From NCBI RefSeq assembly GCF_039962255.1, contig NZ_JAMPKY010000005.1:62001-126000 (forward strand): DNA of 64,000 nt, read 5' to 3'. Under the pieces are notes generated by a model that was not told the DNA's origin, did not search any database, and was given only the letters and a program-made list of their open reading frames with translations. How positions within the stretch are numbered: position 1 is the first letter of the stretch; each line of letters starts with the position of its first letter. This stretch comes from Leptolyngbya subtilissima AS-A7 (GTDB taxonomy: Bacteria; Cyanobacteriota; Cyanobacteriia; Phormidesmidales; Phormidesmidaceae). Below, one piece after another: positions 1 to 64,000 of this stretch. The position numbers were made by a program, and so were the translations under genes.

Positions 1-135
1 TAGGTAGGCTGAGTAGCATGGCTTCAGTATTACCATAGTCTGCTGAGACACTGCTAATGGTTCCGTGGCTAGGTCGGCCTTGTGTTAGGCTGCATGGCAG
101 ATTTGTGTGTTCGTTGTTTCCCTAAGGGAGGTTGC

Positions 136-846
136 ATGGGTTTTCTACGGTTGTTTCCTGCGGGAGTAGTAGCGCCTGTAGCCTTGGTGGGGCTGCTGGC
201 TGGCCCGGCAACGCTGGTTGCCCGCGCCGATACCGTACTAGAAGAGGCGGGCACCATTTATCCGGCAGAGTCTACCTATACCTTCGAGGGCACAGCCGGA
301 CAGGTGATGACGATCACCCTAGCCAGTGAGGACTTTGATCCGGTGTTGTCATTAACCGGGCCTGATGAGACCGAAATCGCGTCTAACGACGATTTTGGCG
401 GCACTCTAAACTCAACCATTATCATCGAGCTGCCTGAAGATGGTACCTACACTGTAGTGGCCCGGTCATTTTCGGGCCAGGGTGGCGACTATGACCTCGT
501 TGTGCGCACCTCTACCGAATTTGAGGTGACCTATGCTGAGGCTGAGGCCCTGGCTCTGGCTGAAGACTACACTGGCGCCATTGCTGCCTACACTGAGGCG
601 ATCGCAATTGACCCTGAGCAGTCTTCAGCCTACCTAGGGCGGGCCCAGGCCACGCTAGGGCAGGTGTATGTGGAGCAAGGCGATTTAGTAGAAGGGCCAG
701 AGGATATTCCCTTAGAGGCAAGAGAGTCAGTGATTGCCGATTTTGAGCAGGCCGCTACTCTTTTTGAGGCCAGCGGATCCGAAGACTGGGCCGCTTCTCT
801 GCGAGAACAGGCCGAGGTGCTGCGCAATGCCGAGAGTCCGCAATAG
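136..846 (+). CDS. Secreted PPC-domain and TPR protein
   Basis: The ATG at 136 is preferred over an in-frame upstream start at 82 because AAGGGAGG lies just before it and the protein then opens directly with a signal peptide (MGFLRLFPAG, hydrophobic run, cleavage near ARA-DT). Residues about 20-120 look like a bacterial pre-peptidase C-terminal (PPC) domain: a beta-rich stretch with GTAGQVMTITL, DFDPVLSL and DGTYTVVARS. The remainder is helical with a TPR-like unit (AEALALAEDYTGAIAAYTEAIAIDPEQSSAYLGRA). Family knowledge places such proteins in the periplasm or outside the cell; PPC domains often accompany secreted proteins but are not catalytic. The gene stands alone with its own terminator. 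No substrate or partner can be named. Confidence 0.8.
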   Translation: MGFLRLFPAGVVAPVALVGLLAGPATLVARADTVLEEAGTIYPAESTYTFEGTAGQVMTITLASEDFDPVLSLTGPDETEIASNDDFGGTLNSTIIIELPEDGTYTVVARSFSGQGGDYDLVVRTSTEFEVTYAEAEALALAEDYTGAIAAYTEAIAIDPEQSSAYLGRAQATLGQVYVEQGDLVEGPEDIPLEARESVIADFEQAATLFEASGSEDWAASLREQAEVLRNAESPQ

Positions 847-924
847 GCTGAAACTTTGTAGCAACTTTTCCGGACGAAGTCTCGTCTTAGGTGAAAAGGT
901 GAATGGTAGATGCACCCTGAAAAG

Positions 925-956
925 TCCCACTGGCTACGGCCAGGGGATTTTTTTTT
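925..956 (+). terminator. Rho-independent terminator of the PPC/TPR gene
   Basis: TCCC-A-CTGGC, loop TACG, GCCAGGGGA, then nine T. The stem is nine base pairs with one bulged A and a stable tetraloop. It lies about 80 bp after the stop of the PPC/TPR gene and faces the separate cpcG terminator. Confidence 0.85.
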
Positions 957-998
957 GCCCCTGTGTTGGCCTGGCCTAATCAACAGGCCCGTTTGGAC

Positions 999-1031
999 AA
1001 AAAAAGGGATGCAAGCCGTAGCTCGCATCCC
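999..1031 (-). terminator. Rho-independent terminator of cpcG
   Basis: On the minus strand GGGATGCGAGC, loop TACG, GCTTGCATCCC, then seven T. The 11-bp stem has one G-T pair. It lies 44 bp past the cpcG stop, so the convergent pair of genes has back-to-back terminators. Confidence 0.88.
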
Positions 1032-1074
1032 CGATGGTGTTCTAGAAACCTAACCGAAGGGCTGCTAAACCCAG

Positions 1075-1836
1075 TTATGATGACACTTTGCGGTAGGGTA
1101 CAGCGGTGGCGATGTTGATGTCGCCGGTGGATACGCGAGCCGGGGCTGCACCACTGGCTCCAATACTGCGGGCCATGCCAAGGAAGGCTTGGGGGTTGCC
1201 AGCGGTAACCTTCTTCTCTTGGGGAACGTACCGCTTGACCTGAGACTGCCACACAATCTGAGGGAAGCCCAGCTGATTGCGGTGGTAAGCGTCGTAGCGG
1301 GGATTTTTGATGTGGATGGGGCGCTCGCCTTCGGGGCGACCAGGCAGCACTCGGCGCTTTTGATAAGGCACGGTGTTGTAGCCAAAGCTGGTGAGATACT
1401 CTTCGCTGTCGAGCAACTCATCGACTAGGCCTTTAATGCCCTTGTTGGCCACTACGATAGACCAAGCAATTTTTTCGCGATCGCTGTATACGTCGCGACC
1501 CAGAATTTTTTGAACGCAATGCTCAACAAATCTGTAGTTGCTGTTCTTCTCGAAGAAGCTGTTGTAGAAGGTAGGCGACAGCGCTAGGCCACGAATAAAG
1601 TCGCGCACGGTGATTTGGCCGTTGCGCAGCTGCGACTCCAGAAAGGTCTGGCGATCGCACTTAAAGGCGTGGAAGAACATCTGCCGATAGGCCGCATTAA
1701 TCAGCGCATCCATGTCGCTGGTATCGTACAGGTCATCGGTGGAGAAAATTCTGGGCTGTTCATCGCCGCCGATTTCGTAAGCCGCAACGCGCTGATTTTG
1801 ACTGGACGGGGAATAGTTTAGTAACGGAAGAGACAC
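1075..1836 (-). CDS. cpcG: Phycobilisome rod-core linker polypeptide CpcG
   Basis: This 253-residue protein carries one PBS linker domain (about residues 10-180: [77 protein letters not shown]) and a basic C-terminal tail. The length fits rod-core linkers. CpcG joins phycocyanin rods to the allophycocyanin core of the phycobilisome on the thylakoid surface. The start is GTG at 1836 with GGAG eight bases upstream. The gene is monocistronic with its own terminator and is not next to the cpcBA operon, which is common for cpcG in cyanobacteria. The C-terminus is not strongly hydrophobic, so it looks like the conventional CpcG1 rather than the membrane-type CpcG2/CpcL. Confidence 0.95.
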
Positions 1837-1980
1837 GTTTGAATCTCCAGAATCTTAGGAAAATTTACAAACTTTAAGGATGATCATACGGGAATGGCTG
1901 CCGCGAACCTGAGCAACCTGAGCAAATCAACATAGTCCTTAACATTCCACGGGTGTGGATGCTGTAGCGGTTGCTGTGGC

Positions 1981-3381
1981 TCAAGGATGGGTCATGCGGC
2001 GGGGGATAATTAGCTGGTCAAACTCCGATTCTGAGACATAACCTAGGGTCAGGGCGGCCTGCTTCAGGGTGAGGTCGTGCTCAAAGGCGTGGTGGGCAAT
2101 CTGAGAGGCCTTATCATAGCCAATGGCTGGGCTCAGGGCGGTGACTAGCATCAGCGACTGCTGCACGTACTGGTCGATCCGTTTCAGGTTGGGGGTCATA
2201 CCAGCGACCAAAAACTCAGTGAAGTTGTGGCAGCTGTCGGCCATTAGCCGCACCGATTGCAGCAGATTAAAGATCATCATTGGCTTGTAGACATTCATCT
2301 CCAAATAGCCGCTAGCTCCGGCAAAGGCCACCGCCGCGTCATAGCCCATGACCTGCACCGCTACCATGGCCAGAGCCTCGCACTGGGTGGGGTTCACTTT
2401 GCCCGGCATAATCGATGACCCCGGCTCATTCTCTGGCAACTGCAACTCCGCGAATCCGGCCCTAGGCCCACAGCTCAGCAGGCGAATGTCGTTGGCAATT
2501 TTGTAGAGCGATACCGCTAGGGTTTTGAGCACGCCGCTGGCCATCACTACGGCATCGTGGGCACCCATGACGGTGAACTTGTTAGGGGCACTAACGAAGG
2601 GCAGCCCAGTGATAGCCGCAATGTGCTCGGCGGCGGCTTCCGCAAAGCCAGGTCCAGCGTTAATGCCGGTGCCGATCGCCGTGCCCCCCAGAGCCAGCTC
2701 GTACAGCCCTGGCAGGCATCCCTCAAGGCGTTTCAAATTGTCGTCGAGCATGCCTACATAGCCTGAAAACTCTTGGCCCAGGGTGAGCGGTACGGCATCT
2801 TGCATGTGGGTGCGACCAATTTTGACGATGTCGGCCCAGGCCTGGGCTTTTTCATCCAGGGCATCCCTCAACCGAGTGACGGCGGGGCTCAGGGTGTGCA
2901 CGAGGGCCTGGGCAGCGGCGATGTGCATGGCTGTGGGAAACACATCGTTGGATGACTGAGACATATTGACGTGGTCGTTGGGGTGAATGGGAGTTTTGCT
3001 ACCCATCTCGCCTCCCGCCTGCTCGATCGCCCGGTTAGCAATTACCTCATTGACGTTCATGTTGCACTGGGTGCCGCTGCCGGTCATCCACACGTGCAGC
3101 GGAAAGTGGTCGTCGAGGGTGCCGTCAATTACCTCATCTGCGGCCTGCACGATCAAGTCAGCTTTCTCCTGGGGCAGTTTGCCCAGAGCAGCATTCGCTA
3201 GCGCTGACGCTTTTTTGGCGATTGCGATCGCATGCACCACCTCCAACGGCATTTTGTCTTGACCAATGGAAAAATAGCGAATTGACCGCTGGGTCTGGGC
3301 TCCCCAGTAACGATCGCTCGGCACAGCAATCGCTCCCATGCTGTCAGTTTCCTGGCGGGTGTGTGGTGTCGGTTCAGCCAT
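1981..3381 (-). CDS. fumC: Class II fumarate hydratase
   Basis: The enzyme interconverts fumarate and L-malate in the cytosol. The 466-residue product from the ATG at 3381 matches the usual class II length; the reading frame stays open 29 codons further upstream but that extension has no family counterpart. Diagnostic segments are [11 protein letters not shown] near the N-terminus, [13 protein letters not shown], the [14 protein letters not shown] segment, [18 protein letters not shown], and the fumarase/aspartase signature [16 protein letters not shown]. Family members use the conserved serine of the signature loop in catalysis. It lies upstream of cpcG on the same strand with 144 bp between. 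Aspartase is related, but the motifs fit FumC better. Confidence 0.95.
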
Positions 3382-3521
3382 TGACGGTATTTCCCAGCGC
3401 GCTATTCTCCGATTCAACCATAGGGCAAAGCCGTTGGGTGCCTTTCCATAGAAAAGCCCCGACGACATGGGTAAGTCGCCGGAGCATTGTGGGCAATTTT
3501 GAGATGTTGAGACCAGCTAAC

Positions 3522-4190
3522 CTAACCCTGCTTTTTGCGGGCTAGCCCAGCGGCGCTTAGGCCCACTAGTACTAGGGCCGCGGTAGAGGCTGGTTCTGGC
3601 ACGGTGGTGTTCGGTTCTTCGGGAGTGAGGTCGCCTTTGGCAACGAAGAACGATGCGTGAGATAAGTCTTTTTGGTCAAAGGTGGCCCAGGTACCGCTGT
3701 TGAAGCTGGTGCTGCTGTCGAAGTAGTAAGCGGTGTAGGCGTTACCGGCCTTGAGACTAATTACAAAGGGACTGGTTACGGTCTCGGCTAAGCTCCAGGT
3801 GCCGCTGCCTTTGCCGGTTTGTACCCAGCTAAAGCCATAGTCATTGGGGCCAGAGGAGTTACGGCCACCTTCGTATTTACCGTCGAACACCCAGTCGTCT
3901 CCTAGGGTGCTGTCGAGGAAGGCAGTGAGTTCGCCGCTGATGCCGCTGGTGACATCGTTGCCCGACACTGGATTTAAACACTGGCTGTAGCTGAGTGAAG
4001 ACCCACCGGCCAGAGGGTTGCTGGTTACTGAGCCGCTGGCACAGGTGAGGGGAGCCGCCGGTTGGCTGGTTTGGCCACCGCTGCTACCGCCCTTGCTGTT
4101 GCCGCCCTTGGCAGCAAATGCCTCAGGGGCTACCGACCCTAGGAGGCCGGTCAGCACTAAAGCTGAACTTAGAATCGTGAATGCTTTCAT
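3522..4190 (-). CDS. PEP-CTERM sorting-signal protein
   Basis: The 222-residue protein has an N-terminal signal peptide (MKAFTILSSALVLTGLLGSV, cleavage after AFA), then a low-complexity G/S/K stretch, a beta-rich central domain, and a C-terminal VPEPASTAALVLVGLSAAGL followed by ARKKQG. The last part is a classic PEP-CTERM signal: PEP motif, hydrophobic helix, basic tail. Such proteins are handled by an exosortase (EpsH/CrtA family), which is not in this window. The central region (TAFLDSTLGDDWVFDGKYEG, FVISLKAGNAYTAYYF) resembles other cyanobacterial PEP-CTERM proteins of unknown function. The start at 4190 follows an AAGGAG about 12 bases upstream; an in-frame TTG three codons earlier is an alternative. 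Confidence 0.85.
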   Translation of the reverse strand: MKAFTILSSALVLTGLLGSVAPEAFAAKGGNSKGGSSGGQTSQPAAPLTCASGSVTSNPLAGGSSLSYSQCLNPVSGNDVTSGISGELTAFLDSTLGDDWVFDGKYEGGRNSSGPNDYGFSWVQTGKGSGTWSLAETVTSPFVISLKAGNAYTAYYFDSSTSFNSGTWATFDQKDLSHASFFVAKGDLTPEEPNTTVPEPASTAALVLVGLSAAGLARKKQG

Positions 4191-4305
4191 GCAGGGCAAA
4201 TTCTCCTTAGGTAGGCACTGTAGGCAGTAGCCATAGACGAAAGGGGGCGTTTGCGTCTGATGGTCTCTCCGAGACAGATATAGGTTTTGGGTGTACTTCT
4301 TTACT

Positions 4306-4331
4306 AAAACACTCTCCGTAATGGAGTGTGT
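4306..4331 (-). terminator. Candidate terminator after the nurA-like gene
   Basis: On the minus strand ACACTC, loop CATTACGGA, GAGTGT, then TTTTAG. The stem is only about six base pairs and the T-run four, so it is a modest candidate. It lies between the nuclease stop and the PEP-CTERM gene. Confidence 0.45.
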
Positions 4332-4381
4332 AGGTCAAATTACGGAGCTTTGGAGCAGTTCACCAAGACTTTATGGTGAGT

Positions 4382-5569
4382 CTAACGGCGGCGCTGTTTG
4401 CTGACCATTTTGCGGGAGAGCCGCAGGTTGATCGCTTCGCGGTCGGCCCAGTCTTGCAGCACGCGCAGAAAAATATGTTTGTCTTGGCCTTGAAGGACGG
4501 CGGTTTGGTCGGCGGTTTCAATACTGTAGGGGTAGCCGCCGCCAATAATTACCTCGCCCCTCACCCAGTTGAGGTATTGAGTAATGTGGCCGCTTTCCCA
4601 CATCCACCGGGGCATTTCGAGGCGCACGGGATGACCGTCGCGGGTAGTTTTGAGATAGGTAAAGGCGATTTGATCGCCGTAGTCGTTGTACTGATCCAAA
4701 ACGCCGCCGCGATCGCACTGAAACACAGCGCTGCGATCGCCCCACTCCATCAGCCGCGCCAGCAGTTGGGCGTCGTGAATGCCCTCGGTGGCCTCTAGCC
4801 CATAGACGTGGTGCAGCATTGTGGTCAGGTCGCGGGCGTAGGAGGTATCCACATAGCCCACCAGGGGGACGCGGCGGCGATCGCTGGCCTCTAATAGCGA
4901 AAGAATAGACTGCACGTAGGCAGTTTGGCTCTCCTGGTCAAAGGCTTCGGCAAAGGTGACCACCAGAGCCCCGTCAAAAAATACCAGCGTGCGCTCAGGG
5001 TCTTGGCAAGCGTTGATATATTCCACCAGCCGCGCCACCTCCATTTGAAAGCGGCGAATGTTGACGCGGCGCTCTACGGGTTGGGCAGGGTTTGGCCCCA
5101 GCTCGGAGGGGGTCATGAGGTCGACCCGCACGTCCTTTTTATAGGGGCGGGTGGCACTGTGGGGGTTCTCAAACCAGCCAATTTGCAGCAGCGCAATTGG
5201 GATAGAAATATCTTTGCCAGGGGAAATTTGAGAACCATCCACCGCGAAGGTGGTGATGTCTTCTAGGACGGTCTGCACCCACTGGGCGCTCTGTTCACGG
5301 TTCGTCCAGCGATCGCTCACCGGGCCAGATTCTGTAAAGAAGAACGGCAAGATGCCTTTTTCGGCGGCGATCGCCTCTAAGGGACGGGCTCCCACTGGCC
5401 CGGTTAGGTTGTCTAACTGAGCGAGCTGCCTGGCGTGTGGTAGGGCGGCAAACTCAATCCACGCTCGGTTGTAGGCGTGCATCAGCTCAAACTTAGCCCG
5501 ACTGAAGGCGCTAAAGGCATCTCGCTTCTGGTCGAGCAGGGCTTTAATTTGGCTGGAACTCACTGGCAT
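4382..5569 (-). CDS. nurA: NurA-domain nuclease
   Basis: The 395-residue protein has the NurA domain layout: an N-terminal helical region (residues 1-90), FAVDGSQISPGKDISIPIALLQIGW around 110-140 with the metal-binding aspartate in VDGSQ, LVFFDGALVVTFAE near 215-230, LVGYVDTSYARDL near 260, and a C-terminal GYPYSIETADQTAVL segment. NurA enzymes are 5'-3' DNA nucleases that act with the HerA translocase in end resection in archaea. Cyanobacterial members are widespread but their role is less clear. No herA neighbour is visible. The start is the ATG at 5569, without a strong Shine-Dalgarno sequence. The tail KMVSKQRRR is basic. Confidence 0.85.
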   Translation of the reverse strand: MPVSSSQIKALLDQKRDAFSAFSRAKFELMHAYNRAWIEFAALPHARQLAQLDNLTGPVGARPLEAIAAEKGILPFFFTESGPVSDRWTNREQSAQWVQTVLEDITTFAVDGSQISPGKDISIPIALLQIGWFENPHSATRPYKKDVRVDLMTPSELGPNPAQPVERRVNIRRFQMEVARLVEYINACQDPERTLVFFDGALVVTFAEAFDQESQTAYVQSILSLLEASDRRRVPLVGYVDTSYARDLTTMLHHVYGLEATEGIHDAQLLARLMEWGDRSAVFQCDRGGVLDQYNDYGDQIAFTYLKTTRDGHPVRLEMPRWMWESGHITQYLNWVRGEVIIGGGYPYSIETADQTAVLQGQDKHIFLRVLQDWADREAINLRLSRKMVSKQRRR

Positions 5570-5839
5570 AACCCATCCGTTGCTGAGAACACCTGTATTA
5601 ATGGCTGATTCTAGCGGGTTTGCCGTGGCTTTGTCACGCAGGGCTCTTGGAGTTATAGCGATCGCAGGATTGTAAATGTATTTGTGGTTGATGCTAGAGT
5701 GCGGTTACCTATCTGCTCTTGCGATCGATCAAGCGAGGTAGAGCCAGCATTTCTGACTTCAAAGTTCAGTATTCTTCACCAGGTCTGCCGGGATTGGCCT
5801 CGGGCAGTCTAGAGATAGAGCAATCAACCTCAAAACACT

Positions 5840-6061
5840 ATGGCCCTCAAGCTTTATCTGTTGGCATCGCTGATGGTTTTTCTTCTGGCCATTGGCTCAT
5901 TTTTGACCGATCCATCGAACCCCAAGAGCCGCCTCAGCAGCTGGGCTTTTCTGGGTTTGGCCGTGGCGCTTAGCCCTATTACTTTGCCTAATATGCTGAT
6001 TAAGCGGATGAGCAAGCTTCGCTCATCCGCTCCCATACGCATGTCATCCTCTAGAGCCTGA
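5840..6061 (+). CDS. Small conserved membrane protein
   Basis: The 73-residue product starts MALKLYLLASLMVFLLAIGS, one clear membrane segment, followed by a polar DPSNPKSRLSS loop and a second hydrophobic stretch (WAFLGLAVALSPITLPNML). Two-helix proteins of this kind are seen in cyanobacteria as hypotheticals; I know no function. The last 19 codons lie across a strong hairpin (6004-6030) and the stop codon falls inside a second one, so the C-terminal tail may not be conserved. It is divergent from the nurA-like gene (270 bp apart) and convergent with the chelatase gene. Confidence 0.65.
   Translation: MALKLYLLASLMVFLLAIGSFLTDPSNPKSRLSSWAFLGLAVALSPITLPNMLIKRMSKLRSSAPIRMSSSRA
6004..6030. repeat. 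Perfect 10-bp hairpin at the 3' end of the small membrane gene
   Basis: GCGGATGAGC, 7-nt loop AAGCTTC, GCTCATCCGC. It lies within the reading frame of the small membrane protein, about 30 bases before its stop. There is no T-run. It may be a stability hairpin or part of a transcription end. Confidence 0.7.
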
Positions 6062-6087
6062 GGCGAAAATATCTTTTCAGGCTCTAG
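6051..6087. terminator. Candidate bidirectional terminator hairpin
   Basis: A perfect 11-bp inverted repeat, CTAGAGCCTGA (6051-6061) and TCAGGCTCTAG (6077-6087), has a 15-nt AT-rich spacer. It sits between two convergent genes; the first arm contains the TGA stop of the plus-strand gene. The lack of a long T-run lowers confidence in intrinsic termination. Confidence 0.5.
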
Positions 6088-6101
6088 GGCTAAACCCGGT
6101 G

Positions 6102-7310
6102 CTAGTGGTGATGATGACCGTGGTCGTGGCTGTGACCGTGATCGTGTCCGGGTAGATGGTGGTCGTGGGTATGACCGTGGTGACTATGCACCGCCGCCGC
6201 CTGAGATGCCGCTAGGGAAGGATTAATCGCTAGGGCGTCTTCTTCCAGCAGATCGGCGATGTGCTTGTCGGCCCAGGTGGCTGCCATAGCTAGAAAGTCG
6301 GGGCGATCGTTGACGCAGGGCATTTGCACATAGGTAACGTCGGGGCGCTTGCGGCGCAGCCCTTCGATAATGTGCTCGACATCCAGCAGGGTTTCGTGGT
6401 TTTCGGTAGCGAAGCCGATGGGCATAAACACCAGGGCGGTGGCTCCCAGATCAATCAAGTTACGGGCCGCCAGGTCAGCGTTGGGCTGGGTCCATTTGAT
6501 CAGCGGGGTATCGTGGTTGAGCCAGCCTACTGAGATCAATGGATACTTGTAGATCAGGCGATCGCGCACTTTGTCGTAGAGCTTTTGGCTCTCATCAATG
6601 CCGGAGGTAAAGCCCTTGGCCTCGTGGGGGCAGCCGTGGTTCATCAACACGATGCCGGTTTGAGAGGGCAGGTGGGCCACGGCCAGGTGGTCTTTGATTT
6701 TTTCTTCGACCATGGTGGCCAACAGATCGATGTAGTCGGGCGCGTCAAAGAAAGAAGGAATGTAGCGCGTGCCCTGGACCCAGTGCTCGGTGCCATCGGA
6801 TAGTTTGACTAGAGCCTGGTTGACCTGCTCGATCGCAATGCCGCTGGTGAAGATGGAATCAACCACCAACAGGGGATAGATCAGCAGCTTGTCGTAGCCC
6901 TCTGCTTTGACCTGCTCTAGCACTTGGTCGGGCAGGAAGGGCTTGCAGAAGTTGAAGGCTTTGAACACCTTGATGCGATCGCCCCAGCGCTCTTTCAAAT
7001 TGGCCTCGATGCCGGCCCGCTGGGCCTCAAAAATAGCGTTGTGGGGAGAGATAAAGTTGCCGTGCTGGTGGCTCCACTCGTGGAGGTCGAAGGCGGCCAG
7101 CACCTTGGCCAGGGGAGGGTAGACCCAGGTTGGTACGGGGGCAAATTTTGCTGTTAGGAGGTTGAGCGCCTGCTCGTTGTAGTTGGCAAAGTCTTCGTAG
7201 CTTTCGACTTCGCCGTAGCCCATCAGCAGCACCGCTACCCTGCTATCGCCAGAGGATGTTGGGTGGGAGTGAGATGCGGATGTTTGAATAACATCAGGGG
7301 TTGCAACCAT
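6102..7310 (-). CDS. Ferrochelatase-family protein with histidine-rich tail
   Basis: The 402-residue protein has a two-lobed class II chelatase fold: AVLLMGYGEVESYEDFANYN (about 28-47), DKLLIYPLLVVDSIFTSGIAIEQ, GIVLMNHGCPHEAKGFTSGIDESQ, ALVFMPIGFATENHETLLDVEH. Ferrochelatases insert metal into tetrapyrroles; the second-lobe HG and the E-N-H-E-T segment sit where the family's catalytic residues lie. It lacks the hydrophobic chlorophyll-binding-like C-terminus of typical cyanobacterial HemH. Instead it ends in a tail in which 16 of the last 28 residues are histidine, and the N-terminus also has SHSH. Histidine tails occur in cobalt- and nickel-handling chelatases such as some CbiX proteins, so a metal other than iron is possible. 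The gene is monocistronic. Confidence 0.75.
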   Translation of the reverse strand: MVATPDVIQTSASHSHPTSSGDSRVAVLLMGYGEVESYEDFANYNEQALNLLTAKFAPVPTWVYPPLAKVLAAFDLHEWSHQHGNFISPHNAIFEAQRAGIEANLKERWGDRIKVFKAFNFCKPFLPDQVLEQVKAEGYDKLLIYPLLVVDSIFTSGIAIEQVNQALVKLSDGTEHWVQGTRYIPSFFDAPDYIDLLATMVEEKIKDHLAVAHLPSQTGIVLMNHGCPHEAKGFTSGIDESQKLYDKVRDRLIYKYPLISVGWLNHDTPLIKWTQPNADLAARNLIDLGATALVFMPIGFATENHETLLDVEHIIEGLRRKRPDVTYVQMPCVNDRPDFLAMAATWADKHIADLLEEDALAINPSLAASQAAAVHSHHGHTHDHHLPGHDHGHSHDHGHHHH

Positions 7311-7354
7311 AGTGCTTGCTCTTCGGAGGTGTATCTCGTACAGGCTAACATCCT

Positions 7355-7477
7355 CCCCTGGGGGATAACATTAACAAAACCAGCAGGTTACATAGACCTG
7401 AAAGGGTCTTTGCACCTGGGTCAGCCTGTGTGGGTATAGTACTGAAGCAGGTCGCAGACCTACTATCCCCCCAGGGG
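7355..7477. repeat. Interrupted inverted repeat in the CheA1-chelatase gap
   Basis: CCCCTGGGGGATA (7355-7367) and TATCCCCCCAGGGG (7464-7477) are reverse complements except for one extra C. Each arm is itself partly palindromic. The interior contains a further small hairpin (AGACCTGAAAGGGTCT). The whole lies between the first CheA stop and the chelatase start. Confidence 0.6.
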
Positions 7478-7482
7478 TATAT

Positions 7483-10400
7483 CTATTGGCTAAGGGCGAT
7501 TTCGGTACCGATCGCTTCGCGAATTGCCTCCAAAAACTCCTGCTCCAGGTAGGGCTTGGTAAAGTAGTCGGTGGCTCCCAGCTGCATGGCCAACCAGCGG
7601 TGCTTGTTGTTGCTGCGCGAAGTCAGCATCAGGGTAGGAATTTGGGCCAGGGCCGGGTTTTGGCGGCGGGCGGTGAGAAACTCAAAGCCATTCATATTAG
7701 GCATTTCAATGTCGCAGACCACCAGACCCACAGTGGGGTTTTGCTCTAGCTGCTCTAGCCCTTCTTGGCCATCGCGGGCTTGTAGCACTCGGTAACCTGC
7801 CCGCTCTAGGGAAAGCGCTAGGGTGCGGCGAGAGGTGACGGCATCGTCAACTACCAGCACCGTGGTGGCTGGGTGTAGGGCTGTCTGAGGAATGGAGTCG
7901 TCGGGCAACAGGGGCGTGGGGTCTAAGCCTGCCTCCGAGGCATAGGTGGCAGGACGGTTGAGCAGGTCATCCAAGAACGCTTGACCATCGATAACGGGGA
8001 TGACACTGCCATCGCCCAAAACGGTACAGCCGTAGGCGTAGGCAGGCGGGCTGAGGGCTGTGCCAAAGGGCTTGATTACCGACTCTTGCTCGGTGACGAG
8101 GCGATCGACCTGGATGGCAAAGTGGCGGTCACCCCGAGCCAAAATTAGCACCGGAGCTTCCCAGTCGGCGGGGGAGGGCACCGCCGCTAGCACCTGACTC
8201 AGAGGTAATTCGGGCCGCAAGCAGCGGTAGGAGAGCAGATTGCCGAGGCCGTAGATAGGTACCTGCTGGTCGTGCCAGCTCAGCCAAGCCTGATCAGGGT
8301 CTTGGGTTAGCTGGTCAGGGCGGGGCACCAAGATCTCGGTAATGCTGTCGCTACGAAAGGCGATGGGAGTAGACCCCACAAAGCAGATCAGCAGGTTGAC
8401 GATGCTCAGGGTCATGGGGAGCGATAAGGTAAACCGAGTACCTGCCCCTGGCACCGACTGTACGGTGACAGTGCCCTTGAGCCGCTGGATTTGGTCGCGC
8501 ACCACGTCTAGACCAACCCCCCGTCCCGACAGATCGCTGACCTGCTCGGCGGTGGAAAAACCCGGTTCAAAAAGATAGCTAGAGAGCTGGTCGGTGCTGG
8601 CGGCGCTGGCCTCCTCAGTCGAAAGCCAGTTTAAATCTACCAATCGCTGGCGTACGCGCTCTAGGTCTAGACCCCGGCCATCGTCGCTAACCTCAATGGC
8701 AATCTGGCGGCCTCGGTAGCAGGCTCCCATGGTGATCTGACCAATCTCGGGTTTGCCGTGGCAGCGGCGTTCTTCGACGGTTTCTAAACCGTGGTCAAAG
8801 CCATTGCGTAGTAGGTGTAGCAGGGGGTCGTAGAGTTTTTCTAGCACGGCTTTATCGACCAGCAGAGCGGTGCCTTCGAGGTTGAGATCGGCGGGTTTGC
8901 CATAGGTATGAGCGAGGTCTCGCAAAACTCGGGGAAAGCGATTGAGCACCTGGCCCAGGGGCACCATCCGGGCGTACATCAGGTCGTCTTGTACCTGGGA
9001 GAGCATTTTGCGGTGCTGACCCAGCAGCTGATCGGTCTGGCGGTTAAACAAAATAATGTCGGCGGCGGCTTCTTCGAGCTGCACCATTTCCTCAAGCAGA
9101 GTTTGGGTGTGGGTGTAGAGGGCTGTGTAAGTGTCCATTTCTAAGGAATCGAAGCCCAAGGGGCGGGCCGGAGCGACGGGGGGTACGGCGGGAGTAAACT
9201 CGCCGATGGTGGCAGGCTGGCGATTGGGAGCAATCAAGATTTGGTCGGAGACGCCTTGCAGTTGTTCTACGGTGGCACGCACGCGCTCGAATCGGCTGAC
9301 CAGTTCCTTGAGGCCGAGACGGATTTGGTTGGTTTGCAGGGCTAGTCCGTTGCGGTTGATGGTGAGTTCGCCGAGCTGGTTTTCGAGGCGGGCGAGGCGT
9401 TGGGTATCGACGCGGACGGTGAGGGAGGGTGAAGGAGGGGAGGGTGAGGGGGGAGAGAGGGAAGGAACGGGAGCCTCATCTGGGGCTGAAATATTGCTGT
9501 CAGCAGATGTGGCCTCGATAAACATGGCCTCGATGGCGGGCACGGGGCTGGGGGCGCTGAGATGGTTGAAGGGGATGGGTGTTGGCCCATCAGATGGGCG
9601 GAATTGCTCTGATAGTGGTACAGGTTGGTCGGCCTCTAGGGCTGGCTGGGACTGGATCAGCCATGCCAGGGCATCGACATCCGAGGGCAGTTCCGCATTC
9701 CAGTCGCTAGCTATTAAATTGTCATCACCAAAAACGGAGGTTAAGAACTGCTCTGAAATCGGCTCTAGGGACAGCTCTGAGGCTGGTGCTAGGGGAGAAT
9801 CTGCAATTGATGCTGGGGCTACTTCTAAGGTTGATGTCAGAAGCAGGGCCTCGGCGGCTAGGGCTTGCAGGGCAGCGGAGGGTTCACCGCCCGTGGTTGA
9901 ACTGGCGGTCAAGATGGCAGCGCGGCCTTGAGTAAAATCTGCCACAGCCAGACGGGTAATTTCTGTCGCCTGATCTGGGTTTATGGCTAAGGCCTGGAGA
10001 GCAGTTTCGGCAATTTGGGCAAACCCAGGCAGATCGAGCAGTTCGGCAAATCCCATGAAGATCTCGGCCTGGGCGCGCAGTTCGCCAGCGACTTCGTGGG
10101 CATTGGGCTGCTCTAGTACGTGGGTCAGATGATCTAACCCTTGCTGCACGTCCACTTCAAAGATAGAGGTGGCCATATCAAACCCCAGGTCTGAGGAACT
10201 GGGGATGAAGTTCTCGGTTTCGGCCATGGCGCCAGCGAGGCGGTGCTCCAAGTTTTGCAGAATGGGGTCTGCCTGGGCGAGGGCCTGCTCTCCATCGAAC
10301 GCGCCCTCGGTGAGCTGTTGAGTAAGGGGCAGCCGCAGGCAATCGAAGGCTTGCAGGAGCTGGTTTTCTAATTCGCTATCGATCGCCACAGTGTCGCTAT

Positions 10401-10635
10401 AGAGAGCCTTGAATAGAGCCTCTAGGCGGTGGGCTAAGGTTTTAATCGGCTCTAGCCCCACGCTGGCCGCGCCCCCCTTGAGCGAGTGGGCCGCCCGCAT
10501 GATCTGGTGAATCTCGGCGGTGTCTCGCTGCGATCGCAGCCCCAGCAGCCCTGACTCGATGGTGTGCAGCAGCTCGGGGGCTTCTTCGAGGAAAAATTGA
10601 TAGGCCTGGTCGCGGATGTGAGGGGGGGTTGGCAT
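7483..10635 (-). CDS. Hybrid CheA histidine kinase of the first taxis operon
   Basis: The 1050-residue protein contains an N-terminal Hpt domain with phospho-acceptor His50 in RAAHSLKGGAAS, a second Hpt-like helical segment (about 150-260), and a proline-rich linker (PSLSPPSPSPPSPS). The CheA dimerisation/ATPase core follows, with N-box HLLRNGFDHGLE, G1 DDGRGLD and G2 GRGVGLDVV. A CheW-like domain and a C-terminal receiver (VLVVDDAVTSRRTL, acceptor Asp in CDIEMPNMNG, KPY) complete it. Kinase and receiver together suggest an internal phosphorelay. It is the last gene of a PATAN-CheY-CheW-MCP-CheA operon. Its start abuts a C-rich repeat arm, so there is no Shine-Dalgarno sequence. It is the same architecture as TaxAY/PixL/PilL of Synechocystis; which pathway is not certain. 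Confidence 0.92.
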   Translation of the reverse strand: MPTPPHIRDQAYQFFLEEAPELLHTIESGLLGLRSQRDTAEIHQIMRAAHSLKGGAASVGLEPIKTLAHRLEALFKALYSDTVAIDSELENQLLQAFDCLRLPLTQQLTEGAFDGEQALAQADPILQNLEHRLAGAMAETENFIPSSSDLGFDMATSIFEVDVQQGLDHLTHVLEQPNAHEVAGELRAQAEIFMGFAELLDLPGFAQIAETALQALAINPDQATEITRLAVADFTQGRAAILTASSTTGGEPSAALQALAAEALLLTSTLEVAPASIADSPLAPASELSLEPISEQFLTSVFGDDNLIASDWNAELPSDVDALAWLIQSQPALEADQPVPLSEQFRPSDGPTPIPFNHLSAPSPVPAIEAMFIEATSADSNISAPDEAPVPSLSPPSPSPPSPSLTVRVDTQRLARLENQLGELTINRNGLALQTNQIRLGLKELVSRFERVRATVEQLQGVSDQILIAPNRQPATIGEFTPAVPPVAPARPLGFDSLEMDTYTALYTHTQTLLEEMVQLEEAAADIILFNRQTDQLLGQHRKMLSQVQDDLMYARMVPLGQVLNRFPRVLRDLAHTYGKPADLNLEGTALLVDKAVLEKLYDPLLHLLRNGFDHGLETVEERRCHGKPEIGQITMGACYRGRQIAIEVSDDGRGLDLERVRQRLVDLNWLSTEEASAASTDQLSSYLFEPGFSTAEQVSDLSGRGVGLDVVRDQIQRLKGTVTVQSVPGAGTRFTLSLPMTLSIVNLLICFVGSTPIAFRSDSITEILVPRPDQLTQDPDQAWLSWHDQQVPIYGLGNLLSYRCLRPELPLSQVLAAVPSPADWEAPVLILARGDRHFAIQVDRLVTEQESVIKPFGTALSPPAYAYGCTVLGDGSVIPVIDGQAFLDDLLNRPATYASEAGLDPTPLLPDDSIPQTALHPATTVLVVDDAVTSRRTLALSLERAGYRVLQARDGQEGLEQLEQNPTVGLVVCDIEMPNMNGFEFLTARRQNPALAQIPTLMLTSRSNNKHRWLAMQLGATDYFTKPYLEQEFLEAIREAIGTEIALSQ

Positions 10636-10885
10636 GGGAGGTGGGGGGGAGTGGGTGGGTAGGCGGGTGGATGGGTGGATGAGTGGATGGGGAGATGGAG
10701 AGGGGCAGACGGTGTCTACCTATGGGGTGGATGAGAGAGGGATAGGGGATAAAAAGAGGGATAAGGGGGGAAGCGATTCGTTTCCTGTGGACTTATGGAT
10801 TTATATGGAGTTGGCTGAAATCTACCCATCCACTCCCTACCCTCCACCCGCCTACCCGCCTGCCCACCTACCCCTCCACCCGCCT
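10636..10885. repeat. G-rich/C-rich inverted repeat filling the MCP1-CheA1 gap
   Basis: On the plus strand 10636-10700 is built of GTGGGTGG, GGCGGGTGG and ATGGGTGG-like units. The span 10821-10885 is its approximate complement (CATCCACTCC, CCACCCGCC, CCACCTACCC units). The two arms flank about 120 bp of unrelated sequence. The second arm touches the MCP stop codon and the first arm touches the CheA start codon. In the transcript the G-rich arm comes first and the C-rich arm last. Confidence 0.85.
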
Positions 10886-13837
10886 CTAGCCAACCTTGAA
10901 CCGACCGACCTCCTCCTGCAACACCTGGGCGACGGAGCGCAACTGGGCGAAGGAATCGGATACCTTATTGGCGGCGGTGGAGTTTTGGCTGGCGGTGGTG
11001 GCGGCGCTGGTGATGGTTTCGCTGACTACCGCAGAGGCTTGGGTTTGAACGACGGTGGCGTCGGCGATCGCGGCGACCAAGGCGCTAATTTGGCGGCTGA
11101 CGGCAGTGATCTGGTTGAGGCTCTGGCGGGTTTCATTAACTAGCTGGGTACCGGTAACTACCTGCTCGGTGCCGGTTTCCATGGCAGTGACGACGGCGTT
11201 GGTCTCGGTTTGAATGCTGGCCACCAGCTTTTCGATTTCGGTGGTGGCTTCGGCGGACTGGCGGGCTAGTTCGCGCACTTCCTCAGCGACTACAGCGAAG
11301 CCTTTGCCGCCTTCTCCAGCGCGGGAGGCTTCGATAGAGGCGTTGAGGGCGAGCATATTGGTCTGGGCGGCAAAGCCGCTGATCAGGTTCACCACGTTGG
11401 AGATTTTTTGGGACGATTCACCCAGGCGCTTTACTTTTTTGGCGGTGTCGGCCACGGTTTCGCGAATGGCCAGAATGCCGTCTACGGTGCGGTTCATGGC
11501 GTCGTCGCCTTGGGCTACGGTCTGCTCGGCTTCGAGCACGGCGGCTTCGGCTTTTTCGGCATTGGTGGCGACTAGGCGCACCGAGCTGGCCATTTCTTGG
11601 ACGCGATCGAGGGCGGCCAGCATGGCTTGGGCCTGCTGATTGGCTGACTCGGCCAAGTCGCGCACGGAGGTCTGGTTAACGTCGGTGGTGGCGGCCACTT
11701 GGCGGGAGGCGTCTTGCACCTGGACCACAATTTTTCGCAGACTGGCAATGGTGGCGTTGTAAGAGTCTGCCAAGGTGCCAATTTCGTCCTCGGTAACCTG
11801 GGCGCGCACGGTCAGGTTGCCCTTACTGACAGGATCCACGTCCATCAGCAGCTGTAGGGCGCTGCGTTGGAGGCCTTCTTTGATCTGCCGCTGTTCCTCG
11901 GCTAGGTTGCGGGTGCGCTCGATCAGGTTTACCCGCTCCATCACTAGGCCCAGCTGTAGCCCCAGCTGTTTGAGAAAGCTAATTTCGGCCTCTTGCCAGG
12001 GGTGCACGGCCTGGCAGTGGTGGGTAATCAGCAGGCCGTAGAGCCTGCCCTGACCAACGATGGGCACCCCCAAAATCGATTTGACCTGGAGATTTTGCAG
12101 TAGGGCCTGGTGCTCGGGGTGAAAGGCAGCATTGGCGACGTTATTTTCGAGCAAGATGCCTTCGGCCTCGTACTTAGCACGGGTTTCAGCGGGAATACAG
12201 GGATCGCCAAGCTGTTGCTCCAAGGCGCTAGGCCAGCTGGCCTCTACCGATTCGGCCACGATCGCGCCACTCCAGTCGGGGTTGAACTGGTAGATGACTA
12301 CCCGATCTGAGGCGAGAATATCGCGGGCCTCGGACACCAGGCGTTCGTAGACGGGCAGCAACTCAGCGGAGTCAACAATTTTGGCTCCGGTAATGGCAGC
12401 AGCCAGGTTGGCTCGACGGGTATTGAGGGTTTGCTCTCGCAGAAACCCCCGCACTCGTACCACCAGCTCATTAAAGGTTTGGGCCAGGGTTTGAGCTTCA
12501 GATGACCCAACCAGATCGGCCTGGACATCGAGATTACCCTGCGAGACTTCCTGGGCGTTGCCTGCCAGGGCGTCGAGCGGTGATGAAATTTGCTGGGCTA
12601 CGGTTCGGGTTAACAGGGCGGCCACCCCACCCAACACCAGCCCCAATAGCCCTAGGGTAATCAGGTTTTCGCGGCCAGCAGCGCGGATTTCGGCGATGTC
12701 CATCGATGCGATCGCCACCCAGTTGAGCCGGGGCACCGTCGCTAGCGAATACTGTTTGCCCTGGTAACTAAAGCTGGCTACCAGGCTTTCTGACCCACCA
12801 GCAGCACTCACCGCCGAAACTTCCAGATTTCTGACCGGGAAGGCTGAGTTGAGCTGCTGTTGCAGATCATTGGGGGCGACCTCGGCCTGGGCAGCTTGGA
12901 TGACAGCGGTGGCCAGCTTACTCACCACCTCGCCGCCGACTAAGTCAAGTGAGCGAGGCGTTAGCGCTGCTTCTTGGCCTTGCTCGTTAAAGGTGGCCAG
13001 CACATAGTTAGAATTGGGTTCGAGCAATTGCACCTGCTGAGAGCCTTGAATACCAGCGTTGACCAGGTATTCGTTGAGCTGCTCAAACTCAAGGGCGGCG
13101 GTGTTAATGAAGAATTTCACCGCTCCTAAAAATTCGTTGCTGTTGGGGTCGCGAATGGCTTGGCTAAAGTCGAGGCCTACTTGAAGAGTGGACGCATCGT
13201 AGCCGGGTTGACCAAACCAAAATCCATCGCTTTTAGCCCGTTCCCACCAGTCTTCGCCTGCCTGTACAAAGTCACCGGGAATGCTGTTGTAGCCTACATT
13301 GAGGCCGTTGGCCTCGGTGACAATGATCTCGGCAAATTGCTTAATCTCAACAGTTTGAGACAGGTAGTCGTTAAAAGCGGGGTTAGTAGCTAGCTGCTTG
13401 GTCACAATAAACTGCGTTTCTAGGGTCGCTTCGGGCCTTTGTAGCAGCTTTAGATCGGCTGTTAGTCGGCGATCGCGACGAACTTTGTCTAAAATTAGTG
13501 GGTTTTGAGCAAAAACTTGGGCAAAGGCAGTTTGCTCAAGCAGGTTGAGGCCCACGTTTTCACTCGTCAGCACGGCCTGCCCCTGCAAATCTTGGGTAAT
13601 AGTGGCGCGGGTACGGCCTTGGGTAAGGGCATAGGTGATCAGACCCCCAATCAGTAGCGGCAGCAGACTCAGTGGCAAGACCGTAGAGAGCAGCTGCTGC
13701 CGCAGACTGCGCCCAGCAAAATACTGTCTAATCGCGTTTTGAGGTTGGGCCTTACCGAAGTTGGCACCCCCTACGCTGTTGGCTTCCACCGTTAGAGGCT
13801 GTTGGCGGGGGTGAGATAGCGACGGAACTTGAGTCAT
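10886..13837 (-). CDS. Methyl-accepting chemotaxis protein with Cache and GAF domains
   Basis: The 983-residue receptor has a membrane segment (about 52-75), a large periplasmic double-Cache-like region (80-385, with [20 protein letters not shown]), a second membrane segment (390-412), HAMP (410-465), a GAF domain (480-640), a second HAMP-like stretch ([20 protein letters not shown]), and the MCP signalling hairpin ([31 protein letters not shown]). Its GAF keeps Cys547 in DPCI but has Phe572-His573 where bilin-binding GAFs have Cys-His, so it probably binds no bilin at the canonical site. The Cache region suggests a small periplasmic ligand. An AAGG sequence precedes the ATG at 13837. Confidence 0.92.
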
Positions 13838-13905
13838 AGCAAATAACCTTAGGAGTTCAACGTAGTCGGTTAGAAATAGGGCCGATGCACTCTGAGCAGG
13901 CCGGG

Positions 13906-14484
13906 CTAGGCCTGAGCCATGGCGTTTAACACTGCTGTGCCGTCTAAAATTAGTTGGGGCCGGTCGGCGCTATCGACACAACATCCCCGCAGAAAGGGCA
14001 GCAGACCGGGCTCAACGGGAATTGACTGGCCTGAAAATGCCGCTGATAAGGGCTGTAGGGCGGGGACTGGGTAGGCCACCATAGCCTCCACGGCGTTGAC
14101 CACTAAACCCAGGGTGGCGGTTTGCTCGTCTGTAAGCTGGCTGGCCCTGTAGGGAGGCTTGATCACCACCACCGTATGGCGGGTGGCGGCTTCGGCCTGG
14201 TTGTACCAGGGGGCAAATCCCAAAAAATGGCCCAGATCGGCGACCCACAACATCTCGCCCCGCCAGTTGTAGAGGCCCATGACCCAGGGGGCCATCTGAA
14301 ACATGGGCACTACCTGGCCAATGGATAGTTTCATGATTTCAACCAGATTGGCCCCCGGTAGCAGCAGGGGCAGACCACCGTTGACGACGACCTTTAAGAA
14401 CTGCTCTTCAGGTGCTCCAGGCGAGGTGGCGTCTTGCAGCGGGGGGATGAGGTTGTCGGTAGGCGTTGCGGTCTCGGAATTCAT
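13906..14484 (-). CDS. CheW-like adaptor (PixI-type) of the first operon
   Basis: The 192-residue protein carries a CheW domain: [55 protein letters not shown], then [14 protein letters not shown] and a C-terminal [19 protein letters not shown]. It would couple the MCP encoded next to it to the CheA kinase. ATG 14484 is preferred because AAGGAG lies 11 bases upstream; an in-frame ATG at 14505 overlaps the end of the CheY gene and is an alternative. Cyanobacterial CheW relatives of this type (PixI, PilI) also carry family-specific output roles. Confidence 0.88.
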
Positions 14485-14497
14485 TGCGCTTGGCTCC

Positions 14498-14863
14498 TTA
14501 GGCATTGACCAGTTGATTGACGGCCTGCATCAGCTCGTCTTGGTCGATGGGTTTGGCCAGATAGGCATCGGCTCCCTGCTTTAAGCCCCAAAACTTGTCC
14601 ATTTCGGTGCCTTTGGTGGAGCACATTATTACGGGCACCTGCTTGGTGTTGGTGTCTTCTTTGAGTTCGCGACAAATTTCAAAGCCGCTACGATCGGGCA
14701 GCACCACGTCGAGAATGATCAGATCAAAGCGGTGGCTTTTGATCTGATCAAAGGCTTCTTCAGCGCTTTTGGCGGTGAGGACAGTAATGCCGCGATCGCG
14801 TAGGCAGAGCGTGAGAATTTCTTTGTCGGTGAGGCTATCTTCAACAATTAGAACTTTGCTCAT
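14498..14863 (-). CDS. CheY-like response regulator (PixH-type)
   Basis: The 121-residue single receiver domain reads VLIVEDSLTDKEILTL (acidic pocket), LIILDVVLPDRSGFE (phospho-acceptor Asp), VIMCSTKGTEMDKFWGLKQGADAYLAKPIDQDEL (conserved T/S and Lys). It lacks an output domain, so it acts by protein contact or as a phosphate sink for the operon's CheA. The stretch WGLKQGADAYLAKP is shared by the other two small regulators in this window and is typical of the cyanobacterial PixH/PilH group. It lies between the PATAN-REC and CheW genes. Confidence 0.92.
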   Translation of the reverse strand: MSKVLIVEDSLTDKEILTLCLRDRGITVLTAKSAEEAFDQIKSHRFDLIILDVVLPDRSGFEICRELKEDTNTKQVPVIMCSTKGTEMDKFWGLKQGADAYLAKPIDQDELMQAVNQLVNA

Positions 14864-14915
14864 GAATACACCTGGGGTTAGGGAGAATTGTGGTGAGAAT
14901 GGGGAAGACGGGGGG

Positions 14916-16109
14916 TTAGATGCGGATGGGGGCGAGGTGTTTGCGAATGACGGAGAGAATCACAATGGGCTCCATGGGTTTACTTAAGAAATCGGTGGCT
15001 CCTAGCAACCGAGCACGCACCTGATCGACCAAGCCGTCGTTGCCGCTGAGAATGACGATAGGAACGTCTTTAAAGCGAGATATTTTGCGCAGATTGCTGC
15101 AAATTTCGTAGCCGTTGGTGTCGGGCATCACCAGGTCTAAAAATACTAAGTCTGGCTTTTGAGCTAGCAGGGTCGGTATGGCTCTGGAGCCTTCAGTAAT
15201 CGCTAAAAAGTCGTGCCCTGCTGACCGAATCACCTGTCCCATGGCTTTGCAGACTAGGGGGCTATCGTCAACGCAGGCGATTTTGAGGGCCGCTTTGGGG
15301 GCTGCCCTGGTATCCATAGGCGGGTCTAGCCCCTCTAGGGGTGGAAAGTCAGCCACTTCCACCAAGCTGATCCATCCCGACTGAATGTAGGGTTGTAGAG
15401 CTTGGGTGAGGTTCAGCACGTCTTGGCCCAGCTTGACCGCCAGGTCACGCAGGCTGCGCTGACCGTCGAGCAGCTGCATGAGCGATTCGTAGACGCGGGG
15501 CGAAACCGCCGCCCTAATCGGCTCGGGATGCTGAATTACCGGAGCTAAGTTGGGTGAGTAGGCTTCTAGCCCAACCTCTAGCCAGGCATCCCAAAGGTCG
15601 GTCACCGAGGTCAGTAGTTGGGCATCGTCTACGTAGACCGGTATCTGGCCAGGGGCTAGGGGCGGCTGTCGGGCTAGCTGATACTGAGTTTCGCGGGCTT
15701 GCACCACGTCAAACAAGATGTCGGCCACAATATTGGTGCTGATAGCTTGCAGCGCTTTGCTGGAGAGCTGCCCCTGACTTAGCCAGCGCTGGAGCAGCTG
15801 GTAATCCCAGTCGTGGGGCCAGCTAGAGCAGGGGGCCGCCAAAGATGCTTGCAGCGCTTGGTAGCTCAGCTCAGAGTTGGGTAGCCGGGTCTGGGCCTGG
15901 CGGTACCACTGCCGCATTGGGTGCACTCCGCCCCTCCCGTAGACCAGCTGCCCCCGGTCAAAAAATAGAGTCCACTGGTGACCTTCGGGAACAGACCAAG
16001 TGATCTGTCCACTAAAGCTGAGCCGCTTCAAGACAGGAAAGATTTGCAGTTTTTTAACTCGCAAATAATTAGATAGAGGCTTGGAGTACTGCACCGATCT
16101 GCCACTCAT
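14916..16109 (-). CDS. PATAN-domain response regulator of the first operon
   Basis: The 397-residue protein has an N-terminal PATAN domain (about 1-240; VPEGHQWTLFFDRGQLVYGRGGVHPMRQWYRQ) and a C-terminal receiver (KIACVDDSPLVCKAMGQVI, acceptor Asp in LVFLDLVMPDTNGYE, FLSKPMEP). This is the PixG/PilG/PatA architecture; in Synechocystis such proteins link Che-type signalling to type IV pilus motors. ATG 16109 is chosen because AAGGA lies eight bases upstream; the open frame continues to 16184 but without support. It is the first gene of the operon and is preceded by an AT-rich region. Confidence 0.9.
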   Translation of the reverse strand: MSGRSVQYSKPLSNYLRVKKLQIFPVLKRLSFSGQITWSVPEGHQWTLFFDRGQLVYGRGGVHPMRQWYRQAQTRLPNSELSYQALQASLAAPCSSWPHDWDYQLLQRWLSQGQLSSKALQAISTNIVADILFDVVQARETQYQLARQPPLAPGQIPVYVDDAQLLTSVTDLWDAWLEVGLEAYSPNLAPVIQHPEPIRAAVSPRVYESLMQLLDGQRSLRDLAVKLGQDVLNLTQALQPYIQSGWISLVEVADFPPLEGLDPPMDTRAAPKAALKIACVDDSPLVCKAMGQVIRSAGHDFLAITEGSRAIPTLLAQKPDLVFLDLVMPDTNGYEICSNLRKISRFKDVPIVILSGNDGLVDQVRARLLGATDFLSKPMEPIVILSVIRKHLAPIRI

Positions 16110-16453
16110 GTTATGTTCCTTGCCGTAGCCTGCATTTTGGCCGCCATATTGAATGACGATTGGGTTCGCATGATACCGAACCAAAATTCGCAGAGAATAA
16201 ACTATTCATTGAAACTCTTTTGACGCTTATATTCTTGCCAGTAAAAAATTATTTATCCAATAGAAATCGTAGTTAAAAATCCAAGATTTATTTAGGAAAT
16301 TCTAGATGCATAAATTTTTCTAAAGCTACTAAAAACTATCCCAGACATCGCTCTACAAATCAACTTGATGGGTTGTAAATCTGAGAATTTTAGGAAGCTC
16401 TTGAATAATGTCAAGATAATATTATTTCGGTCAAAAATTTCCGGTCGTCTATT
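16110..16453. other. AT-rich promoter-containing gap
   Basis: This stretch carries no convincing gene. It is clearly more AT-rich than its surroundings (for example 16200-16440) and contains the leader of the PATAN-REC gene with AAGGA before 16109. The CheW-like gene on the same strand ends at 16454, so a promoter for the first taxis operon is expected here. No clear terminator hairpin was seen. Confidence 0.5.
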
Positions 16454-16945
16454 CTAGGGAAGTAGGGAGTCAATATCTAGTAAAAATAAAGGTGGATCGG
16501 TTTCATTTAAATTGATCAGGGTATTGAAGCCTCGTAGATGATTCATCATCAAATAAGTGGCGGGCACCGGGCTAAAAGCTGATTGGCGTGCCCGCTTGAG
16601 ACTAGGCACACCGTCTATGCGCAGCCCCAAAAGCCCGAAATGCGGTGATTCGACCACCAAAATAGACTGACTAGAGTCGCTCTGCACCACTGGTTGAGGG
16701 ACAGTTGAGCCGGGCAGCAGCGGTGCAGAGCAATAGATGCGATCGGCCACATCCATAATCGGAACATTCTCTTGGTTTAGCTGGGTCAACATCAGACCCT
16801 GGGCTGGCCCATCGGACATGGGAATCACCCGCCGGGCCAGGGGCAGGGGCAGGCAAAACCAGTTGTGGCGTAGCTGAAAGGCAATAAGCCTTAGGGTGGG
16901 TTCTTGGGCGGGAAGACGGCGGTAACGGGTGAGGGCAGAGGTCAT
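16454..16945 (-). CDS. Stand-alone CheW-like protein
   Basis: The 163-residue protein is a single CheW-like domain: RLIAFQLRHNWFCLPLPLARRVIPMSDGP, NVPIMDVADRIYC, SILVVESPHFGLLGLRIDGVPSLKR and a terminal PPLFLLDIDSLL. It lies 108 bp after the second CheA gene, with a dispersed repeat in the gap, and 344 bp before the first taxis operon. It is therefore most likely the last gene of the pix-like operon, giving that system a second adaptor. The leader before the ATG is C-rich (CTCCCCCCC) with no Shine-Dalgarno sequence. Confidence 0.8.
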   Translation of the reverse strand: MTSALTRYRRLPAQEPTLRLIAFQLRHNWFCLPLPLARRVIPMSDGPAQGLMLTQLNQENVPIMDVADRIYCSAPLLPGSTVPQPVVQSDSSQSILVVESPHFGLLGLRIDGVPSLKRARQSAFSPVPATYLMMNHLRGFNTLINLNETDPPLFLLDIDSLLP

Positions 16946-16978
16946 AAGGGGGGGAGGCAGTGAAGGGAGAGAGGGAAA

Positions 16979-17050
16979 AGTTTTGAGTTTTGAATTTTGA
17001 GGTTGGATTTAATTCCTTAACCCAAAACTAAGAACTCAAAACTAAGAACT
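16979..17050. repeat. AT-rich inverted and tandem repeat after CheA2
   Basis: The right arm is an exact tandem duplication of CAAAACTAAGAACT (17023-17036 and 17037-17050). The left arm (from 16979) begins AGTTTTGAGTTTTGAATTTT and is largely complementary to it. Repeats of this AGTTTTGAGTTTTG type are dispersed between genes in many cyanobacteria. It sits three bases from the CheA2 stop codon. Confidence 0.8.
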
Positions 17051-17053
17051 GCG

Positions 17054-20000
17054 CTAGGACACCAGGGCGGGTTGAATCATGTTTTCGAGGGTTTTAAGCA
17101 GAGTTTGCTCGTTGTAAGGCTTGGTAAAGTAGGCAGCAGCCCCTAGATTCATGGCAAGTTGGCGATGCTTTTGGCTGCTGCGGGAGGTGAGCATGGCGAC
17201 AGGTAGGCCTTCATGCTCTGTTTCGGCTTTGAGCCGGGCCAAAAAGCCGTAGCCATCGAGGCGGGGCATTTCCACATCGCAGATTACGGCTTCGACCGCT
17301 AGGCCAGCGGTGAGCTTGTCGAGGGCGTCTTGACCATCTTTGGCCTGGGCTACCTGGTAGCCCGCTTTTTCGAGGGTGAGGGCGAGCAGGCGGCGCACGT
17401 TGATCGAGTCGTCGATTAGCAGCACGGTGGGCTTGCGGGCAGCGGTGCTGGTTTCGTAGCCGGGGCCGCTGGTGAGGTAGGCCTGCATTGGGGTGTCGTC
17501 TAGGGTGGCGGCACCGGAGGCTTCGCAGCTGGCGATCCAGTAGAGGAGCTCGGCGGTGTTGATCAGGGGCACTACCTGGCCGTCGCCCATGATGGTGCAG
17601 CTGTTGAAGCCCTTGGGCATCGGTAGGTTGCCGACCACTCGGCGCAGGGCAACCTCTTGCTCGCCCCACGATCGCTCTACCTGAAGCCCCACCAGTTTCT
17701 GATTGGCGCGCACCAGCATAACTGTGGGGGTAGAGATGGCGGGGGCGGTTTCGGGGCTTTCGATCACCGCGGGGCAGTTGAAGTGCAGCCAGTCAGCCAG
17801 TCGCACCAGCTGCACCAGCTCACCATTCCACTCAAAGCTTTCTCGACCGGCCGTGGCCAGGACGTACTCAGCGGGCAGGGCAAAAATTTCTTCGATCGCA
17901 TCTACCGGAAAGGCCATGCGCATGCCCTTGCTCTCGGTAATCAGCACCCGCGTCACCGACAGGGTGAAGGGGATGGAGATGATGAAGGTAGTGCCCGCGC
18001 CCAGCTCGGTGTTGACCTGAATGTCGCCGCGAATTTCCTTGAGCTTGCTGCGCACGACATCCATGCCGATCCCCCGACCCGAGAGGTCGGTGACGGTTTT
18101 AGCGGTGCTAAAGCCGGGCTCAAAAATCAGAGACAGCAGCTCCTGGGTGCTGGCGGCGGCCAGTAACCCGTCGTCGAGGCCCATCTGGCGGGCGCGATCG
18201 CGGATTTTTTCTACCGCAATGCCGCCGCCGTCGTCGCTGATGGTGATCACGGTGCGGCTGCTCTGCTGCTGAGCGCTAATGGCGATCGTGCCGACGGCGG
18301 GTTTGCCTCGCTGCTGGCGAGTTTCAGCGTCCTCGATGCCGTGGTCAAAGCAGTTGCGGATGATGTGCATCAGCGGCTCTTGCAAGGCCTCAAGCACGTT
18401 GCGATCGACCAGGGTGCGATCGCCCTTGAGCTTCAGCTCCACCGGCTTGTTGTACTGCAACGACATCTGCCGCAGAGAGCGGGGATAGCGATCAAAAATA
18501 TCCGCTAGGGGCCGCATGCGCAGCTGGGTGAGATTCTTTTGCAGCTGGCGGGAGGTTTTGCGCAGAGTGTGGGTGGTTTGCTCGGTGCCATCGAGCGATA
18601 GCTCAATGTCGGCCCCCACCTCTTGCAGCTGAATAATCGTTTCGATGATTTCGCGAAAGGGCAGGTGCAGATCGCGGTAGTGGTCGAGTTCGAGCACATC
18701 GAACTGCGATTGCAGCGCCAAATCGGCACTTGGGGACACCAGCGCTCGGCTGTTCTGCAGGCTGGCGCTGGTGGGCAGCCGTGGTGCCGAGGTATCTTGG
18801 GTGGCGACGCGATCGTAAGCGGCCCGCAGGTCGCTATTCACCTGATCGAGGGTGCGCATGCGGGTTTGTAGGGTGCCCACCAAACCCCGTAGGCGACTGA
18901 CCTCTAGCTCGAGCCGGTGGCGCTCGATGGTGAGTTCGCCAAACAGGTCGCTGAGCTGGTTGATCTGCTTAACGGGCACGCGCACGGTGCTGTCGCTGTC
19001 GACCTCATCGGGGTTGGGGGCTGAGCTGCTAGTGGCGGCCGTGCCTGGGATGTTGGCCCCCTGGGCGGCAGTGGCGTCTGCGAAGTCGAACCCGGCCTGG
19101 ACCCCTGCCTCTGACCAAGAGGCAGCGACATCGTCGGTGATGTCGGCTTCGAGGTAGTCGGGCTGCAAAGCTGAATCATCGCCCAGGGGCCAGACGGGGG
19201 CAGTAATGTCGCCATCCTCCAGATGGGGAATGATATCGCCAGGGATGTCGACAATGGGAATGGTCTCGAAGGTAGCGCCTGCGATCGCCATCTGGGTCGG
19301 AATTTCGTCTAAATGGCCGGTCAGCACCAGGGCCTGGGCGCGTCGCCACACCGCTAGGGCCTCCTGCACAACCATTACCAAATCGTCCTCAGTGACCAGG
19401 GTGACCTGGGTTGCCACCGACTGACACAGGCTGACAAAAGCCTCTAGCTGAAGCATTTCCCCCAGCCCGCCCAGCTCTTGGGCAAGAATTTGAACCTCTT
19501 CTCGCAGGCAGGGCGACTGCTCGCTCAGCACCCCCTCCAGCCGTTGGAGGCAGCCCTCCACCTCGCTTTGAAAGAGCAGCGGAATCACATCCTGACCGTC
19601 TTCGGGGGACAGCATGGAGTAGGCGTCTTCCTCCACTGGGTCACCCAGGCGATCGTGGAGCCGCTCGAATATGGGGGCGGCATGGTGCTCAAGCCACCGC
19701 TTATCGACGGGAGATTGGTGGCCCTGACTAAGGCACTGGCGCTGGCCCACCATTACCTGGCCAAGGCAATCAACCGCCGCTAGCAGCAGTTGCTCTAGGT
19801 CGACATCAATGTCGATCTTGCCTCGCTGCACTTTTATCACCTTGAGGCTGTCCTCGAGGTGGTGGGCTAGATCGCTGAGCAGCTGAAACCCCATCAGAGC
19901 CGCCCCGCCCTTGATGGAGTGGGCCGCCCGGAGAGCTTCGTTGATGGTGCTGGCTTCAAAGGTTTGGGTTAGCCCCATCAGGTGGGTGCCTAGGGTCTCA

Positions 20001-20062
20001 AGGTATTCTTGCGCTTCGTCGAGAAACTGAAGCCGAATTTCAAGTTCCTTTGCGTCGGACAT
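17054..20062 (-). CDS. pixL: Hybrid CheA histidine kinase PixL
   Basis: The 1002-residue protein has an N-terminal Hpt domain with His48 (RAAHSIKGGAAL), a second helical Hpt-like region (about 165-260), an acidic linker, and then the CheA P3/P4 core (N-box HIIRNCFDHGIED, G1 SDDGGGIAV, G2 GRGIGMDVV). A CheW-like domain and a C-terminal receiver (VLLIDDSINVRRLL, Asp in CDVEMPRLDGYG, TKPY) follow. It is assigned to PixL/TaxAY because the preceding gene is a DXCF photoreceptor MCP and the whole gene order matches pixGHIJL. PixL should autophosphorylate under PixJ control and pass phosphate to PixG and PixH. The start lacks a Shine-Dalgarno sequence; it follows CCCAACCCCAACC. Confidence 0.9.
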   Translation of the reverse strand: MSDAKELEIRLQFLDEAQEYLETLGTHLMGLTQTFEASTINEALRAAHSIKGGAALMGFQLLSDLAHHLEDSLKVIKVQRGKIDIDVDLEQLLLAAVDCLGQVMVGQRQCLSQGHQSPVDKRWLEHHAAPIFERLHDRLGDPVEEDAYSMLSPEDGQDVIPLLFQSEVEGCLQRLEGVLSEQSPCLREEVQILAQELGGLGEMLQLEAFVSLCQSVATQVTLVTEDDLVMVVQEALAVWRRAQALVLTGHLDEIPTQMAIAGATFETIPIVDIPGDIIPHLEDGDITAPVWPLGDDSALQPDYLEADITDDVAASWSEAGVQAGFDFADATAAQGANIPGTAATSSSAPNPDEVDSDSTVRVPVKQINQLSDLFGELTIERHRLELEVSRLRGLVGTLQTRMRTLDQVNSDLRAAYDRVATQDTSAPRLPTSASLQNSRALVSPSADLALQSQFDVLELDHYRDLHLPFREIIETIIQLQEVGADIELSLDGTEQTTHTLRKTSRQLQKNLTQLRMRPLADIFDRYPRSLRQMSLQYNKPVELKLKGDRTLVDRNVLEALQEPLMHIIRNCFDHGIEDAETRQQRGKPAVGTIAISAQQQSSRTVITISDDGGGIAVEKIRDRARQMGLDDGLLAAASTQELLSLIFEPGFSTAKTVTDLSGRGIGMDVVRSKLKEIRGDIQVNTELGAGTTFIISIPFTLSVTRVLITESKGMRMAFPVDAIEEIFALPAEYVLATAGRESFEWNGELVQLVRLADWLHFNCPAVIESPETAPAISTPTVMLVRANQKLVGLQVERSWGEQEVALRRVVGNLPMPKGFNSCTIMGDGQVVPLINTAELLYWIASCEASGAATLDDTPMQAYLTSGPGYETSTAARKPTVLLIDDSINVRRLLALTLEKAGYQVAQAKDGQDALDKLTAGLAVEAVICDVEMPRLDGYGFLARLKAETEHEGLPVAMLTSRSSQKHRQLAMNLGAAAYFTKPYNEQTLLKTLENMIQPALVS

Positions 20063-20229
20063 GGTTGGGGTTGGGGTTAGGGAGTGGATGGGTGAGGAGT
20101 GGGGGAGTGGATGGGTGGGGAGTGGGGGAGTGGATGGGTGGGGAGTGGGGAGTGGATGGGTGGGGTAGAAGCTGTTGGCTCATCCACCTCCTACCCATCC
20201 ACCCCCTACCCATCTACACATCTACCCAT
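20063..20229. repeat. 23-bp tandem repeat and C-rich arm filling the pixJ-pixL gap
   Basis: On the plus strand AGTGGATGGGTGRGG alternates with AGTGGGG(G) at 20083-20165: four copies of the 15-mer (20083, 20106, 20129, 20151) separated by the shorter unit, period 23 (22 for the last). A telomere-like GGTTGGGGTTGGGGTTAGGG lies at 20063-20082. The span 20178-20229 is the approximate complement (CATCCACCTCC, CCCATCCACCCCC). The element touches the pixJ stop on one side and the pixL start on the other. Confidence 0.88.
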
Positions 20230-23200
20230 CTACTCCTCGCCCGTCTTAAAGGTGCCGACGGTGGCCTGAAGCGATCGCGCCACATCCACGGTTTCTCGCA
20301 GGGAAGTGGAGATCTCCAGGGAGGATTGGGAGGTGCGGGTGGATTCGGCGGCGATCGCCTGCATGAGCTCGGTGACGCTCTCCGAGATTTCTACCTGGGA
20401 GACGGTGGCGTCAGAGATAGAGCGCACCAGGGTGTCGATCTGCTGGGAAACGTCGAGAATGCGGCCTAGGCTCTGCTTGGCGTTTTCGACCAGGCGCGTA
20501 CCGGCGACCACCTCAGTGGTGCTTTGGTCCATGGCGTCGACGACCTCGGCGGTCTCGCGCTGGATGGTTTCGACAATGCGCTCGATTTCCTTGGTGGCTT
20601 CGGCGGAGCGGGCGGCCAGTTCACCGACTTCTTCGGCGACCACCGCAAAGCCCTGGCCCTCTTCGCCGGCGCGGGCGGCCTCGATGCCGGCGTTGATGGC
20701 CAGCAAGTTGGTCTGCATGGCGATCTGGTTAATCAGCGACACCGCCTTTGAGATCTGCTGCGACGATTCACCTAGGCGCTTCACTTTTTTGGAGGTTTCG
20801 CCGATGATTTCGCGCAGGGTGAGGATGTTTTGCACGGTCAAATCCATCGCCTGGCCGCTGGTTTCGGCGGTGGTGGAGGCGCTGTTGGCGACCACGGCAG
20901 CCTGCTGGGCACTGCGGGCCACCTGCTGAATGGAGGCGGTCATCGCTTCGACGGAGGCCAGGGTTTGGGTGACGTCGTCGGCCTGGCGCAGGGCCTCGGT
21001 GGCTAGGGTCTGAATGGCCCCCTCGTTTTCGCCCAGGGAGGCGTTGACCTGCTCGGTGGAGCTTTTCACCTTGGTCACAATCTGCCGCAGGCTTTCCACG
21101 ATAGAGTTAAAGAAGTCGGCGACGGTGCCGATCTCTCCGGCGGTAACGTCGGCGCGCACGGTGAGGTCGCCGCGGGAGGCACCCTCGACCTCGCTGAGCA
21201 GCTCAAGCAGCTGCATTTGCAGGGCTTCTTGCTTCTGGCGGCGTTCTTCAGAGAGGGTTTCAGTCTGGATGTAGAGGCGCGATTGCTCTAGGGCAAAGCC
21301 CAGCTGAGTGGCCACCTGACGAAAGAAGTTTACCTCCATGTCATCCCATTGGCGGGGGCCGCTGCACTGGTGGGCAATCAGCAGCGCCACCAGATTTTCG
21401 TTCACCAGAATGGGGGCGACCAAGTTGGCCTTAACGTTGTACTGCTCGAGCTGGCGCAGGTGGCACTCGGTCAGCCCGGCCTCGGCCAGGTTGGCTACCG
21501 CCTGCACCCGGCCCTGACGGTACTGTTCGATATATTTCTCTTTAAAGCAGGGGTCGTAGACCTTGTCTTCGAGGGCGGCAGGCCACCCCTGACCCACCGA
21601 CTCAGCTACAAAGGTGCCCCTCCAGGTGTCGTCAAACTGGTACACACTCACGCGATCGGTTTGCAGCGCCCGGCGGGTTTCAGTGACGGCGGCGCGGAAG
21701 ATGCGATCTTGGTCGAGGCTTTCGCGCATGAGGGAGACGATTTCGGTAATCTGGCGCTCGCGGGTAGCGGTGAGCTCTTGCTGCCTCAAAAGGTAGGCCT
21801 GGCTGAGGGCGTAGCCGATCTGTACGGCGACTTGCTGGAGCAGCTCGACTTCGTCGGGGGTCCAGTGGCGAGGGCGATCGCACTGGTGCACGCACAGTAG
21901 GCCAATCAGCTCATCTCCGACCAGCAGGGGCGCTACCATATTGGCCATCACCTCTAGCCTTTCAAGCATGTCGCCGTACTCGCGGAACACCTCGGCTTCC
22001 TTGCGGTTGGTGACGGTCGTTACCCGTCCGGCTTCGTAGTGCTCTAGGACATCGGCGGTGAATGGGTTTTGCAGGGTTTGCCCCAGGCCTCGTTTCCAGC
22101 CGCGGCCGATGGCTTCGGCGGTGATATTGCCCCCCTGGGAGTTGGGTTGGAAGCGGTAGACTATCACCCGATCGACTTCGAGCACCTCCCGCAGCCCCTC
22201 GACGGCGGTGCTGAGAATGGTCTGCTCGTTGAGCGATTGGCGAATGCGGCCAGTCAGGTCGGCCAGCAGCCGAGCCCGAGCGGTGGCCAGCTGCTCTTGT
22301 TGCCCCTGGCGGCGCAGCACATCTTCTGAGGCGGTGATGTTTTCGGCTAGTTGGTTAAAGGTGTGGGCCACCTGACCCACTTCGTCGGTGGCGTAGACAT
22401 CAGCGCGGGCTTGGCGATCGCCCATGCCAAACTTCCAGGTGGCCTGCTGAAGATTTTGCAGCGGGCGCAAAATGGAGCGGCCTAGCAGAGCGGCAATTCC
22501 TACGTTGGCGGCTAGGGCGGCGAGGGCAATCAGCATTTGCAGCCGCAGGCTGTTGCCAATCATGTCGTTGAGGCCTTCTTCGGAGGTACCGCGCACCATC
22601 ACCGCGACCGGCTCGCCGCTAAAGTCTTCGACGGCGCGGGCGGCCAGAGTATAGGTGGTGCCGTTGATGCGATCGCGGCGAGTCACTTCCTCTCCAGGGC
22701 GAGCGGCCGCCTGCTCAACCAGAGCTAAGGAGTCGAGGGGCACGTTGGCGGCAGCCTGGTCAGTCTCGGGGCTGTCGCCGGTGTAGAGGCCGGTGGCGAT
22801 CTCAAAGCCCTCTTCGCCCCGCTGGTAAATGGCGCTGTAGCCGTTGTTAAAGGGCGCGATCGCCTCCTTGGGAATGGCATCTTTACCGTTGACAATATCG
22901 CCAGAAACCAGCGCCCCCACCACCTGCCCCGAAGCCGGGTCGCTAACGGGGGTAACGGTATAGCGAATCAGCGCGTCTTGGTCGGTGAAGCCTGCTGGCA
23001 GGGGAGGGGCCTCGTTGCGCAGCTCTTCCCAGCTGACGATGGCGCTAGTTTTGATCTGGCGCGGGTTTTGCAGCACCGTCCCTACTAGGCCGCTGGGGTC
23101 AAACTGCTGGCCCCGGCGATCGCGGTTGGCGTTGGCAATAATTCTCCCGTCGTTGCCTACCAGGGTCGCGTACTCAATGTTGCGAGCCTTGACTTCGTTT

Positions 23201-23700
23201 TTAAGAATTTGCTGCACCGAGGCGATCGCGCTCGACGGCACGGCTTCGCCGCGGGCGTAGGCCACCGCCGCGTCGACAATGGCGCGGTTATCAGACTGGC
23301 CCCGAAAGCCAAACCCCATCTGATTGATTTTGATGTTGTACTCAATGTCGGTGACCGCCAGCTCGGCCTTGGCCTGGTTGACTAGCTGACTGCGCCCGCC
23401 AGAAATAATCAGCAGCGACCCCACCCCCACCAGGCCCAGCACCGAAATCGCCTCGGAGGTAAATAGGCCCGCCATCTGCTTTTGGCGCACGCTCAAATTG
23501 CTGAACCACTGCACCCAGCTCAACTGCGATCGCTGGGTAATTTTGATACCGTTTTTAGCGTCTGAGCCGTAGGCCACCCCGCGATACGTCAACCCCTTAG
23601 TGTTGCTGTCTGTGGGGTCTAAGCCATTGGTCTTGCCGTTCATCGATTCAGGATCTTCAGCCGCGTCGGTAGGCGTATAGGGTCGAAAATCTGTGGTCAT
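20230..23700 (-). CDS. pixJ: Cyanobacteriochrome photoreceptor MCP PixJ
   Basis: The 1156-residue protein has a membrane segment (about 83-102), a periplasmic Cache-like region (105-375), a second membrane segment (385-408), HAMP (408-460), GAF1 (475-640), GAF2 (650-810), a further HAMP-like stretch, and an MCP signalling domain ([24 protein letters not shown]). GAF2 has Cys718 in DPCF and Cys746-His747 in LTECH, a spacing of 28, the same as the paired cysteines of TePixJ. This predicts phycoviolobilin or phycocyanobilin with blue/green photocycling. GAF1 has no cysteine at either site. AAGGT precedes the ATG. In Synechocystis PixJ (TaxD1) drives positive phototaxis through PixL. Confidence 0.92.
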
Positions 23701-23859
23701 GGGTTCAACTACCTTGTGAATGAGCTGGGTTGGTGTGCGAAATAGGGCTGCCCGGCAGGCGTGAGGCCAGCCCCAGAGGCAGCGTGAGAAAGATGCTGTG
23801 ATGGCAGGAAGAGAAGGCAGCCTGAGCCTAGAGAGCTAGCGCTGAGCGGGCAAAACGGG

Positions 23860-24378
23860 CTAAAGCGCCTGCAACGCTGGGGCGCGCAGCAGGGCTTCGC
23901 CATCTAGCCCCAGCAGCACTTCGCCCTCTTGCAGCACGCAGCCCCGCAGAAAGGGCACCAGCCCCGGCGGCACATGGGTGGGAGCTGGCTGCATATGCTG
24001 GGGCGGCAGACTGAGAATGCCGTCGATTTGGCTCACCCGCAACCCCAGGGCCACGGTTCCTATCTGCATGAGCACGAGGTTGTACTGCTGCGAGTTGGGG
24101 TAGGCCGTGGGCAAGCCCAGCAGCAGGGCTAAGTCAACTACCCACAGCACCCGGCTGCGGCGATTAATCAGCCCCAAGAGGGCAGGGGGCATGTTGGGCA
24201 TGGGGGTAATGCGGGCAGCGGGGGTGGCGATCGCTTCCTGCACCTGGCGAGTGGGCAGCAGGGCTGGCTGGCTGCCCAGGGTAAAGCGCAGATAGCTGTG
24301 GGTCAGCGGCGTGAGCGCTTGGGTTGCCAGGCCACCCTCGCCCGACGACTGGGGCCGAGCTAGCGATAGGTTACTCAT
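23860..24378 (-). CDS. pixI: CheW-like adaptor PixI
   Basis: The 172-residue CheW-domain protein (SYLRFTLGSQPALLPTRQVQEAIATPAARITPMPNMPPALLGLINRRSRVLWVVDLALLLG, then FLRGCVLQEGEVLLGLDGEALL) should couple PixJ to PixL. The start is ATG 24378, which overlaps the TGA of the preceding CheY gene in an ATGA junction, a common sign of translational coupling; a longer open frame to 24474 would run deep into that gene and has no CheW-like sequence. A 159-bp gap separates it from pixJ. Confidence 0.88.
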   Translation of the reverse strand: MSNLSLARPQSSGEGGLATQALTPLTHSYLRFTLGSQPALLPTRQVQEAIATPAARITPMPNMPPALLGLINRRSRVLWVVDLALLLGLPTAYPNSQQYNLVLMQIGTVALGLRVSQIDGILSLPPQHMQPAPTHVPPGLVPFLRGCVLQEGEVLLGLDGEALLRAPALQAL

Positions 24379-24761
24379 CGGTTCACCTTGATCACGGCGA
24401 GCACGGCCTGCACCAGCTGCTCGCGGGTGTAGGGCTTGGTGAGATAGATATCGGCCCCCTGGCGCATGCCCCAAAGCCGGTCGATGTCTTGGTTTTTAGA
24501 GGTGCAGAGCACGATCGGTACGTGGGCAGTGGCGGGCTGTTTTTTGAGGCTGCGGCACAGCTCAAAACCACTCATGCCCGGCATGACTACGTCGCTAACG
24601 ATGACATCGGGGGAATGCTGGGCGGCCTTCTCCAGAGCCTCTTGCGCTGTAACGGCGCAGATCACGGTACAGCCGCTGTCGCGGAGGTAGTGCACCATCA
24701 GCTCCATTTCAGATGGGGTATCTTCAACCACCAAAATGGTGCCTGCTAGAGTCGCTTGCAT
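24375..24761 (-). CDS. pixH: CheY-like response regulator PixH
   Basis: The 128-residue receiver domain has the acidic pocket in ILVVEDTPSEMELM, the acceptor Asp in VIVSDVVMPGMSGFE, IVLCTSKNQDIDRLWGMRQGADIYLTKPY with conserved T/S and Lys. It has no output domain. Its position between the PATAN-REC gene and the CheW gene, the coupled ATGA junction with pixI, and the photoreceptor in the operon support PixH. Confidence 0.9.
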   Translation of the reverse strand: MQATLAGTILVVEDTPSEMELMVHYLRDSGCTVICAVTAQEALEKAAQHSPDVIVSDVVMPGMSGFELCRSLKKQPATAHVPIVLCTSKNQDIDRLWGMRQGADIYLTKPYTREQLVQAVLAVIKVNR

Positions 24762-24947
24762 AATCGTTTACCTAAATAGTGAATAGATTGCTGCTACTGC
24801 TTTGGGCTGTTGCCTGAAAAAGCCGATCTAAATCGCTTGAGCAGGCCCAGCTGTAGAAATATTTAACGATTGCCAGGGGCTAGCTCAGGCTAGAAAAAGC
24901 TGCAAAGACGATCGCAAAACTCTAAAAATAAAGCTCAAAAATTCAAT

Positions 24948-25976
24948 CTAATTCAAATACTTAAAAATGAATTTAAGTAGATCGGATTGATTAAAGGGCT
25001 TAGTCAAATAGCCCGAGGCCCGCACCAATTTTGCTTTGGCGCGATCGATAAACCCAGTGTTACTTGTCACCATAATGATGGGAGTGTTTTTGAAATCTGG
25101 ATGGCGACGCAGCAGCGAGCAAAGCTCATAGCCATCCAGACTGGGCATGGTGACATCTAGCAAAATCAAATCGGGCTTGGTTCGAATCACTTGCATCAGC
25201 GCTTTGACGGGGTCGTCGATCATAATGACCGAGAAAATTTTGTCGTCTAAGAAGCTGTTGATGGCCTGAAGCACCGTAGGGCTATCATCAATGCAGGCAA
25301 TGGTGTAATGGGCTTTAGCGCCTGGTTTCATGCCCCCCGTCTGTAGACTAGAGCCACTAGTGGTTACCGCAGGGGCGGCCGCAGTTGCCGTCGCGCTTTC
25401 CCTACGGGGGTAGCCACCATTGAGTTGGCTCAAGCCGTTACGGCGCTGTTTGAGACGGGCGTAGCATTCTTCTACCGTGGTGCGCAGGTTGAGCTGGCAG
25501 TAGCGGGGGGCGTTGCCCAAACTGTTGCCCTCGATTAATTCATGGCTGCCCTGGCGCACGTCTAAAAAAGCTTCTAGCACTTCTTTAGATAGTGTTTCGA
25601 CGAGGGTTGACGCTTGATTGGGATGTAGGTGCTGCTGCTCAACTAACCAGCAAATAGCTTGATAATCGGCGGTAGCTGTGGTGGCCTGTTGCTCAAAGAG
25701 GAGTCTTACCTGCACGCGCACTGCGCTCACCAAAGACGGCACCTGCACGCTTAGCCGCCGCAGGTGGCTGTCGAGTCGCTCAAAAGCCCGGTCGACGGTA
25801 GAAACATAGGTGAGCTGTCCTTGATCTAGGTGCAATAGCCAGGTGTTAGTTGGTGTAACGACTTGAAGACAGCCGGTTGCCTGGCGACTACTCACCTGGG
25901 CTAACAGGCTAAGGGGGTGCAATTGAGTAGAAGAAGACGGTGGCATGGGAGCGGGGTTCAAGAGCGATGGTTGCAT
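24948..25976 (-). CDS. pixG: PATAN-domain response regulator PixG
   Basis: The 342-residue protein has an N-terminal PATAN domain (about 15-190; LLAQVSSRQATGCLQVVTPTNTWLLHLDQGQLTYVS) and a C-terminal receiver (YTIACIDDSPTVLQAINSF, Asp in LILLDVTMPSLDGYE, IIMVTSNTGFIDRAKAKLV, YLTKPFN). In Synechocystis the PATAN regulators of the Pix system act toward the type IV pilus extension ATPase. It is the first gene of the pixGHIJL-like operon. The ATG at 25976 is used; an in-frame ATG ten codons later is possible. A 186-bp gap without a recognisable feature lies before pixH. Confidence 0.88.
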   Translation of the reverse strand: MQPSLLNPAPMPPSSSTQLHPLSLLAQVSSRQATGCLQVVTPTNTWLLHLDQGQLTYVSTVDRAFERLDSHLRRLSVQVPSLVSAVRVQVRLLFEQQATTATADYQAICWLVEQQHLHPNQASTLVETLSKEVLEAFLDVRQGSHELIEGNSLGNAPRYCQLNLRTTVEECYARLKQRRNGLSQLNGGYPRRESATATAAAPAVTTSGSSLQTGGMKPGAKAHYTIACIDDSPTVLQAINSFLDDKIFSVIMIDDPVKALMQVIRTKPDLILLDVTMPSLDGYELCSLLRRHPDFKNTPIIMVTSNTGFIDRAKAKLVRASGYLTKPFNQSDLLKFIFKYLN

Positions 25977-26844
25977 AGCAGTTCACGACAGAGACAGGGG
26001 AATGCACAGTGGATGGTAGATAAAATCGGCGGCTCACCGTGCGCCACCCGCAGGGGCACCGCAGCGCTATAGCACGCTAGATAACGATGCTTTTGATGTA
26101 GGACGGCGACAGTAACGCCGCCAAAAAATTTTGGGTTGCTCTAACTCATCAAATGATTTAGCCAGTAGCCACAGCTAGAGCGATCGCCTAGCTAGTAGGA
26201 CCCAATCTTGGCCAACGGCAACAAGATGATTCGTACACAATGGCTGTGGGTAAATACTGATGAAATGCTTAGGGCTTAACCTTAGTGAACCATTCTCAAA
26301 AGGACGACTGACTTAACAGCGAGTTTTGAAGCGGTAGATGCGGTATTGAGAATGGTTAGAAGTAGATGGCTCTGACCTGACCTGGGGGCTAGACAGGAAG
26401 CCGAATTATCAAAATCCCAGTGTTTAACTGAGACAAGTAGAAGCTGTTTGAAAAGTGATCGATAGTCAGGAATGAAGCGCTAAACCGTTACTTGCATAAT
26501 CTAATAATAACAGGTTTGTTAATTAAAATTATAAAAAATAAGTGAATACTAGATAACCAAATTGGTCTGCTATAAAGCGGTAGTAAAGGTTTAATTAACG
26601 CATTTTCCAAGTTGGCTGGCCTTTAAGGTGATCGATTCAAATTACAAACAATTCTGCACCAGGCTCCCCTTCTCGTTGCAAATTAATGTTCAGAGAGAAC
26701 TTACTTGGCAAATTTGGCAAAAACATTGAATGGTTAACAGCTGACTCAAGAGTGGCTTGGCTCAGGCCAACTAACCTTGGGTTAGTTTTAGGTATTAAGC
26801 TCTTGCGAAGACATCCTGCCTGCTGCACTGCCTGAGAGGAGGGG
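25977..26844. other. 868-bp intergenic region upstream of the pix-like operon
   Basis: No credible gene is present. An open frame at 26637-26828 (63 residues, GTG start) shows no family features. The region is AT-rich, especially 26500-26640, and carries a perfect 12-bp inverted repeat at 26288-26357 described separately. The promoter of the pix-like operon and the transcription end of the cellulose operon should both be here. No strong terminator was seen. Confidence 0.5.
26288..26357. promoter_or_regulatory. Perfect 12-bp inverted repeat upstream of pixG
   Basis: AACCATTCTCAA (26288-26299) and TTGAGAATGGTT (26346-26357) are exact reverse complements with a 46-bp spacer, about 310 bp upstream of pixG. 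The wide spacing suits two half-sites of a DNA-binding protein or a long hairpin better than an intrinsic terminator. The function is unknown. Confidence 0.45.
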
Positions 26845-29391
26845 TTAGGTTAGCGATCGCAGCAATGTCTGAATCTTGCGTCGCTGCTGGTTGGCCAACG
26901 CCGTGGGAAAGGTCAATTCCAGCACCAGCCGCGCCTCCATACCGTTGAGGTTGGGCAGTTCGATCGCCTGGGCCACCTGAGCGACGATGCTTTGGGCTAT
27001 GGGCAGCTCACTATTGGGCAAAAATAGCAGCCCCACGGTGGGAAAGGTTTCGAGCAGGGTGGCGCGATCGAGTTCTGAGACATTCTGCACCTCTAGGCGC
27101 AGGTCGCGACTGCCGATTTCGACCACGCGGGCCAGGTAGCTGTCGCCGTGCCAGCCCTCCCAGGCCAGCTCCACCGGAGCCTGCACCTGCTTGCGCATTT
27201 TTTGCCCGGTGGCCGGTTGCAGATCAGTGAACACGCGCCAGAGAGTGGTGGCGATAAATTGCAGCGATCGCAGCGGCTTATCCACCTGCTGGCGGGTCTG
27301 GGAATACCATTCCTTTACGTCAGAAAACAGCACCAGGGTGAGATCGTCGGCCTGACTGGGGCTGATGTTGATGAAATCCATTGCTAGCTCGGTTTCTAGG
27401 CGACTAGTGGCCGTGGCTCGCACAATTTGGGCTTCGAGCAGAGCGCGACCGTCGTAGTCGCCCACTAGCTCCACCCACACTTGGTCGGCCACGTTGGGCC
27501 ATTCTTCGAGCTGCACCTGAACCCCGCTCTCGCTCACGTTAATGGTTTTGCCCGTCCAGCTCTGGCCATCGCTGTGGATGATGGCGGTGAGCTGCCGGGG
27601 CAGGCGGTGGGCGCGGCGCATCTGGGGTTGTTCGAGCGCCACCAGGCAGGCGGCCAGCACCAGCACTAGGTTAAAGCCGCACCAGAGGGCGTTGATCAGC
27701 ACGGCCTGGGTGTCTTCGGGGCTGAGCAGCAGCCAGAAGGGCACCGCCACCAGCGATGCCGCCGTCAACAACCCTAAGATCAACAGGTAGCGCACGCTGT
27801 TGGCGTCGAAGGTGCGCTGGTTGACCACTAAGCCCTTAGCCGTCACGTTAAAGCTGCCCAGCTTGGGGTTCACCAAGGCCAGCAGCGTCACAATGCCCGC
27901 CTGAAACGACATGGCAAACTCATAGATCTCATTCCAAAATGAGAACCGCACTCGCTTGTAGGGAATGTGGTTGGTCTGCATCGACAGCACGATGTGGGGC
28001 AGCGCGTAGAACAGGGTTTCAATCCCCAGCCCCTTCACCGAGTTGATGCTAAACAGCAAAAACAGCGTCGGGGCCAGGGCATACATCAGCCGGGGGAAGC
28101 CAAAGAAAAAGTGCGACGTGGCACTGAAATAGCAGACCCGCTGGGCCAACGACAGCTGAAGGCGGCGGTTAAACAGCGGATTTTCCAGCCTCAAAATCTG
28201 GGCCATGCCCCGCGCCCACCGCACCTGCTGCCCCACATAGGCCGAGAATTTTTCGGGCGCTAGCCCTGCCACCATAATCTTGTCGTAGTAGATGGTGCGG
28301 TAGCCGAGGGAGTGTAACCGCAGGGCAGTGTGGCAGTCTTCGGTGACGGTCTCGGTAGCAATGCCGCCCACCTCTAGCAGGTGATTGCGCCGCACCACTG
28401 CCGCCGAACCGCAAAAAAAGGCGGCATTCCAGGCGTCGTTGCCCTTTTGCAGCACCTTGTAGAACAGCTCGTTGCCCACGGGTACCTGACCCTGGGTGAG
28501 CAGATTGCGCTCAAAGGGGTCGGGGTTGTAAAACCAGTGGGGTGTCTGCACCAGGGCCACCGTTTTATCTAAAAAGAAGCCTACGGTTTCTTGCAAAAAG
28601 CCCCGCACCGGAATGTGATCGCAGTCCAAAATCAGCACTAGATCACCCGTGGTGCGCTCTAGCGCGGTGTTGATGTTGCCCGCCTTGGCGTGGTCGTTGT
28701 TGTCGCGAGCCAGTAGCTTTGCCCCTAGTTCATCGCAGATCGCCTGAAGCTCCTGCCGCCGCTCGGGGTACTTGCGGCCGTCATCCAGCACGTAAACTTG
28801 CTTTTTCTCCGAGGGGTAGTCGATCGCCAGCGCCGCCACCACGGTTTTGCGCACAATCTCTACCTCCTCGTTATAGGTAGGAATGTAAATATCCACCGTG
28901 GGCCACTCGGTTTCGGGCACAGGGGTGAGGTCTACGGCGGTGCGATCGCGCAGCCGTAGCGTCTGAAAATATGACAAAAACAGCGTCCCTAGGGCATATA
29001 GCTCGGCCGCGTAAAGCAGCAGGGAGAAAACGGCATCCAGCGGCGTGTCGAAATTGAGAGTGTTGCAGGTGCGGTAGTAGAGATAGCGCAGAGTAGTGAG
29101 GCTGCTAAGGATGACCATAAACAGGTGCAGCCGCTCGCGATCGCCGTTGTTATGGGCATGGCCATCCTCCAAATGCAAAATGCTGTAGCCCAAAGCAATC
29201 AGCAGCACCGCTACAATCGCCTGCTGCCAAATAGCCGGGTGAGCTACCAGCAACGGCTTAGTTAACAACCCCAAGCAGGCCAACAGCAGCAGCATTTGCC
29301 AGCGACTCAGGTGTCGGGTGAGCGCATAGGTGCGATCGGGCAGGGTCTTGGTCAGCCACTGGTGGAGGGGAGGGGAGGGGGTGTGGAGCAT
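26845..29391 (-). CDS. bcsA: Cellulose synthase catalytic subunit BcsA with PilZ domain
   Basis: The 848-residue inner-membrane GT2 enzyme uses UDP-glucose to extend beta-1,4-glucan. Visible motifs: VDIYIPTYNEE (167-176), DDG at 203-205, DCD at 256-258, FFCGSAAVVRR (326-335), TED at 350-352 and QQVRW at 388-392. Membrane segments lie near 33-50, 57-72, 120-142 and several between 425 and 585. The PilZ domain begins with RRAHR at 592-596 and NVSESG at 618-623, the two c-di-GMP contact motifs, so activation by c-di-GMP is expected. A C-terminal 170-residue extension follows. It is the last gene of the operon. The leader CCACTCCCC directly before the ATG has no Shine-Dalgarno sequence. Confidence 0.93.
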   Translation of the reverse strand: MLHTPSPPLHQWLTKTLPDRTYALTRHLSRWQMLLLLACLGLLTKPLLVAHPAIWQQAIVAVLLIALGYSILHLEDGHAHNNGDRERLHLFMVILSSLTTLRYLYYRTCNTLNFDTPLDAVFSLLLYAAELYALGTLFLSYFQTLRLRDRTAVDLTPVPETEWPTVDIYIPTYNEEVEIVRKTVVAALAIDYPSEKKQVYVLDDGRKYPERRQELQAICDELGAKLLARDNNDHAKAGNINTALERTTGDLVLILDCDHIPVRGFLQETVGFFLDKTVALVQTPHWFYNPDPFERNLLTQGQVPVGNELFYKVLQKGNDAWNAAFFCGSAAVVRRNHLLEVGGIATETVTEDCHTALRLHSLGYRTIYYDKIMVAGLAPEKFSAYVGQQVRWARGMAQILRLENPLFNRRLQLSLAQRVCYFSATSHFFFGFPRLMYALAPTLFLLFSINSVKGLGIETLFYALPHIVLSMQTNHIPYKRVRFSFWNEIYEFAMSFQAGIVTLLALVNPKLGSFNVTAKGLVVNQRTFDANSVRYLLILGLLTAASLVAVPFWLLLSPEDTQAVLINALWCGFNLVLVLAACLVALEQPQMRRAHRLPRQLTAIIHSDGQSWTGKTINVSESGVQVQLEEWPNVADQVWVELVGDYDGRALLEAQIVRATATSRLETELAMDFINISPSQADDLTLVLFSDVKEWYSQTRQQVDKPLRSLQFIATTLWRVFTDLQPATGQKMRKQVQAPVELAWEGWHGDSYLARVVEIGSRDLRLEVQNVSELDRATLLETFPTVGLLFLPNSELPIAQSIVAQVAQAIELPNLNGMEARLVLELTFPTALANQQRRKIQTLLRSLT

Positions 29392-29659
29392 GGGGAGTGG
29401 AGGGGTGGATGGGTAGGCGGGTGGATGGGTGGGCGGGTAGGTGGGTGGAGGATTATGTATGTATCTAGGGGGTAGGCGAGTAGGTGGGTGAAGGATTATG
29501 TATGTGGGGGGTGGGCAGGTATTGAGTCAGCGGGATTGTTGGGAATCTCTAGGAGATTTACAAAGAGCTTTTCCTAGAAAAAGCTCAAAACTTTGCCTGC
29601 TCATCCACCCCCTACTCATCCACTCATCCACCCGCCTACCCGCCTACCCACCCACCTCT
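29392..29659. repeat. G-rich/C-rich repeat element filling the bcsB-bcsA gap
   Basis: On the plus strand 29392-29450 has GTGGATGGGTRGGCGGGTGG-like units, and 29600-29655 is their approximate complement (CATCCACCCCC, CCACCCGCC). A 26-bp direct repeat with one mismatch (29437-29462 and 29480-29505, ending in GGATTATGTATGT) lies inside. A hairpin, GAGCTTTT (29565-29572) and AAAAGCTC (29579-29586), lies in the central part. The element runs from the bcsB stop to the bcsA start. Confidence 0.85.
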
Positions 29660-31966
29660 TCACTCCCCACTCCGCCGCATGGCCGCTTGCACTGCCCCGT
29701 AGAGCAGCAGCGACAGGGCCACGGTGGCAGGTACGATGAACATCCAGTTGTGGCGGGTGACTTGCCATAGCCAGGGGTAGGGGGTGGTGGTGGCGAGTTG
29801 CACCTGGGGCGACTGGCGCAGGGTAGCCAGGCGGTAGTCGGCGCTGACGTAAGGGTCGGGGTCGGGCACTTGGGCGCTGACCAGCGCGGTGTCGCCCTCA
29901 ATTTGGTAGAAGAGGGGGTCGTGGCGCAGCAGATCGGCCACCTGGGCCAGGCCGGTATCGTCGCGGCCGCTGAGGGCTAGCACCACCCGCTGGGGATTCC
30001 AGGGTGAAATGACGGATTTCATTAGCCCTTCGCCGTCGGGAAGGGGTTGTACCTGGGTGTCGCCCCACTGGCGGGTACCGCTGCCGCGCAGGGCAAAGCC
30101 TTCCTCGGTTAGCAGTTCGGGCAGGGGAAAGCGGGGTTGGGCACCGATCGCCACCAGATGCCGGTCGTTGCGCGCCTCTTCGGGCAGGTCGGCCTGGCGA
30201 TAGACGGCGAGCTGCACCGAGTCGGCCTGGCTAAGGCGACCTAGGCGCTCGGCTAGCTCTAGTAGCACGGTGACATCGTTATTGTTGGGAGCGTCGGGCA
30301 GGACGATCGCCGTGGTGGAAAGATCTTGCGGGGCGGTGAAGGGGTAGCCAGTTTTGAATAGATCTAGATCGGGCAGGCTGGTGATGGCGCTGCGCTTGAG
30401 GCTAAAGCTGGTATCGCTGTGAATGGTGCCCCAGAGCTGCTGGTCGGTGACTCGGCTGCACGATCGCCGCTCACGAGGATCTAAGCGAAAGTTGACCTGG
30501 AGCTTGGAGGTAGGGGTGATGCGATCGCCCGGCAGATCCACCTCTAGCGTGCGACGGTTAGCGCCTTTTACCTCTGTCAGCCGTTCTCCAGTAATTGACA
30601 CCCCGTCTAGTTCCACATCCACCATCGAAGTGAGGGGGTTGATCTGGGGGCCATAGCTGTAGGAGAGGCGCATTTTGCTGCCTCGCAGCAGGCGATCGTC
30701 GGGCAGCGCCTTAAAGCCGATTTCCATCGCTGGGGCATGGGAGCCGCGCACGGTCATCTCGTCCAAGGGCTGACGGGTGGGGGAGGTCAAATCCGTCAGC
30801 AAAAAGTCATTCTCTTCGGGCAGGTAGCCGGGCCACCGGCGATCGGGGGGAGTGGGCACATCCCCAGCCTGGTTAACTACGACCCCATGGCCGGTAGCAA
30901 TCTGCTGATTTTGGGGCTGCACCAGATATTGCACCGCCTTGGCCACACCTGCCTCGCCGTTGCCGGTAATCACCAGCACCGGAGAAAAATTGTTCGCTGC
31001 TGTCGACCACATCAGCAGGCCAGATTCGTCGGGTAAGGGCTTGCCTGCGTTATCGACAAATTTGCCGTTTTTGAGGGCAAAGGGCAGGGTTAAATCGGCC
31101 AAGCTGGGCTGCTGGGCTGGAGTTCCCAAAACCACAAGCCGTTCTTCGGCGGCTAAATCCTTCAGGTTCTTGACCAGGCGGGTGTCGAGGGGGCGATAGT
31201 GGGCGGTGCGGCCGAGGTAGGTTTGCAGTCGCGCTGTGGCCGTCAGCCAGGAGCTGTTGGTAGCGGTCGGTTGCAGGTAGGCGATTTGGTTGGTTTGCAG
31301 GCTCAGCGTGTCAAACAGCGGGTAAGGGAACTGGCTAAAGTCTGGCGTCACCGCCTGGGGCGCATAGTTAAACACCAGTTTGGAGTCGGGCAGCACCTCA
31401 GTCCACAGCGAGGGATCGAAGGGGTCTTGGGTGCAGGTAGGGGAGTTGTTTTGTAGGGCGGCGAGAATTAGCTCGTTGTCGTCTTGCAGCAGGTCGGCGG
31501 GTACTTCCATCACCGCATCGCCAATTTTGCTCATGGGCTGGTTGAGGGGCAGGCTGCCAATGCTGGTGCCGTTGATCAGCACCGTCAGGTTAGAGCGAGT
31601 GGCATAGAGGGCGGCAGAATGGCGGTAGCGCAGCAGCACCTTGATCGACTCGGCCTGCCAGTTGCGGGGGCGGGTGAAGTGCAGTCGCTGCTCGTCGTAA
31701 ATGCCGTTAAAGCGGAGGCGGTTGCCCACCACCGGGCTGCGGTTAAATTCCAACACGTACTGGCCAGGTTTAGCGGGGGCAATTACCGGGGCCGCAGGCA
31801 AGCTGGTTGGTAGGGCGATTTCGGCTAGGGCGGGAGTCTCTGCGGTGGGAGCAGTCTCCTGGGCCAGCAGTGGTTGCCCAGTGATTAGCAGCAGGGTAGT
31901 GAGGTAGAGGGCTAGGCGGCGGCGGGCCAAAGGGGAGAGGATGCGGAGAGAGGGAAGGAAGGGCAT
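29660..31966 (-). CDS. bcsB: Cellulose synthase regulatory subunit BcsB
   Basis: The 768-residue protein starts with a signal peptide (LARRRLALYLTTLLLITGQPLLA), continues as a large beta-rich periplasmic region with the BcsB pattern (LRFNGIYDEQRLHFTRPRNWQAESIKVLLRY near 82-112, LTVLINGTSIGSLPLNQ, NFRLDPRERRSCSR), and ends in a single membrane helix (NWMFIVPATVALSLLLYGAVQAAM). BcsB sits in the periplasm, anchored by that helix next to BcsA, and guides the glucan chain. The length matches the family. The leader is C-rich (CTACCCCCTCCC before the ATG). Gene order between the GH8 and BcsA genes supports the call. Confidence 0.9.
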   Translation of the reverse strand: MPFLPSLRILSPLARRRLALYLTTLLLITGQPLLAQETAPTAETPALAEIALPTSLPAAPVIAPAKPGQYVLEFNRSPVVGNRLRFNGIYDEQRLHFTRPRNWQAESIKVLLRYRHSAALYATRSNLTVLINGTSIGSLPLNQPMSKIGDAVMEVPADLLQDDNELILAALQNNSPTCTQDPFDPSLWTEVLPDSKLVFNYAPQAVTPDFSQFPYPLFDTLSLQTNQIAYLQPTATNSSWLTATARLQTYLGRTAHYRPLDTRLVKNLKDLAAEERLVVLGTPAQQPSLADLTLPFALKNGKFVDNAGKPLPDESGLLMWSTAANNFSPVLVITGNGEAGVAKAVQYLVQPQNQQIATGHGVVVNQAGDVPTPPDRRWPGYLPEENDFLLTDLTSPTRQPLDEMTVRGSHAPAMEIGFKALPDDRLLRGSKMRLSYSYGPQINPLTSMVDVELDGVSITGERLTEVKGANRRTLEVDLPGDRITPTSKLQVNFRLDPRERRSCSRVTDQQLWGTIHSDTSFSLKRSAITSLPDLDLFKTGYPFTAPQDLSTTAIVLPDAPNNNDVTVLLELAERLGRLSQADSVQLAVYRQADLPEEARNDRHLVAIGAQPRFPLPELLTEEGFALRGSGTRQWGDTQVQPLPDGEGLMKSVISPWNPQRVVLALSGRDDTGLAQVADLLRHDPLFYQIEGDTALVSAQVPDPDPYVSADYRLATLRQSPQVQLATTTPYPWLWQVTRHNWMFIVPATVALSLLLYGAVQAAMRRSGE

Positions 31967-32015
31967 GGGAGGGGGTAGGTGGGTAGGTAGGTGATCTGGG
32001 TGGGTAAGCGACGGG
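31967..32015. repeat. Single G-rich arm before bcsB
   Basis: The plus strand reads GGAGGGGGTAGGTGGGTAGG and continues with TAGGTGATCTGGGTGGGTAA. It uses the same units as the larger elements but no complementary arm is present before the GH8 stop at 32057. A still shorter GGGTGGGTGGATGAGTGAGT remnant occurs at 33344-33363 between the TPR and GH8 genes. Confidence 0.65.
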
Positions 32016-32056
32016 AAAGTTAGGCAGCGGTGATAGTTGACGTTTGTTGCGGTTGA

Positions 32057-33325
32057 TTAGGGACTGCAGGTGCCGCCAGTGGTTTTGAGGCGATCGGGAG
32101 AAATTTCCAAGGGCAGCAGGCCAAACCAGGCGAGGTTTTGGGTGTAGTAGGCGGTATCGCTATCCCAAAAGCCGTCTTTGTAAGTTGGCTGCAGCTTTTG
32201 ACTCAGAATTTCGGCGGCGATCGCGGGGTCTACCCGGGTCAGGGCTAGGTAAACCAGGGCATAGTGGGCGGTCGATTCGTAGCTGGTTTCAGCACTGCCA
32301 TCGAGGGTGAGGCGGGCGGGCAGGCGGCCATTTTGCTGCCAACGGCGAATCAGTTCGGGAGTACGGGCCTCTAGGTAGGCCTGGGCGCGGGGTTCGTTAA
32401 ACCAGGCGGCATCTTGAGCAATGCGCCACCAAACCCGGAATGCATCGAAGCTGTAGCGGCTTTGCAGCGGGTAGTCGAGGGGTAGCTGGCGGTAGGTGCC
32501 GCTGGTTGGGTTGTAGGCGATCCAGTCGGGGGGCAGGCCAGTGGCAGAAAACTCCGACAGGTCATCGAGCATGGTGTAGCCGCTGTCGATTAGGCTGGCC
32601 CAGTCGTGATCGCGATCGACTTCAGCAAACAGACGAAAGCTGGCGGGGGCAAAATACGACGGGTTGAGAATGACCTGGTCGGGCTCCAGGCTAAAAGCGT
32701 CAGCAGGGCCGGGAATGAGTTGGCGGGTGCCGTCAGGTAGCTCCACCGTGCCGTGCTCCCAGATGTCAGTTAGCAAGGCGCGGGCGTCGTCAAGGTATTG
32801 GGGGCACGACCAGCGGCGAGCGGCTAAGATCAGCGCTGTGGCGGCGTCGATGTCGGCGTCGGTGGCAAAGTTGGCATCCAATGTGCCCCAGGAGCTGTCT
32901 GGGCGCTGGCCCCATTTCCAGGCCCAGAGCAAGTCGGTTGGCTCGCCCGCTTCATCCAGGCGAGCGAGGTTGCTTTTGGCCCAGGTGTAGGTGCGATCGA
33001 ACGTGACAGGGTCGTTGATGGTAACGGCCCGCAGCATGGCGTAGGCTTGGCCTTCTGAAACGGTGCGATCGCTGTCTTCCCGGTCAATGACACGGCCATC
33101 GTCCTGAATAAACCGGCTGCGGTAGGCTTGCCAGCTTTCAATCAGCAGGTCGTTTTGGGGGCTGGGGACGGGCAGATTTAGGGCTACTTCCCCAGTGTTG
33201 AGGCAAGCGCAGGCGGCGGTTTGAATGGTGCAGCTGGGCGCGGCGGCTATTAGCACCAGAGCCAGGGGCAGGATCGTCAGCAGCATACGGGTTTGCGTAC
33301 GCCGCAGGTTAAAAAGTCGCATCAT
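32057..33325 (-). CDS. bcsZ: Glycosyl hydrolase family 8 endoglucanase (BcsZ-like)
   Basis: The 422-residue protein begins with a hydrophobic signal (MLLTILPLALVLIAAAP followed by SC, possibly a lipobox-like site). The GH8 barrel follows: RFIQDDGRVIDREDSDRTVSEGQAYAML contains the conserved glutamate proton donor, TLDANFATDADIDAATALILAAR the conserved acidic cluster, and YSFDAFRVWWRIAQD the late signature. BcsZ/CelC-type enzymes trim glucan in the periplasm and are needed for normal cellulose export. The start is placed at the ATG pair 33325/33322 because the longer frame to 33415 would overlap the upstream gene and places the signal 40 residues in. Its place in the operon supports the function. 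Confidence 0.88.
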   Translation of the reverse strand: MMRLFNLRRTQTRMLLTILPLALVLIAAAPSCTIQTAACACLNTGEVALNLPVPSPQNDLLIESWQAYRSRFIQDDGRVIDREDSDRTVSEGQAYAMLRAVTINDPVTFDRTYTWAKSNLARLDEAGEPTDLLWAWKWGQRPDSSWGTLDANFATDADIDAATALILAARRWSCPQYLDDARALLTDIWEHGTVELPDGTRQLIPGPADAFSLEPDQVILNPSYFAPASFRLFAEVDRDHDWASLIDSGYTMLDDLSEFSATGLPPDWIAYNPTSGTYRQLPLDYPLQSRYSFDAFRVWWRIAQDAAWFNEPRAQAYLEARTPELIRRWQQNGRLPARLTLDGSAETSYESTAHYALVYLALTRVDPAIAAEILSQKLQPTYKDGFWDSDTAYYTQNLAWFGLLPLEISPDRLKTTGGTCSP

Positions 33326-33365
33326 GGTAGTCGCCAGGAAGGGTGGGTGGATGAGTGAGTGGGTT

Positions 33366-35729
33366 TTAGTAGCGCTCCCAGCTGGGTTGAAAGCCGCGGC
33401 GGCGGAGCAGGTCAAATTCCACGTCCTGGGTGCGTTGCTCTAGGTTGATGGGGGCCGCGTCGGGGGGAAGCTGTCGCAGTTGCTCTAAGGCCGCGAGGTT
33501 TTGGTCGTCGGCGATGTTGAGTTCTGCGATCGCATACCGAGCCTCCCAGTAGTCAGGGTCCAGCTCTAGCACTCGATTGTAGAGGGCGCGAGCGGTGGGC
33601 AAATTGCCTTGCTGAAACTGCACTCCGGCTAGAGCCGCCAAGGCACCGAGATTCTCAGGCTCACGCTCTAGCACCTGCTGGTAGGCGGTGGCGGCGAGGG
33701 GGAGATTTCCCTGGCTTTGAGCTAGCTCGCCCTGGAAAAAGTACACCGTGAGGTCGCCGGAGTTGGCGGCAATCAGCGAGTCCAGCTCGACCTGGGCCTG
33801 GGTGGGATTGGTTTGGGCCAACAGCTCGATGGTTCGCCACCGTAGCCAGAGATCGTCGGGCTGCTGGGTGAGTAAGGTTTGGTAGAGGTCGGCGCGGCTG
33901 CGATCGGCCGGGAGAGCACCGGCCAACTCAAACAGCTCTGGGGGTGGGTTATTTAGATTTTGGGAGGCTAGCCAGCTGTCTAACGTTTCAGCGGCGACGG
34001 TGGAGGTGATTTGCCCAGTGCGGTAGGCCAATAGGGCGTAGCCGAGGGGATAGTTGGGGTTGGTCGGATTGGCTGCGATCGCCTCTAAATACACCGGCAG
34101 CGCTGCCTCGGGCTGGCCTTGCAGAGTGCGCACAAAGGCTAGCCCCCTCAGAGCATCGGCGGTGGTCTGCGAGTTGGGTTGAGCAGCAATTACAGCCTCA
34201 TAGCGACGGGCGCTAGCCTCCAGATCGCCTAGCTGCCGCTCTAGGTCGGCGACCAGCAGTTCTGTACCCCAGTCGCCCTGCCCTGCATTGGTGGCGCTGT
34301 AGGTGGTGAGGGCATCGCGGGCGGCTTGCAAGTTGCCCTGACCCAGGTAAGTCTGGGCGATGCGATAGGTTAGCAGCGGCGCATCCACTGCTGTTGCTAC
34401 GACTTCGTAAACAGGCAGCAGGGCCGGGTCAGGGTTATCCAAACGCACCAGGGCGGTGGTGATGGCTCGTTGCTCCGGCGCTGAGCTGGGCATGGGAGAG
34501 AGCAGCGGCAAAATTTGCTCGGCTACAGCGGCGGCACTTTCGTTCCCCAGGCTGTAGGCCAGCAGGCGCGCTTTTACCATCAGGCTGGCGGTGTCAGGGT
34601 TTTCCACAGCCAGTTGCTCAAACATGGCCAGGGCTAGGGGCTCGGTGTCGGGCCATTCGCTCAGCACATCGGCCACCTCAACCCGCAGACCATAGCTAGG
34701 AGCTACAGTCGCATCCAACGCCTGCTGGTACAGCACGGTGGATTGTTCAAACAGGGTAGGGTCGAGCTGGCGGCGACCGATCGCACTGTAGGCGCGCGCC
34801 AGTGCCAGGCGAGCGTCGGCCTTGCCCACCATAGGGTTCAACAGCTCCAGCGCCTTGGCGGTCTGGCCGCTGGCATCGTAGGCGTTGGCCAAACCTGTGC
34901 GAATGCCGAGGGAAAGGTTGTCGGTGCGGTCAGAATTCCTGAGTTCAGGTTCGAGCAGGGCGATCGCCCCCGCCGCGTTGCCCGTCTCTTGCAGGGTCAG
35001 CGCGTAGGCCGTCAACGCCTCTACGGGCAATGCCCCTATTTGTCGGTAGCGTTCGAAAAGTGCCAAAGCACCGCTATAGTCGCCGCTAAAAGCGTGGATC
35101 TGCGCTGCCCCCAACAGTGTTTGGGGAGATGGCTTTCGGTCCAGAAGCAGATCATAATCGGCTAGAGATTCCGAAAAGCGCCCCTGGTAGCCGTAGAGTA
35201 ACGCTCGCTGACTGAGAGCCTCAAGATTGCCAGGATCCTGAGCTAGTAGTCTGGTTAGGGCATTAATTCCCCCAATTTGCCACTCGGGTCGATAGCCGCC
35301 CAGCTTGCCTAGCGATTCTAGGGCTGTGGAATTGTCAGGACTGACTTGCAGCACCGCCTGATGGGCGGCCCAAGCCTCGGCATCACGGCCTGCTCGCTGA
35401 TAGGCGATCGCCAGCCCCAGCCGTGCCTCTGCAGAGTTTGGCTGCTGGCGTAGGGCCGTTTGAAAGGCGGCGATCGCATCATTCACCCAGCCGCGATCGA
35501 GCAGAGTGTAGCCTTCGTTCACCTGAGGCGATCGCTGGGCTAGGGCAGCGGGGCTGACGACAATCTCTAGACCAAGGACGAGGGCTCCTATTAGTAGAGA
35601 ATTTTGCGCTAGGAAACGTCCTCTAGGGATCCCCCCAGTTTCTCTAGGTAGGGGATTCTCCTTTAAGCCCCCATGGGGAAAGGGGGAAGTTTTGGCGTTG
35701 TCCAGTTGCTCATAGGGGATGATTTTCAT
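33366..35729 (-). CDS. TPR-repeat protein, BcsC N-terminal counterpart
   Basis: The 787-residue protein consists almost entirely of TPR-like helical repeats (NEGYTLLDRGWVNDAIAAFQTALRQQPNSAEARLGLA onward; ANPTNPNYPLGYALLAYRTG; LEREPENLGALAALAGVQFQQGN). A hydrophobic signal (SLLIGALVLGLEIVVSPAAL) begins unusually late, about 43 residues in. The N-terminal 40 residues are encoded by a dispersed repeat (35605-35697). The start ATG 35729 overlaps the stop of the barrel gene (ATGA). In proteobacteria BcsC fuses such TPRs to a 16-strand barrel; here TPRs and barrel are separate genes. Its likely role is a periplasmic scaffold for the exported glucan. Confidence 0.85.
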   Translation of the reverse strand: MKIIPYEQLDNAKTSPFPHGGLKENPLPRETGGIPRGRFLAQNSLLIGALVLGLEIVVSPAALAQRSPQVNEGYTLLDRGWVNDAIAAFQTALRQQPNSAEARLGLAIAYQRAGRDAEAWAAHQAVLQVSPDNSTALESLGKLGGYRPEWQIGGINALTRLLAQDPGNLEALSQRALLYGYQGRFSESLADYDLLLDRKPSPQTLLGAAQIHAFSGDYSGALALFERYRQIGALPVEALTAYALTLQETGNAAGAIALLEPELRNSDRTDNLSLGIRTGLANAYDASGQTAKALELLNPMVGKADARLALARAYSAIGRRQLDPTLFEQSTVLYQQALDATVAPSYGLRVEVADVLSEWPDTEPLALAMFEQLAVENPDTASLMVKARLLAYSLGNESAAAVAEQILPLLSPMPSSAPEQRAITTALVRLDNPDPALLPVYEVVATAVDAPLLTYRIAQTYLGQGNLQAARDALTTYSATNAGQGDWGTELLVADLERQLGDLEASARRYEAVIAAQPNSQTTADALRGLAFVRTLQGQPEAALPVYLEAIAANPTNPNYPLGYALLAYRTGQITSTVAAETLDSWLASQNLNNPPPELFELAGALPADRSRADLYQTLLTQQPDDLWLRWRTIELLAQTNPTQAQVELDSLIAANSGDLTVYFFQGELAQSQGNLPLAATAYQQVLEREPENLGALAALAGVQFQQGNLPTARALYNRVLELDPDYWEARYAIAELNIADDQNLAALEQLRQLPPDAAPINLEQRTQDVEFDLLRRRGFQPSWERY
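35605..35697. repeat. Dispersed palindromic repeat inside the TPR coding region
   Basis: The span contains ATCCCC (35629-35634) with GGGGAT (35651-35656), and CCCCATGGGG (35669-35678) flanked by CTTTAAG and GAAAGGGGGAAG. This resembles the CCCCCTTN(n)AAGGGGG-type repeats common between cyanobacterial genes. Here it is read in frame and gives a peptide including SPFPHGGLKENPLPRETGG, a kind of sequence that recurs where such repeats are translated. Confidence 0.65.
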
Positions 35730-37267
35730 TCTGCTGCCCTCCGCAGGGGATTCCACATCAGGTCGTAGCGCATCCGAAAGCCGAGGTAGGTTTCGCTAAA
35801 GGCGTTGCGCTGCTGCACACTCACCCCGGCTCGCAGGTTGTCAATAACTTGGGCGTCGTAGAACAGCTCCCATACGTCGGGAGTGGGGCCACCGTTGGCC
35901 TGGCGTAGATCGCTGTTAGAGAGCTGGCGACCATAGCCTAGCCCCAGGCGATCGCCCGGCATAAACACATCCAGCCCGTTGACGCCGAGGCTGTAGGTCT
36001 GACCACTGGCCCCCAGGGTTTGGTTGGTGTACCAGCCGTAGCGGCCAAAAAATCCCAGCTTGAGACCGGGGATAAAAGCCTCGGCGTTGAGGCCAAAGCC
36101 AGTCTCGCGATCGCCTGGCCGTGCACCAAACTCACCGTTGCCTCGGTCAAATAAGCCGATTTCTCCAAAGCCATCGTTTTGGCCGGCATCGGTCGAGGTC
36201 ACGTAGGTGCCCCGCACAATGGCGTTGCCCATCCGTACCCCCACCTCCCCAGCAAACGAGTCGAGGGCAAAGCTGCCCAAGTCGCGGCTCGACGAAAAAG
36301 TAGTGGCGGTCAGCGACACCGCGTCCACCGGGGTCCAGTTCACCAGGGCACCGGGGCGCGAGGCTACGTTCACCGTGCTCAGGGCCGGGTTGGTTTGAAA
36401 CACCGGGTTAAAGAAATGGGTTAGTGAGTCTTTGGCAAAGCTGTTGCGATCGAGGTACGAGGTCAAATCCATCAGCCCCACCGTGAACCGCAGTTCGGGC
36501 AGGTTAGCGGGCGAGGCCGTTAGATACAGCTCACTCAAGCTGAGACCGGTTTGATCGGTGTTAGAAAAGGCCTGCCCAGTGCTGAGGTCTACCGTAGCCC
36601 CGGCAAATACCGAAGGGCTGAGCACATAAATTCCTCCCACCCGCAGGCGGGCCGAGCCTTCGCTCCCCTGCTGTAAATAGGCTGCCTGGGCAAATACTTC
36701 AGAGCGCTCCGCTGGTTCGACCGTTTGGGCGACACTCTGCTCCGGCTGAGTTGGGGTATCGGCTACAAGAGGTGTAGCTGGGAAGGCTGGTGCTGGTTCG
36801 GTTTGAGCAGCGATCGGCAGCTGACTCGAAACGGGGCTTTCTTCAGGAGGCGTCGCAGCCTCAGGGGTTTCTGCTTCTGGCGCGTCAGCTTCACTAACTT
36901 GGGTGTGGGGCATTCCCTGGGCTAGCACCACCGCAGAGCTGCTCTTGTCCGTCGCTGGTTTGGGCAGAGGCAAAAAACCGTCGCTAGTTGGCAACCAACG
37001 CTCGCCGTTAAAAGCAGGGTCTACCGCAGACACACTGTCTCCACTATTTGTAGGCAATGTACCGGCAGGTGCACTGTTTACAAATGCGCTGTCGTTAGAC
37101 AAATTGTCTGTAAGAAAATTGTCTGCTGCTAAATCACTCTCAGGCAACTCGCTCCCAAAAGCCGTGGGAGGCAATCCCAAGAGTGCAGTTGCCAGCACAA
37201 TACCAGTTGCCGCGCTAGGGTTCAGCACATATCGCAGCGCTAACCAAGCACCTATATAACGCTCCAT
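35726..37267 (-). CDS. Outer-membrane beta-barrel protein of the cellulose operon
   Basis: The 513-residue protein has a signal peptide (YVLNPSAATGIVLATALLGLPPTAFG), a disordered P/E/A/T-rich segment (about 85-180), and from about 190 to the end alternating beta-strand sequence with aromatic girdles (RLRVGGIYVLSPSVFAGATVDLSTG, LRFTVGLMDLTSYLDRNSF, GFFGRYGWYTNQTLGASGQTYSLGVNG, ETYLGFRMRYDLMWNP). It ends in repeated antiparallel-like strands, as expected for an outer-membrane barrel. It overlaps the TPR gene by four bases, so the two are probably co-translated. The simplest reading is that it is the pore equivalent of the BcsC C-terminus. A specific family was not recognised. Confidence 0.75.
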   Translation of the reverse strand: MERYIGAWLALRYVLNPSAATGIVLATALLGLPPTAFGSELPESDLAADNFLTDNLSNDSAFVNSAPAGTLPTNSGDSVSAVDPAFNGERWLPTSDGFLPLPKPATDKSSSAVVLAQGMPHTQVSEADAPEAETPEAATPPEESPVSSQLPIAAQTEPAPAFPATPLVADTPTQPEQSVAQTVEPAERSEVFAQAAYLQQGSEGSARLRVGGIYVLSPSVFAGATVDLSTGQAFSNTDQTGLSLSELYLTASPANLPELRFTVGLMDLTSYLDRNSFAKDSLTHFFNPVFQTNPALSTVNVASRPGALVNWTPVDAVSLTATTFSSSRDLGSFALDSFAGEVGVRMGNAIVRGTYVTSTDAGQNDGFGEIGLFDRGNGEFGARPGDRETGFGLNAEAFIPGLKLGFFGRYGWYTNQTLGASGQTYSLGVNGLDVFMPGDRLGLGYGRQLSNSDLRQANGGPTPDVWELFYDAQVIDNLRAGVSVQQRNAFSETYLGFRMRYDLMWNPLRRAAE

Positions 37268-37827
37268 AAGATACTCAAAATAATTGGGTGAAAATAAGCG
37301 CGAAAGATATATCTGGCTTGCTAAGTAGCCAAATTAAAGAAATAAATTGAATTCGTTAATCAATTGTCAATATCAGGCACGACAATGCCAGCTGATATCC
37401 TCACGCTTTAGTTCTTGCAAACCAACGTGATTTAGATTTCAGAAAATATTGACTCTCCAAGACCAGCAATTAGGTCTTATGCTTCAACCATCAAATTTGT
37501 TGGCTGAATCAGTATTAGAGATAACGGTTTGAAAACGATAAGAAAGTGATGTACTCATAGCTGGGAGCAAAAGCTGAGAATCAAGCTCAGGCATCTAATG
37601 ATGAGAATAACGATGTCGGGACGATTTCAGCTCAGGTGCGATCGAACTCAGGTATTAGCGCTAACTCCTCCTACAGATAGTTTTTTCGTCATCAGGATGA
37701 AATACCGAAAAAGTTCTGAGCCTCTGGTCTTCTGTGTGGAGTTGCAAAAGGCCTTCTCTAGGTGTTGATGGTAGAGGTGCACTGTGGTTGCATGGGCTTT
37801 AGATAGATTGTTCCTCACCGTCGGTCA
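37268..37827. other. Divergent promoter region of the cellulose operon and a lipoprotein gene
   Basis: These 560 bp hold no gene. The region is AT-rich near 37290-37480 and should hold promoters for both directions. No known riboswitch (including the c-di-GMP GEMM type), no clear inverted repeat longer than 10 bp and no terminator were recognised. Confidence 0.5.
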
Positions 37828-38556
37828 ATGATTATTTCACGGCTAAGAAGAATTGGGTTGCTGGTAGTTATCCTGGTAGCCTGCGCGGGGTGTCAAACGG
37901 CTCTGCTGCCCGCCTCGCCCCCCGTGCCGGAAGCTACGACGCTCACCCTTGAGGCTACGGCTCAGGGCAATGGAAAGTTTGCCCTCGTCGGCACCACGAA
38001 CCTACCCAACGATACTCAACTGACGGCGATCGCCCTGCGCCACTTGCTACCTCAACGCACTACCTCTGGCGATCGCCCCCTCTATTCGGTGCTCGACTAC
38101 CAGCCCGTCACCGTTGCGAATGGTCGGTGGTCGGCCAAGCTGAATCTCTGGCAGGTGGCCGTCGATGGCCGCTACCAAGAACCTTGGCAGGCCCAGGCTG
38201 ATGCCCTTGATTTAGCCGCTCAACCCAGCAAAACTGTACAATTTGCCATTGTGTTGGGCCCCCACCATTTGGGTGCAGCTCTCAACGGCAAGCTAGCTCA
38301 AAACGGGCAGCAACGACTAGCAAATGTGCTGCGAGTAACCTCCGGTGGAGAACCGTTTTTGTGGGCCGATCAGGTGCTGGCGGTGGCTCTGCCCAGCGGG
38401 CAAACTACTCCCCCCGCAGACCTGCTAGCCCGCACCAATGAAGGCTGGGGCGATCGCTACCTGCTGGTGCCAGAACCACCGCTGCCCTACACCCTCACCC
38501 CCGAAGACGAACGCCAAACTACCGCTCCCCTAAGCCCAGACGAACTGCTGCGCTAG
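37828..38556 (+). CDS. Putative lipoprotein of unknown function
   Basis: The 242-residue product begins MIISRLRRIGLLVVILVACAGC, a signal peptide with a lipobox (VACAGC), so Cys22 would be lipidated and the protein anchored in a membrane. The rest is predicted beta-rich (TLTLEATAQGNGKFALVGTTNLPNDTQLTAIALRHL, SAKLNLWQVAVDGRYQEPWQ). Comparable cyanobacterial proteins are uncharacterised. It is divergent from the cellulose operon and ends 14 bp from the convergent pentapeptide gene. No function is proposed. Confidence 0.75.
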   Translation: MIISRLRRIGLLVVILVACAGCQTALLPASPPVPEATTLTLEATAQGNGKFALVGTTNLPNDTQLTAIALRHLLPQRTTSGDRPLYSVLDYQPVTVANGRWSAKLNLWQVAVDGRYQEPWQAQADALDLAAQPSKTVQFAIVLGPHHLGAALNGKLAQNGQQRLANVLRVTSGGEPFLWADQVLAVALPSGQTTPPADLLARTNEGWGDRYLLVPEPPLPYTLTPEDERQTTAPLSPDELLR

Positions 38557-38570
38557 GGTTGGCTTAAGTG

Positions 38571-39110
38571 TTAAGACATGGCTTGCGGCACGAAAGCGCA
38601 CTCTGAATCACGTATAGTGCCGTCAGGCATGACAGTTTGGCAGAACTTAGCGCCAGTTAGGTTGGCCTTGGTCAGGTTGGCCCCGGTCAAATTGGTGTAG
38701 CGCAGGTTGGCCCAGTAGAGGTTGGCATGGCTAAGGTCGGCTTTGGTGAAGTTAGCCCCTTCTAAATTGGCATGGCTAAGGTCAGCGTGGTCGAGACAAC
38801 AGTCGCGCAGGTCAGCATTGATCAGCGTGGCACGGTGGCAGTGAACCTTGCGTAGGTCGGCTTCGCGCAGTACGGCATTGGCCAACGAGGCACCGCGCAA
38901 ATCGGCTTGGGCTAGGGTAATTTGATAGCCATCAATGTGGGTCAGGTCAGCCTGGTATAGGTTGGCCCGCGTGAGGTTAGTGCGGCGCAGGTCAGCATTG
39001 GCCAGGTGGGCTGCTGCCATGTTTAACCCCTGCAAATTTAGCCCGTGCAGGTCGCGGGCACCCGACTGGTAGTAGCGATTGACGAGTTCTCTCAGGGTAG
39101 CTGGGGTCAT
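38571..39110 (-). CDS. Pentapeptide-repeat protein
   Basis: The 179-residue protein is mostly A(D/N)LXX repeats (for example ANADLRRTNLTRANLYQADLTHIDG, ANLEGANFTKADLSHANLYWANLRYTNLTGANL). These build a right-handed quadrilateral beta-helix. No signal peptide is visible. Short N-terminal (MTPATLRELVNRYYQSGARDL) and C-terminal caps are present. Such proteins are numerous in cyanobacteria and mostly lack an assigned role. The gene appears monocistronic. Confidence 0.85.
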   Translation of the reverse strand: MTPATLRELVNRYYQSGARDLHGLNLQGLNMAAAHLANADLRRTNLTRANLYQADLTHIDGYQITLAQADLRGASLANAVLREADLRKVHCHRATLINADLRDCCLDHADLSHANLEGANFTKADLSHANLYWANLRYTNLTGANLTKANLTGAKFCQTVMPDGTIRDSECAFVPQAMS

Positions 39111-39246
39111 TGCTGTAATGCCCTCTAAATAACGTTAAGAAAAGTGCAAAAAATAATGGAGGCGGTCGTTAGACCTACCCCCATTGTCGCGCTGCGATCG
39201 CACTAGCGCATCAAGCATTACAAGAATGCTACATTCTCAGGTAAGC

Positions 39247-39591
39247 CTAAACGGCCCCTACACCTTTACCGCGCTCATCGGACTCGGTGGTTACCTTACC
39301 TTGTTCTTCGTTTTGATTAATTTCGCGCAGTTCAGCCACACGCTCGGCTTTTTCGGCCTCTGCTTCTTCGCGTAGGTCACCGGGCTCATTGATATACATT
39401 TCAGGCTCGATGGGGTAGTTATTGGCGAGACCTTCTTTGTCTACAGTTTGCCCACCGCTGGGGTCAATAGAACTGTGAGTCTCATCGCGGGTTTGCTTAA
39501 AATTACCGCCCTCACGCTCTTTACGGGCAGCGGTTTCTGCTGGAATAATATGCGGATCGTAATTGTCGCTTTCGGCTCTAGGGGTAGACAT
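39247..39591 (-). CDS. Hydrophilic conserved hypothetical protein
   Basis: The 114-residue, highly charged protein (MSTPRAESDNYDPHIIPAET; DLREEAEAEKAERVAELREINQNEEQ) has no membrane segment or signal. The C-terminal half suggests a helix. GGAGG lies seven bases before the ATG, which supports expression. It looks intrinsically disordered, as in some small stress-associated proteins, but this is only an impression. Confidence 0.65.
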   Translation of the reverse strand: MSTPRAESDNYDPHIIPAETAARKEREGGNFKQTRDETHSSIDPSGGQTVDKEGLANNYPIEPEMYINEPGDLREEAEAEKAERVAELREINQNEEQGKVTTESDERGKGVGAV

Positions 39592-39833
39592 TAAAACCTC
39601 CGGTAAGAATATAATTAAGCGATTTAAGTAGGGTAAATTTCTCAGTTACCTACCATCGCTGATGCAACTTTAGAGCGATACCTCCTCCACTTGTATCTAC
39701 CAGGAGGCTGAGGCTGCCACTATGACCTTGGAAGGAGGGGTCTAACCTGATTTTTTGATGGCGAAGGTAAATAATTCTGCTGTCGCTGTGCAAAAAATTA
39801 GAGGCTTGGATCTTTCAAAAATAAGGACGTCTG

Positions 39834-40148
39834 ATGGTACTAGAAATTGCTATTTTAACGATTAAAGCGGGTGCTCAAGTCGAGTTTGAGAATGCTTTTC
39901 AAAAGGCTTCTACTATCCTTGTCGAGATGCCGGGCTATATTTCCTGCGAATTGCAGCGCTGTATTGAAACTAAAAACCAGTATGTGCTGCTGGTGCGTTG
40001 GCAGACTTTAGAAGACCACACCCTCGGGTTTCGGCGATCGCCAGAATATCAAACCTGGCGTGCTCTGCTGCATCATTTCTACGAGCCTTTTCCTACGGTT
40101 GAACACTATGAAACCGTATTGAGCCATGGAAATCTTCCCCAAACTTGA
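39834..40148 (+). CDS. Antibiotic biosynthesis monooxygenase (ABM)-domain protein
   Basis: The 104-residue protein fits the ABM/dimeric alpha-beta barrel fold: MVLEIAILTIKAGAQVEFENAFQKASTILVEMPGYISCELQRCIE, YVLLVRWQTLEDHTLGFRRSPEYQTWRALLHHFYEPFPTVEHYE. Members are small cofactor-free monooxygenases or heme-degrading enzymes, or have no known activity. AAGGA precedes the ATG. It overlaps the next gene by 23 bases, so the two are likely co-transcribed. Confidence 0.8.
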   Translation: MVLEIAILTIKAGAQVEFENAFQKASTILVEMPGYISCELQRCIETKNQYVLLVRWQTLEDHTLGFRRSPEYQTWRALLHHFYEPFPTVEHYETVLSHGNLPQT

Positions 40149-40662
40149 AACTCCACGGCTGTGGCTACGCCAGGCAACTGAAGCCGACACAGATGCTATC
40201 TTTTCGCTCTTTTCAGACTCCAGGGTGACCCAGTTTCATGACCTCGATACCTTCACTCAGCTTGATGAAGCTAAGGCGGTCATTGAACGGCGCAGAGTAG
40301 GATTTGAAACCGATCGCGGTATTCGTTGGGCGATCGCTCTTAAGCCTAGCAATTCTCTCATTGGTTCCTGCGGATTTACCTGGGATAGAGCCTCAAATCG
40401 GGCGGAGGTGGGCTACGAACTGGCTAGTCAATATTGGCGACAAGGCATCATGACTGAAGCGTTAAGCGCCATTCTCACCTACGGCTTTGAGGTAGAGAGT
40501 TTGGATAACATTGTTGCGGAGGTGATGCTAGAAAATATTGCCTCTCAACAGTTGTTAAAAAAGCTGGGATTTCAAAGCCAGGGCGTGCTCAAAAACCACG
40601 GCTTTTGGAAAGGAAGACATCACGATTTAGAACAGTTTTTGTTGCCCAGACCGCAGACCTAG
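40126..40662 (+). CDS. GNAT acetyltransferase, RimJ/RimL type
   Basis: The 178-residue enzyme shows the GNAT layout: PRLWLRQATEADTDAIFSLF, IRWAIALKPSNSLIGSCGF, RAEVGYELASQYWRQGIMTEALSAILTYGF (motif A, acetyl-CoA loop Q/RxxGxM-like), VEVMLENIASQQLLKKLGFQSQG. RimJ/RimL relatives acetylate protein N-termini or small amines; the substrate here is unknown. The ATG lies inside the end of the ABM-domain gene. Confidence 0.85.
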   Translation: MEIFPKLETPRLWLRQATEADTDAIFSLFSDSRVTQFHDLDTFTQLDEAKAVIERRRVGFETDRGIRWAIALKPSNSLIGSCGFTWDRASNRAEVGYELASQYWRQGIMTEALSAILTYGFEVESLDNIVAEVMLENIASQQLLKKLGFQSQGVLKNHGFWKGRHHDLEQFLLPRPQT

Positions 40663-40690
40663 GCGGTAGCCTTTTTCAGCTAAAGCCATC

Positions 40691-42163
40691 CTAAAAGCGC
40701 TCCACATTGGGCAGGGTCACGGCCGCTATGCTGTGAGCCGCTTCACCGCAAGTGCGGGGGGAGGGTAATAGCTTGGTGGGGTTGGCCAACATCTCGGGGT
40801 CGAGAGCCTGGCGTACCCAGCCCATTGTCTCCAAGTCCGCTGGCGAAAACATATCGGGCATGTAGCAGCGCTTGTCGGCCCCAATGCCGTGTTCGCCCGA
40901 GATGCTGCCACCCACGCGCACGCACAGCTTGAGAATGTCGCCGCCCAGATCTTCCACCTGCTCTAGCTGGCCAGGGATAGCGTTGTTGTAGAGAATCAGC
41001 GGGTGTAGGTTACCATCGCCCGCGTGAAAAACGTTGGCCACTCGATAGCCGTGCTTGTTGCCCAAAGCCTCAATTTCTTTTAGCACGTAGGGCAGCTGGG
41101 TGCGGGGAATGACGCCATCCTGCACATAGTAGTCGGGGCTGAGTTTGCCCATAGCGGCAAAGGCGGCCTTGCGCCCCTTCCACAGTCGCAGTCGCTCTTC
41201 AGCATCGGTGGCGATGGTGATAGTCCGAGCCCCATTCTGGCGGCAGAGGTCAGCAATGCGATCGCCCGTAGCCGTCACCTCCGTCGGCAATCCATCGATC
41301 TCAATCAGCAAGATCGCCGCCGCATCGCGGGGGTAGCAGTTGGTGGCCACCACGTCTTCCACGGCGTTGAGGCTGAAGTTGTCCATCATCTCCATCCCAG
41401 CGGGGATAATGCCCGCGCTGGTAATCGCCGACACCGCTTCTCCCGCTGCCTCCACCGAGGTAAAGTCAGCCAGCAACACCTGGATCGACCGGGGCGCTTT
41501 AAGAATGCGCAGGGTAATTTCGGTGGCAATGCCCAGGGTGCCTTCAGAGCCCACGAATAGCCCGCACAAATCGTAGCCAGGGGTTTCGTCAACCTCGCCG
41601 CCGAGGTTGACGATGTCGCCCGTGGGCAGCACCACCTTGAGACCCAGCACATGGTTAGTGGTCACTCCGTACTTAAGACAGTGCACCCCGCCCGAGTTTT
41701 CGGCCACGTTGCCCCCCACCGAGCATACCGACTGGCTAGAGGGGTCAGGAGCGTAATAAAAGCCCGCTCCGCTCACGGCCTGGGTGACCCAATTGTTGAT
41801 CACCCCCGGCTGCACGACTACTTGCTGATTGTCTAGATTCACCGAGAGAATCTGGTTCATGGTGGCAGTGACGATCAGCACCGAGTCTTCGATGGGCAGT
41901 GCCCCGCCTGAGAGGCCAGTGCCCGCCCCCCGCGCCACAAAGGGCACCTGAAAGCGATCGCAGATCTTGACCGCCGCTGCCACCTGCTCGGTGGTTTTGG
42001 GCAGCACTACCACGGCGGGTCGCTGGCGATAGCTCGTCAGTCCGTCGCACTCGTAGACCAAAATTTCTTCTTTGCGGCGCACCACGCGATCGCTCCCGAG
42101 CGCGGCGCTAAAGGCGTCAATAATCGGTGCCCAGTCAATGCGCGATCGCTCTGCTACAGTCAT
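40691..42163 (-). CDS. glcD: Glycolate dehydrogenase subunit GlcD
   Basis: The 490-residue FAD protein has the PCMH-type FAD-binding domain (RPAVVVLPKTTEQVAAAVKICDRFQVPFVARGAGTGLSGGALP near 53-95, DPSSQSVCSVGGNVAENSGG, GLFVGSEGTLGIATEITLRI) and the C-terminal oxidase domain with NVFHAGDGNLHPLI and GGSISGEHGIGADK. It oxidises glycolate to glyoxylate in photorespiration, using a non-oxygen acceptor in cyanobacteria; D-lactate is an alternative substrate. The ATG at 42163 is preferred to a GTG three codons upstream. No glcE or glcF is adjacent, as is usual in cyanobacteria. Confidence 0.9.
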   Translation of the reverse strand: MTVAERSRIDWAPIIDAFSAALGSDRVVRRKEEILVYECDGLTSYRQRPAVVVLPKTTEQVAAAVKICDRFQVPFVARGAGTGLSGGALPIEDSVLIVTATMNQILSVNLDNQQVVVQPGVINNWVTQAVSGAGFYYAPDPSSQSVCSVGGNVAENSGGVHCLKYGVTTNHVLGLKVVLPTGDIVNLGGEVDETPGYDLCGLFVGSEGTLGIATEITLRILKAPRSIQVLLADFTSVEAAGEAVSAITSAGIIPAGMEMMDNFSLNAVEDVVATNCYPRDAAAILLIEIDGLPTEVTATGDRIADLCRQNGARTITIATDAEERLRLWKGRKAAFAAMGKLSPDYYVQDGVIPRTQLPYVLKEIEALGNKHGYRVANVFHAGDGNLHPLILYNNAIPGQLEQVEDLGGDILKLCVRVGGSISGEHGIGADKRCYMPDMFSPADLETMGWVRQALDPEMLANPTKLLPSPRTCGEAAHSIAAVTLPNVERF

Positions 42164-42318
42164 GGCCCACACTGCTCAAGATGTCTGTGATCCTAACCTG
42201 AACTGCCGTCGCCCAACAGTGCGATCGTCCCCCGTTAGGGGCTCGACCATACCGATGAGCACTCCGACAATGAATTCCTCCGTCATTCGCCCTTCCTGCG
42301 ACTGGCGGTTGTTAGCCC

Positions 42319-45300
42319 TTAGGTTTCAGGCTCGTCAGACATCTTTCGAGGAATCATGTTCTCACCTTTGAGCATGCGCTTGGCCGCATCCAGCAGCATT
42401 TCCTCTAGGTAGGGCTTGGTAAAGTAGCCTTTAGCCCCTAGATCAACGGCCATCTGCCGGTGGCGATCGGCCCCTCGAGAGGTCAGCATAGCGGTGGGAA
42501 CCTGGCTTAGGGCGCTGTCTTTCTGCATGCGAGAGAGCAGCTCTAGACCATCCATGCGGGGCATTTCGATGTCACAGAAGACTAGGTCACAGGGCAGGCC
42601 AGAGCGCAGTTTCTCCCAGGCTTCCTGGCCGTCGCGGGCCTGTTCGACCCGGTAGCCGATCTTGTTGAAGCTCATCGACAACAGTTCACGCACCGTAATC
42701 GAGTCATCCACAATTAGCACCGTTGGGTCAGTGTGGACGACGGTCTCAACCGGTTCTTCATCCGCCGTCTGCGCCCACAGCGAGGTTGAAGCATCGCGCC
42801 GCAGACGACCGCTGGCCAGATCAATCAGCTCCAGCACGTCGGCGATCGGCATGACACGCCCGTCACCTAGCACCGTGGCACCAGCAATGCCAATGGGCTT
42901 AGGCACTGGCCCTTCCAGCTGTTTGATCACAATCTCCTGTTCGCCAATCACCTGGTCAACTTGGAGCGCAATAAAGGTGCTGGCGCTGCGCAACACCACC
43001 ATAGAAACCACGTCCTCATCCTGAGGGCCACCGTAGACCCGACCCCGACCCAAACTGCGGTTGAAGCGCAGCAGATCGCTGAGGGGCCGGAAGGGCAGCA
43101 GCGTGTCGCGCCAGAGAATGCAGGCGTGACCCTGGGCGTCGGTTTGAATGCGCTCCTTGGGCACGTCGAACATATCCTCAACCCCATCCATCGGGAAGGC
43201 GATGCGGGCCTGGTTGTTGACGCAGCTCAGGGCCTTGGTGATGCTCAGGGTGAGCGGCAGGCGGATGGTAAAGCTGGTGCCTTTGCCCACCTCAGACTCG
43301 ACGGTGATCGAGCCGCGAATGTCGGATAGGGCGGTGCGCACCACATCCATACCCACGCCGCGTCCAGAAAAGTCGTCGGCCTGATCACGGGTGCTAAAGC
43401 CCGGTAAAAACAGCAGATCGTAGACCTCGATCTCGGTCATGGTTTGGGCCTCGGCGGGGGTAATGAGCCCCTGCTTGAGGGCCTTAGCCTTGACCACCGC
43501 TGGATTGATGCCGCCGCCGTTGTCGGCGATGTAGATGACCGTTTGGTTGCCCTGGTAAAAGGCCCGCACAGTAATGGTTCCTTCTCGTCCCTTGCCCGTG
43601 GCCAAGCGCTCTTCGGGCGACTCAATGCCGTGGGTAATGGCATTGTTGACCAGGTGGGTCATTGGGTCGTAGAGGCGCTCTAGAATCATTTTGTCGATCA
43701 GGGTGTCACGCCCTTCGACCACCAGCTGGGCCTCTTTGCCGCACTTCAAAGAAATATCACGCACGGCACGAGGCAGGCGCTCCGCGGTTTGACCGAAGGG
43801 CACCATGCGCGCCTTATTGAGACCCTCTTGCAGCTGGGTGGTAACCTGACGAAACTGGCGGGCAATCTGGTCGGTGGAGTCAATGGTGAACTCAATGTCC
43901 GACGAGGCTTCCCGCACTCGCACAATCAGCTCAATCATCTCCTGGGAGAGAGTGTGGAAGCCGGTGAAGCGGTCCATTTCGAGGGCGTCAAAGGTGGCCC
44001 CGGTGGCGTGACCGCCGCCTCGGTCAGAGGATGAAACCCCTAGGGCAAAGGCTTGACGGTTGGCAATTAGCGAGCTTTCTAGCAGCGATCGCTCGTATAA
44101 ATCGCGCATGCGCTGCCCAACGTCGTTGAGCTGCGAGACCTGGTGCAGCAGGTTATCGAGAAACTGCCGCAGGCGTTCTTGGTCTTGCTCTAGGGAGTTG
44201 CGGTTGACCACCAGTTCCCCTACTAGGTTGCTGAGGGTGTCGAGGTGACCCACCGAAACGCGCATGGTTTGGTCGGTGGTGTTGGCGGCTCGGCGGGGCG
44301 ATCGCCTTGCTGCCTGCATCGATGCGGTCCGCCGAGTTCCTAAGCTTGGGGCTGACCCGCCGAGCTGATCGGCTTCTTCCAACAGCTTCTCAAGATCGCC
44401 AAACTCATCGTCGCTGCTATCAAAGCTGGGGCTGGCGGCTGGTAGCCCATTATCTGGCTGACCTGGAGCCACTGTATCGATAACTGGGAACTCCTCCCCA
44501 AGCAGGGCCTCTAAATCATCGAAGCTGTCGTCATCCCCACCATCGTCATCGAGACTTCGGCGGGCGGGCGTAGGGGTAGCCTCGGTGTAACCGTTGCCGT
44601 TGTAGGCATCTCCCTCAAAACCATCGAAGGCATCGTTGGACAGGCTCAGCTCGCCGTTCAAAGAACCATTTGAGTCAGCAAACAGGTCAGCTTCAAAGAC
44701 AGGCTCATCTAGTAAGCTTTCCAAATCGGCAAAACTTGCTTCCTCTGCCGATGTCTCGGGCCACCCCCCATCCTCAAAAGAGGTGACGGTTAGCTCAGCC
44801 CCATCGCCATCATTGGTGGGAATGTCAAAACTGGCGTCGGCCTCGGTTGCAGCCAGCTCAGGCTCCACGATGGCTTCGTCAGGGGCGTCATCAAACGCGA
44901 GGTCAAAAGCACTGTCGGTGAGGTTCAGCTCCCCAAATGGGTCATCTAGTAGGGCGTCGGCCTCCCCGAAAAGATTTGCCGCCTCTGCCTCTGCCGCGTC
45001 TGCGTTGGGAATGTGATTGTCTGGAGTGAACAGACGCGACGAGCCACCGCTAAATAACCCATTGTCGTTAGCGCTGAAGCTATCATCATCACCGCTTGAG
45101 CTATCCAAATCAAGCTCTAGGTGCAGCTCAGGCATGGTGTGGGCATCGTCATCGTCGATGAAATCGTCATCGTGGAGCGAATCAAAGAAGCTATCAACCT
45201 CATTGCTATCAGCACTGGCCGCACTTGCCTCAGCAGACTCGCCTATATCAAAGAAATCATCTAGAGGTGCGTCGGCCATTTCCTCTGTGCCAAAGTTGAT

Positions 45301-46827
45301 CTCATCGTCGAGAAAATCCGCCAGGGGGTCTACGGCGGCTTCGGCGACCACCGTAGACTCTGATGCCGCATCTTCGGTGAGCAAGTCGGCCACAGAATCG
45401 CCAGGATCTGTGCTTGAATTGGGCTCGCTCCCCGCAGCGGGTTCGGCTCCTGTGCCGGCATCGAGGTCGTATCCAAACAAGCTGGCCATATCGTCAATGG
45501 CAGGGTTTTCAGCGGTGTCAGGTTCGCCAGCGGTCGCCTCGGTAGCAAACAAATCGGCAAACTCAGAGTTGTCGTTATTGGCGGTAACGTCAGCGTCTAG
45601 GTCTAAATCATCCAGGGAGACCTCTGAGAAATCCTCTTCCCAGATGTCGGTTAGGCTCGCGGGGGCACCCTCAAACAGGTCGGCCAGACTGTTGAGTTCT
45701 GCTGTTCCTACCTCTGGACCCACATTGCCGGCTGTTCCCTGGGGCATGACGGGTTCGGTGGGCAGCGGCGTGTCAAATTGGCCAAAGACCGACTCTAAAC
45801 CGGTTTCGGTCACATTGTCGGCGCTGTCTAGGGTCAGGTCTTCGAGCCAGTTTTCGGTGTCGGCTAGAGCCAGATCGTCGGCGTTGCTTTCCTCCGCAGC
45901 CGCAAACAAATCAGCTAGGTCAGGCCCATCAGAATTGTCGTTAAGCGCTTCGGCCAGCAAGGCATCAAGGGTAGAGTCGTCGCTACCCAACTCGGGCTCG
46001 GCTGAAACGGGGAGCAGGTCTTGCAGCGTTCTGGAAGCGGCTACTTGGTTAATGCCTCCGGCTAGCACCTGATCCTGAGCCTGCTTGAGGTCTTTGATCA
46101 CCACTGGCGCTAGGGTGCGGTAAGTCTGGTCAGGATTTGCGATCGCCCGCTCAACCACCTGGGTCAGACTGCACCACTGAGCCAGCTCAAACTGTTCGCC
46201 CACGCTGTGCATGCGCTGGCAGAGCCGGCTGAGTGCCTGGCGAGACGTGCTATTGTCGGGCTGCTTGAAGGTGGCCAGCATATCGCGCAACAGCGCCGGA
46301 ACATCGCTGCGAAACACAAGCTGGAGGGCGCTGGTCTCGGGGTGAGGTGCTGCCGCTACCATGGTAGAGCGCGGCGGCGTGGCGGCGGGGACAGCCGCTG
46401 GGGCGGCGGCTATTAGAGCGTCGAGGTGAGCTTCAGCCTGTACAAAAATGGGCTCCAGAGGAGCCATAATTTCCTGAGCTTGGTCGTTGGTCAAGCCAAA
46501 GGGGCTTTGCAGCTGCTCTAGCTGCTCTTGCAGCCCATCGAAAATTTGCAGCAGCATGGTTTCTAAGTCACGATCGGGACGCATCGGCGACTCTTTCATG
46601 ACTTTAAAGAAGTCTTCCATGCGATGACTGGTGCGCTGAATACTGTTCAGCCCCAGCATGGCCGCCCCGCCTTTCACCGAGTGGGCCGCCCGAAACACCT
46701 CGTTCATCATCTCCGAGTCGTTGAGGGTGTCCGCTAGGTTCAGCAAACCCTGCTCGATGGTGTTGAGATGATCCTTGGCTTCTTCAATGAAGTACCCCAA
46801 GATGCGTTTTTGATCTTCAGGCGACAT
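42319..46827 (-). CDS. pilL: Hybrid CheA histidine kinase PilL/HmpE-type
   Basis: The 1502-residue kinase has an Hpt domain (His49 in FRAAHSVKGGAAML), a second helical region (about 175-270), and a very long acidic D/E/A/S-rich linker (about 275-830; DDLDLDADVTANNDNSEFADLF, DDDDAHTMPELHLELDLDSSSGDDDS). The CheA core follows (N-box HLVNNAITHGIES, G1 IADNGGGINPA, G2 GRGVGMDVV), then CheW and a C-terminal receiver (VLIVDDSITVRELL, Asp in CDIEMPRMDGLE, TKPY). The start ATG 46827 follows GAGGGG; a longer frame to 46869 is unsupported. It is the last gene of the third PATAN-CheY-CheW-MCP-CheA operon, with the TPR-MCP and nearby hmpF indicating type IV pilus/hormogonium motility. Confidence 0.9.
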   Translation of the reverse strand: MSPEDQKRILGYFIEEAKDHLNTIEQGLLNLADTLNDSEMMNEVFRAAHSVKGGAAMLGLNSIQRTSHRMEDFFKVMKESPMRPDRDLETMLLQIFDGLQEQLEQLQSPFGLTNDQAQEIMAPLEPIFVQAEAHLDALIAAAPAAVPAATPPRSTMVAAAPHPETSALQLVFRSDVPALLRDMLATFKQPDNSTSRQALSRLCQRMHSVGEQFELAQWCSLTQVVERAIANPDQTYRTLAPVVIKDLKQAQDQVLAGGINQVAASRTLQDLLPVSAEPELGSDDSTLDALLAEALNDNSDGPDLADLFAAAEESNADDLALADTENWLEDLTLDSADNVTETGLESVFGQFDTPLPTEPVMPQGTAGNVGPEVGTAELNSLADLFEGAPASLTDIWEEDFSEVSLDDLDLDADVTANNDNSEFADLFATEATAGEPDTAENPAIDDMASLFGYDLDAGTGAEPAAGSEPNSSTDPGDSVADLLTEDAASESTVVAEAAVDPLADFLDDEINFGTEEMADAPLDDFFDIGESAEASAASADSNEVDSFFDSLHDDDFIDDDDAHTMPELHLELDLDSSSGDDDSFSANDNGLFSGGSSRLFTPDNHIPNADAAEAEAANLFGEADALLDDPFGELNLTDSAFDLAFDDAPDEAIVEPELAATEADASFDIPTNDGDGAELTVTSFEDGGWPETSAEEASFADLESLLDEPVFEADLFADSNGSLNGELSLSNDAFDGFEGDAYNGNGYTEATPTPARRSLDDDGGDDDSFDDLEALLGEEFPVIDTVAPGQPDNGLPAASPSFDSSDDEFGDLEKLLEEADQLGGSAPSLGTRRTASMQAARRSPRRAANTTDQTMRVSVGHLDTLSNLVGELVVNRNSLEQDQERLRQFLDNLLHQVSQLNDVGQRMRDLYERSLLESSLIANRQAFALGVSSSDRGGGHATGATFDALEMDRFTGFHTLSQEMIELIVRVREASSDIEFTIDSTDQIARQFRQVTTQLQEGLNKARMVPFGQTAERLPRAVRDISLKCGKEAQLVVEGRDTLIDKMILERLYDPMTHLVNNAITHGIESPEERLATGKGREGTITVRAFYQGNQTVIYIADNGGGINPAVVKAKALKQGLITPAEAQTMTEIEVYDLLFLPGFSTRDQADDFSGRGVGMDVVRTALSDIRGSITVESEVGKGTSFTIRLPLTLSITKALSCVNNQARIAFPMDGVEDMFDVPKERIQTDAQGHACILWRDTLLPFRPLSDLLRFNRSLGRGRVYGGPQDEDVVSMVVLRSASTFIALQVDQVIGEQEIVIKQLEGPVPKPIGIAGATVLGDGRVMPIADVLELIDLASGRLRRDASTSLWAQTADEEPVETVVHTDPTVLIVDDSITVRELLSMSFNKIGYRVEQARDGQEAWEKLRSGLPCDLVFCDIEMPRMDGLELLSRMQKDSALSQVPTAMLTSRGADRHRQMAVDLGAKGYFTKPYLEEMLLDAAKRMLKGENMIPRKMSDEPET

Positions 46828-46888
46828 GTCAATTCCCCTCTGAATGCTTTTCGACCGTGTCCGGCTCACTCCCGTTGACTAACTGCAC

Positions 46889-49522
46889 CTAGCTGTCTGA
46901 TTTATTCACTTTAAAGCGCTCCACTGAAGTCAGCAGATCGCGGGCAACCCCCACCAGATTTTGCAGCGAACCTGACACCCGTTGGGCCTCCTGGGAAGTT
47001 TCCTGGGCGGTAAGTTCTACTGATTGCATGACCTGGGCCACGGCGCGGGAGGTTTCGGTCTGCTCTACGGTGTCAGCGGTAATCGATCGCACCAGCACGT
47101 CAATGCGGTTTGACACTTGAATGATGTCTTCTAGCGATCGCTTCGCCTGCTCTGCCAATCGGGTGCCCTCAATCACCTGCTGGGTGCCCTCTTCCATAGC
47201 GGTCATCACCCCGCCCGTCTCACTTTGAATTTGCAGCACGATCTGCTCAATCTCTTTAGAGGCTTTGGCGGCCCGGTCAGCCAGCTGCCGCACCTCGTCA
47301 GCCACAATAGCAAAGCCCCGACCCGCTTCCCCAGCCCTTGCCGCTTCAATACTAGCGTTGAGCGCCAGTAAGTTGGTGCGGGAGGCAATCTGCGAAATTA
47401 ACGCCACAATCTTCGAAATTTCCTGGGAAGACTCCGCCAGACGCTTCACCTTACGGGTCGTCTCGGCCACCGTTTCGCGAATCTCGAGAATACCTGCTAC
47501 GGTGCGCTCCACCGACTCACCCCCTTTAAGGGCAGTAGATGATGCGGTACGAGCTACTTCCTCGGCCTCGCGAGCGCTTTCGGCCACCCGCTGAATCGAG
47601 TCAGTCATCACCTGCACCGAGTTCAGCGTCACCGCGAGTTCCTCGGCCTGGCGCAGGGCGTCTGCCGATAGGCTGCGGGCAAAAATCTCGTTTTCCGTAG
47701 ACCCCTTGCTCACCTGGCGAGCGGCTACACTCACCTGTTCTACAATCTCCCGCAGGTTTTGAATGGTCAGGTTAAAGGAGTCGGCTACGGCGCCAAGCAC
47801 GTCAGCAGTTACCTCTGCCTGCACGGTCAAGTCGCCCCGGGCCGCCCCTTCCACGTCGTCTAGCAGACGAATCACCTGGCGCTGGAGGTCTTCCTTAGCC
47901 TGCTCTTGCTCCTGGGCCTTGCGCTGGGCTTCACTAGTAGTGGTCAAAATCACCCGCGACATTTTGTTAAAGCTGCTGGCTAGGCGACCAAACTCGTCTT
48001 CGGTAAACACCGTGGCCCGGGCCGACAAGTTGCCCCTAATCACCGTGTCAAACTGCTGCTGTAGGTCGTCAACACTGCGGCCTACCTGGCGGTGGGCCAA
48101 CCGTCCAACCACTAGGGCTGAGCCAAACCCGGCTACTCCACCCGCTAAGGCCATGGCCGCGTGCACGGCCTTGGGCATCGATCGCTCTGGCTGTAGGGTC
48201 GAAGCGGCAAAATTAATGACGCCTACCGCTAGGGCCGAGGCAACGCCGGCAGCAATAGCAACGATCAGCTCTTTAGTCGGCAGGGGAGCATTGTCTAAAA
48301 AGCCCAACCAGTCTTGCTCAGTGGTTACCGCTTCCACATCGTGGCTATCGGTTTGGGTAAACACAGGCAGGCTATCGCTAGCACCCGCAATGCTAAAAAT
48401 GTCATCGTCGCTGATCACCGCCTGATCGTTCATATCGCTGAGGTCAAAGGCGGAAGTGCCTCCGCTAAAGCCACTATCGTCAGTTGAAGTCAGCCCTGAG
48501 GTGCCCACTGAGGGTGTAGTAAACCCAGCGGAACTGTCTGATAGCTCAAAGTCAGGTAGGTTACCCAGGTCGTCAAAGTCGCTAAATTCGTCTAAAAAGT
48601 CAACGTTGCTGCTGGGCTGGGTGCTGTCGTCTAGGTCAGGCATGTATCCATTGGCGGCGTAGCCGTTGTAGTCGAGATCGGCGCTATCGCCAGCGGTGTC
48701 GAGGTCGTCGATCAGGAGATCGGGCTCAGGGGCAAAAACCGTCATGTCGTCGCCGCCGTCATCAGCGGGGGGCCAACTCTGGTCAAAGCTTTGGGAGGCC
48801 AACTCCATATCACTATAAAGATCGCCTCTCTGAGCCTCGGTGGCCCCGCTAAAGGGGTCATCGCCATTGCCCACCTCAAGGGAATCAAAAGAGGCATCGT
48901 CATCAAAGGTGATGTCGTCTAGGCTCTCTTGGTCCTCAGCCCAGCCACTGCCGGAGTCAGTGCCAAAACTAAGGTTAGCCCTGTCGTCAGGATCGGTAGC
49001 AAAGGGATCGTCGGTCGTAAAGGGATCGGCCAGGTAGGTATCGCTAAACCCGACATTGGCGATCGAACTGGGCATGTCGTCCTCAAGGCTAAAGTCGCCG
49101 AGGTCGAGCTGGCTATCTGACAGCCCAGGAGCACCATTGGCTCTAACGCTGCTCTCTAAACCCATCGACATTGAAGCACCAGCGTCGAAGAAAGTATCTC
49201 CGGCATCGGTTTCGTAATCCATAGCCGTGCCGGAGGATGCCTCCGCAGCAAACTGACTGGCATAGTCGAGACCGTTGCTGGCATAGTCGACGTATTCGGG
49301 CTCTGAGGTGAGATCGAGTACGGCACTGTACTGGGCCGCAGCTACGTCATATCGCTGTAGGCCGTAGCAGTAGATATGGCCCCGCAGTAGCAGCACGCTG
49401 GGATCGTCGGGGTAATCGTCGGCTAGCTGATCGATAACTGCCGCAGCCTCCGAGTAGTTGCCCTGTACGTAGGCTCGTTCTGCTTTTTGATAGGCTTGAG
49501 AGTAATCGATGCCTGAAGCCAT
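46889..49522 (-). CDS. pilJ: MCP PilJ/HmpD-type with N-terminal TPR and acidic linker
   Basis: The 877-residue receptor begins with a TPR-like unit ([43 protein letters not shown]), not a periplasmic sensor. A long acidic linker (about 80-390) follows, then two close membrane segments ([22 protein letters not shown] and [22 protein letters not shown]), HAMP modules ([52 protein letters not shown]) and the MCP hairpin ([33 protein letters not shown]). This matches Synechocystis PilJ. With almost no periplasmic loop, the input is probably cytoplasmic or from partners. ATG 49522 has AGGAG upstream. The stop lies 61 bp before the pilL start. Confidence 0.9.
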
Positions 49523-49575
49523 GGTCTTCTCCTGCCGGTGCAAATGTCCTAAGGGGGTTAAGGATGGGGCTAAGC

Positions 49576-50106
49576 CTAGGTGGCCCAGCGAGCTGAACGA
49601 ATAACAGCAACGTGGTCAAGCAGCCTAAGGGTTTTGTTTTCCTCAGCGTCAATGATCCATTCACCGCGCAAAAATGGAGCCATTGTATCCGGGCTATTAT
49701 CTGACACCCGGGTCTTGTCAGGGTTGAGCCAGCGGGTGCCCACAATTCGATTAACGGCCAAGCCTAGCATAGTTCCCTGATCTTCAATGGCGATGACCGA
49801 AATCTCTGGGCGATCGGTGTTTAGTACCGATGAATACCCAAGAAACTGACCCAGATCAGCGACCCACACCACCCGTCCCTGCTCGTTGAGGGTACCCAAC
49901 AGCAGGTTCGACACATTGGGTATGGGAGTGATGCGATCGGGGGGCTGCTCGATAATGCGACGAATGCCGGTGGCGGGCAGCGCGAATTCATCTTCGGGAG
50001 TCACAAAGAAGCGCAAAAATAGCTCGCCATCAGGCGTTTCCAGCTCTTGCAACTCTGGATCTTGGTCTTGCCCAGTCTGGGTGAGAAAGTCAGGATTACC
50101 TACCAT
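49576..50106 (-). CDS. pilI: CheW-like adaptor PilI/HmpC-type
   Basis: The 176-residue CheW-domain protein ([61 protein letters not shown], then [18 protein letters not shown] and [21 protein letters not shown]) lies 53 bp upstream of pilJ. It should join PilJ to PilL. The N-terminal 30 residues are acidic and probably disordered. Confidence 0.88.
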
Positions 50107-50149
50107 AAGCTTGTTGTTACGTTACCCTCTGTTGCTTCACGCTTGAGTT

Positions 50150-50515
50150 CTACCCCCTCAGCAGCTGCTTGACTGTGCCAACCAGTTCGGTAGGTTGAAA
50201 CGGCTTGGCAATGTAAGCGTCTGCCCCCTGTTTCATGCCCCAGTAGCGATCGAATTCTTCACCCTTAGAAGAGCACATTACCACCGGCAAGTTTTGGGTA
50301 GAGGGATCGGCTTTAATGCGGCGACAGAGCTCGTACCCGTTCATCCGAGGCATGACAATGTCGAGCACAACCATGTCTGGGCGGTGGCTCTGAATTTGCT
50401 CGAGGGCTTCCATGCCATCGCTGGCTACGGTAACGCTGAGGCCAATACCCCTTAATAGCTCGGTAATCATCTCCCGTTGAGGAATACTATCTTCTACCAC
50501 CAGAACTGTACTCAT
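50150..50515 (-). CDS. pilH: CheY-like response regulator PilH/HmpB-type
   Basis: The 121-residue receiver reads TVLVVEDSIPQREMITELL, MVVLDIVMPRMNGYE (acceptor Asp), VVMCSSKGEEFDRYWGMKQGADAYIAKPF. It has no output domain. ATG 50515 is used; a TTG four codons upstream is possible. PilH-type regulators modulate twitching by protein contact and phosphate competition. It lies between pilG and pilI. Confidence 0.92.
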   Translation of the reverse strand: MSTVLVVEDSIPQREMITELLRGIGLSVTVASDGMEALEQIQSHRPDMVVLDIVMPRMNGYELCRRIKADPSTQNLPVVMCSSKGEEFDRYWGMKQGADAYIAKPFQPTELVGTVKQLLRG

Positions 50516-50767
50516 AGGTTGATTCAAAAAAGGCCAGCTAAATGGCCAGACGTAAACCGTCAGTGACGCTGTGCTACCGCTGGTCGAGGCTTAAGTCACA
50601 GATTGACCACGTTTAAAGCAGCCGTTAAGGACTCCAAACCTGTGACTCTAACGTACCCTCAAACGCAGACTATGCTGTCGGTTTAGATAAATTAATCAAC
50701 CGGGTTGTTTAGATTATGGCGAATCCTGTTGAAATTGATCTAAAAACCCTTTTTAAGCTAAGGAATG

Positions 50768-52039
50768 TTAATTGGGCATGGGGGCCTTGCTAAAGTCGAC
50801 GTCGAATTCGTCTTCGATGGCTTCGGCTAACAGGGTGTCAGGACGGGGCCGGTTGATGTCGCCAGGGCCAGCATACTTTTCTACCAGTGCTAGCAGCTCG
50901 CCAGGGCCAAAGGGCTTAGTCAGGTAGTCAGTTGCGCCGACCATTCTGGCTTTAACTCGGTCTAAGAAGCCATCCTTGCCGGTGAGCATGACAATGGGAG
51001 TTTGGCGAAAGGCGCTGGAGTGTCTAAGCATGGCGCATAGCTCGTACCCATCGAGCTCGGGCATGGTGATGTCGCAAAGAATTAGGTTGGGTTGCAGCTG
51101 AAACAGCAAGCCCAAAGCTTTGAGGGGGTTGCCAATGGAGGTGGCCTCATAGCCTTGCCCAGCGAGAATGCGTTCTACGGCCTGACGAACGGTGGTGCTG
51201 TCGTCGACGCAGACAATACGGGGTAGGCGATCGGGCCCAGGCCGTTGGTTCTGAGGGGCTAGGTCTACCTCAGCAGGACCGTAGACTAGGCTAATTTGTC
51301 CCTGTTGCAGTGCGGGGACTAGGCTGCGAGCGACGCTGAGCAGATCGCGACTAAGGTAGCGGGCAATGCGGCGAATAGAAGTTTTGCCGTCCATCCAGGT
51401 AACCATGCGCCGGTAGACCTGGTTGGACACGCTGGCCTGAAAGGCTTCGGGAGCTAGCAGAATGGGGCACTGGTCGGGTGATTGCAAATGGGGGTGCAGC
51501 TGATGCCAGGTTTGAATTTGCTGGGTGATGCCTGTGACTAGGTCACTGATGGTGTGGGTCATCAGCTGGGGACTAAGGGCTGAGCTGAGCTGGAACACAA
51601 AGGCTCCGTGGTGAAGGCTCAGCAGGTCAAAAAGGGTCTCGTGCACCATGTGGCTTAGAATGGTGCGGCCTTGGTCGGGGGTGATCAAGTGCTGCTCGAG
51701 TAAAGCCCACAGGGTGCCGTACTCGAGGGAGTTAAAGGCTGCGATCGCGGCGGTAGTGCTAGGGTCGGGCAGCGACTGGTCGATGCCGTAGCGATGCAGA
51801 TGGTCACGCAGGCGATCGAGCTTGTTGTCGGTGGTGCCGGCGTAAACGAGCTGCCCGTTGGCTAAAAATACAATCCAGGAGCGAGAATCAGTCGCCGTCA
51901 GCCCACCGTCGAAGGATTGATTAGAAGACTGGTTGTTAGTGCTGCTATAGCTTTCTAGGTACAGTTCGCCGGTGCGCTGCCCCAGCTCGATGAGCTGCAG
52001 GATGCTGCGAATATCGATTTCTGACAAGTAACCCTGCAT
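50768..52039 (-). CDS. pilG: PATAN-domain response regulator PilG-type
   Basis: The 423-residue protein has a PATAN/DUF4388-like N-terminal half (MQGYLSEIDIRSILQLIELGQRTGELYLES, SWIVFLANGQLVYAGTTDNKLDRLRDHLHRYG) and a C-terminal receiver (RIVCVDDSTTVRQAVERIL, Asp in LILCDITMPELDGYE, YLTKPFGP), with a 40-residue acidic tail. PatA-type regulators of this operon class are the presumed output toward the pilus motor. A 252-bp gap separates it from pilH, so pilH may have its own promoter. The start is placed at ATG 52039. Confidence 0.88.
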   Translation of the reverse strand: MQGYLSEIDIRSILQLIELGQRTGELYLESYSSTNNQSSNQSFDGGLTATDSRSWIVFLANGQLVYAGTTDNKLDRLRDHLHRYGIDQSLPDPSTTAAIAAFNSLEYGTLWALLEQHLITPDQGRTILSHMVHETLFDLLSLHHGAFVFQLSSALSPQLMTHTISDLVTGITQQIQTWHQLHPHLQSPDQCPILLAPEAFQASVSNQVYRRMVTWMDGKTSIRRIARYLSRDLLSVARSLVPALQQGQISLVYGPAEVDLAPQNQRPGPDRLPRIVCVDDSTTVRQAVERILAGQGYEATSIGNPLKALGLLFQLQPNLILCDITMPELDGYELCAMLRHSSAFRQTPIVMLTGKDGFLDRVKARMVGATDYLTKPFGPGELLALVEKYAGPGDINRPRPDTLLAEAIEDEFDVDFSKAPMPN

Positions 52040-52867
52040 GAGGCAACCCAAGATGGGAACAGCACCTGATTAGCCAGGCCAGGAAGGTCGGGGGCTGAAT
52101 TCAGCATGCCCCAACTAGAAACCCAATCGTACCCTTTGATCCTCTTGCCATAACGATTGCCCTGCTAGAGGGCCGTGCCGCTATGCTGAAGTGTTTAGTT
52201 TTAGGAGGGCAATCGCGTTAGTTCAGGATGGAAGGGGCTGGGAACCGGTATTCTCCGGTCTGTTCTCAGTATACGGCGCTTCGCTAGAGATGCTGCGTGG
52301 TAAGGTCACGGTGCTCTGCTCGGTGGAAGAATTTTTGGGAACTCTAAAAGTGTGCTTCCAGCTGGAGATGCTGACCGGCTGTGATCGCTTACCCAATATG
52401 CCGATTTTACCGAGCCAAAATTAGCTAAGATTCCCATTAGCTTTGGCATCAGCGGTAGCATCCCCATGGATAAGTAGAATCAGCTCTAGCCGTCAGTCGA
52501 GGCTGATGCGGTTCATAGCAGTTACGTTGTCGCTGCTGTGGTGCGATCGCAGTTTTTCTGGCTGCAGGGGCTTGAACTTTACCCTGACTCAAAAGGTTTG
52601 CGATAGGGTTTATGGGTAAGCAAAATTACAACTACGATAGACGGTAGCTTTGGTGATAGATGGGATGCGTGGAAATTGGGGCTCTGAGCTAATCTAGAGC
52701 TAGCTAGATAGTGCATCAGGACGCATTGACGCAGCCACCAAATCGTTCATCATAATACAGGCAGCCCCGTGCCACCTCGCTCTCGACCTACGATGCAAGG
52801 CTCTTAAAATTACTGCATCAGATTTATTTCCTTAACATTAACGTTCTAAGCCACGAGGACCACCAGC
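52040..52867. other. Divergent promoter region between pilG and hmpF
   Basis: These 828 bp carry no recognised gene; a 77-codon frame at 52191-52424 shows no family features. The region must hold the pilG promoter and the hmpF promoter, so shared regulation is possible. GAGGA lies 12 bases before the hmpF GTG. No terminator or strong palindrome was noticed. Confidence 0.5.
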
Positions 52868-54619
52868 GTGCTGTACCTAGCAGAAGTCCAGAAAAAGACC
52901 GGGTTTATTGGCAGCGGCAAGCCTGAGTTTAAGCTACTTGCCTGTCAGCGTAGCGAAAATAGCTGGAGCGCCGTGACCGGGGACGAGACCCTAGTGGCCC
53001 CCGACGACGCCTCTTACAACGCTGGTGCCCTAGTAATGGTGGAGGTCAGCAATAACCGCCAAATCCAGCGTCATTATGAGGCGGGGCGATCGCTGACCAC
53101 CATTCTGCAAAATTTCTCTAACCTGAGCAAAAAGTCAAAGACCCAGGAAGAAGAGATCGAGCAGTGGAAGCAGTCACTTACCTTTCAAAGTCAGGAACTC
53201 AACCGCCGTGAGCTAGAGCTAGAAACCCGCCAGGAGCAGGTCGAGCAGGCCGAAGCCGATCTTGAACAGCTAGATGCCCAGCGGCAAGAGCTAGATCAGC
53301 TGCGCCAAAGCCTTGAGCAACAGCAGGAAGAACTCACTCGAAAAAATCAGGATCTCGAAGGAGCTTGGGCCCACCTCAATGGTGAAATGCGCCGCCTGGA
53401 AGAGCAGCGGGCTGAGGGTAGTTCAGCCGCTGGCCTCGACCCAGACCAGGTGGCCAACCTGCAGGGTGCTCTCAACCGTCTTACCGAAGCCGTGATGCCC
53501 GTTGAAGCACTGCGAGATCCGCTCACCCATGCCACCGATGGGCTGAACTACCATCAGGGACTGCTGGGCGACTATCGACAAGCACTCGAAGACCAGCGCC
53601 CGGGCTTGGAACAGCGCCAGCAGGAGCTAGATCAGCAGGCTAGCCAGCTCAATCAGCGCTGGGCCGACTGGCGTCAGGCCGAAGCCGCGCTGATGGCCAA
53701 GCGCGAAGAGCTAAAGCTGCGTCAGCAGATGGTTAAAACCCAGCAGGAGCAGATTCAAACTCTAACGGATACCCTGCAAGCCCAGGCGAACCTGCACCAG
53801 AAAATCTACGACCTGCTCAACACTACTGATAAGGTGCGGCTGAGCAAAAAGGTCGATGTGGCCGCTTTGGAGGCAATGGATTTAGACCATCTCCAAACCA
53901 TGGTGGGTGATCTGGAAAAAGATCTGGAGAAAATGTCTCGCTTTGTCTCCGATCAGGAAGAGGAGCTGACCCTAGAGCAGCAGGCCATTGATGAGATTCA
54001 GCTCAAGATTGAGCAGGCCAGTGAGTTTGAGCGCCTTCAGCTAGAGACCGAGATTGAAGAGGAGCAGGATCGCTACCAAATGCTTAACGAGACCCTGGTG
54101 GGCCAGCGGCGCAACCTGCTGGAGCGTGAAGAAGTGTTAAGTCAGCATCAGGCGGTGCTGCGACGACGCCAGGGCCTAACAGTGGAAGAAACGCAGGTTA
54201 GTGCTGTCGATCTAGAGCCTTTGCTCAACACCATTGATATTCAGCGCCAGCATACGACAGATACGATTCAGGCTCTAGAAACTGAGGTCAAGAAGCTCCA
54301 GGACGGCATTAGCCAGCTCAAGAGAGAGATTGAATCTGCTGAGTCGGCCCTGACTACCCACCGCTCTGAGGTGGAGGCGTTTGAGGCAGATCTGCGGCGG
54401 CAGCAGCAAGATCTAGTGGGCTTGATGGGCAAGCTAGCGGTCTGTGAAGAGCTGCTTAACCCGGCGCAGGAAAGCGTCAATGGGCTAAGGCAGTCTTTAG
54501 AGAACCTAACTGGGGCAGTTACCAAGCTTCAGGAAGTTAACGATTACCAATTGCAGGCGATCGCAGAGCTGCGCCAAACCGTGGCCAGCGTCGGCACTCC
54601 CCAGGTAGCTGCTTCCTAA
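52868..54619 (+). CDS. hmpF: Pilus motility taxis coiled-coil protein HmpF
   Basis: The 583-residue protein has a small N-terminal globular part (MLYLAEVQKKTGFIGSGKPEFKLLACQRSENSWSAVTGDE, residues 1-75) that is characteristic of HmpF, then an almost unbroken coiled coil (95-560: EEEIEQWKQSLTFQSQELNRRELELETRQEQVEQ; LDQLRQSLEQQQEELTRKNQ; QALETEVKKLQDGISQLKREIESAESAL). HmpF localises to the poles or septa and directs type IV pilus activity in hormogonia and in phototaxis. The start is a GTG with GAGGA upstream. It is divergent from the pilGHIJL-type operon, which fits a joint role. Confidence 0.88.
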   Translation: MLYLAEVQKKTGFIGSGKPEFKLLACQRSENSWSAVTGDETLVAPDDASYNAGALVMVEVSNNRQIQRHYEAGRSLTTILQNFSNLSKKSKTQEEEIEQWKQSLTFQSQELNRRELELETRQEQVEQAEADLEQLDAQRQELDQLRQSLEQQQEELTRKNQDLEGAWAHLNGEMRRLEEQRAEGSSAAGLDPDQVANLQGALNRLTEAVMPVEALRDPLTHATDGLNYHQGLLGDYRQALEDQRPGLEQRQQELDQQASQLNQRWADWRQAEAALMAKREELKLRQQMVKTQQEQIQTLTDTLQAQANLHQKIYDLLNTTDKVRLSKKVDVAALEAMDLDHLQTMVGDLEKDLEKMSRFVSDQEEELTLEQQAIDEIQLKIEQASEFERLQLETEIEEEQDRYQMLNETLVGQRRNLLEREEVLSQHQAVLRRRQGLTVEETQVSAVDLEPLLNTIDIQRQHTTDTIQALETEVKKLQDGISQLKREIESAESALTTHRSEVEAFEADLRRQQQDLVGLMGKLAVCEELLNPAQESVNGLRQSLENLTGAVTKLQEVNDYQLQAIAELRQTVASVGTPQVAAS

Positions 54620-54688
54620 GATCTGCCTCAAAAACAGAGGTTTCAAGTGCTAGAGTCGGCTAATAGACGTCTAGAGGCACAACCGAAC

Positions 54689-54895
54689 ATGATTTGGGTC
54701 AACGAACAGATTGATCCGTCAGGGATCATTTACTCGTGCATTGCCTGCAGCGACGAAGCCCAGGCGCAGGACTGCTACCAGTCGTTTTTGGACAACCTGT
54801 CTGAGGAGCAACGAGCCGCTGGCTGGGTCGCCCAAATACGCACCGTTGAGTCGTGGGATGAGGTGCCTGTCAACGCACTAAAGCTGAGCTATTGA
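54689..54895 (+). CDS. Small conserved hypothetical protein downstream of hmpF
   Basis: From the ATG at 54689 the product is 68 residues (MIWVNEQIDPSGIIYSCIACSDEAQAQDCYQSF, then AGWVAQIRTVESWDEVP). An in-frame GTG at 54647 is an alternative, but AGAGG sits 10 bases before 54689. It has three cysteines in IACSDEAQAQDC and IYSC but no clear metal-binding pattern. It follows hmpF by 69 bp on the same strand and may be co-transcribed. The function is unknown. Confidence 0.6.
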   Translation: MIWVNEQIDPSGIIYSCIACSDEAQAQDCYQSFLDNLSEEQRAAGWVAQIRTVESWDEVPVNALKLSY

Positions 54896-54936
54896 GGTCA
54901 AATAGCCAGGGTGCGAGTAGCCAGGCAAGACAGAGA

Positions 54937-55275
54937 CTAGTGACTAGATTGCCGCCAGCGCCAGCGCTGATCGAGTAGCGTGCGACTCAGCACTCGCACG
55001 GGATCTTGCGATTCACCGGAGAAGAGGGCAAAGTCTATGGGTCCCCAGGTTTGCTCTGCCTCTTCTGCCAAGGCCAGTAAACAGGGGTCGTCGAGGGCGA
55101 TGCGATGGTCAAACCGCAGGGTGAGTAGGGGCAAGCCCCCATGCCCGGCGCCAGTAATAACCCCCCAGTCATACTGGTCTAACAGCGCCTGGAGCGACGC
55201 GCTGGCGGCGCAGCGAAATTGCTCAAGCTGCTGTTGCTTTTGTCTAAGTTCTTGCAGGAGTTGGTGATTGGTCAA
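54937..55275 (-). CDS. Conserved hypothetical protein
   Basis: The 112-residue protein has a short coiled-coil start (TNHQLLQELRQKQQQLEQFRCAASASLQALLDQY) followed by a compact alpha/beta region (WGVITGAGHGGLPLLTLRFDHRIALDDPCLLALAEEAEQTWGPIDFALFSGES). The start appears to be TTG at 55275, preceded by AAGGGGC; no in-frame ATG occurs in the N-terminal region. No family was recognised. It is convergent with the gene downstream of hmpF and divergent from the S4-domain gene. Confidence 0.6.
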   Translation of the reverse strand: MTNHQLLQELRQKQQQLEQFRCAASASLQALLDQYDWGVITGAGHGGLPLLTLRFDHRIALDDPCLLALAEEAEQTWGPIDFALFSGESQDPVRVLSRTLLDQRWRWRQSSH

Positions 55276-55395
55276 CTTCGAGCCCCTTCACTGGCAGCAG
55301 TGATATAAACACTCTTACTTGAGTGTAAGGGGCGGTTTAGCCTCTAGAGTTGAAGACTTTCTATTGCTCTTTCACGCCATTCTTCTGATAGCCCT

Positions 55396-55605
55396 ATGCC
55401 CAGTATGGATTACATCAAACTCGACCAGTTCTTGAAGCAAATGCAGGTGGTTTCTACGGGGGGACAGGCCAAGCTGATGATTCAAGACGGCGAGGTGAGC
55501 GTCAATGGTGAGGTCGAAACCCGGCGGGGGCGCAAGCTGATAACCGGCGATCGCGTCTCTCTAGACGGGCAGACCTGGGTTGTCGATCTGGCGGCTCTTG
55601 AGTAG
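55396..55605 (+). CDS. S4-domain RNA-binding protein
   Basis: The 69-residue protein is a single S4 domain: YIKLDQFLKQMQVVSTGGQAKLMIQDGEVSVNGEVETRRGRKLITGDRVSLDGQTWVV. Small stand-alone S4 proteins of the YbcJ/YaaA type bind structured RNA, often linked to ribosomes. The ATG at 55396 is used; a second ATG at 55405 is possible. The gene has its own upstream gap and no operon partner. Confidence 0.85.
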   Translation: MPSMDYIKLDQFLKQMQVVSTGGQAKLMIQDGEVSVNGEVETRRGRKLITGDRVSLDGQTWVVDLAALE

Positions 55606-55778
55606 ACAGCTTCACACTAGAAGACGTTACTGAGCAAGCGGGCCAGCGACAAGGGTTGCCCTGCAAAGTTTATCGATGTGTTAAGCAATCTCGAATCTTA
55701 CCCAGGGAATGCTGATCTAGCCTTAGAGCTATAGAAGATGAGACCAGTACAAAACCTTTTACTGAGATTTTGAGCGCT

Positions 55779-56222
55779 ATGGGGTTAAGCGATATTTTAA
55801 GTGACAAGGCTGTGAAGGCCCAGGTGGTGGCTGACTGTGCCTCCCTTATCGATAACCAGGTGGCCTCTAAGGGTGGTTTTGGGGGCATGGCCCTGAAAAC
55901 CACCTACGGAGTCGTCAAGGGGATGAACTCAGGCTACATTCCTGGGGCCATTGGGCGGATGTTGCCCGAGGTGGTGGCCTCCCTAGAACCTATGTGGACC
56001 GAGGGCGAGCAGGCGGGTGATCCAGTGGCCTACCTGACTCAGAACCAGGTGCGAGCTGCCGATGTCATTTTGGGAGTGACCGATCGCCGCATTGCCAAGA
56101 CCGACAATGGGGTGGTGCGATCGTCGTATACCAAGCTGCGCAAGTCGGTGAAAGGCGACGTGGAGAGCGCTGTACCAGAGCTAGCCAAGATTTTTGGCCG
56201 CTACAGCGTGGTTGTCTCCTAG
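55779..56222 (+). CDS. Conserved hypothetical protein (DUF6918-like)
   Basis: The 147-residue protein (MGLSDILSDKAVKAQVVADCASLIDNQVASKGGFGGMALKTTYGVVKGMNSGYIPGAIGRMLPEVVASLEPMW) resembles a helical bacterial family I associate, from memory only, with DUF6918. No signal or membrane segment is visible. The ATG at 55779 is preferred over an in-frame TTG at 55770. It ends 19 bp from the convergent nuclease gene. The function is unknown. Confidence 0.65.
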   Translation: MGLSDILSDKAVKAQVVADCASLIDNQVASKGGFGGMALKTTYGVVKGMNSGYIPGAIGRMLPEVVASLEPMWTEGEQAGDPVAYLTQNQVRAADVILGVTDRRIAKTDNGVVRSSYTKLRKSVKGDVESAVPELAKIFGRYSVVVS

Positions 56223-56241
56223 GCACTGGAAGACGGACTGC

Positions 56242-57834
56242 TTAGCCGATGGTTTGGTAGAGCTGATCCCAGTAGGGTTCGGCGAATTTGACTAGCCAGT
56301 CTTTGATGTGGTAGGTGGCCCGGCAGTCGTCTTCGTTGTAGCGCAGGATCGCATCCAAGTAGGTGCGATCGCCAGTTTCGGTCCAGGCGTTGTACCAGCA
56401 AATTGACTGAGCTCCGTTGGCTCCCTCGTCGCGCCAGTCAAAGCCCATCCAGCGGGCAATGTGCTTGAGGGCATAGCTCTCGATGGGCAGAGTGACGCCA
56501 TCGGTGATGCACTTGTGAATGTCAAAGAAGCGATCGAGCAGCGTCTCAATGCGACGGTGGGGAGTGCCGTAGAGCTGCCCCAGCTTGCGAACTGCCTGGG
56601 CCTCGTAAGGACAGAAGTGGTAGATCGGCGCGTAGGGATAGGTGTGCACCAAATCGAGAAAATCGTTCCAGGCGCGGCGCTCCTGATGCTGGTTTTCGGC
56701 TAGCAGGGCGTGGAAGTTAGTGTCGCCCGTACGGTGGTTAACCACCAGTACTCCGTGGAGATAGATCAGGTTCTGATCGGGGGCGGCCTCGATATCGAAG
56801 TACAGCTCGACTTCGCCCTCGGGTAAATCTTCGGGCCACAGCGGGAACCCATGGGGAGCGTGGGGGGCGCTGCGCGGAATAGCGCGGTTGTCGATCAGGG
56901 CCTGGGCCTGGTGAACTAACTTTTCGGCCACTTGTTCACCAAAGCCAGGCAGGGGAGCAAGGTGGGCAGGACTGGCCAGGGCCAGGGCGGCAACGGTGGT
57001 GAGGTGATGCTGCTTCAGCAATTCGTAGCGGGCAGGGGTGACCCCCGGCAGCAGCGATAGATGGCGGGTTGCTCTGGCCTCGGTGTAGCAATGGTTGAAC
57101 CAGTGGCAGAGATCGCAGCGGCTGTGGGAAATAAACAGCTCAGGCGTAGCTGTACTGCGCAGATCCCTAAGGCAATCGTTGAGCACCATTTGCAGCTTAG
57201 GTACCAGCCGCGCCAGGTCGATGTGGTAGGTTTGCCCACCGCGCAGGGATAGGCAACTGGTGTCAGGCCACACCCCCTGCACCCGCGAGAGCACGTAGGC
57301 ATGGTAAGCCGCGACCACCTGATAGTCGAGCTTTGGCTTTTTGCCCAACTTGATATCTACAGGCACATAGACCCAATCGCCCCAGCACGACCAGCCGGGC
57401 CGCTTGATCAGCAGGTCGGGCTGGCTCACCAACTGCACCCCATCCATGGCCGAGGGAGCCGCCAATACCCCCTGGCGAATGGCCTCAACGCCCTCGGCCA
57501 TCAAATCTAAAGTGGCTTTTGCCCCAGCAGCCCAGTCGCCCGATGGAAACTCGGGTCGGTAGAGGGGATAGTAATCTTCAAGCACTCGCTCACGGTGAGA
57601 GAAGCTGTCTTGGCGCAGCTTGAGCAGGTAGTCAGAGGGGAAGGTTTGCTGAGTGCGATCGCCATACAGATCTAAAAAGGCCCGCCGACTACAGCGCTGG
57701 TAATGAAACAGCACATCGTCGGTGAGCCATTGAATCAAGGGTTTAGGCGTTGTCGTCTCAGCGGGAAGGCTCAGGGGGCTTTGCGAGCCACCCCCTGAAC
57801 TTGAACGCGGTGGCAAGGGGTGGCTAACAGACAA
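56242..57834 (-). CDS. TM0106-family RecB-like nuclease
   Basis: The 530-residue protein has an N-terminal RecB/Cas4-type nuclease region (FHYQRCSRRAFLDLYGDR; VYVPVDIKLGKKPKLDYQVVAAYHAY, with the D-x-K catalytic pair). A cysteine set, one in RCSRR plus CDLCHWFNHC, fits a Cas4/AddB-like iron-sulfur cluster. A helix-hairpin-helix stretch (HLAPLPGFGEQVAEKLVHQA) and a C-terminal RNase H-like exonuclease domain (VELYFDIEAAPDQNLIYLHG; RYNEDDCRATYHIKDWL) follow. The domain set matches the TM0106 family, thought to act in DNA repair or recombination. The apparent start is a TTG at 57834 without a Shine-Dalgarno sequence, so the true N-terminus is uncertain. No CRISPR array is nearby. Confidence 0.85.
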   Translation of the reverse strand: MSVSHPLPPRSSSGGGSQSPLSLPAETTTPKPLIQWLTDDVLFHYQRCSRRAFLDLYGDRTQQTFPSDYLLKLRQDSFSHRERVLEDYYPLYRPEFPSGDWAAGAKATLDLMAEGVEAIRQGVLAAPSAMDGVQLVSQPDLLIKRPGWSCWGDWVYVPVDIKLGKKPKLDYQVVAAYHAYVLSRVQGVWPDTSCLSLRGGQTYHIDLARLVPKLQMVLNDCLRDLRSTATPELFISHSRCDLCHWFNHCYTEARATRHLSLLPGVTPARYELLKQHHLTTVAALALASPAHLAPLPGFGEQVAEKLVHQAQALIDNRAIPRSAPHAPHGFPLWPEDLPEGEVELYFDIEAAPDQNLIYLHGVLVVNHRTGDTNFHALLAENQHQERRAWNDFLDLVHTYPYAPIYHFCPYEAQAVRKLGQLYGTPHRRIETLLDRFFDIHKCITDGVTLPIESYALKHIARWMGFDWRDEGANGAQSICWYNAWTETGDRTYLDAILRYNEDDCRATYHIKDWLVKFAEPYWDQLYQTIG

Positions 57835-58178
57835 AGCGAGTTATAGGGCAGGTGTTAGAGAACAAAGAAAGGGGCTGCTGTTGCGGATGCACCAAAGCTG
57901 CAGCAGAACCGCTTAGAGTGCCGACGGGCATGGCCACGCCGCAGTGCTGCGACAGCCATTGCTGAGTATCATCGCTCCACTGCTGCCAATCACTTCCCAT
58001 AGCTGACCACTGGGTTGGGCTCAATCCCACGGTTTCTTATTCTAAGCATGTTATACCCTACAGCGGCTTCCGGGGAAGCGGGGCACGGTTTAGGTCGTTT
58101 GAGAATGGACTGAGGCTGCCCCCAGGGTTGGGCTGGGTGGTATAGGGTTGAAAAGATGCCTTTAATCCCCTAACCGTG
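57835..58178. other. Divergent gap between nuclease and aminotransferase genes
   Basis: These 344 bp contain only a 58-68 codon minus-strand frame (57824-58030) that overlaps the nuclease start and shows no family features. Promoters for both flanking genes are expected. No repeat or RNA gene was recognised. Confidence 0.45.
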
Positions 58179-59390
58179 ATGGATTCTTCTGCCGCTGTGC
58201 TCGATCGCCTCGCTCTCCACCGCCAGCAGTTCCCGGCCCTGAGGGGTAAGCAGTACTTCAACTATGGTGGGCAGGGGCCGATGGCTCAAGCTACCCTAGA
58301 CGCTATTTTTCAGGCCCACCAGCGGATCCAGGAAATGGGGCCATTCTCGGGGGCAACCAACCAGTGGATCATGGCCGAGGCAGCCCAAACCCGGGCGGCG
58401 ATCGCCGCTGAACTGGGCACCACTGCCGACACCATCACCCTTACCGAAGATGTCACCGTCGGCTGCAACATTCCCCTCTGGGGCATCGCCTGGAATACTG
58501 GGGATCACATGTTGCTGTCAGACTGCGAGCACCCCGGCGTGATCGCCGCCGTGCAGGAAATTTGCCGTCGCTTCGGTGTCACCTACAGCCTCTGCCCCCT
58601 ACTCGAAACCGTGAATGGCGGTGACCCAGCCGCAGTCGTGGCTGATCACCTGCAACCCAACACTCGGCTGCTGGTAATTAGCCATATTTTGTGGAATACC
58701 GGCCAGGTCTTGCCCCTGGAGCGCATCGTTGAAGTCTGCCGCGATTGCCCCAACCCGGTGCTAGTGCTAGTGGATGCGGCCCAGTCCGTCGGTGCTCTGC
58801 CGCTGGATCTGCCCGCTTTTGGGGTCGATTTTTACGCCTTTACCGGTCACAAGTGGTGGTGCGGCCCCGCCGGCCTAGGCGGGCTCTACGTGCGCCCCGA
58901 GGCGATGGCGCAGATTGCTCCCACATTTATTGGCTGGCGCGGCATTACTACCGATGCTGCCGCCAACCCCACCGGCTGGAAGCCCAACGGGCAGCGCTAC
59001 GAGGTGGCGACCTCAAACTATCCGCTGCTGGCGGGGGTAAGGGCGGCGATCGCCCATCAGGCCGAGTGGGGCACCGCAGCCCAACGCTACCAACGTCTGG
59101 TGGAACTCAGCCAGCGGCTGTGGTTGCAGCTGCAAGAGCTGCCCTACCTTCGCCCGGTGCGGCAAACCCCACCGGATTCTGGCCTAGTTTCCTTTTGGAT
59201 TTTAGAAAATGGCGAACCTTCCCCAGCCTGGCACAAGCGATTGGTGGATGAGCTGGAGGGCCAGAATATTTTTCTCCGCACCCTGCAAGCGCCCAACTGC
59301 GTCCGCGCCTGCACCCACTACCTCACGCTGGAGTCAGAAATAGATGGTTTAGTAGCTGCTATTAAGAGCATCCTCTCAGGCTTGACATAA
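58179..59390 (+). CDS. Class V PLP aminotransferase-fold enzyme (cysteine desulfurase/C-S lyase type)
   Basis: The 403-residue enzyme has the fold-type I class V pattern: QYFNYGGQGPMAQATLDA, TLTEDVTVGCNIPLWGIAW, LLVISHILWNTGQVLPLERI, LVLVDAAQSVGALPLDL, and YAFTGHKWWCGPAGLGGLYV, whose lysine would hold PLP. The closest functions known to me are SufS-like cysteine desulfurases and the Synechocystis cystine C-S lyase (C-DES). The loop cysteine typical of SufS was not located, which slightly favours a C-S lyase. The ATG at 58179 is used (a GTG lies one codon earlier). Confidence 0.82.
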   Translation: MDSSAAVLDRLALHRQQFPALRGKQYFNYGGQGPMAQATLDAIFQAHQRIQEMGPFSGATNQWIMAEAAQTRAAIAAELGTTADTITLTEDVTVGCNIPLWGIAWNTGDHMLLSDCEHPGVIAAVQEICRRFGVTYSLCPLLETVNGGDPAAVVADHLQPNTRLLVISHILWNTGQVLPLERIVEVCRDCPNPVLVLVDAAQSVGALPLDLPAFGVDFYAFTGHKWWCGPAGLGGLYVRPEAMAQIAPTFIGWRGITTDAAANPTGWKPNGQRYEVATSNYPLLAGVRAAIAHQAEWGTAAQRYQRLVELSQRLWLQLQELPYLRPVRQTPPDSGLVSFWILENGEPSPAWHKRLVDELEGQNIFLRTLQAPNCVRACTHYLTLESEIDGLVAAIKSILSGLT

Positions 59391-59454
59391 ACCCAAAGAC
59401 CCACCGGCAACCCGCTAAACTAGAAGTCCGTGAGTACTATTTTGTCCAGACTGC

Positions 59455-61377
59455 ATGATCGCCCCAGGTGTTGCCGACTTTCTCGATGAATATGATGTGG
59501 TCGTCGTTGGTGGTGGCCACTCGGGCTGTGAGGCGGCCTTAGCCTCGGCGCGCCTGGGCTGTCGCACGCTGATGATTACCCTCAACCTCGACAAAATTGC
59601 CTGGCAGCCCTGCAACCCCGCCGTGGGCGGCCCGGCCAAATCGCAGCTCACCCACGAAGTCGATGCTTTAGGGGGCGAAATTGGCAAAATGGCCGATCGC
59701 ACCTACTTACAAAAGCGCGTACTCAATAACTCCCGTGGCCCTGCCGTGTGGGCGCTGCGGGCCCAGACCGATAAGCGCGAATATGCCAACGTGATGAAAA
59801 CCATCGTCGAAAACCAGGAGAACCTGGTGATTCGCGAGGGCATGGTGACGGATCTGGTACTTGGCCCCAACGACGAGGTGGTGGGGGTCGAAACCTACTT
59901 TGGTGTGGCCTTCAAATGCAAGGCTGTCATTCTCACTACCGGCACCTTTTTGGGCGGCACAATTTGGATTGGTGACAAATCAATGGCAGCAGGCCGGGCT
60001 GGGGAGTTCGCTGCCACCGGCCTGACTGACACCCTCAACCGCCTCGGGTTCGAAACGGGGCGGCTCAAAACCGGCACCCCAGCGCGGGTCGATCGCCGTT
60101 CGATCAACTTCGACGTGCTCGAACCCCAGCCCGGCGATGACGACGTGCGCTGGTTTAGCTTTGACCCCGAGGCCTGGGTTGAGCGTGAGCAAATGCCCTG
60201 CCACCTCACCCGCACCACTGCCGCTACCCACCGGCTCATTCAAGAAAACCTGCACCTGTCGCCGATCTACGGCGGTTGGGTCGATTCGAAAGGGCCTCGC
60301 TACTGCCCTAGCATCGAAGACAAAATTGTGCGCTTTGCCGACAAGGAGAGCCACCAGATTTTTCTGGAGCCCGAGGGCCGCGACATTCCTGAAATCTATG
60401 TACAGGGCTTTTCGACTGGCCTGCCTGAAAAACTTCAGCTGGCTATGCTGCGCACCCTGCCGGGCCTAGAGCAATGCGCCATGCTGCGCCCCGCCTACGC
60501 TGTGGAGTATGACTACCTGCCCGCCACCCAGTGCTATCCCACCATGATGACCAAGCGGGTTGAGGGGCTTTTCTGCGCCGGTCAGGTGAATGGTACCACT
60601 GGCTATGAAGAGGCTGCTGCCCAGGGCTTTGTAGCTGGGCTCAACGCGGCGCGGCTGGTGCGGGGGCAAGAGCTGCTGGTGTTCTCCCGCGAGCAGAGCT
60701 ATATTGGCACGCTGCTCGACGACCTCTGCACTAAGGATCTGCAGGAACCCTACCGCATGCTGACGTCGCGCTCAGAATATCGACTGCTGCTGCGATCGGA
60801 TAATGCCGACCAGCGCCTGACCCCCCTGGGCCGCGAGATTGGGCTAATTGACGATCGCCGCTGGGAGATCTTCACCCGCAAGTACGACAACATTGCCGCC
60901 GAAAAAGAGCGGCTGCAGGAAACCCGGGTCAAAGAGCACGATGAGCTGGGCCAGCAAATTGCGGCGGATACTGACCAGCGCATCAAAGGCTCGATTACCC
61001 TGGCCGATCTGCTGCGCCGTCCGGGGCTGCACTACGGCGACTTAGAGCGCTATGGCCTCGGCAACCCGTCTCTAATTCGCGAAGAAAAAGAGGGGGCCGA
61101 GATCGACATCAAGTATTCGGGCTACATTCAACGGCAGCAAAACCAAATCGACCAGGTAGCCAAGAGCACCAACCGCAAGCTGCCCGAAACCCTCGACTAT
61201 ATGGCGATCGACACCCTTTCAAAAGAGGCGCGCGAAAAGCTAAATCAGGTCAAACCGCTGACCATTGGTCAAGCGTCGCGCATTGGCGGCGTTAACCCTG
61301 CCGACGTCAACGCCCTGCTGGTATACCTGGAGATTCAGTCGCGGCGTGGTCAGGCGATCCCAGCGGCAATTCGTTAG
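59455..61377 (+). CDS. mnmG: tRNA uridine-34 carboxymethylaminomethyl enzyme MnmG (GidA)
   Basis: The 640-residue FAD enzyme works with MnmE to install the (carboxymethyl)aminomethyl group at U34 of some tRNAs. Signatures: [22 protein letters not shown] (FAD), [130 protein letters not shown] and the C-terminal GFF-type helical domain ([15 protein letters not shown]). The length is typical. The first codons overlap no other gene; it follows the aminotransferase gene by 64 bp on the same strand. Confidence 0.97.
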
Positions 61378-61420
61378 AATCAAGCCGATTCTCTCTAAGC
61401 TGACTCTCTGGGGACAAACC

Positions 61421-62200
61421 ATGGCCAAGCCAATTCTGATCACCGGAGCTTCTAGCGGCATTGGCTATGAACTGGCTAAAGTGTGCGCGGCCCATAACCA
61501 CGACCTGGTGCTGGTTGCCCGTCGGGAAGAACCCCTGCTAAAGCTTAAGGATGAGCTACAGCAGGCCCACGGTGTGCAGGTGCTCACCTACCGAGGTGAC
61601 CTCACCGATGCCAATACCCGCCACCAGTTCTATGACTGGACTCAGTTCAAGGGCGTAACGCCCTACGCTTTGGTGAACAACGCTGGCTTTGGGTCGCTGA
61701 CCGCTTTTGCCGAGGCCGATTGGGACAAGCAAAACGCCATGCTTCAGCTCAACATTGTGGCGCTGACCCACCTGACGCGACTGTATCTGCCTGCCATGAT
61801 TGCCCAGGGCCAGGGCCGCATTCTCAATGTGGCCTCTACGGCAGCGTTTTTGCCGGGGCCGTATATGGCGGTGTATTACGCTAGTAAGGCCTACGTGCTG
61901 TCGTTTACCGATGCGATCGCCACTGAACTCGAGGGTACTGGCGTCACCGCTACCACCCTCTGCCCTGGCCCCACTCAGTCAGAGTTTCAGACGCGGGCTG
62001 AGATTAAAGACGCCAAGCTATTTGCGAGCAAAACCCTGCCCACCTCAGCGGCAGTCGCCGCCTATGCCTACACAGCGATGGAAAAAGGCCAGCGCATTGC
62101 CGTCCACGGAACGACTAACAAAATGATTTCCCTGGTAACCCGGCTGCTGCCCCGCAAAAATTTGGCCGACGTCACTAAGGGCCTGCAAAAGCCTGCCTAG
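61421..62200 (+). CDS. Short-chain dehydrogenase/reductase
   Basis: The 259-residue classical SDR reads MAKPILITGASSGIGYELAKVC (TGxxxGxG cofactor motif), YALVNNAGFGSLTAF (NNAG), ILNVASTAAFLPGPYMAVYYASKAYVLSF (catalytic Ser and YxxxK). Basic residues after the first strand (VARREEPLL) suggest NADPH. The ATG at 61421 is chosen because the fold begins there and GGGGAC lies upstream; the frame is open to 61265 but that part overlaps mnmG. The substrate is unknown; DltE/YqjQ-like SDRs are similar in pattern. Confidence 0.88.
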   Translation: MAKPILITGASSGIGYELAKVCAAHNHDLVLVARREEPLLKLKDELQQAHGVQVLTYRGDLTDANTRHQFYDWTQFKGVTPYALVNNAGFGSLTAFAEADWDKQNAMLQLNIVALTHLTRLYLPAMIAQGQGRILNVASTAAFLPGPYMAVYYASKAYVLSFTDAIATELEGTGVTATTLCPGPTQSEFQTRAEIKDAKLFASKTLPTSAAVAAYAYTAMEKGQRIAVHGTTNKMISLVTRLLPRKNLADVTKGLQKPA

Positions 62201-63055
62201 GTGAAGCCCTTGCCCGATACGGATTTGCGATCGCGCTTAGAGGCGCACTTGCAGCAGGTGGTGAGCGATCGCAACCCCTACTTTGCCTCTGCTAACCACT
62301 TTTTTGTGCAGCAATACATCCAGCAGGAGTTCTCCCGCTGGGGCCAGTTCTCCGGCCACACCTTCGAGCATCGAGGTCAACAGCACACCAACTGGGTTTT
62401 GAACCTTCCAGGGCGCGATGCTCGTCGTCCGCCTATCTTAGTTGGGGCTCACTACGACTCAGTGCCCGGCTCCCCCGGAGCCGATGACAATGCCACTGGA
62501 GTTGCTGTGCTGCTGGAGCTGGCCCGTGCTTTTGCCGAGCAGCCAGGGAAGTCTCCCCTGCGCCTAGTCGCCTTTGACCTAGAAGAATTGGGGTTTGTAG
62601 GTAGCCGACACTACGTTGCTGACCTGTACCAGGGCGGTGAACCTCTGGGACTCATGCTATCCCTTGAAATGCTGGGCTACTGCTGTCACCAGTCCCACTC
62701 CCAGAATTATCCATCTGGGTTAGAGCGCATCTACCCTAACCAGGGCAACTACATTGCCCAAATCGGCCCCTGGCAGAGCGTGCTAACCATGATGGGGCTG
62801 TGGTGGGGTTTTCGCACCGCCGGGGTGCGTAGCCAGTGGCTACCCGTTGTGAACCAAGGAAAGGCCGTGCCCGACACTCGCCGCAGCGACCACGTTCCCT
62901 TTTGGGATTTGGGCTACCCGGCTATCTTGGTCACCGACACCGCATACCTGCGCAACCCTCACTACCACCAGCCTACCGATACGTTGGAGACGCTGGATCT
63001 AGATTTTCTCACCCAGGTTTGCCAGGGGTTAATCTATGGCCTGCGCCGTCTGTGA
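62201..63055 (+). CDS. M28-family zinc peptidase
   Basis: The 284-residue protein has the M28 metal site: GAHYDSVPGSPGADDNATGVAVLLELARAF (His, Asp), FDLEELGFVGSRHYV (Glu-Glu), SLEMLGYC, and SDHVPFWDLGYPAILVTDTAYLRNPHYHQPTDT (His). Members are aminopeptidases or, in animals and some bacteria, glutaminyl cyclases; no signal peptide is visible. The GTG start directly follows the TAG of the SDR gene with no spacer, so translation is probably coupled. The 3' end overlaps the convergent M23 gene by 27 bases. Confidence 0.85.
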   Translation: MKPLPDTDLRSRLEAHLQQVVSDRNPYFASANHFFVQQYIQQEFSRWGQFSGHTFEHRGQQHTNWVLNLPGRDARRPPILVGAHYDSVPGSPGADDNATGVAVLLELARAFAEQPGKSPLRLVAFDLEELGFVGSRHYVADLYQGGEPLGLMLSLEMLGYCCHQSHSQNYPSGLERIYPNQGNYIAQIGPWQSVLTMMGLWWGFRTAGVRSQWLPVVNQGKAVPDTRRSDHVPFWDLGYPAILVTDTAYLRNPHYHQPTDTLETLDLDFLTQVCQGLIYGLRRL

Positions 63056-63664
63056 GGCCTGCTGATAGTCAAAAGTTGCTCTGAGCACCAGAGCTGGGTC
63101 AACCCAAGCTCCCTCATACTTGAGGCCCCAGTGCAGGTGTGGGCCAGTAGTGCTGCCGGTCATGCCCACGCGACCAATGCGCTGGCCTGCAGTCACCATT
63201 TGCCCCTGGCGAATCTCGATGCCGCCGTCGCGATCGACCAGTACCCGGCCGCCTTCTTTTTCAATCACAATGCTGCCCTGCATATGGCAGTAGATGTGAG
63301 TCCACGAGCCGGATTGAATGATAGCGGCGGTGCCGCAGGCGGTGTGGTCGTGCACTTCGACTATTTTGCCCTCCCACCAGCTGCGAATATAGCTGCCCAT
63401 GGGAGCGGCCAGGTCTAGCCCGTAGTGAAAGCGGTGCCCGCCCATAGGGTGTTGACGGTAGCCAAAGGGTGACGTGTAGCGCGAAAAATTTTCTAGGGGA
63501 AAAGATGATCCTAGCCAGGGGTTAGCAGGGGCTGTCTCCGCGGCAATCTGCTCTTCGGCAATCACTTGGGGAGTTGATCGAGTGAGTTCTGTCATCGTGC
63601 CAATGCCAACGCTAAGCGCAACAATCCAACCCAAGGCTTGCGCCCTGTCAAAACGACCATCCAT
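63029..63664 (-). CDS. M23-family metallopeptidase (LytM/peptidoglycan endopeptidase type)
   Basis: The 211-residue protein has an N-terminal membrane or signal segment (ALGWIVALSVGIG) and a C-terminal M23 domain: SRYTSPFGYRQHPMGGHRFHYGLDLAAPMG (His and Asp zinc ligands), GWxV-type strand region, and GSTTGPHLHWGLKYEG (HxH). Such enzymes cut peptide crosslinks in peptidoglycan or act as activators. ATG 63664 is preferred over the frame start at 63763 because the upstream part overlaps a palindrome and has no signal-like sequence. It is convergent with, and overlaps, the M28 gene. Confidence 0.85.
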   Translation of the reverse strand: MDGRFDRAQALGWIVALSVGIGTMTELTRSTPQVIAEEQIAAETAPANPWLGSSFPLENFSRYTSPFGYRQHPMGGHRFHYGLDLAAPMGSYIRSWWEGKIVEVHDHTACGTAAIIQSGSWTHIYCHMQGSIVIEKEGGRVLVDRDGGIEIRQGQMVTAGQRIGRVGMTGSTTGPHLHWGLKYEGAWVDPALVLRATFDYQQASQTAQAID

Positions 63665-63697
63665 AGCTGCAAAAACCGAGTTGCTGGGGCCTGCAAT

Positions 63698-63734
63698 AGT
63701 ACAATTGCATTCATAAAGATAGTGCAATTGTACT
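63698..63734. promoter_or_regulatory. Perfect 12-bp inverted repeat upstream of the M23 gene
   Basis: AGTACAATTGCA (63698-63709) and TGCAATTGTACT (63723-63734) are exact reverse complements with a 13-bp spacer. It ends 34 bp upstream of the chosen M23 start. On the minus strand TTGCAC and TACTAT within it could be -35 and -10 boxes, although their 20-bp spacing is long. It could be an operator overlapping the promoter. Confidence 0.5.
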
Positions 63735-63928
63735 AATTTGCCAAGCTTTTTCTCTAGAGTCACCGGAGGGGCTAGTAGGGCTTGACTCTATAGCCAAGCT
63801 AGGGGCGAACTTTGTTGCTCTGCTCCTATCTGCTCCTAATTGAACAGGGCAAACACCGTTTGCACCTACAGACCTCCCTTGCGTTGAATTGGGGTTGTGG
63901 AGTCCAGAGTTGAGCTCAATCCATCGCT

Positions 63929-64000
63929 CTATTCGTTACCGGCTTCTAAGGCCAGACTGTTTGTGGGTGGTTCTAGCACCTCGACAACGCCGGTTTCGCC
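63929..64000 (-). CDS. C-terminal end of a gene running in from beyond the window
   Basis: The minus strand from the window edge reads 23 in-frame codons ending in TAG at 63929: GETGVVEVLEPPTNSLALEA and then GNE. Codon use is like that of neighbouring genes and the acidic end is plausible for a real C-terminus. Too little is present to assign a family. Confidence 0.45.
   Translation of the reverse strand, partial: GETGVVEVLEPPTNSLALEAGNE

Follow-up and report, generated by a model that had tools for sequence, protein, structure and literature searches.

The gene at positions 6102–7310 (minus strand) of the window, the 64,000-nucleotide stretch of DNA that was analysed, encodes a conserved, His-tailed paralogue of ferrochelatase that is not the haem enzyme of its genome. 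An operator-like palindrome upstream of this gene is shared with nickel-type uptake genes of related genomes, and, as judged from sequence, the gene probably belongs to a nickel regulon. The sequence patterns also suggest that the paralogue handles nickel and not iron. We therefore read the protein as a second, non-housekeeping class II chelatase that is dedicated to nickel and lies within a palindrome-controlled nickel regulon, at a probability of about 0.55. Its closest named relatives, at 98% identity, come from a Nodosilinea strain, a Nodosilinea MAG and a Tildeniella MAG.

The assignment of the 402-aa protein was based on its open reading frame with an ATG start, on profile matches and on fold comparison. 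The protein matches PF00762 (Ferrochelatase) with 129.4 bits over residues 25–349 (cut-off 27), and its match to TIGR00109, the hemH equivalog, reaches 75.8 bits, under the cut-off of 124.6. The Pfam domains of CbiX (21.4 bits over 44 residues; cut-off 22) and CbiK (14.4 bits; cut-off 26.2) also stayed under their thresholds, as did the UreE family (12.3 bits; cut-off 221), which covered residues 367–401 only. Inspection of the 402-aa sequence by eye revealed no MXCXXC motif of the CbiX-L type, and the His tail is present. An AlphaFold (AF2) model, computed from a 33-row alignment that included seven canonical HemH sequences, had a mean pLDDT of 78.7, with the tail below 50. The best fold match of the model was human ferrochelatase (1hrk; Z 31.0, rmsd 3.2, 321 residues aligned), and SirB (Z 19.6) and CbiK (Z 18.2) scored well under it.

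Active-site residues were mapped by a profile alignment to human ferrochelatase and by an alignment of 29 members with 31 HemH sequences, with the human residue numbers derived from PDB titles and chain offsets. His225 (codon at 6636–6638, minus strand) aligns with the catalytic His263 of the human enzyme, and Glu306 (codon at 6393–6395, minus strand) aligns with Glu343. Both residues are kept in 29/29 members and 31/31 HemH, and also in two tail-less divergent paralogues (alignment A2). The residues at human R164, Y165 and H341, which are kept in 31/31 HemH, are N120, F121 and N304 in all 29 members. Human Ile342 aligns with H305, and human Met76 aligns with Y32, a position that is presumably Tyr in B. 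subtilis. As H225 and E306 are kept and the Arg, Tyr and second His are replaced, the metal site appears to have been retained and the porphyrin pocket remodelled.

An earlier note on this sequence had described a His-rich tail of 28 residues and the lack of a membrane-like C-terminal segment, and both descriptions were borne out. The tail (residues 375–402; 6105–6188, minus strand) contains 16 His in 28 residues, the whole of residues 1–374 containing 15 (binomial P about 9e-16), and no CAB-like segment is present in the 402-aa protein. In the genome's canonical HemH (L001), a CAB-like AEVWNGRLAM... segment is present, and the protein ends in AEVWNGRLAMVGFLALLLEL followed by a short rest. Among nearest relatives, from which both of our tail sets were drawn, 10–17 His were found within the last 28 residues in 29/29 panel orthologues, and at least 8 in the tail at 67/67 of those loci of the named set (80 loci) whose ORF was closed by our own criterion. 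Thirty orthologues had been fetched for the panel count; L021 was left out by the search pattern, and its tail is also His-rich. Canonical HemH has 1–2 His within the last 28 residues (31/31). In family f7, which is more distant, four members carry only 7–9 His in the tail, and both tail length and residue order differ among relatives.

The genome contains a second, typical hemH, a CAB-tailed gene at G000:C6:269180-270133 (403 bits), and the window gene is thus not its only ferrochelatase; a sole ferrochelatase was the outcome that the earlier note had named as refuting its proposal, and that refutation fails. A search of 292 genomes of the phylum gave matches at E 0.001 or better in 150, canonical HemH included, and a near full-length orthologue with at least 68% identity was found in at least 76/292. 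For closer comparison we used a panel of 80 genomes of our own choosing, 45 with the gene (counting G066, whose orthologue is in pieces, and G091, which has a divergent homologue only) and 35 without. Canonical HemH was present in 80/80 panel genomes at 375–419 bits. The paralogue scored 122–146 bits, with 91 for the G066 piece and 99–103 for the divergent copies. Its absence is scattered, since families f6, f7, f11, f13 and f15 each include genomes with and without it. In G147, G183 and G268, the paralogue survives only as fragments, with stops in two of these genomes, and the canonical HemH is intact, indicating that the paralogue is dispensable for haem. In the same three genomes psaA/psaB are absent or broken, and they are intact in the genus mate G143; by size and state the three resemble diatom spheroid bodies, and they are presumably such genomes.

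The divergent homologue, with about 44–48% identity (46% for G091 and 48% for G167 in the search of 292 genomes), occurs beside the orthologue in G167 (L095:7942–9081, minus strand) and alone in G091 (L096:8271–9383, plus strand). Neither copy has a His tail or a recognisable palindrome. The two copies adjoin a homologous gene pair, of which the G167 member matches the ZIP transporter family (35.3 bits; cut-off 35.1), and the tail-less divergent paralogue is perhaps a zinc counterpart.

To describe the promoter, exact dyads were counted in 112 upstream regions with no prior. TCCCC-N5-GGGGA was found in 53/112 regions, compared with no more than two for any dyad when every region was shuffled once. 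The full palindrome reads ATCCCC-N5-GGGGAT and is followed by GTTAnnCT. In the window it appears as ATCCTCCCCTGGGGGAT at 7350–7366 (no strand assigned), with one mismatch, and this is the sole window match at one mismatch or fewer. The hexamer TAGCCT (7342–7347, minus strand), located 2 nt past the palindrome and conserved as GTTAnnCT, is probably the −10 element. A weaker second dyad, ATACCCCTGGGGGGAT (minus strand, 7464–7479), lies directly upstream of the chelatase-like gene, separated from the main palindrome by about 100 nt, and overlaps or lies beyond the end of a cheA-like ORF. The Rfam scan showed no riboswitch at the chelatase-like gene of the window; elsewhere in the window, at 904–954 (plus strand), it gave a match to NsiR1 (nitrogen stress-induced RNA 1) of 48 bits.

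A 17-bp position weight matrix (PWM) was built from 37 distinct chelatase sites and applied, with a threshold of 11, to 350 nt upstream of each gene. The threshold was reached by 26/34 panel and 64/75 named chelatase promoters, counts that are not independent of the matrix because it was trained on chelatase sites; 8/34 panel promoters had no palindrome. It was also reached upstream of DUF3120 (PF11318) in 22/30 cases and of the CbiM family in 15/30, although DUF3120 and NikMN had first been found via the palindrome and were then counted. No site was detected at the promoters of canonical hemH (0/30, and 0/30 after relocation), of CsoR/InrS (0/30, and 0/28 after relocation) or of CbiX (0/8). 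The fixed offsets used for the upstream regions misplace a few truncated loci (L339, L362). Shuffled sequences reach a score of 11 in about 0.1–0.4%.

Exact palindromes were collected from 60 genomes. Besides the chelatase genes, they were located upstream of DUF3120 in eleven genomes (the site of G000 has a mismatch), upstream of transporters of the CbiM type (G008, G027) and, on two different contigs of G111, upstream of a NikL-type gene and of a NikK homologue with 52% identity to that of G070. One exact site each was found before cbiX in G197 and before cbiC in G157, and the other exact sites, inside ORFs or before unconnected genes, were taken as chance. The exact site of G008 is situated between a ferritin-domain gene (L305:2982–3458, minus strand) and nikMN (3697–4620, plus strand), and iron storage may be linked to the palindrome too. 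In the genome of the window, the palindrome with at most one mismatch is present only at the chelatase gene and DUF3120, which are two of 50 loose matches; these 50, allowing up to three mismatches, compare with 55 for a reversed control and represent no excess.

The CbiM family falls into three types, NikMN, NikKLM and cobalt, the nickel assignment being made by homology. The NikMN type (L314–L337, 24 loci) starts with HIPDG or HVPDG and mostly has a PDGLE domain, which we take to be NikN, fused or adjacent; the palindrome was found in 15/24 of these loci and in none of the other 9. The NikKLM set (18 of 20 fetched stretches), gathered later as a check, lay outside discovery and training and was independent except for G111, already met at other contigs. 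Here the palindrome was found in 12/18 at 0–97 nt before the first gene (nikK-like or nikL-like), and a 13th site, at L415, was added by reading (13/18; 5/18 without a site), compared with a mean shuffled expectation of 0.7 across the 20 stretches. These counts raised our confidence in the nickel-chelatase reading from 0.5 to 0.55 and slightly lowered that in three rivals. The cobalt type (L338, L339, L341–L343, L412 and L421, with L340 left unclassed) had the palindrome in 0/7 loci and a cobalamin riboswitch in 6/7, and this riboswitch was detected in 0/32 of the nickel-type loci scanned (14 NikMN, 18 NikKLM).

Members of each type were also scored against solved structures. Two NikMN-type members scored 114.5 and 120.5 bits against 4m58/4m5b and 48.9 and 52.5 bits against the cobalt CbiM 5x3x; one NikKLM-type member scored 47.2 bits to 4m58 and 26.0 to 5x3x, and one cobalt-type member scored 56.3 and 235.6, respectively. 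The entry 4m58, titled CbiM in the PDB, is presumably the nickel-binding NikM2. The NCBIfam model named 'cobalt transporter CbiM' (cut-off 205) was exceeded by NikKLM-type M subunits (318, 261.9 and 247.1), and the NikMN type stayed under it. Between G062 and G070 the nikK-like genes share 48% identity, and they matched no library family; the NikL family matches were below the cut-off. NikN and NikK/L have been described as markers of nickel and CbiN as a marker of cobalt (PMC2667541), and NikKLMQO of Synechocystis was reported to transport nickel (PMC5904137). The presence of the palindrome in nickel-type and not in cobalt-type loci, together with the structure matches and the subunit markers, thus points to nickel as the metal. 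The nik operon of the window's own genome, which is of the NikKLM type, showed no palindrome in the 450 nt before its first gene (best score 3.1), and a match scoring 13.5 at 725 nt upstream lies inside an ORF, so the nickel link rests on related genomes.

These promoter data bear on the possibility that the paralogue is an iron chelatase isozyme for special conditions, such as nickel stress, with the tail shielding the active site from Ni(II). Its nearest folds are indeed haem and coproporphyrin ferrochelatases, the catalytic His and Glu are retained, and Tyr32 stands at the human Met76 position, as we assume for the B. subtilis enzyme. However, the R/Y pair and the second His of HemH are replaced in 29/29 members, the TIGR00109 score remains at 75.8 against 124.6, the palindrome is shared with nickel uptake genes and not with canonical hemH, and the paralogue is broken in genomes where HemH survives. 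We consider an iron isozyme unlikely, and the palindrome common to the nickel-type uptake genes of relatives lends independent support to the proposal in the earlier note that the chelatase may serve another metal than iron, with cobalt disfavoured as that metal.

DUF3120, the other frequent carrier of the palindrome, is a membrane protein present in 58/60 genomes; its copies are broken in G183 and G268, and none was found in G147 and G085. Two further DUF3120 palindromes (G116, G157) would bring the count to 24/30. The relocation pattern located only 7/30 DUF3120 loci, 5/7 with the palindrome, and the count of 22/30 was retained. When the two recovered sites are included, the palindrome is present at DUF3120 in 23/25 genomes with the chelatase and in 1/5 without the orthologue; the P values calculated for such associations take no account of relatedness. 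G185 has the palindrome at nikM and DUF3120, and the chelatase is absent. Among the DUF3120 loci (L281, L292, L295–L301, L304, L307, L344–L373), some lie by psbU- and nadB-like genes, as recognised by eye.

The regulator was sought among known families. The palindrome resembles CsoR-type operators. A CsoR/RcnR (InrS) regulator was only provisionally rejected, as G039, a 220-contig assembly, has a nikM site scoring 19.1 and yet no PF02583 match, and the CsoR genes themselves are without the palindrome (0/30). A MerR-type regulator was also rejected because the dyad immediately precedes a −10-like box at the chelatase gene and directly follows such a box at DUF3120 and nikM, and no conserved −35 was seen. 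The opposite placement might reflect opposite control, in which one regulator represses uptake and activates the chelatase. Nickel repression through the palindrome, on the other hand, might mean that the chelatase is made at nickel scarcity, a poor fit to a sink. Among the gene clusters listed, no transcription factor was recognised near nikM and DUF3120. NikR and Nur were stated in 2014 to be absent from cyanobacteria (PMC4284471).

The commonest other neighbour of the chelatase gene encodes a protein of about 180 aa with FSAG and a conserved His/Asp (11/21 neighbourhoods), which is on the strand opposite to the chelatase in all eight of the examples inspected. In the named set, it was found in the available flank of 28/79 loci, on the opposite strand every time. 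Its predicted fold is a small alpha/beta-hydrolase (pLDDT 92.7), and the fold matches to TesA and LipA are weak (TM about 0.4–0.6) and neither names a substrate. The hydrolase was found in 44/44 panel genomes with the orthologue, counting G066, whose orthologue is in pieces, and some of these matches are partial, that of the window's own genome spanning query residues 59–151. An intact copy was found in 0/35 panel genomes without the orthologue, with broken pieces in G183 and G268, and the hydrolase was not found in G091, which has the divergent homologue only. In the own genome it lies on another contig, beside an acetolactate-synthase-like gene (named by eye), indicating that the co-occurrence outlasts physical separation. 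No palindrome scoring 11 was found upstream of hydrolase copies distant from the chelatase. In G170 the hydrolase gene and a HemW-like radical SAM gene, the latter named by eye, are divergently arranged (L103:5831–7075).

In the mechanism that we propose, ATCCCC-N5-GGGGAT would be the operator of a small cyanobacterial nickel regulon. The His-rich tail would collect or buffer Ni(II) and pass it to the active site, where nickel would be inserted into, or removed from, a tetrapyrrole, and the partner hydrolase probably cleaves an ester or thioester bond, either in this substrate or in one linked to it. Some observations speak against the nickel reading: no role in nickel metabolism is known for the nearly universal DUF3120, the chelatase occurs in G167 and G197 without a CbiM-family match, and in G185 and G056 nickel-type genes carry the palindrome in the absence of the chelatase. 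In a more specific and doubtful version, the nickel chelatase and the hydrolase would make a tunichlorin-like nickel-chlorin from chlorophyll breakdown, and the palindrome would be the missing control site of nickel uptake. Nickel chlorins (tunichlorins) have been obtained from a tunicate hosting a cyanobacterium, and the portion of that source available to us names no biosynthetic genes (PMC8074062). That such compounds exist in an animal with this kind of symbiont renders a chlorin substrate conceivable, but no more than that.

The pairing with the hydrolase also bears on readings in which the protein has another task. Its tail recalls the His-rich tails that occur in UreE, HypB and SlyD, and together with the palindrome shared with nickel uptake this would suit a non-catalytic nickel chaperone or store on a ferrochelatase fold that feeds hydrogenase or urease. 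This is rather improbable, since the catalytic His/Glu are kept in 29/29 orthologues and in the two tail-less divergent paralogues, the gene is paired with the hydrolase, and no hydrogenase or urease gene was recognised by eye beside the exact sites examined. The hydrolase could alternatively be a dephytylase that works in chlorophyll turnover together with a (de)chelatase for zinc or magnesium, which would agree with the degradation of the paralogue alongside photosystem I genes in three genomes and with the tail-less paralogue of G167 and G091, which in G167 adjoins the gene matching the ZIP family; given the absence of the gene from G014 and G174 despite intact psaA/psaB, and the nickel-type palindrome, we assign this only a slender chance.

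A cobalt chelatase for cobalamin, standing in for CbiX, is very improbable in spite of the His-rich tail of CbiX-L (PMC5816740) and the exact sites that precede a single cbiX and a single cbiC. The CbiX family is present in 80/80 panel genomes and its distribution does not follow that of the paralogue, on which ground a cobalamin role was rejected. The cobalt-type CbiM loci have the cobalamin riboswitch (6/7) and not the palindrome (0/7), and MXCXXC is lacking. Finally, of two spheroid-body genomes described, RgSB is reported to retain an intact B12 pathway (PMC5638926), whereas G183, which we take as such a genome, has a broken paralogue.

For the preferred reading of a nickel-dedicated chelatase, the palindrome provides a concrete bait for its regulator. 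It also follows that 'ferrochelatase' annotations in at least 76/292 sampled genomes of the phylum may belong to non-haem enzymes. The link by the palindrome between the chelatase gene and nickel uptake seems to be new, and so does the co-occurrence of the paralogue with the hydrolase. Among the entries listed by our literature searches, we found no study of the function of the His-tailed subset and nothing on point about a published palindrome at nickel-uptake genes.

The His-rich C-termini of cyanobacterial ferrochelatases without a CAB domain have been noted before, as unstudied until then (PMC8529089, JBC 2021). Those proteins almost certainly belong to the same family as the window protein, and the part of that paper available to us reports neither the palindrome nor the partner hydrolase nor a co-existence with canonical HemH in a single genome. 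Canonical CAB-domain HemH resembles the paralogue in its fold and in its catalytic His and Glu, but the two share only 21–25% identity, and the CAB domain, the R/Y pair and the second His belong to HemH alone. HemH is also universal in the panel and has a promoter without the palindrome, whereas the paralogue is not universal. CbiX-L, CbiK, SirB and CfbA belong to the same fold superfamily, and CbiX-L is likewise His-tailed. The paralogue differs from CbiX and CbiK in staying under their Pfam cut-offs, in lacking MXCXXC and in a Z to ferrochelatase far above that to SirB or CbiK. The NikMNQO and NikKLMQO nickel ECF transporters have the palindrome in common with the paralogue, and they are transporters, not chelatases.
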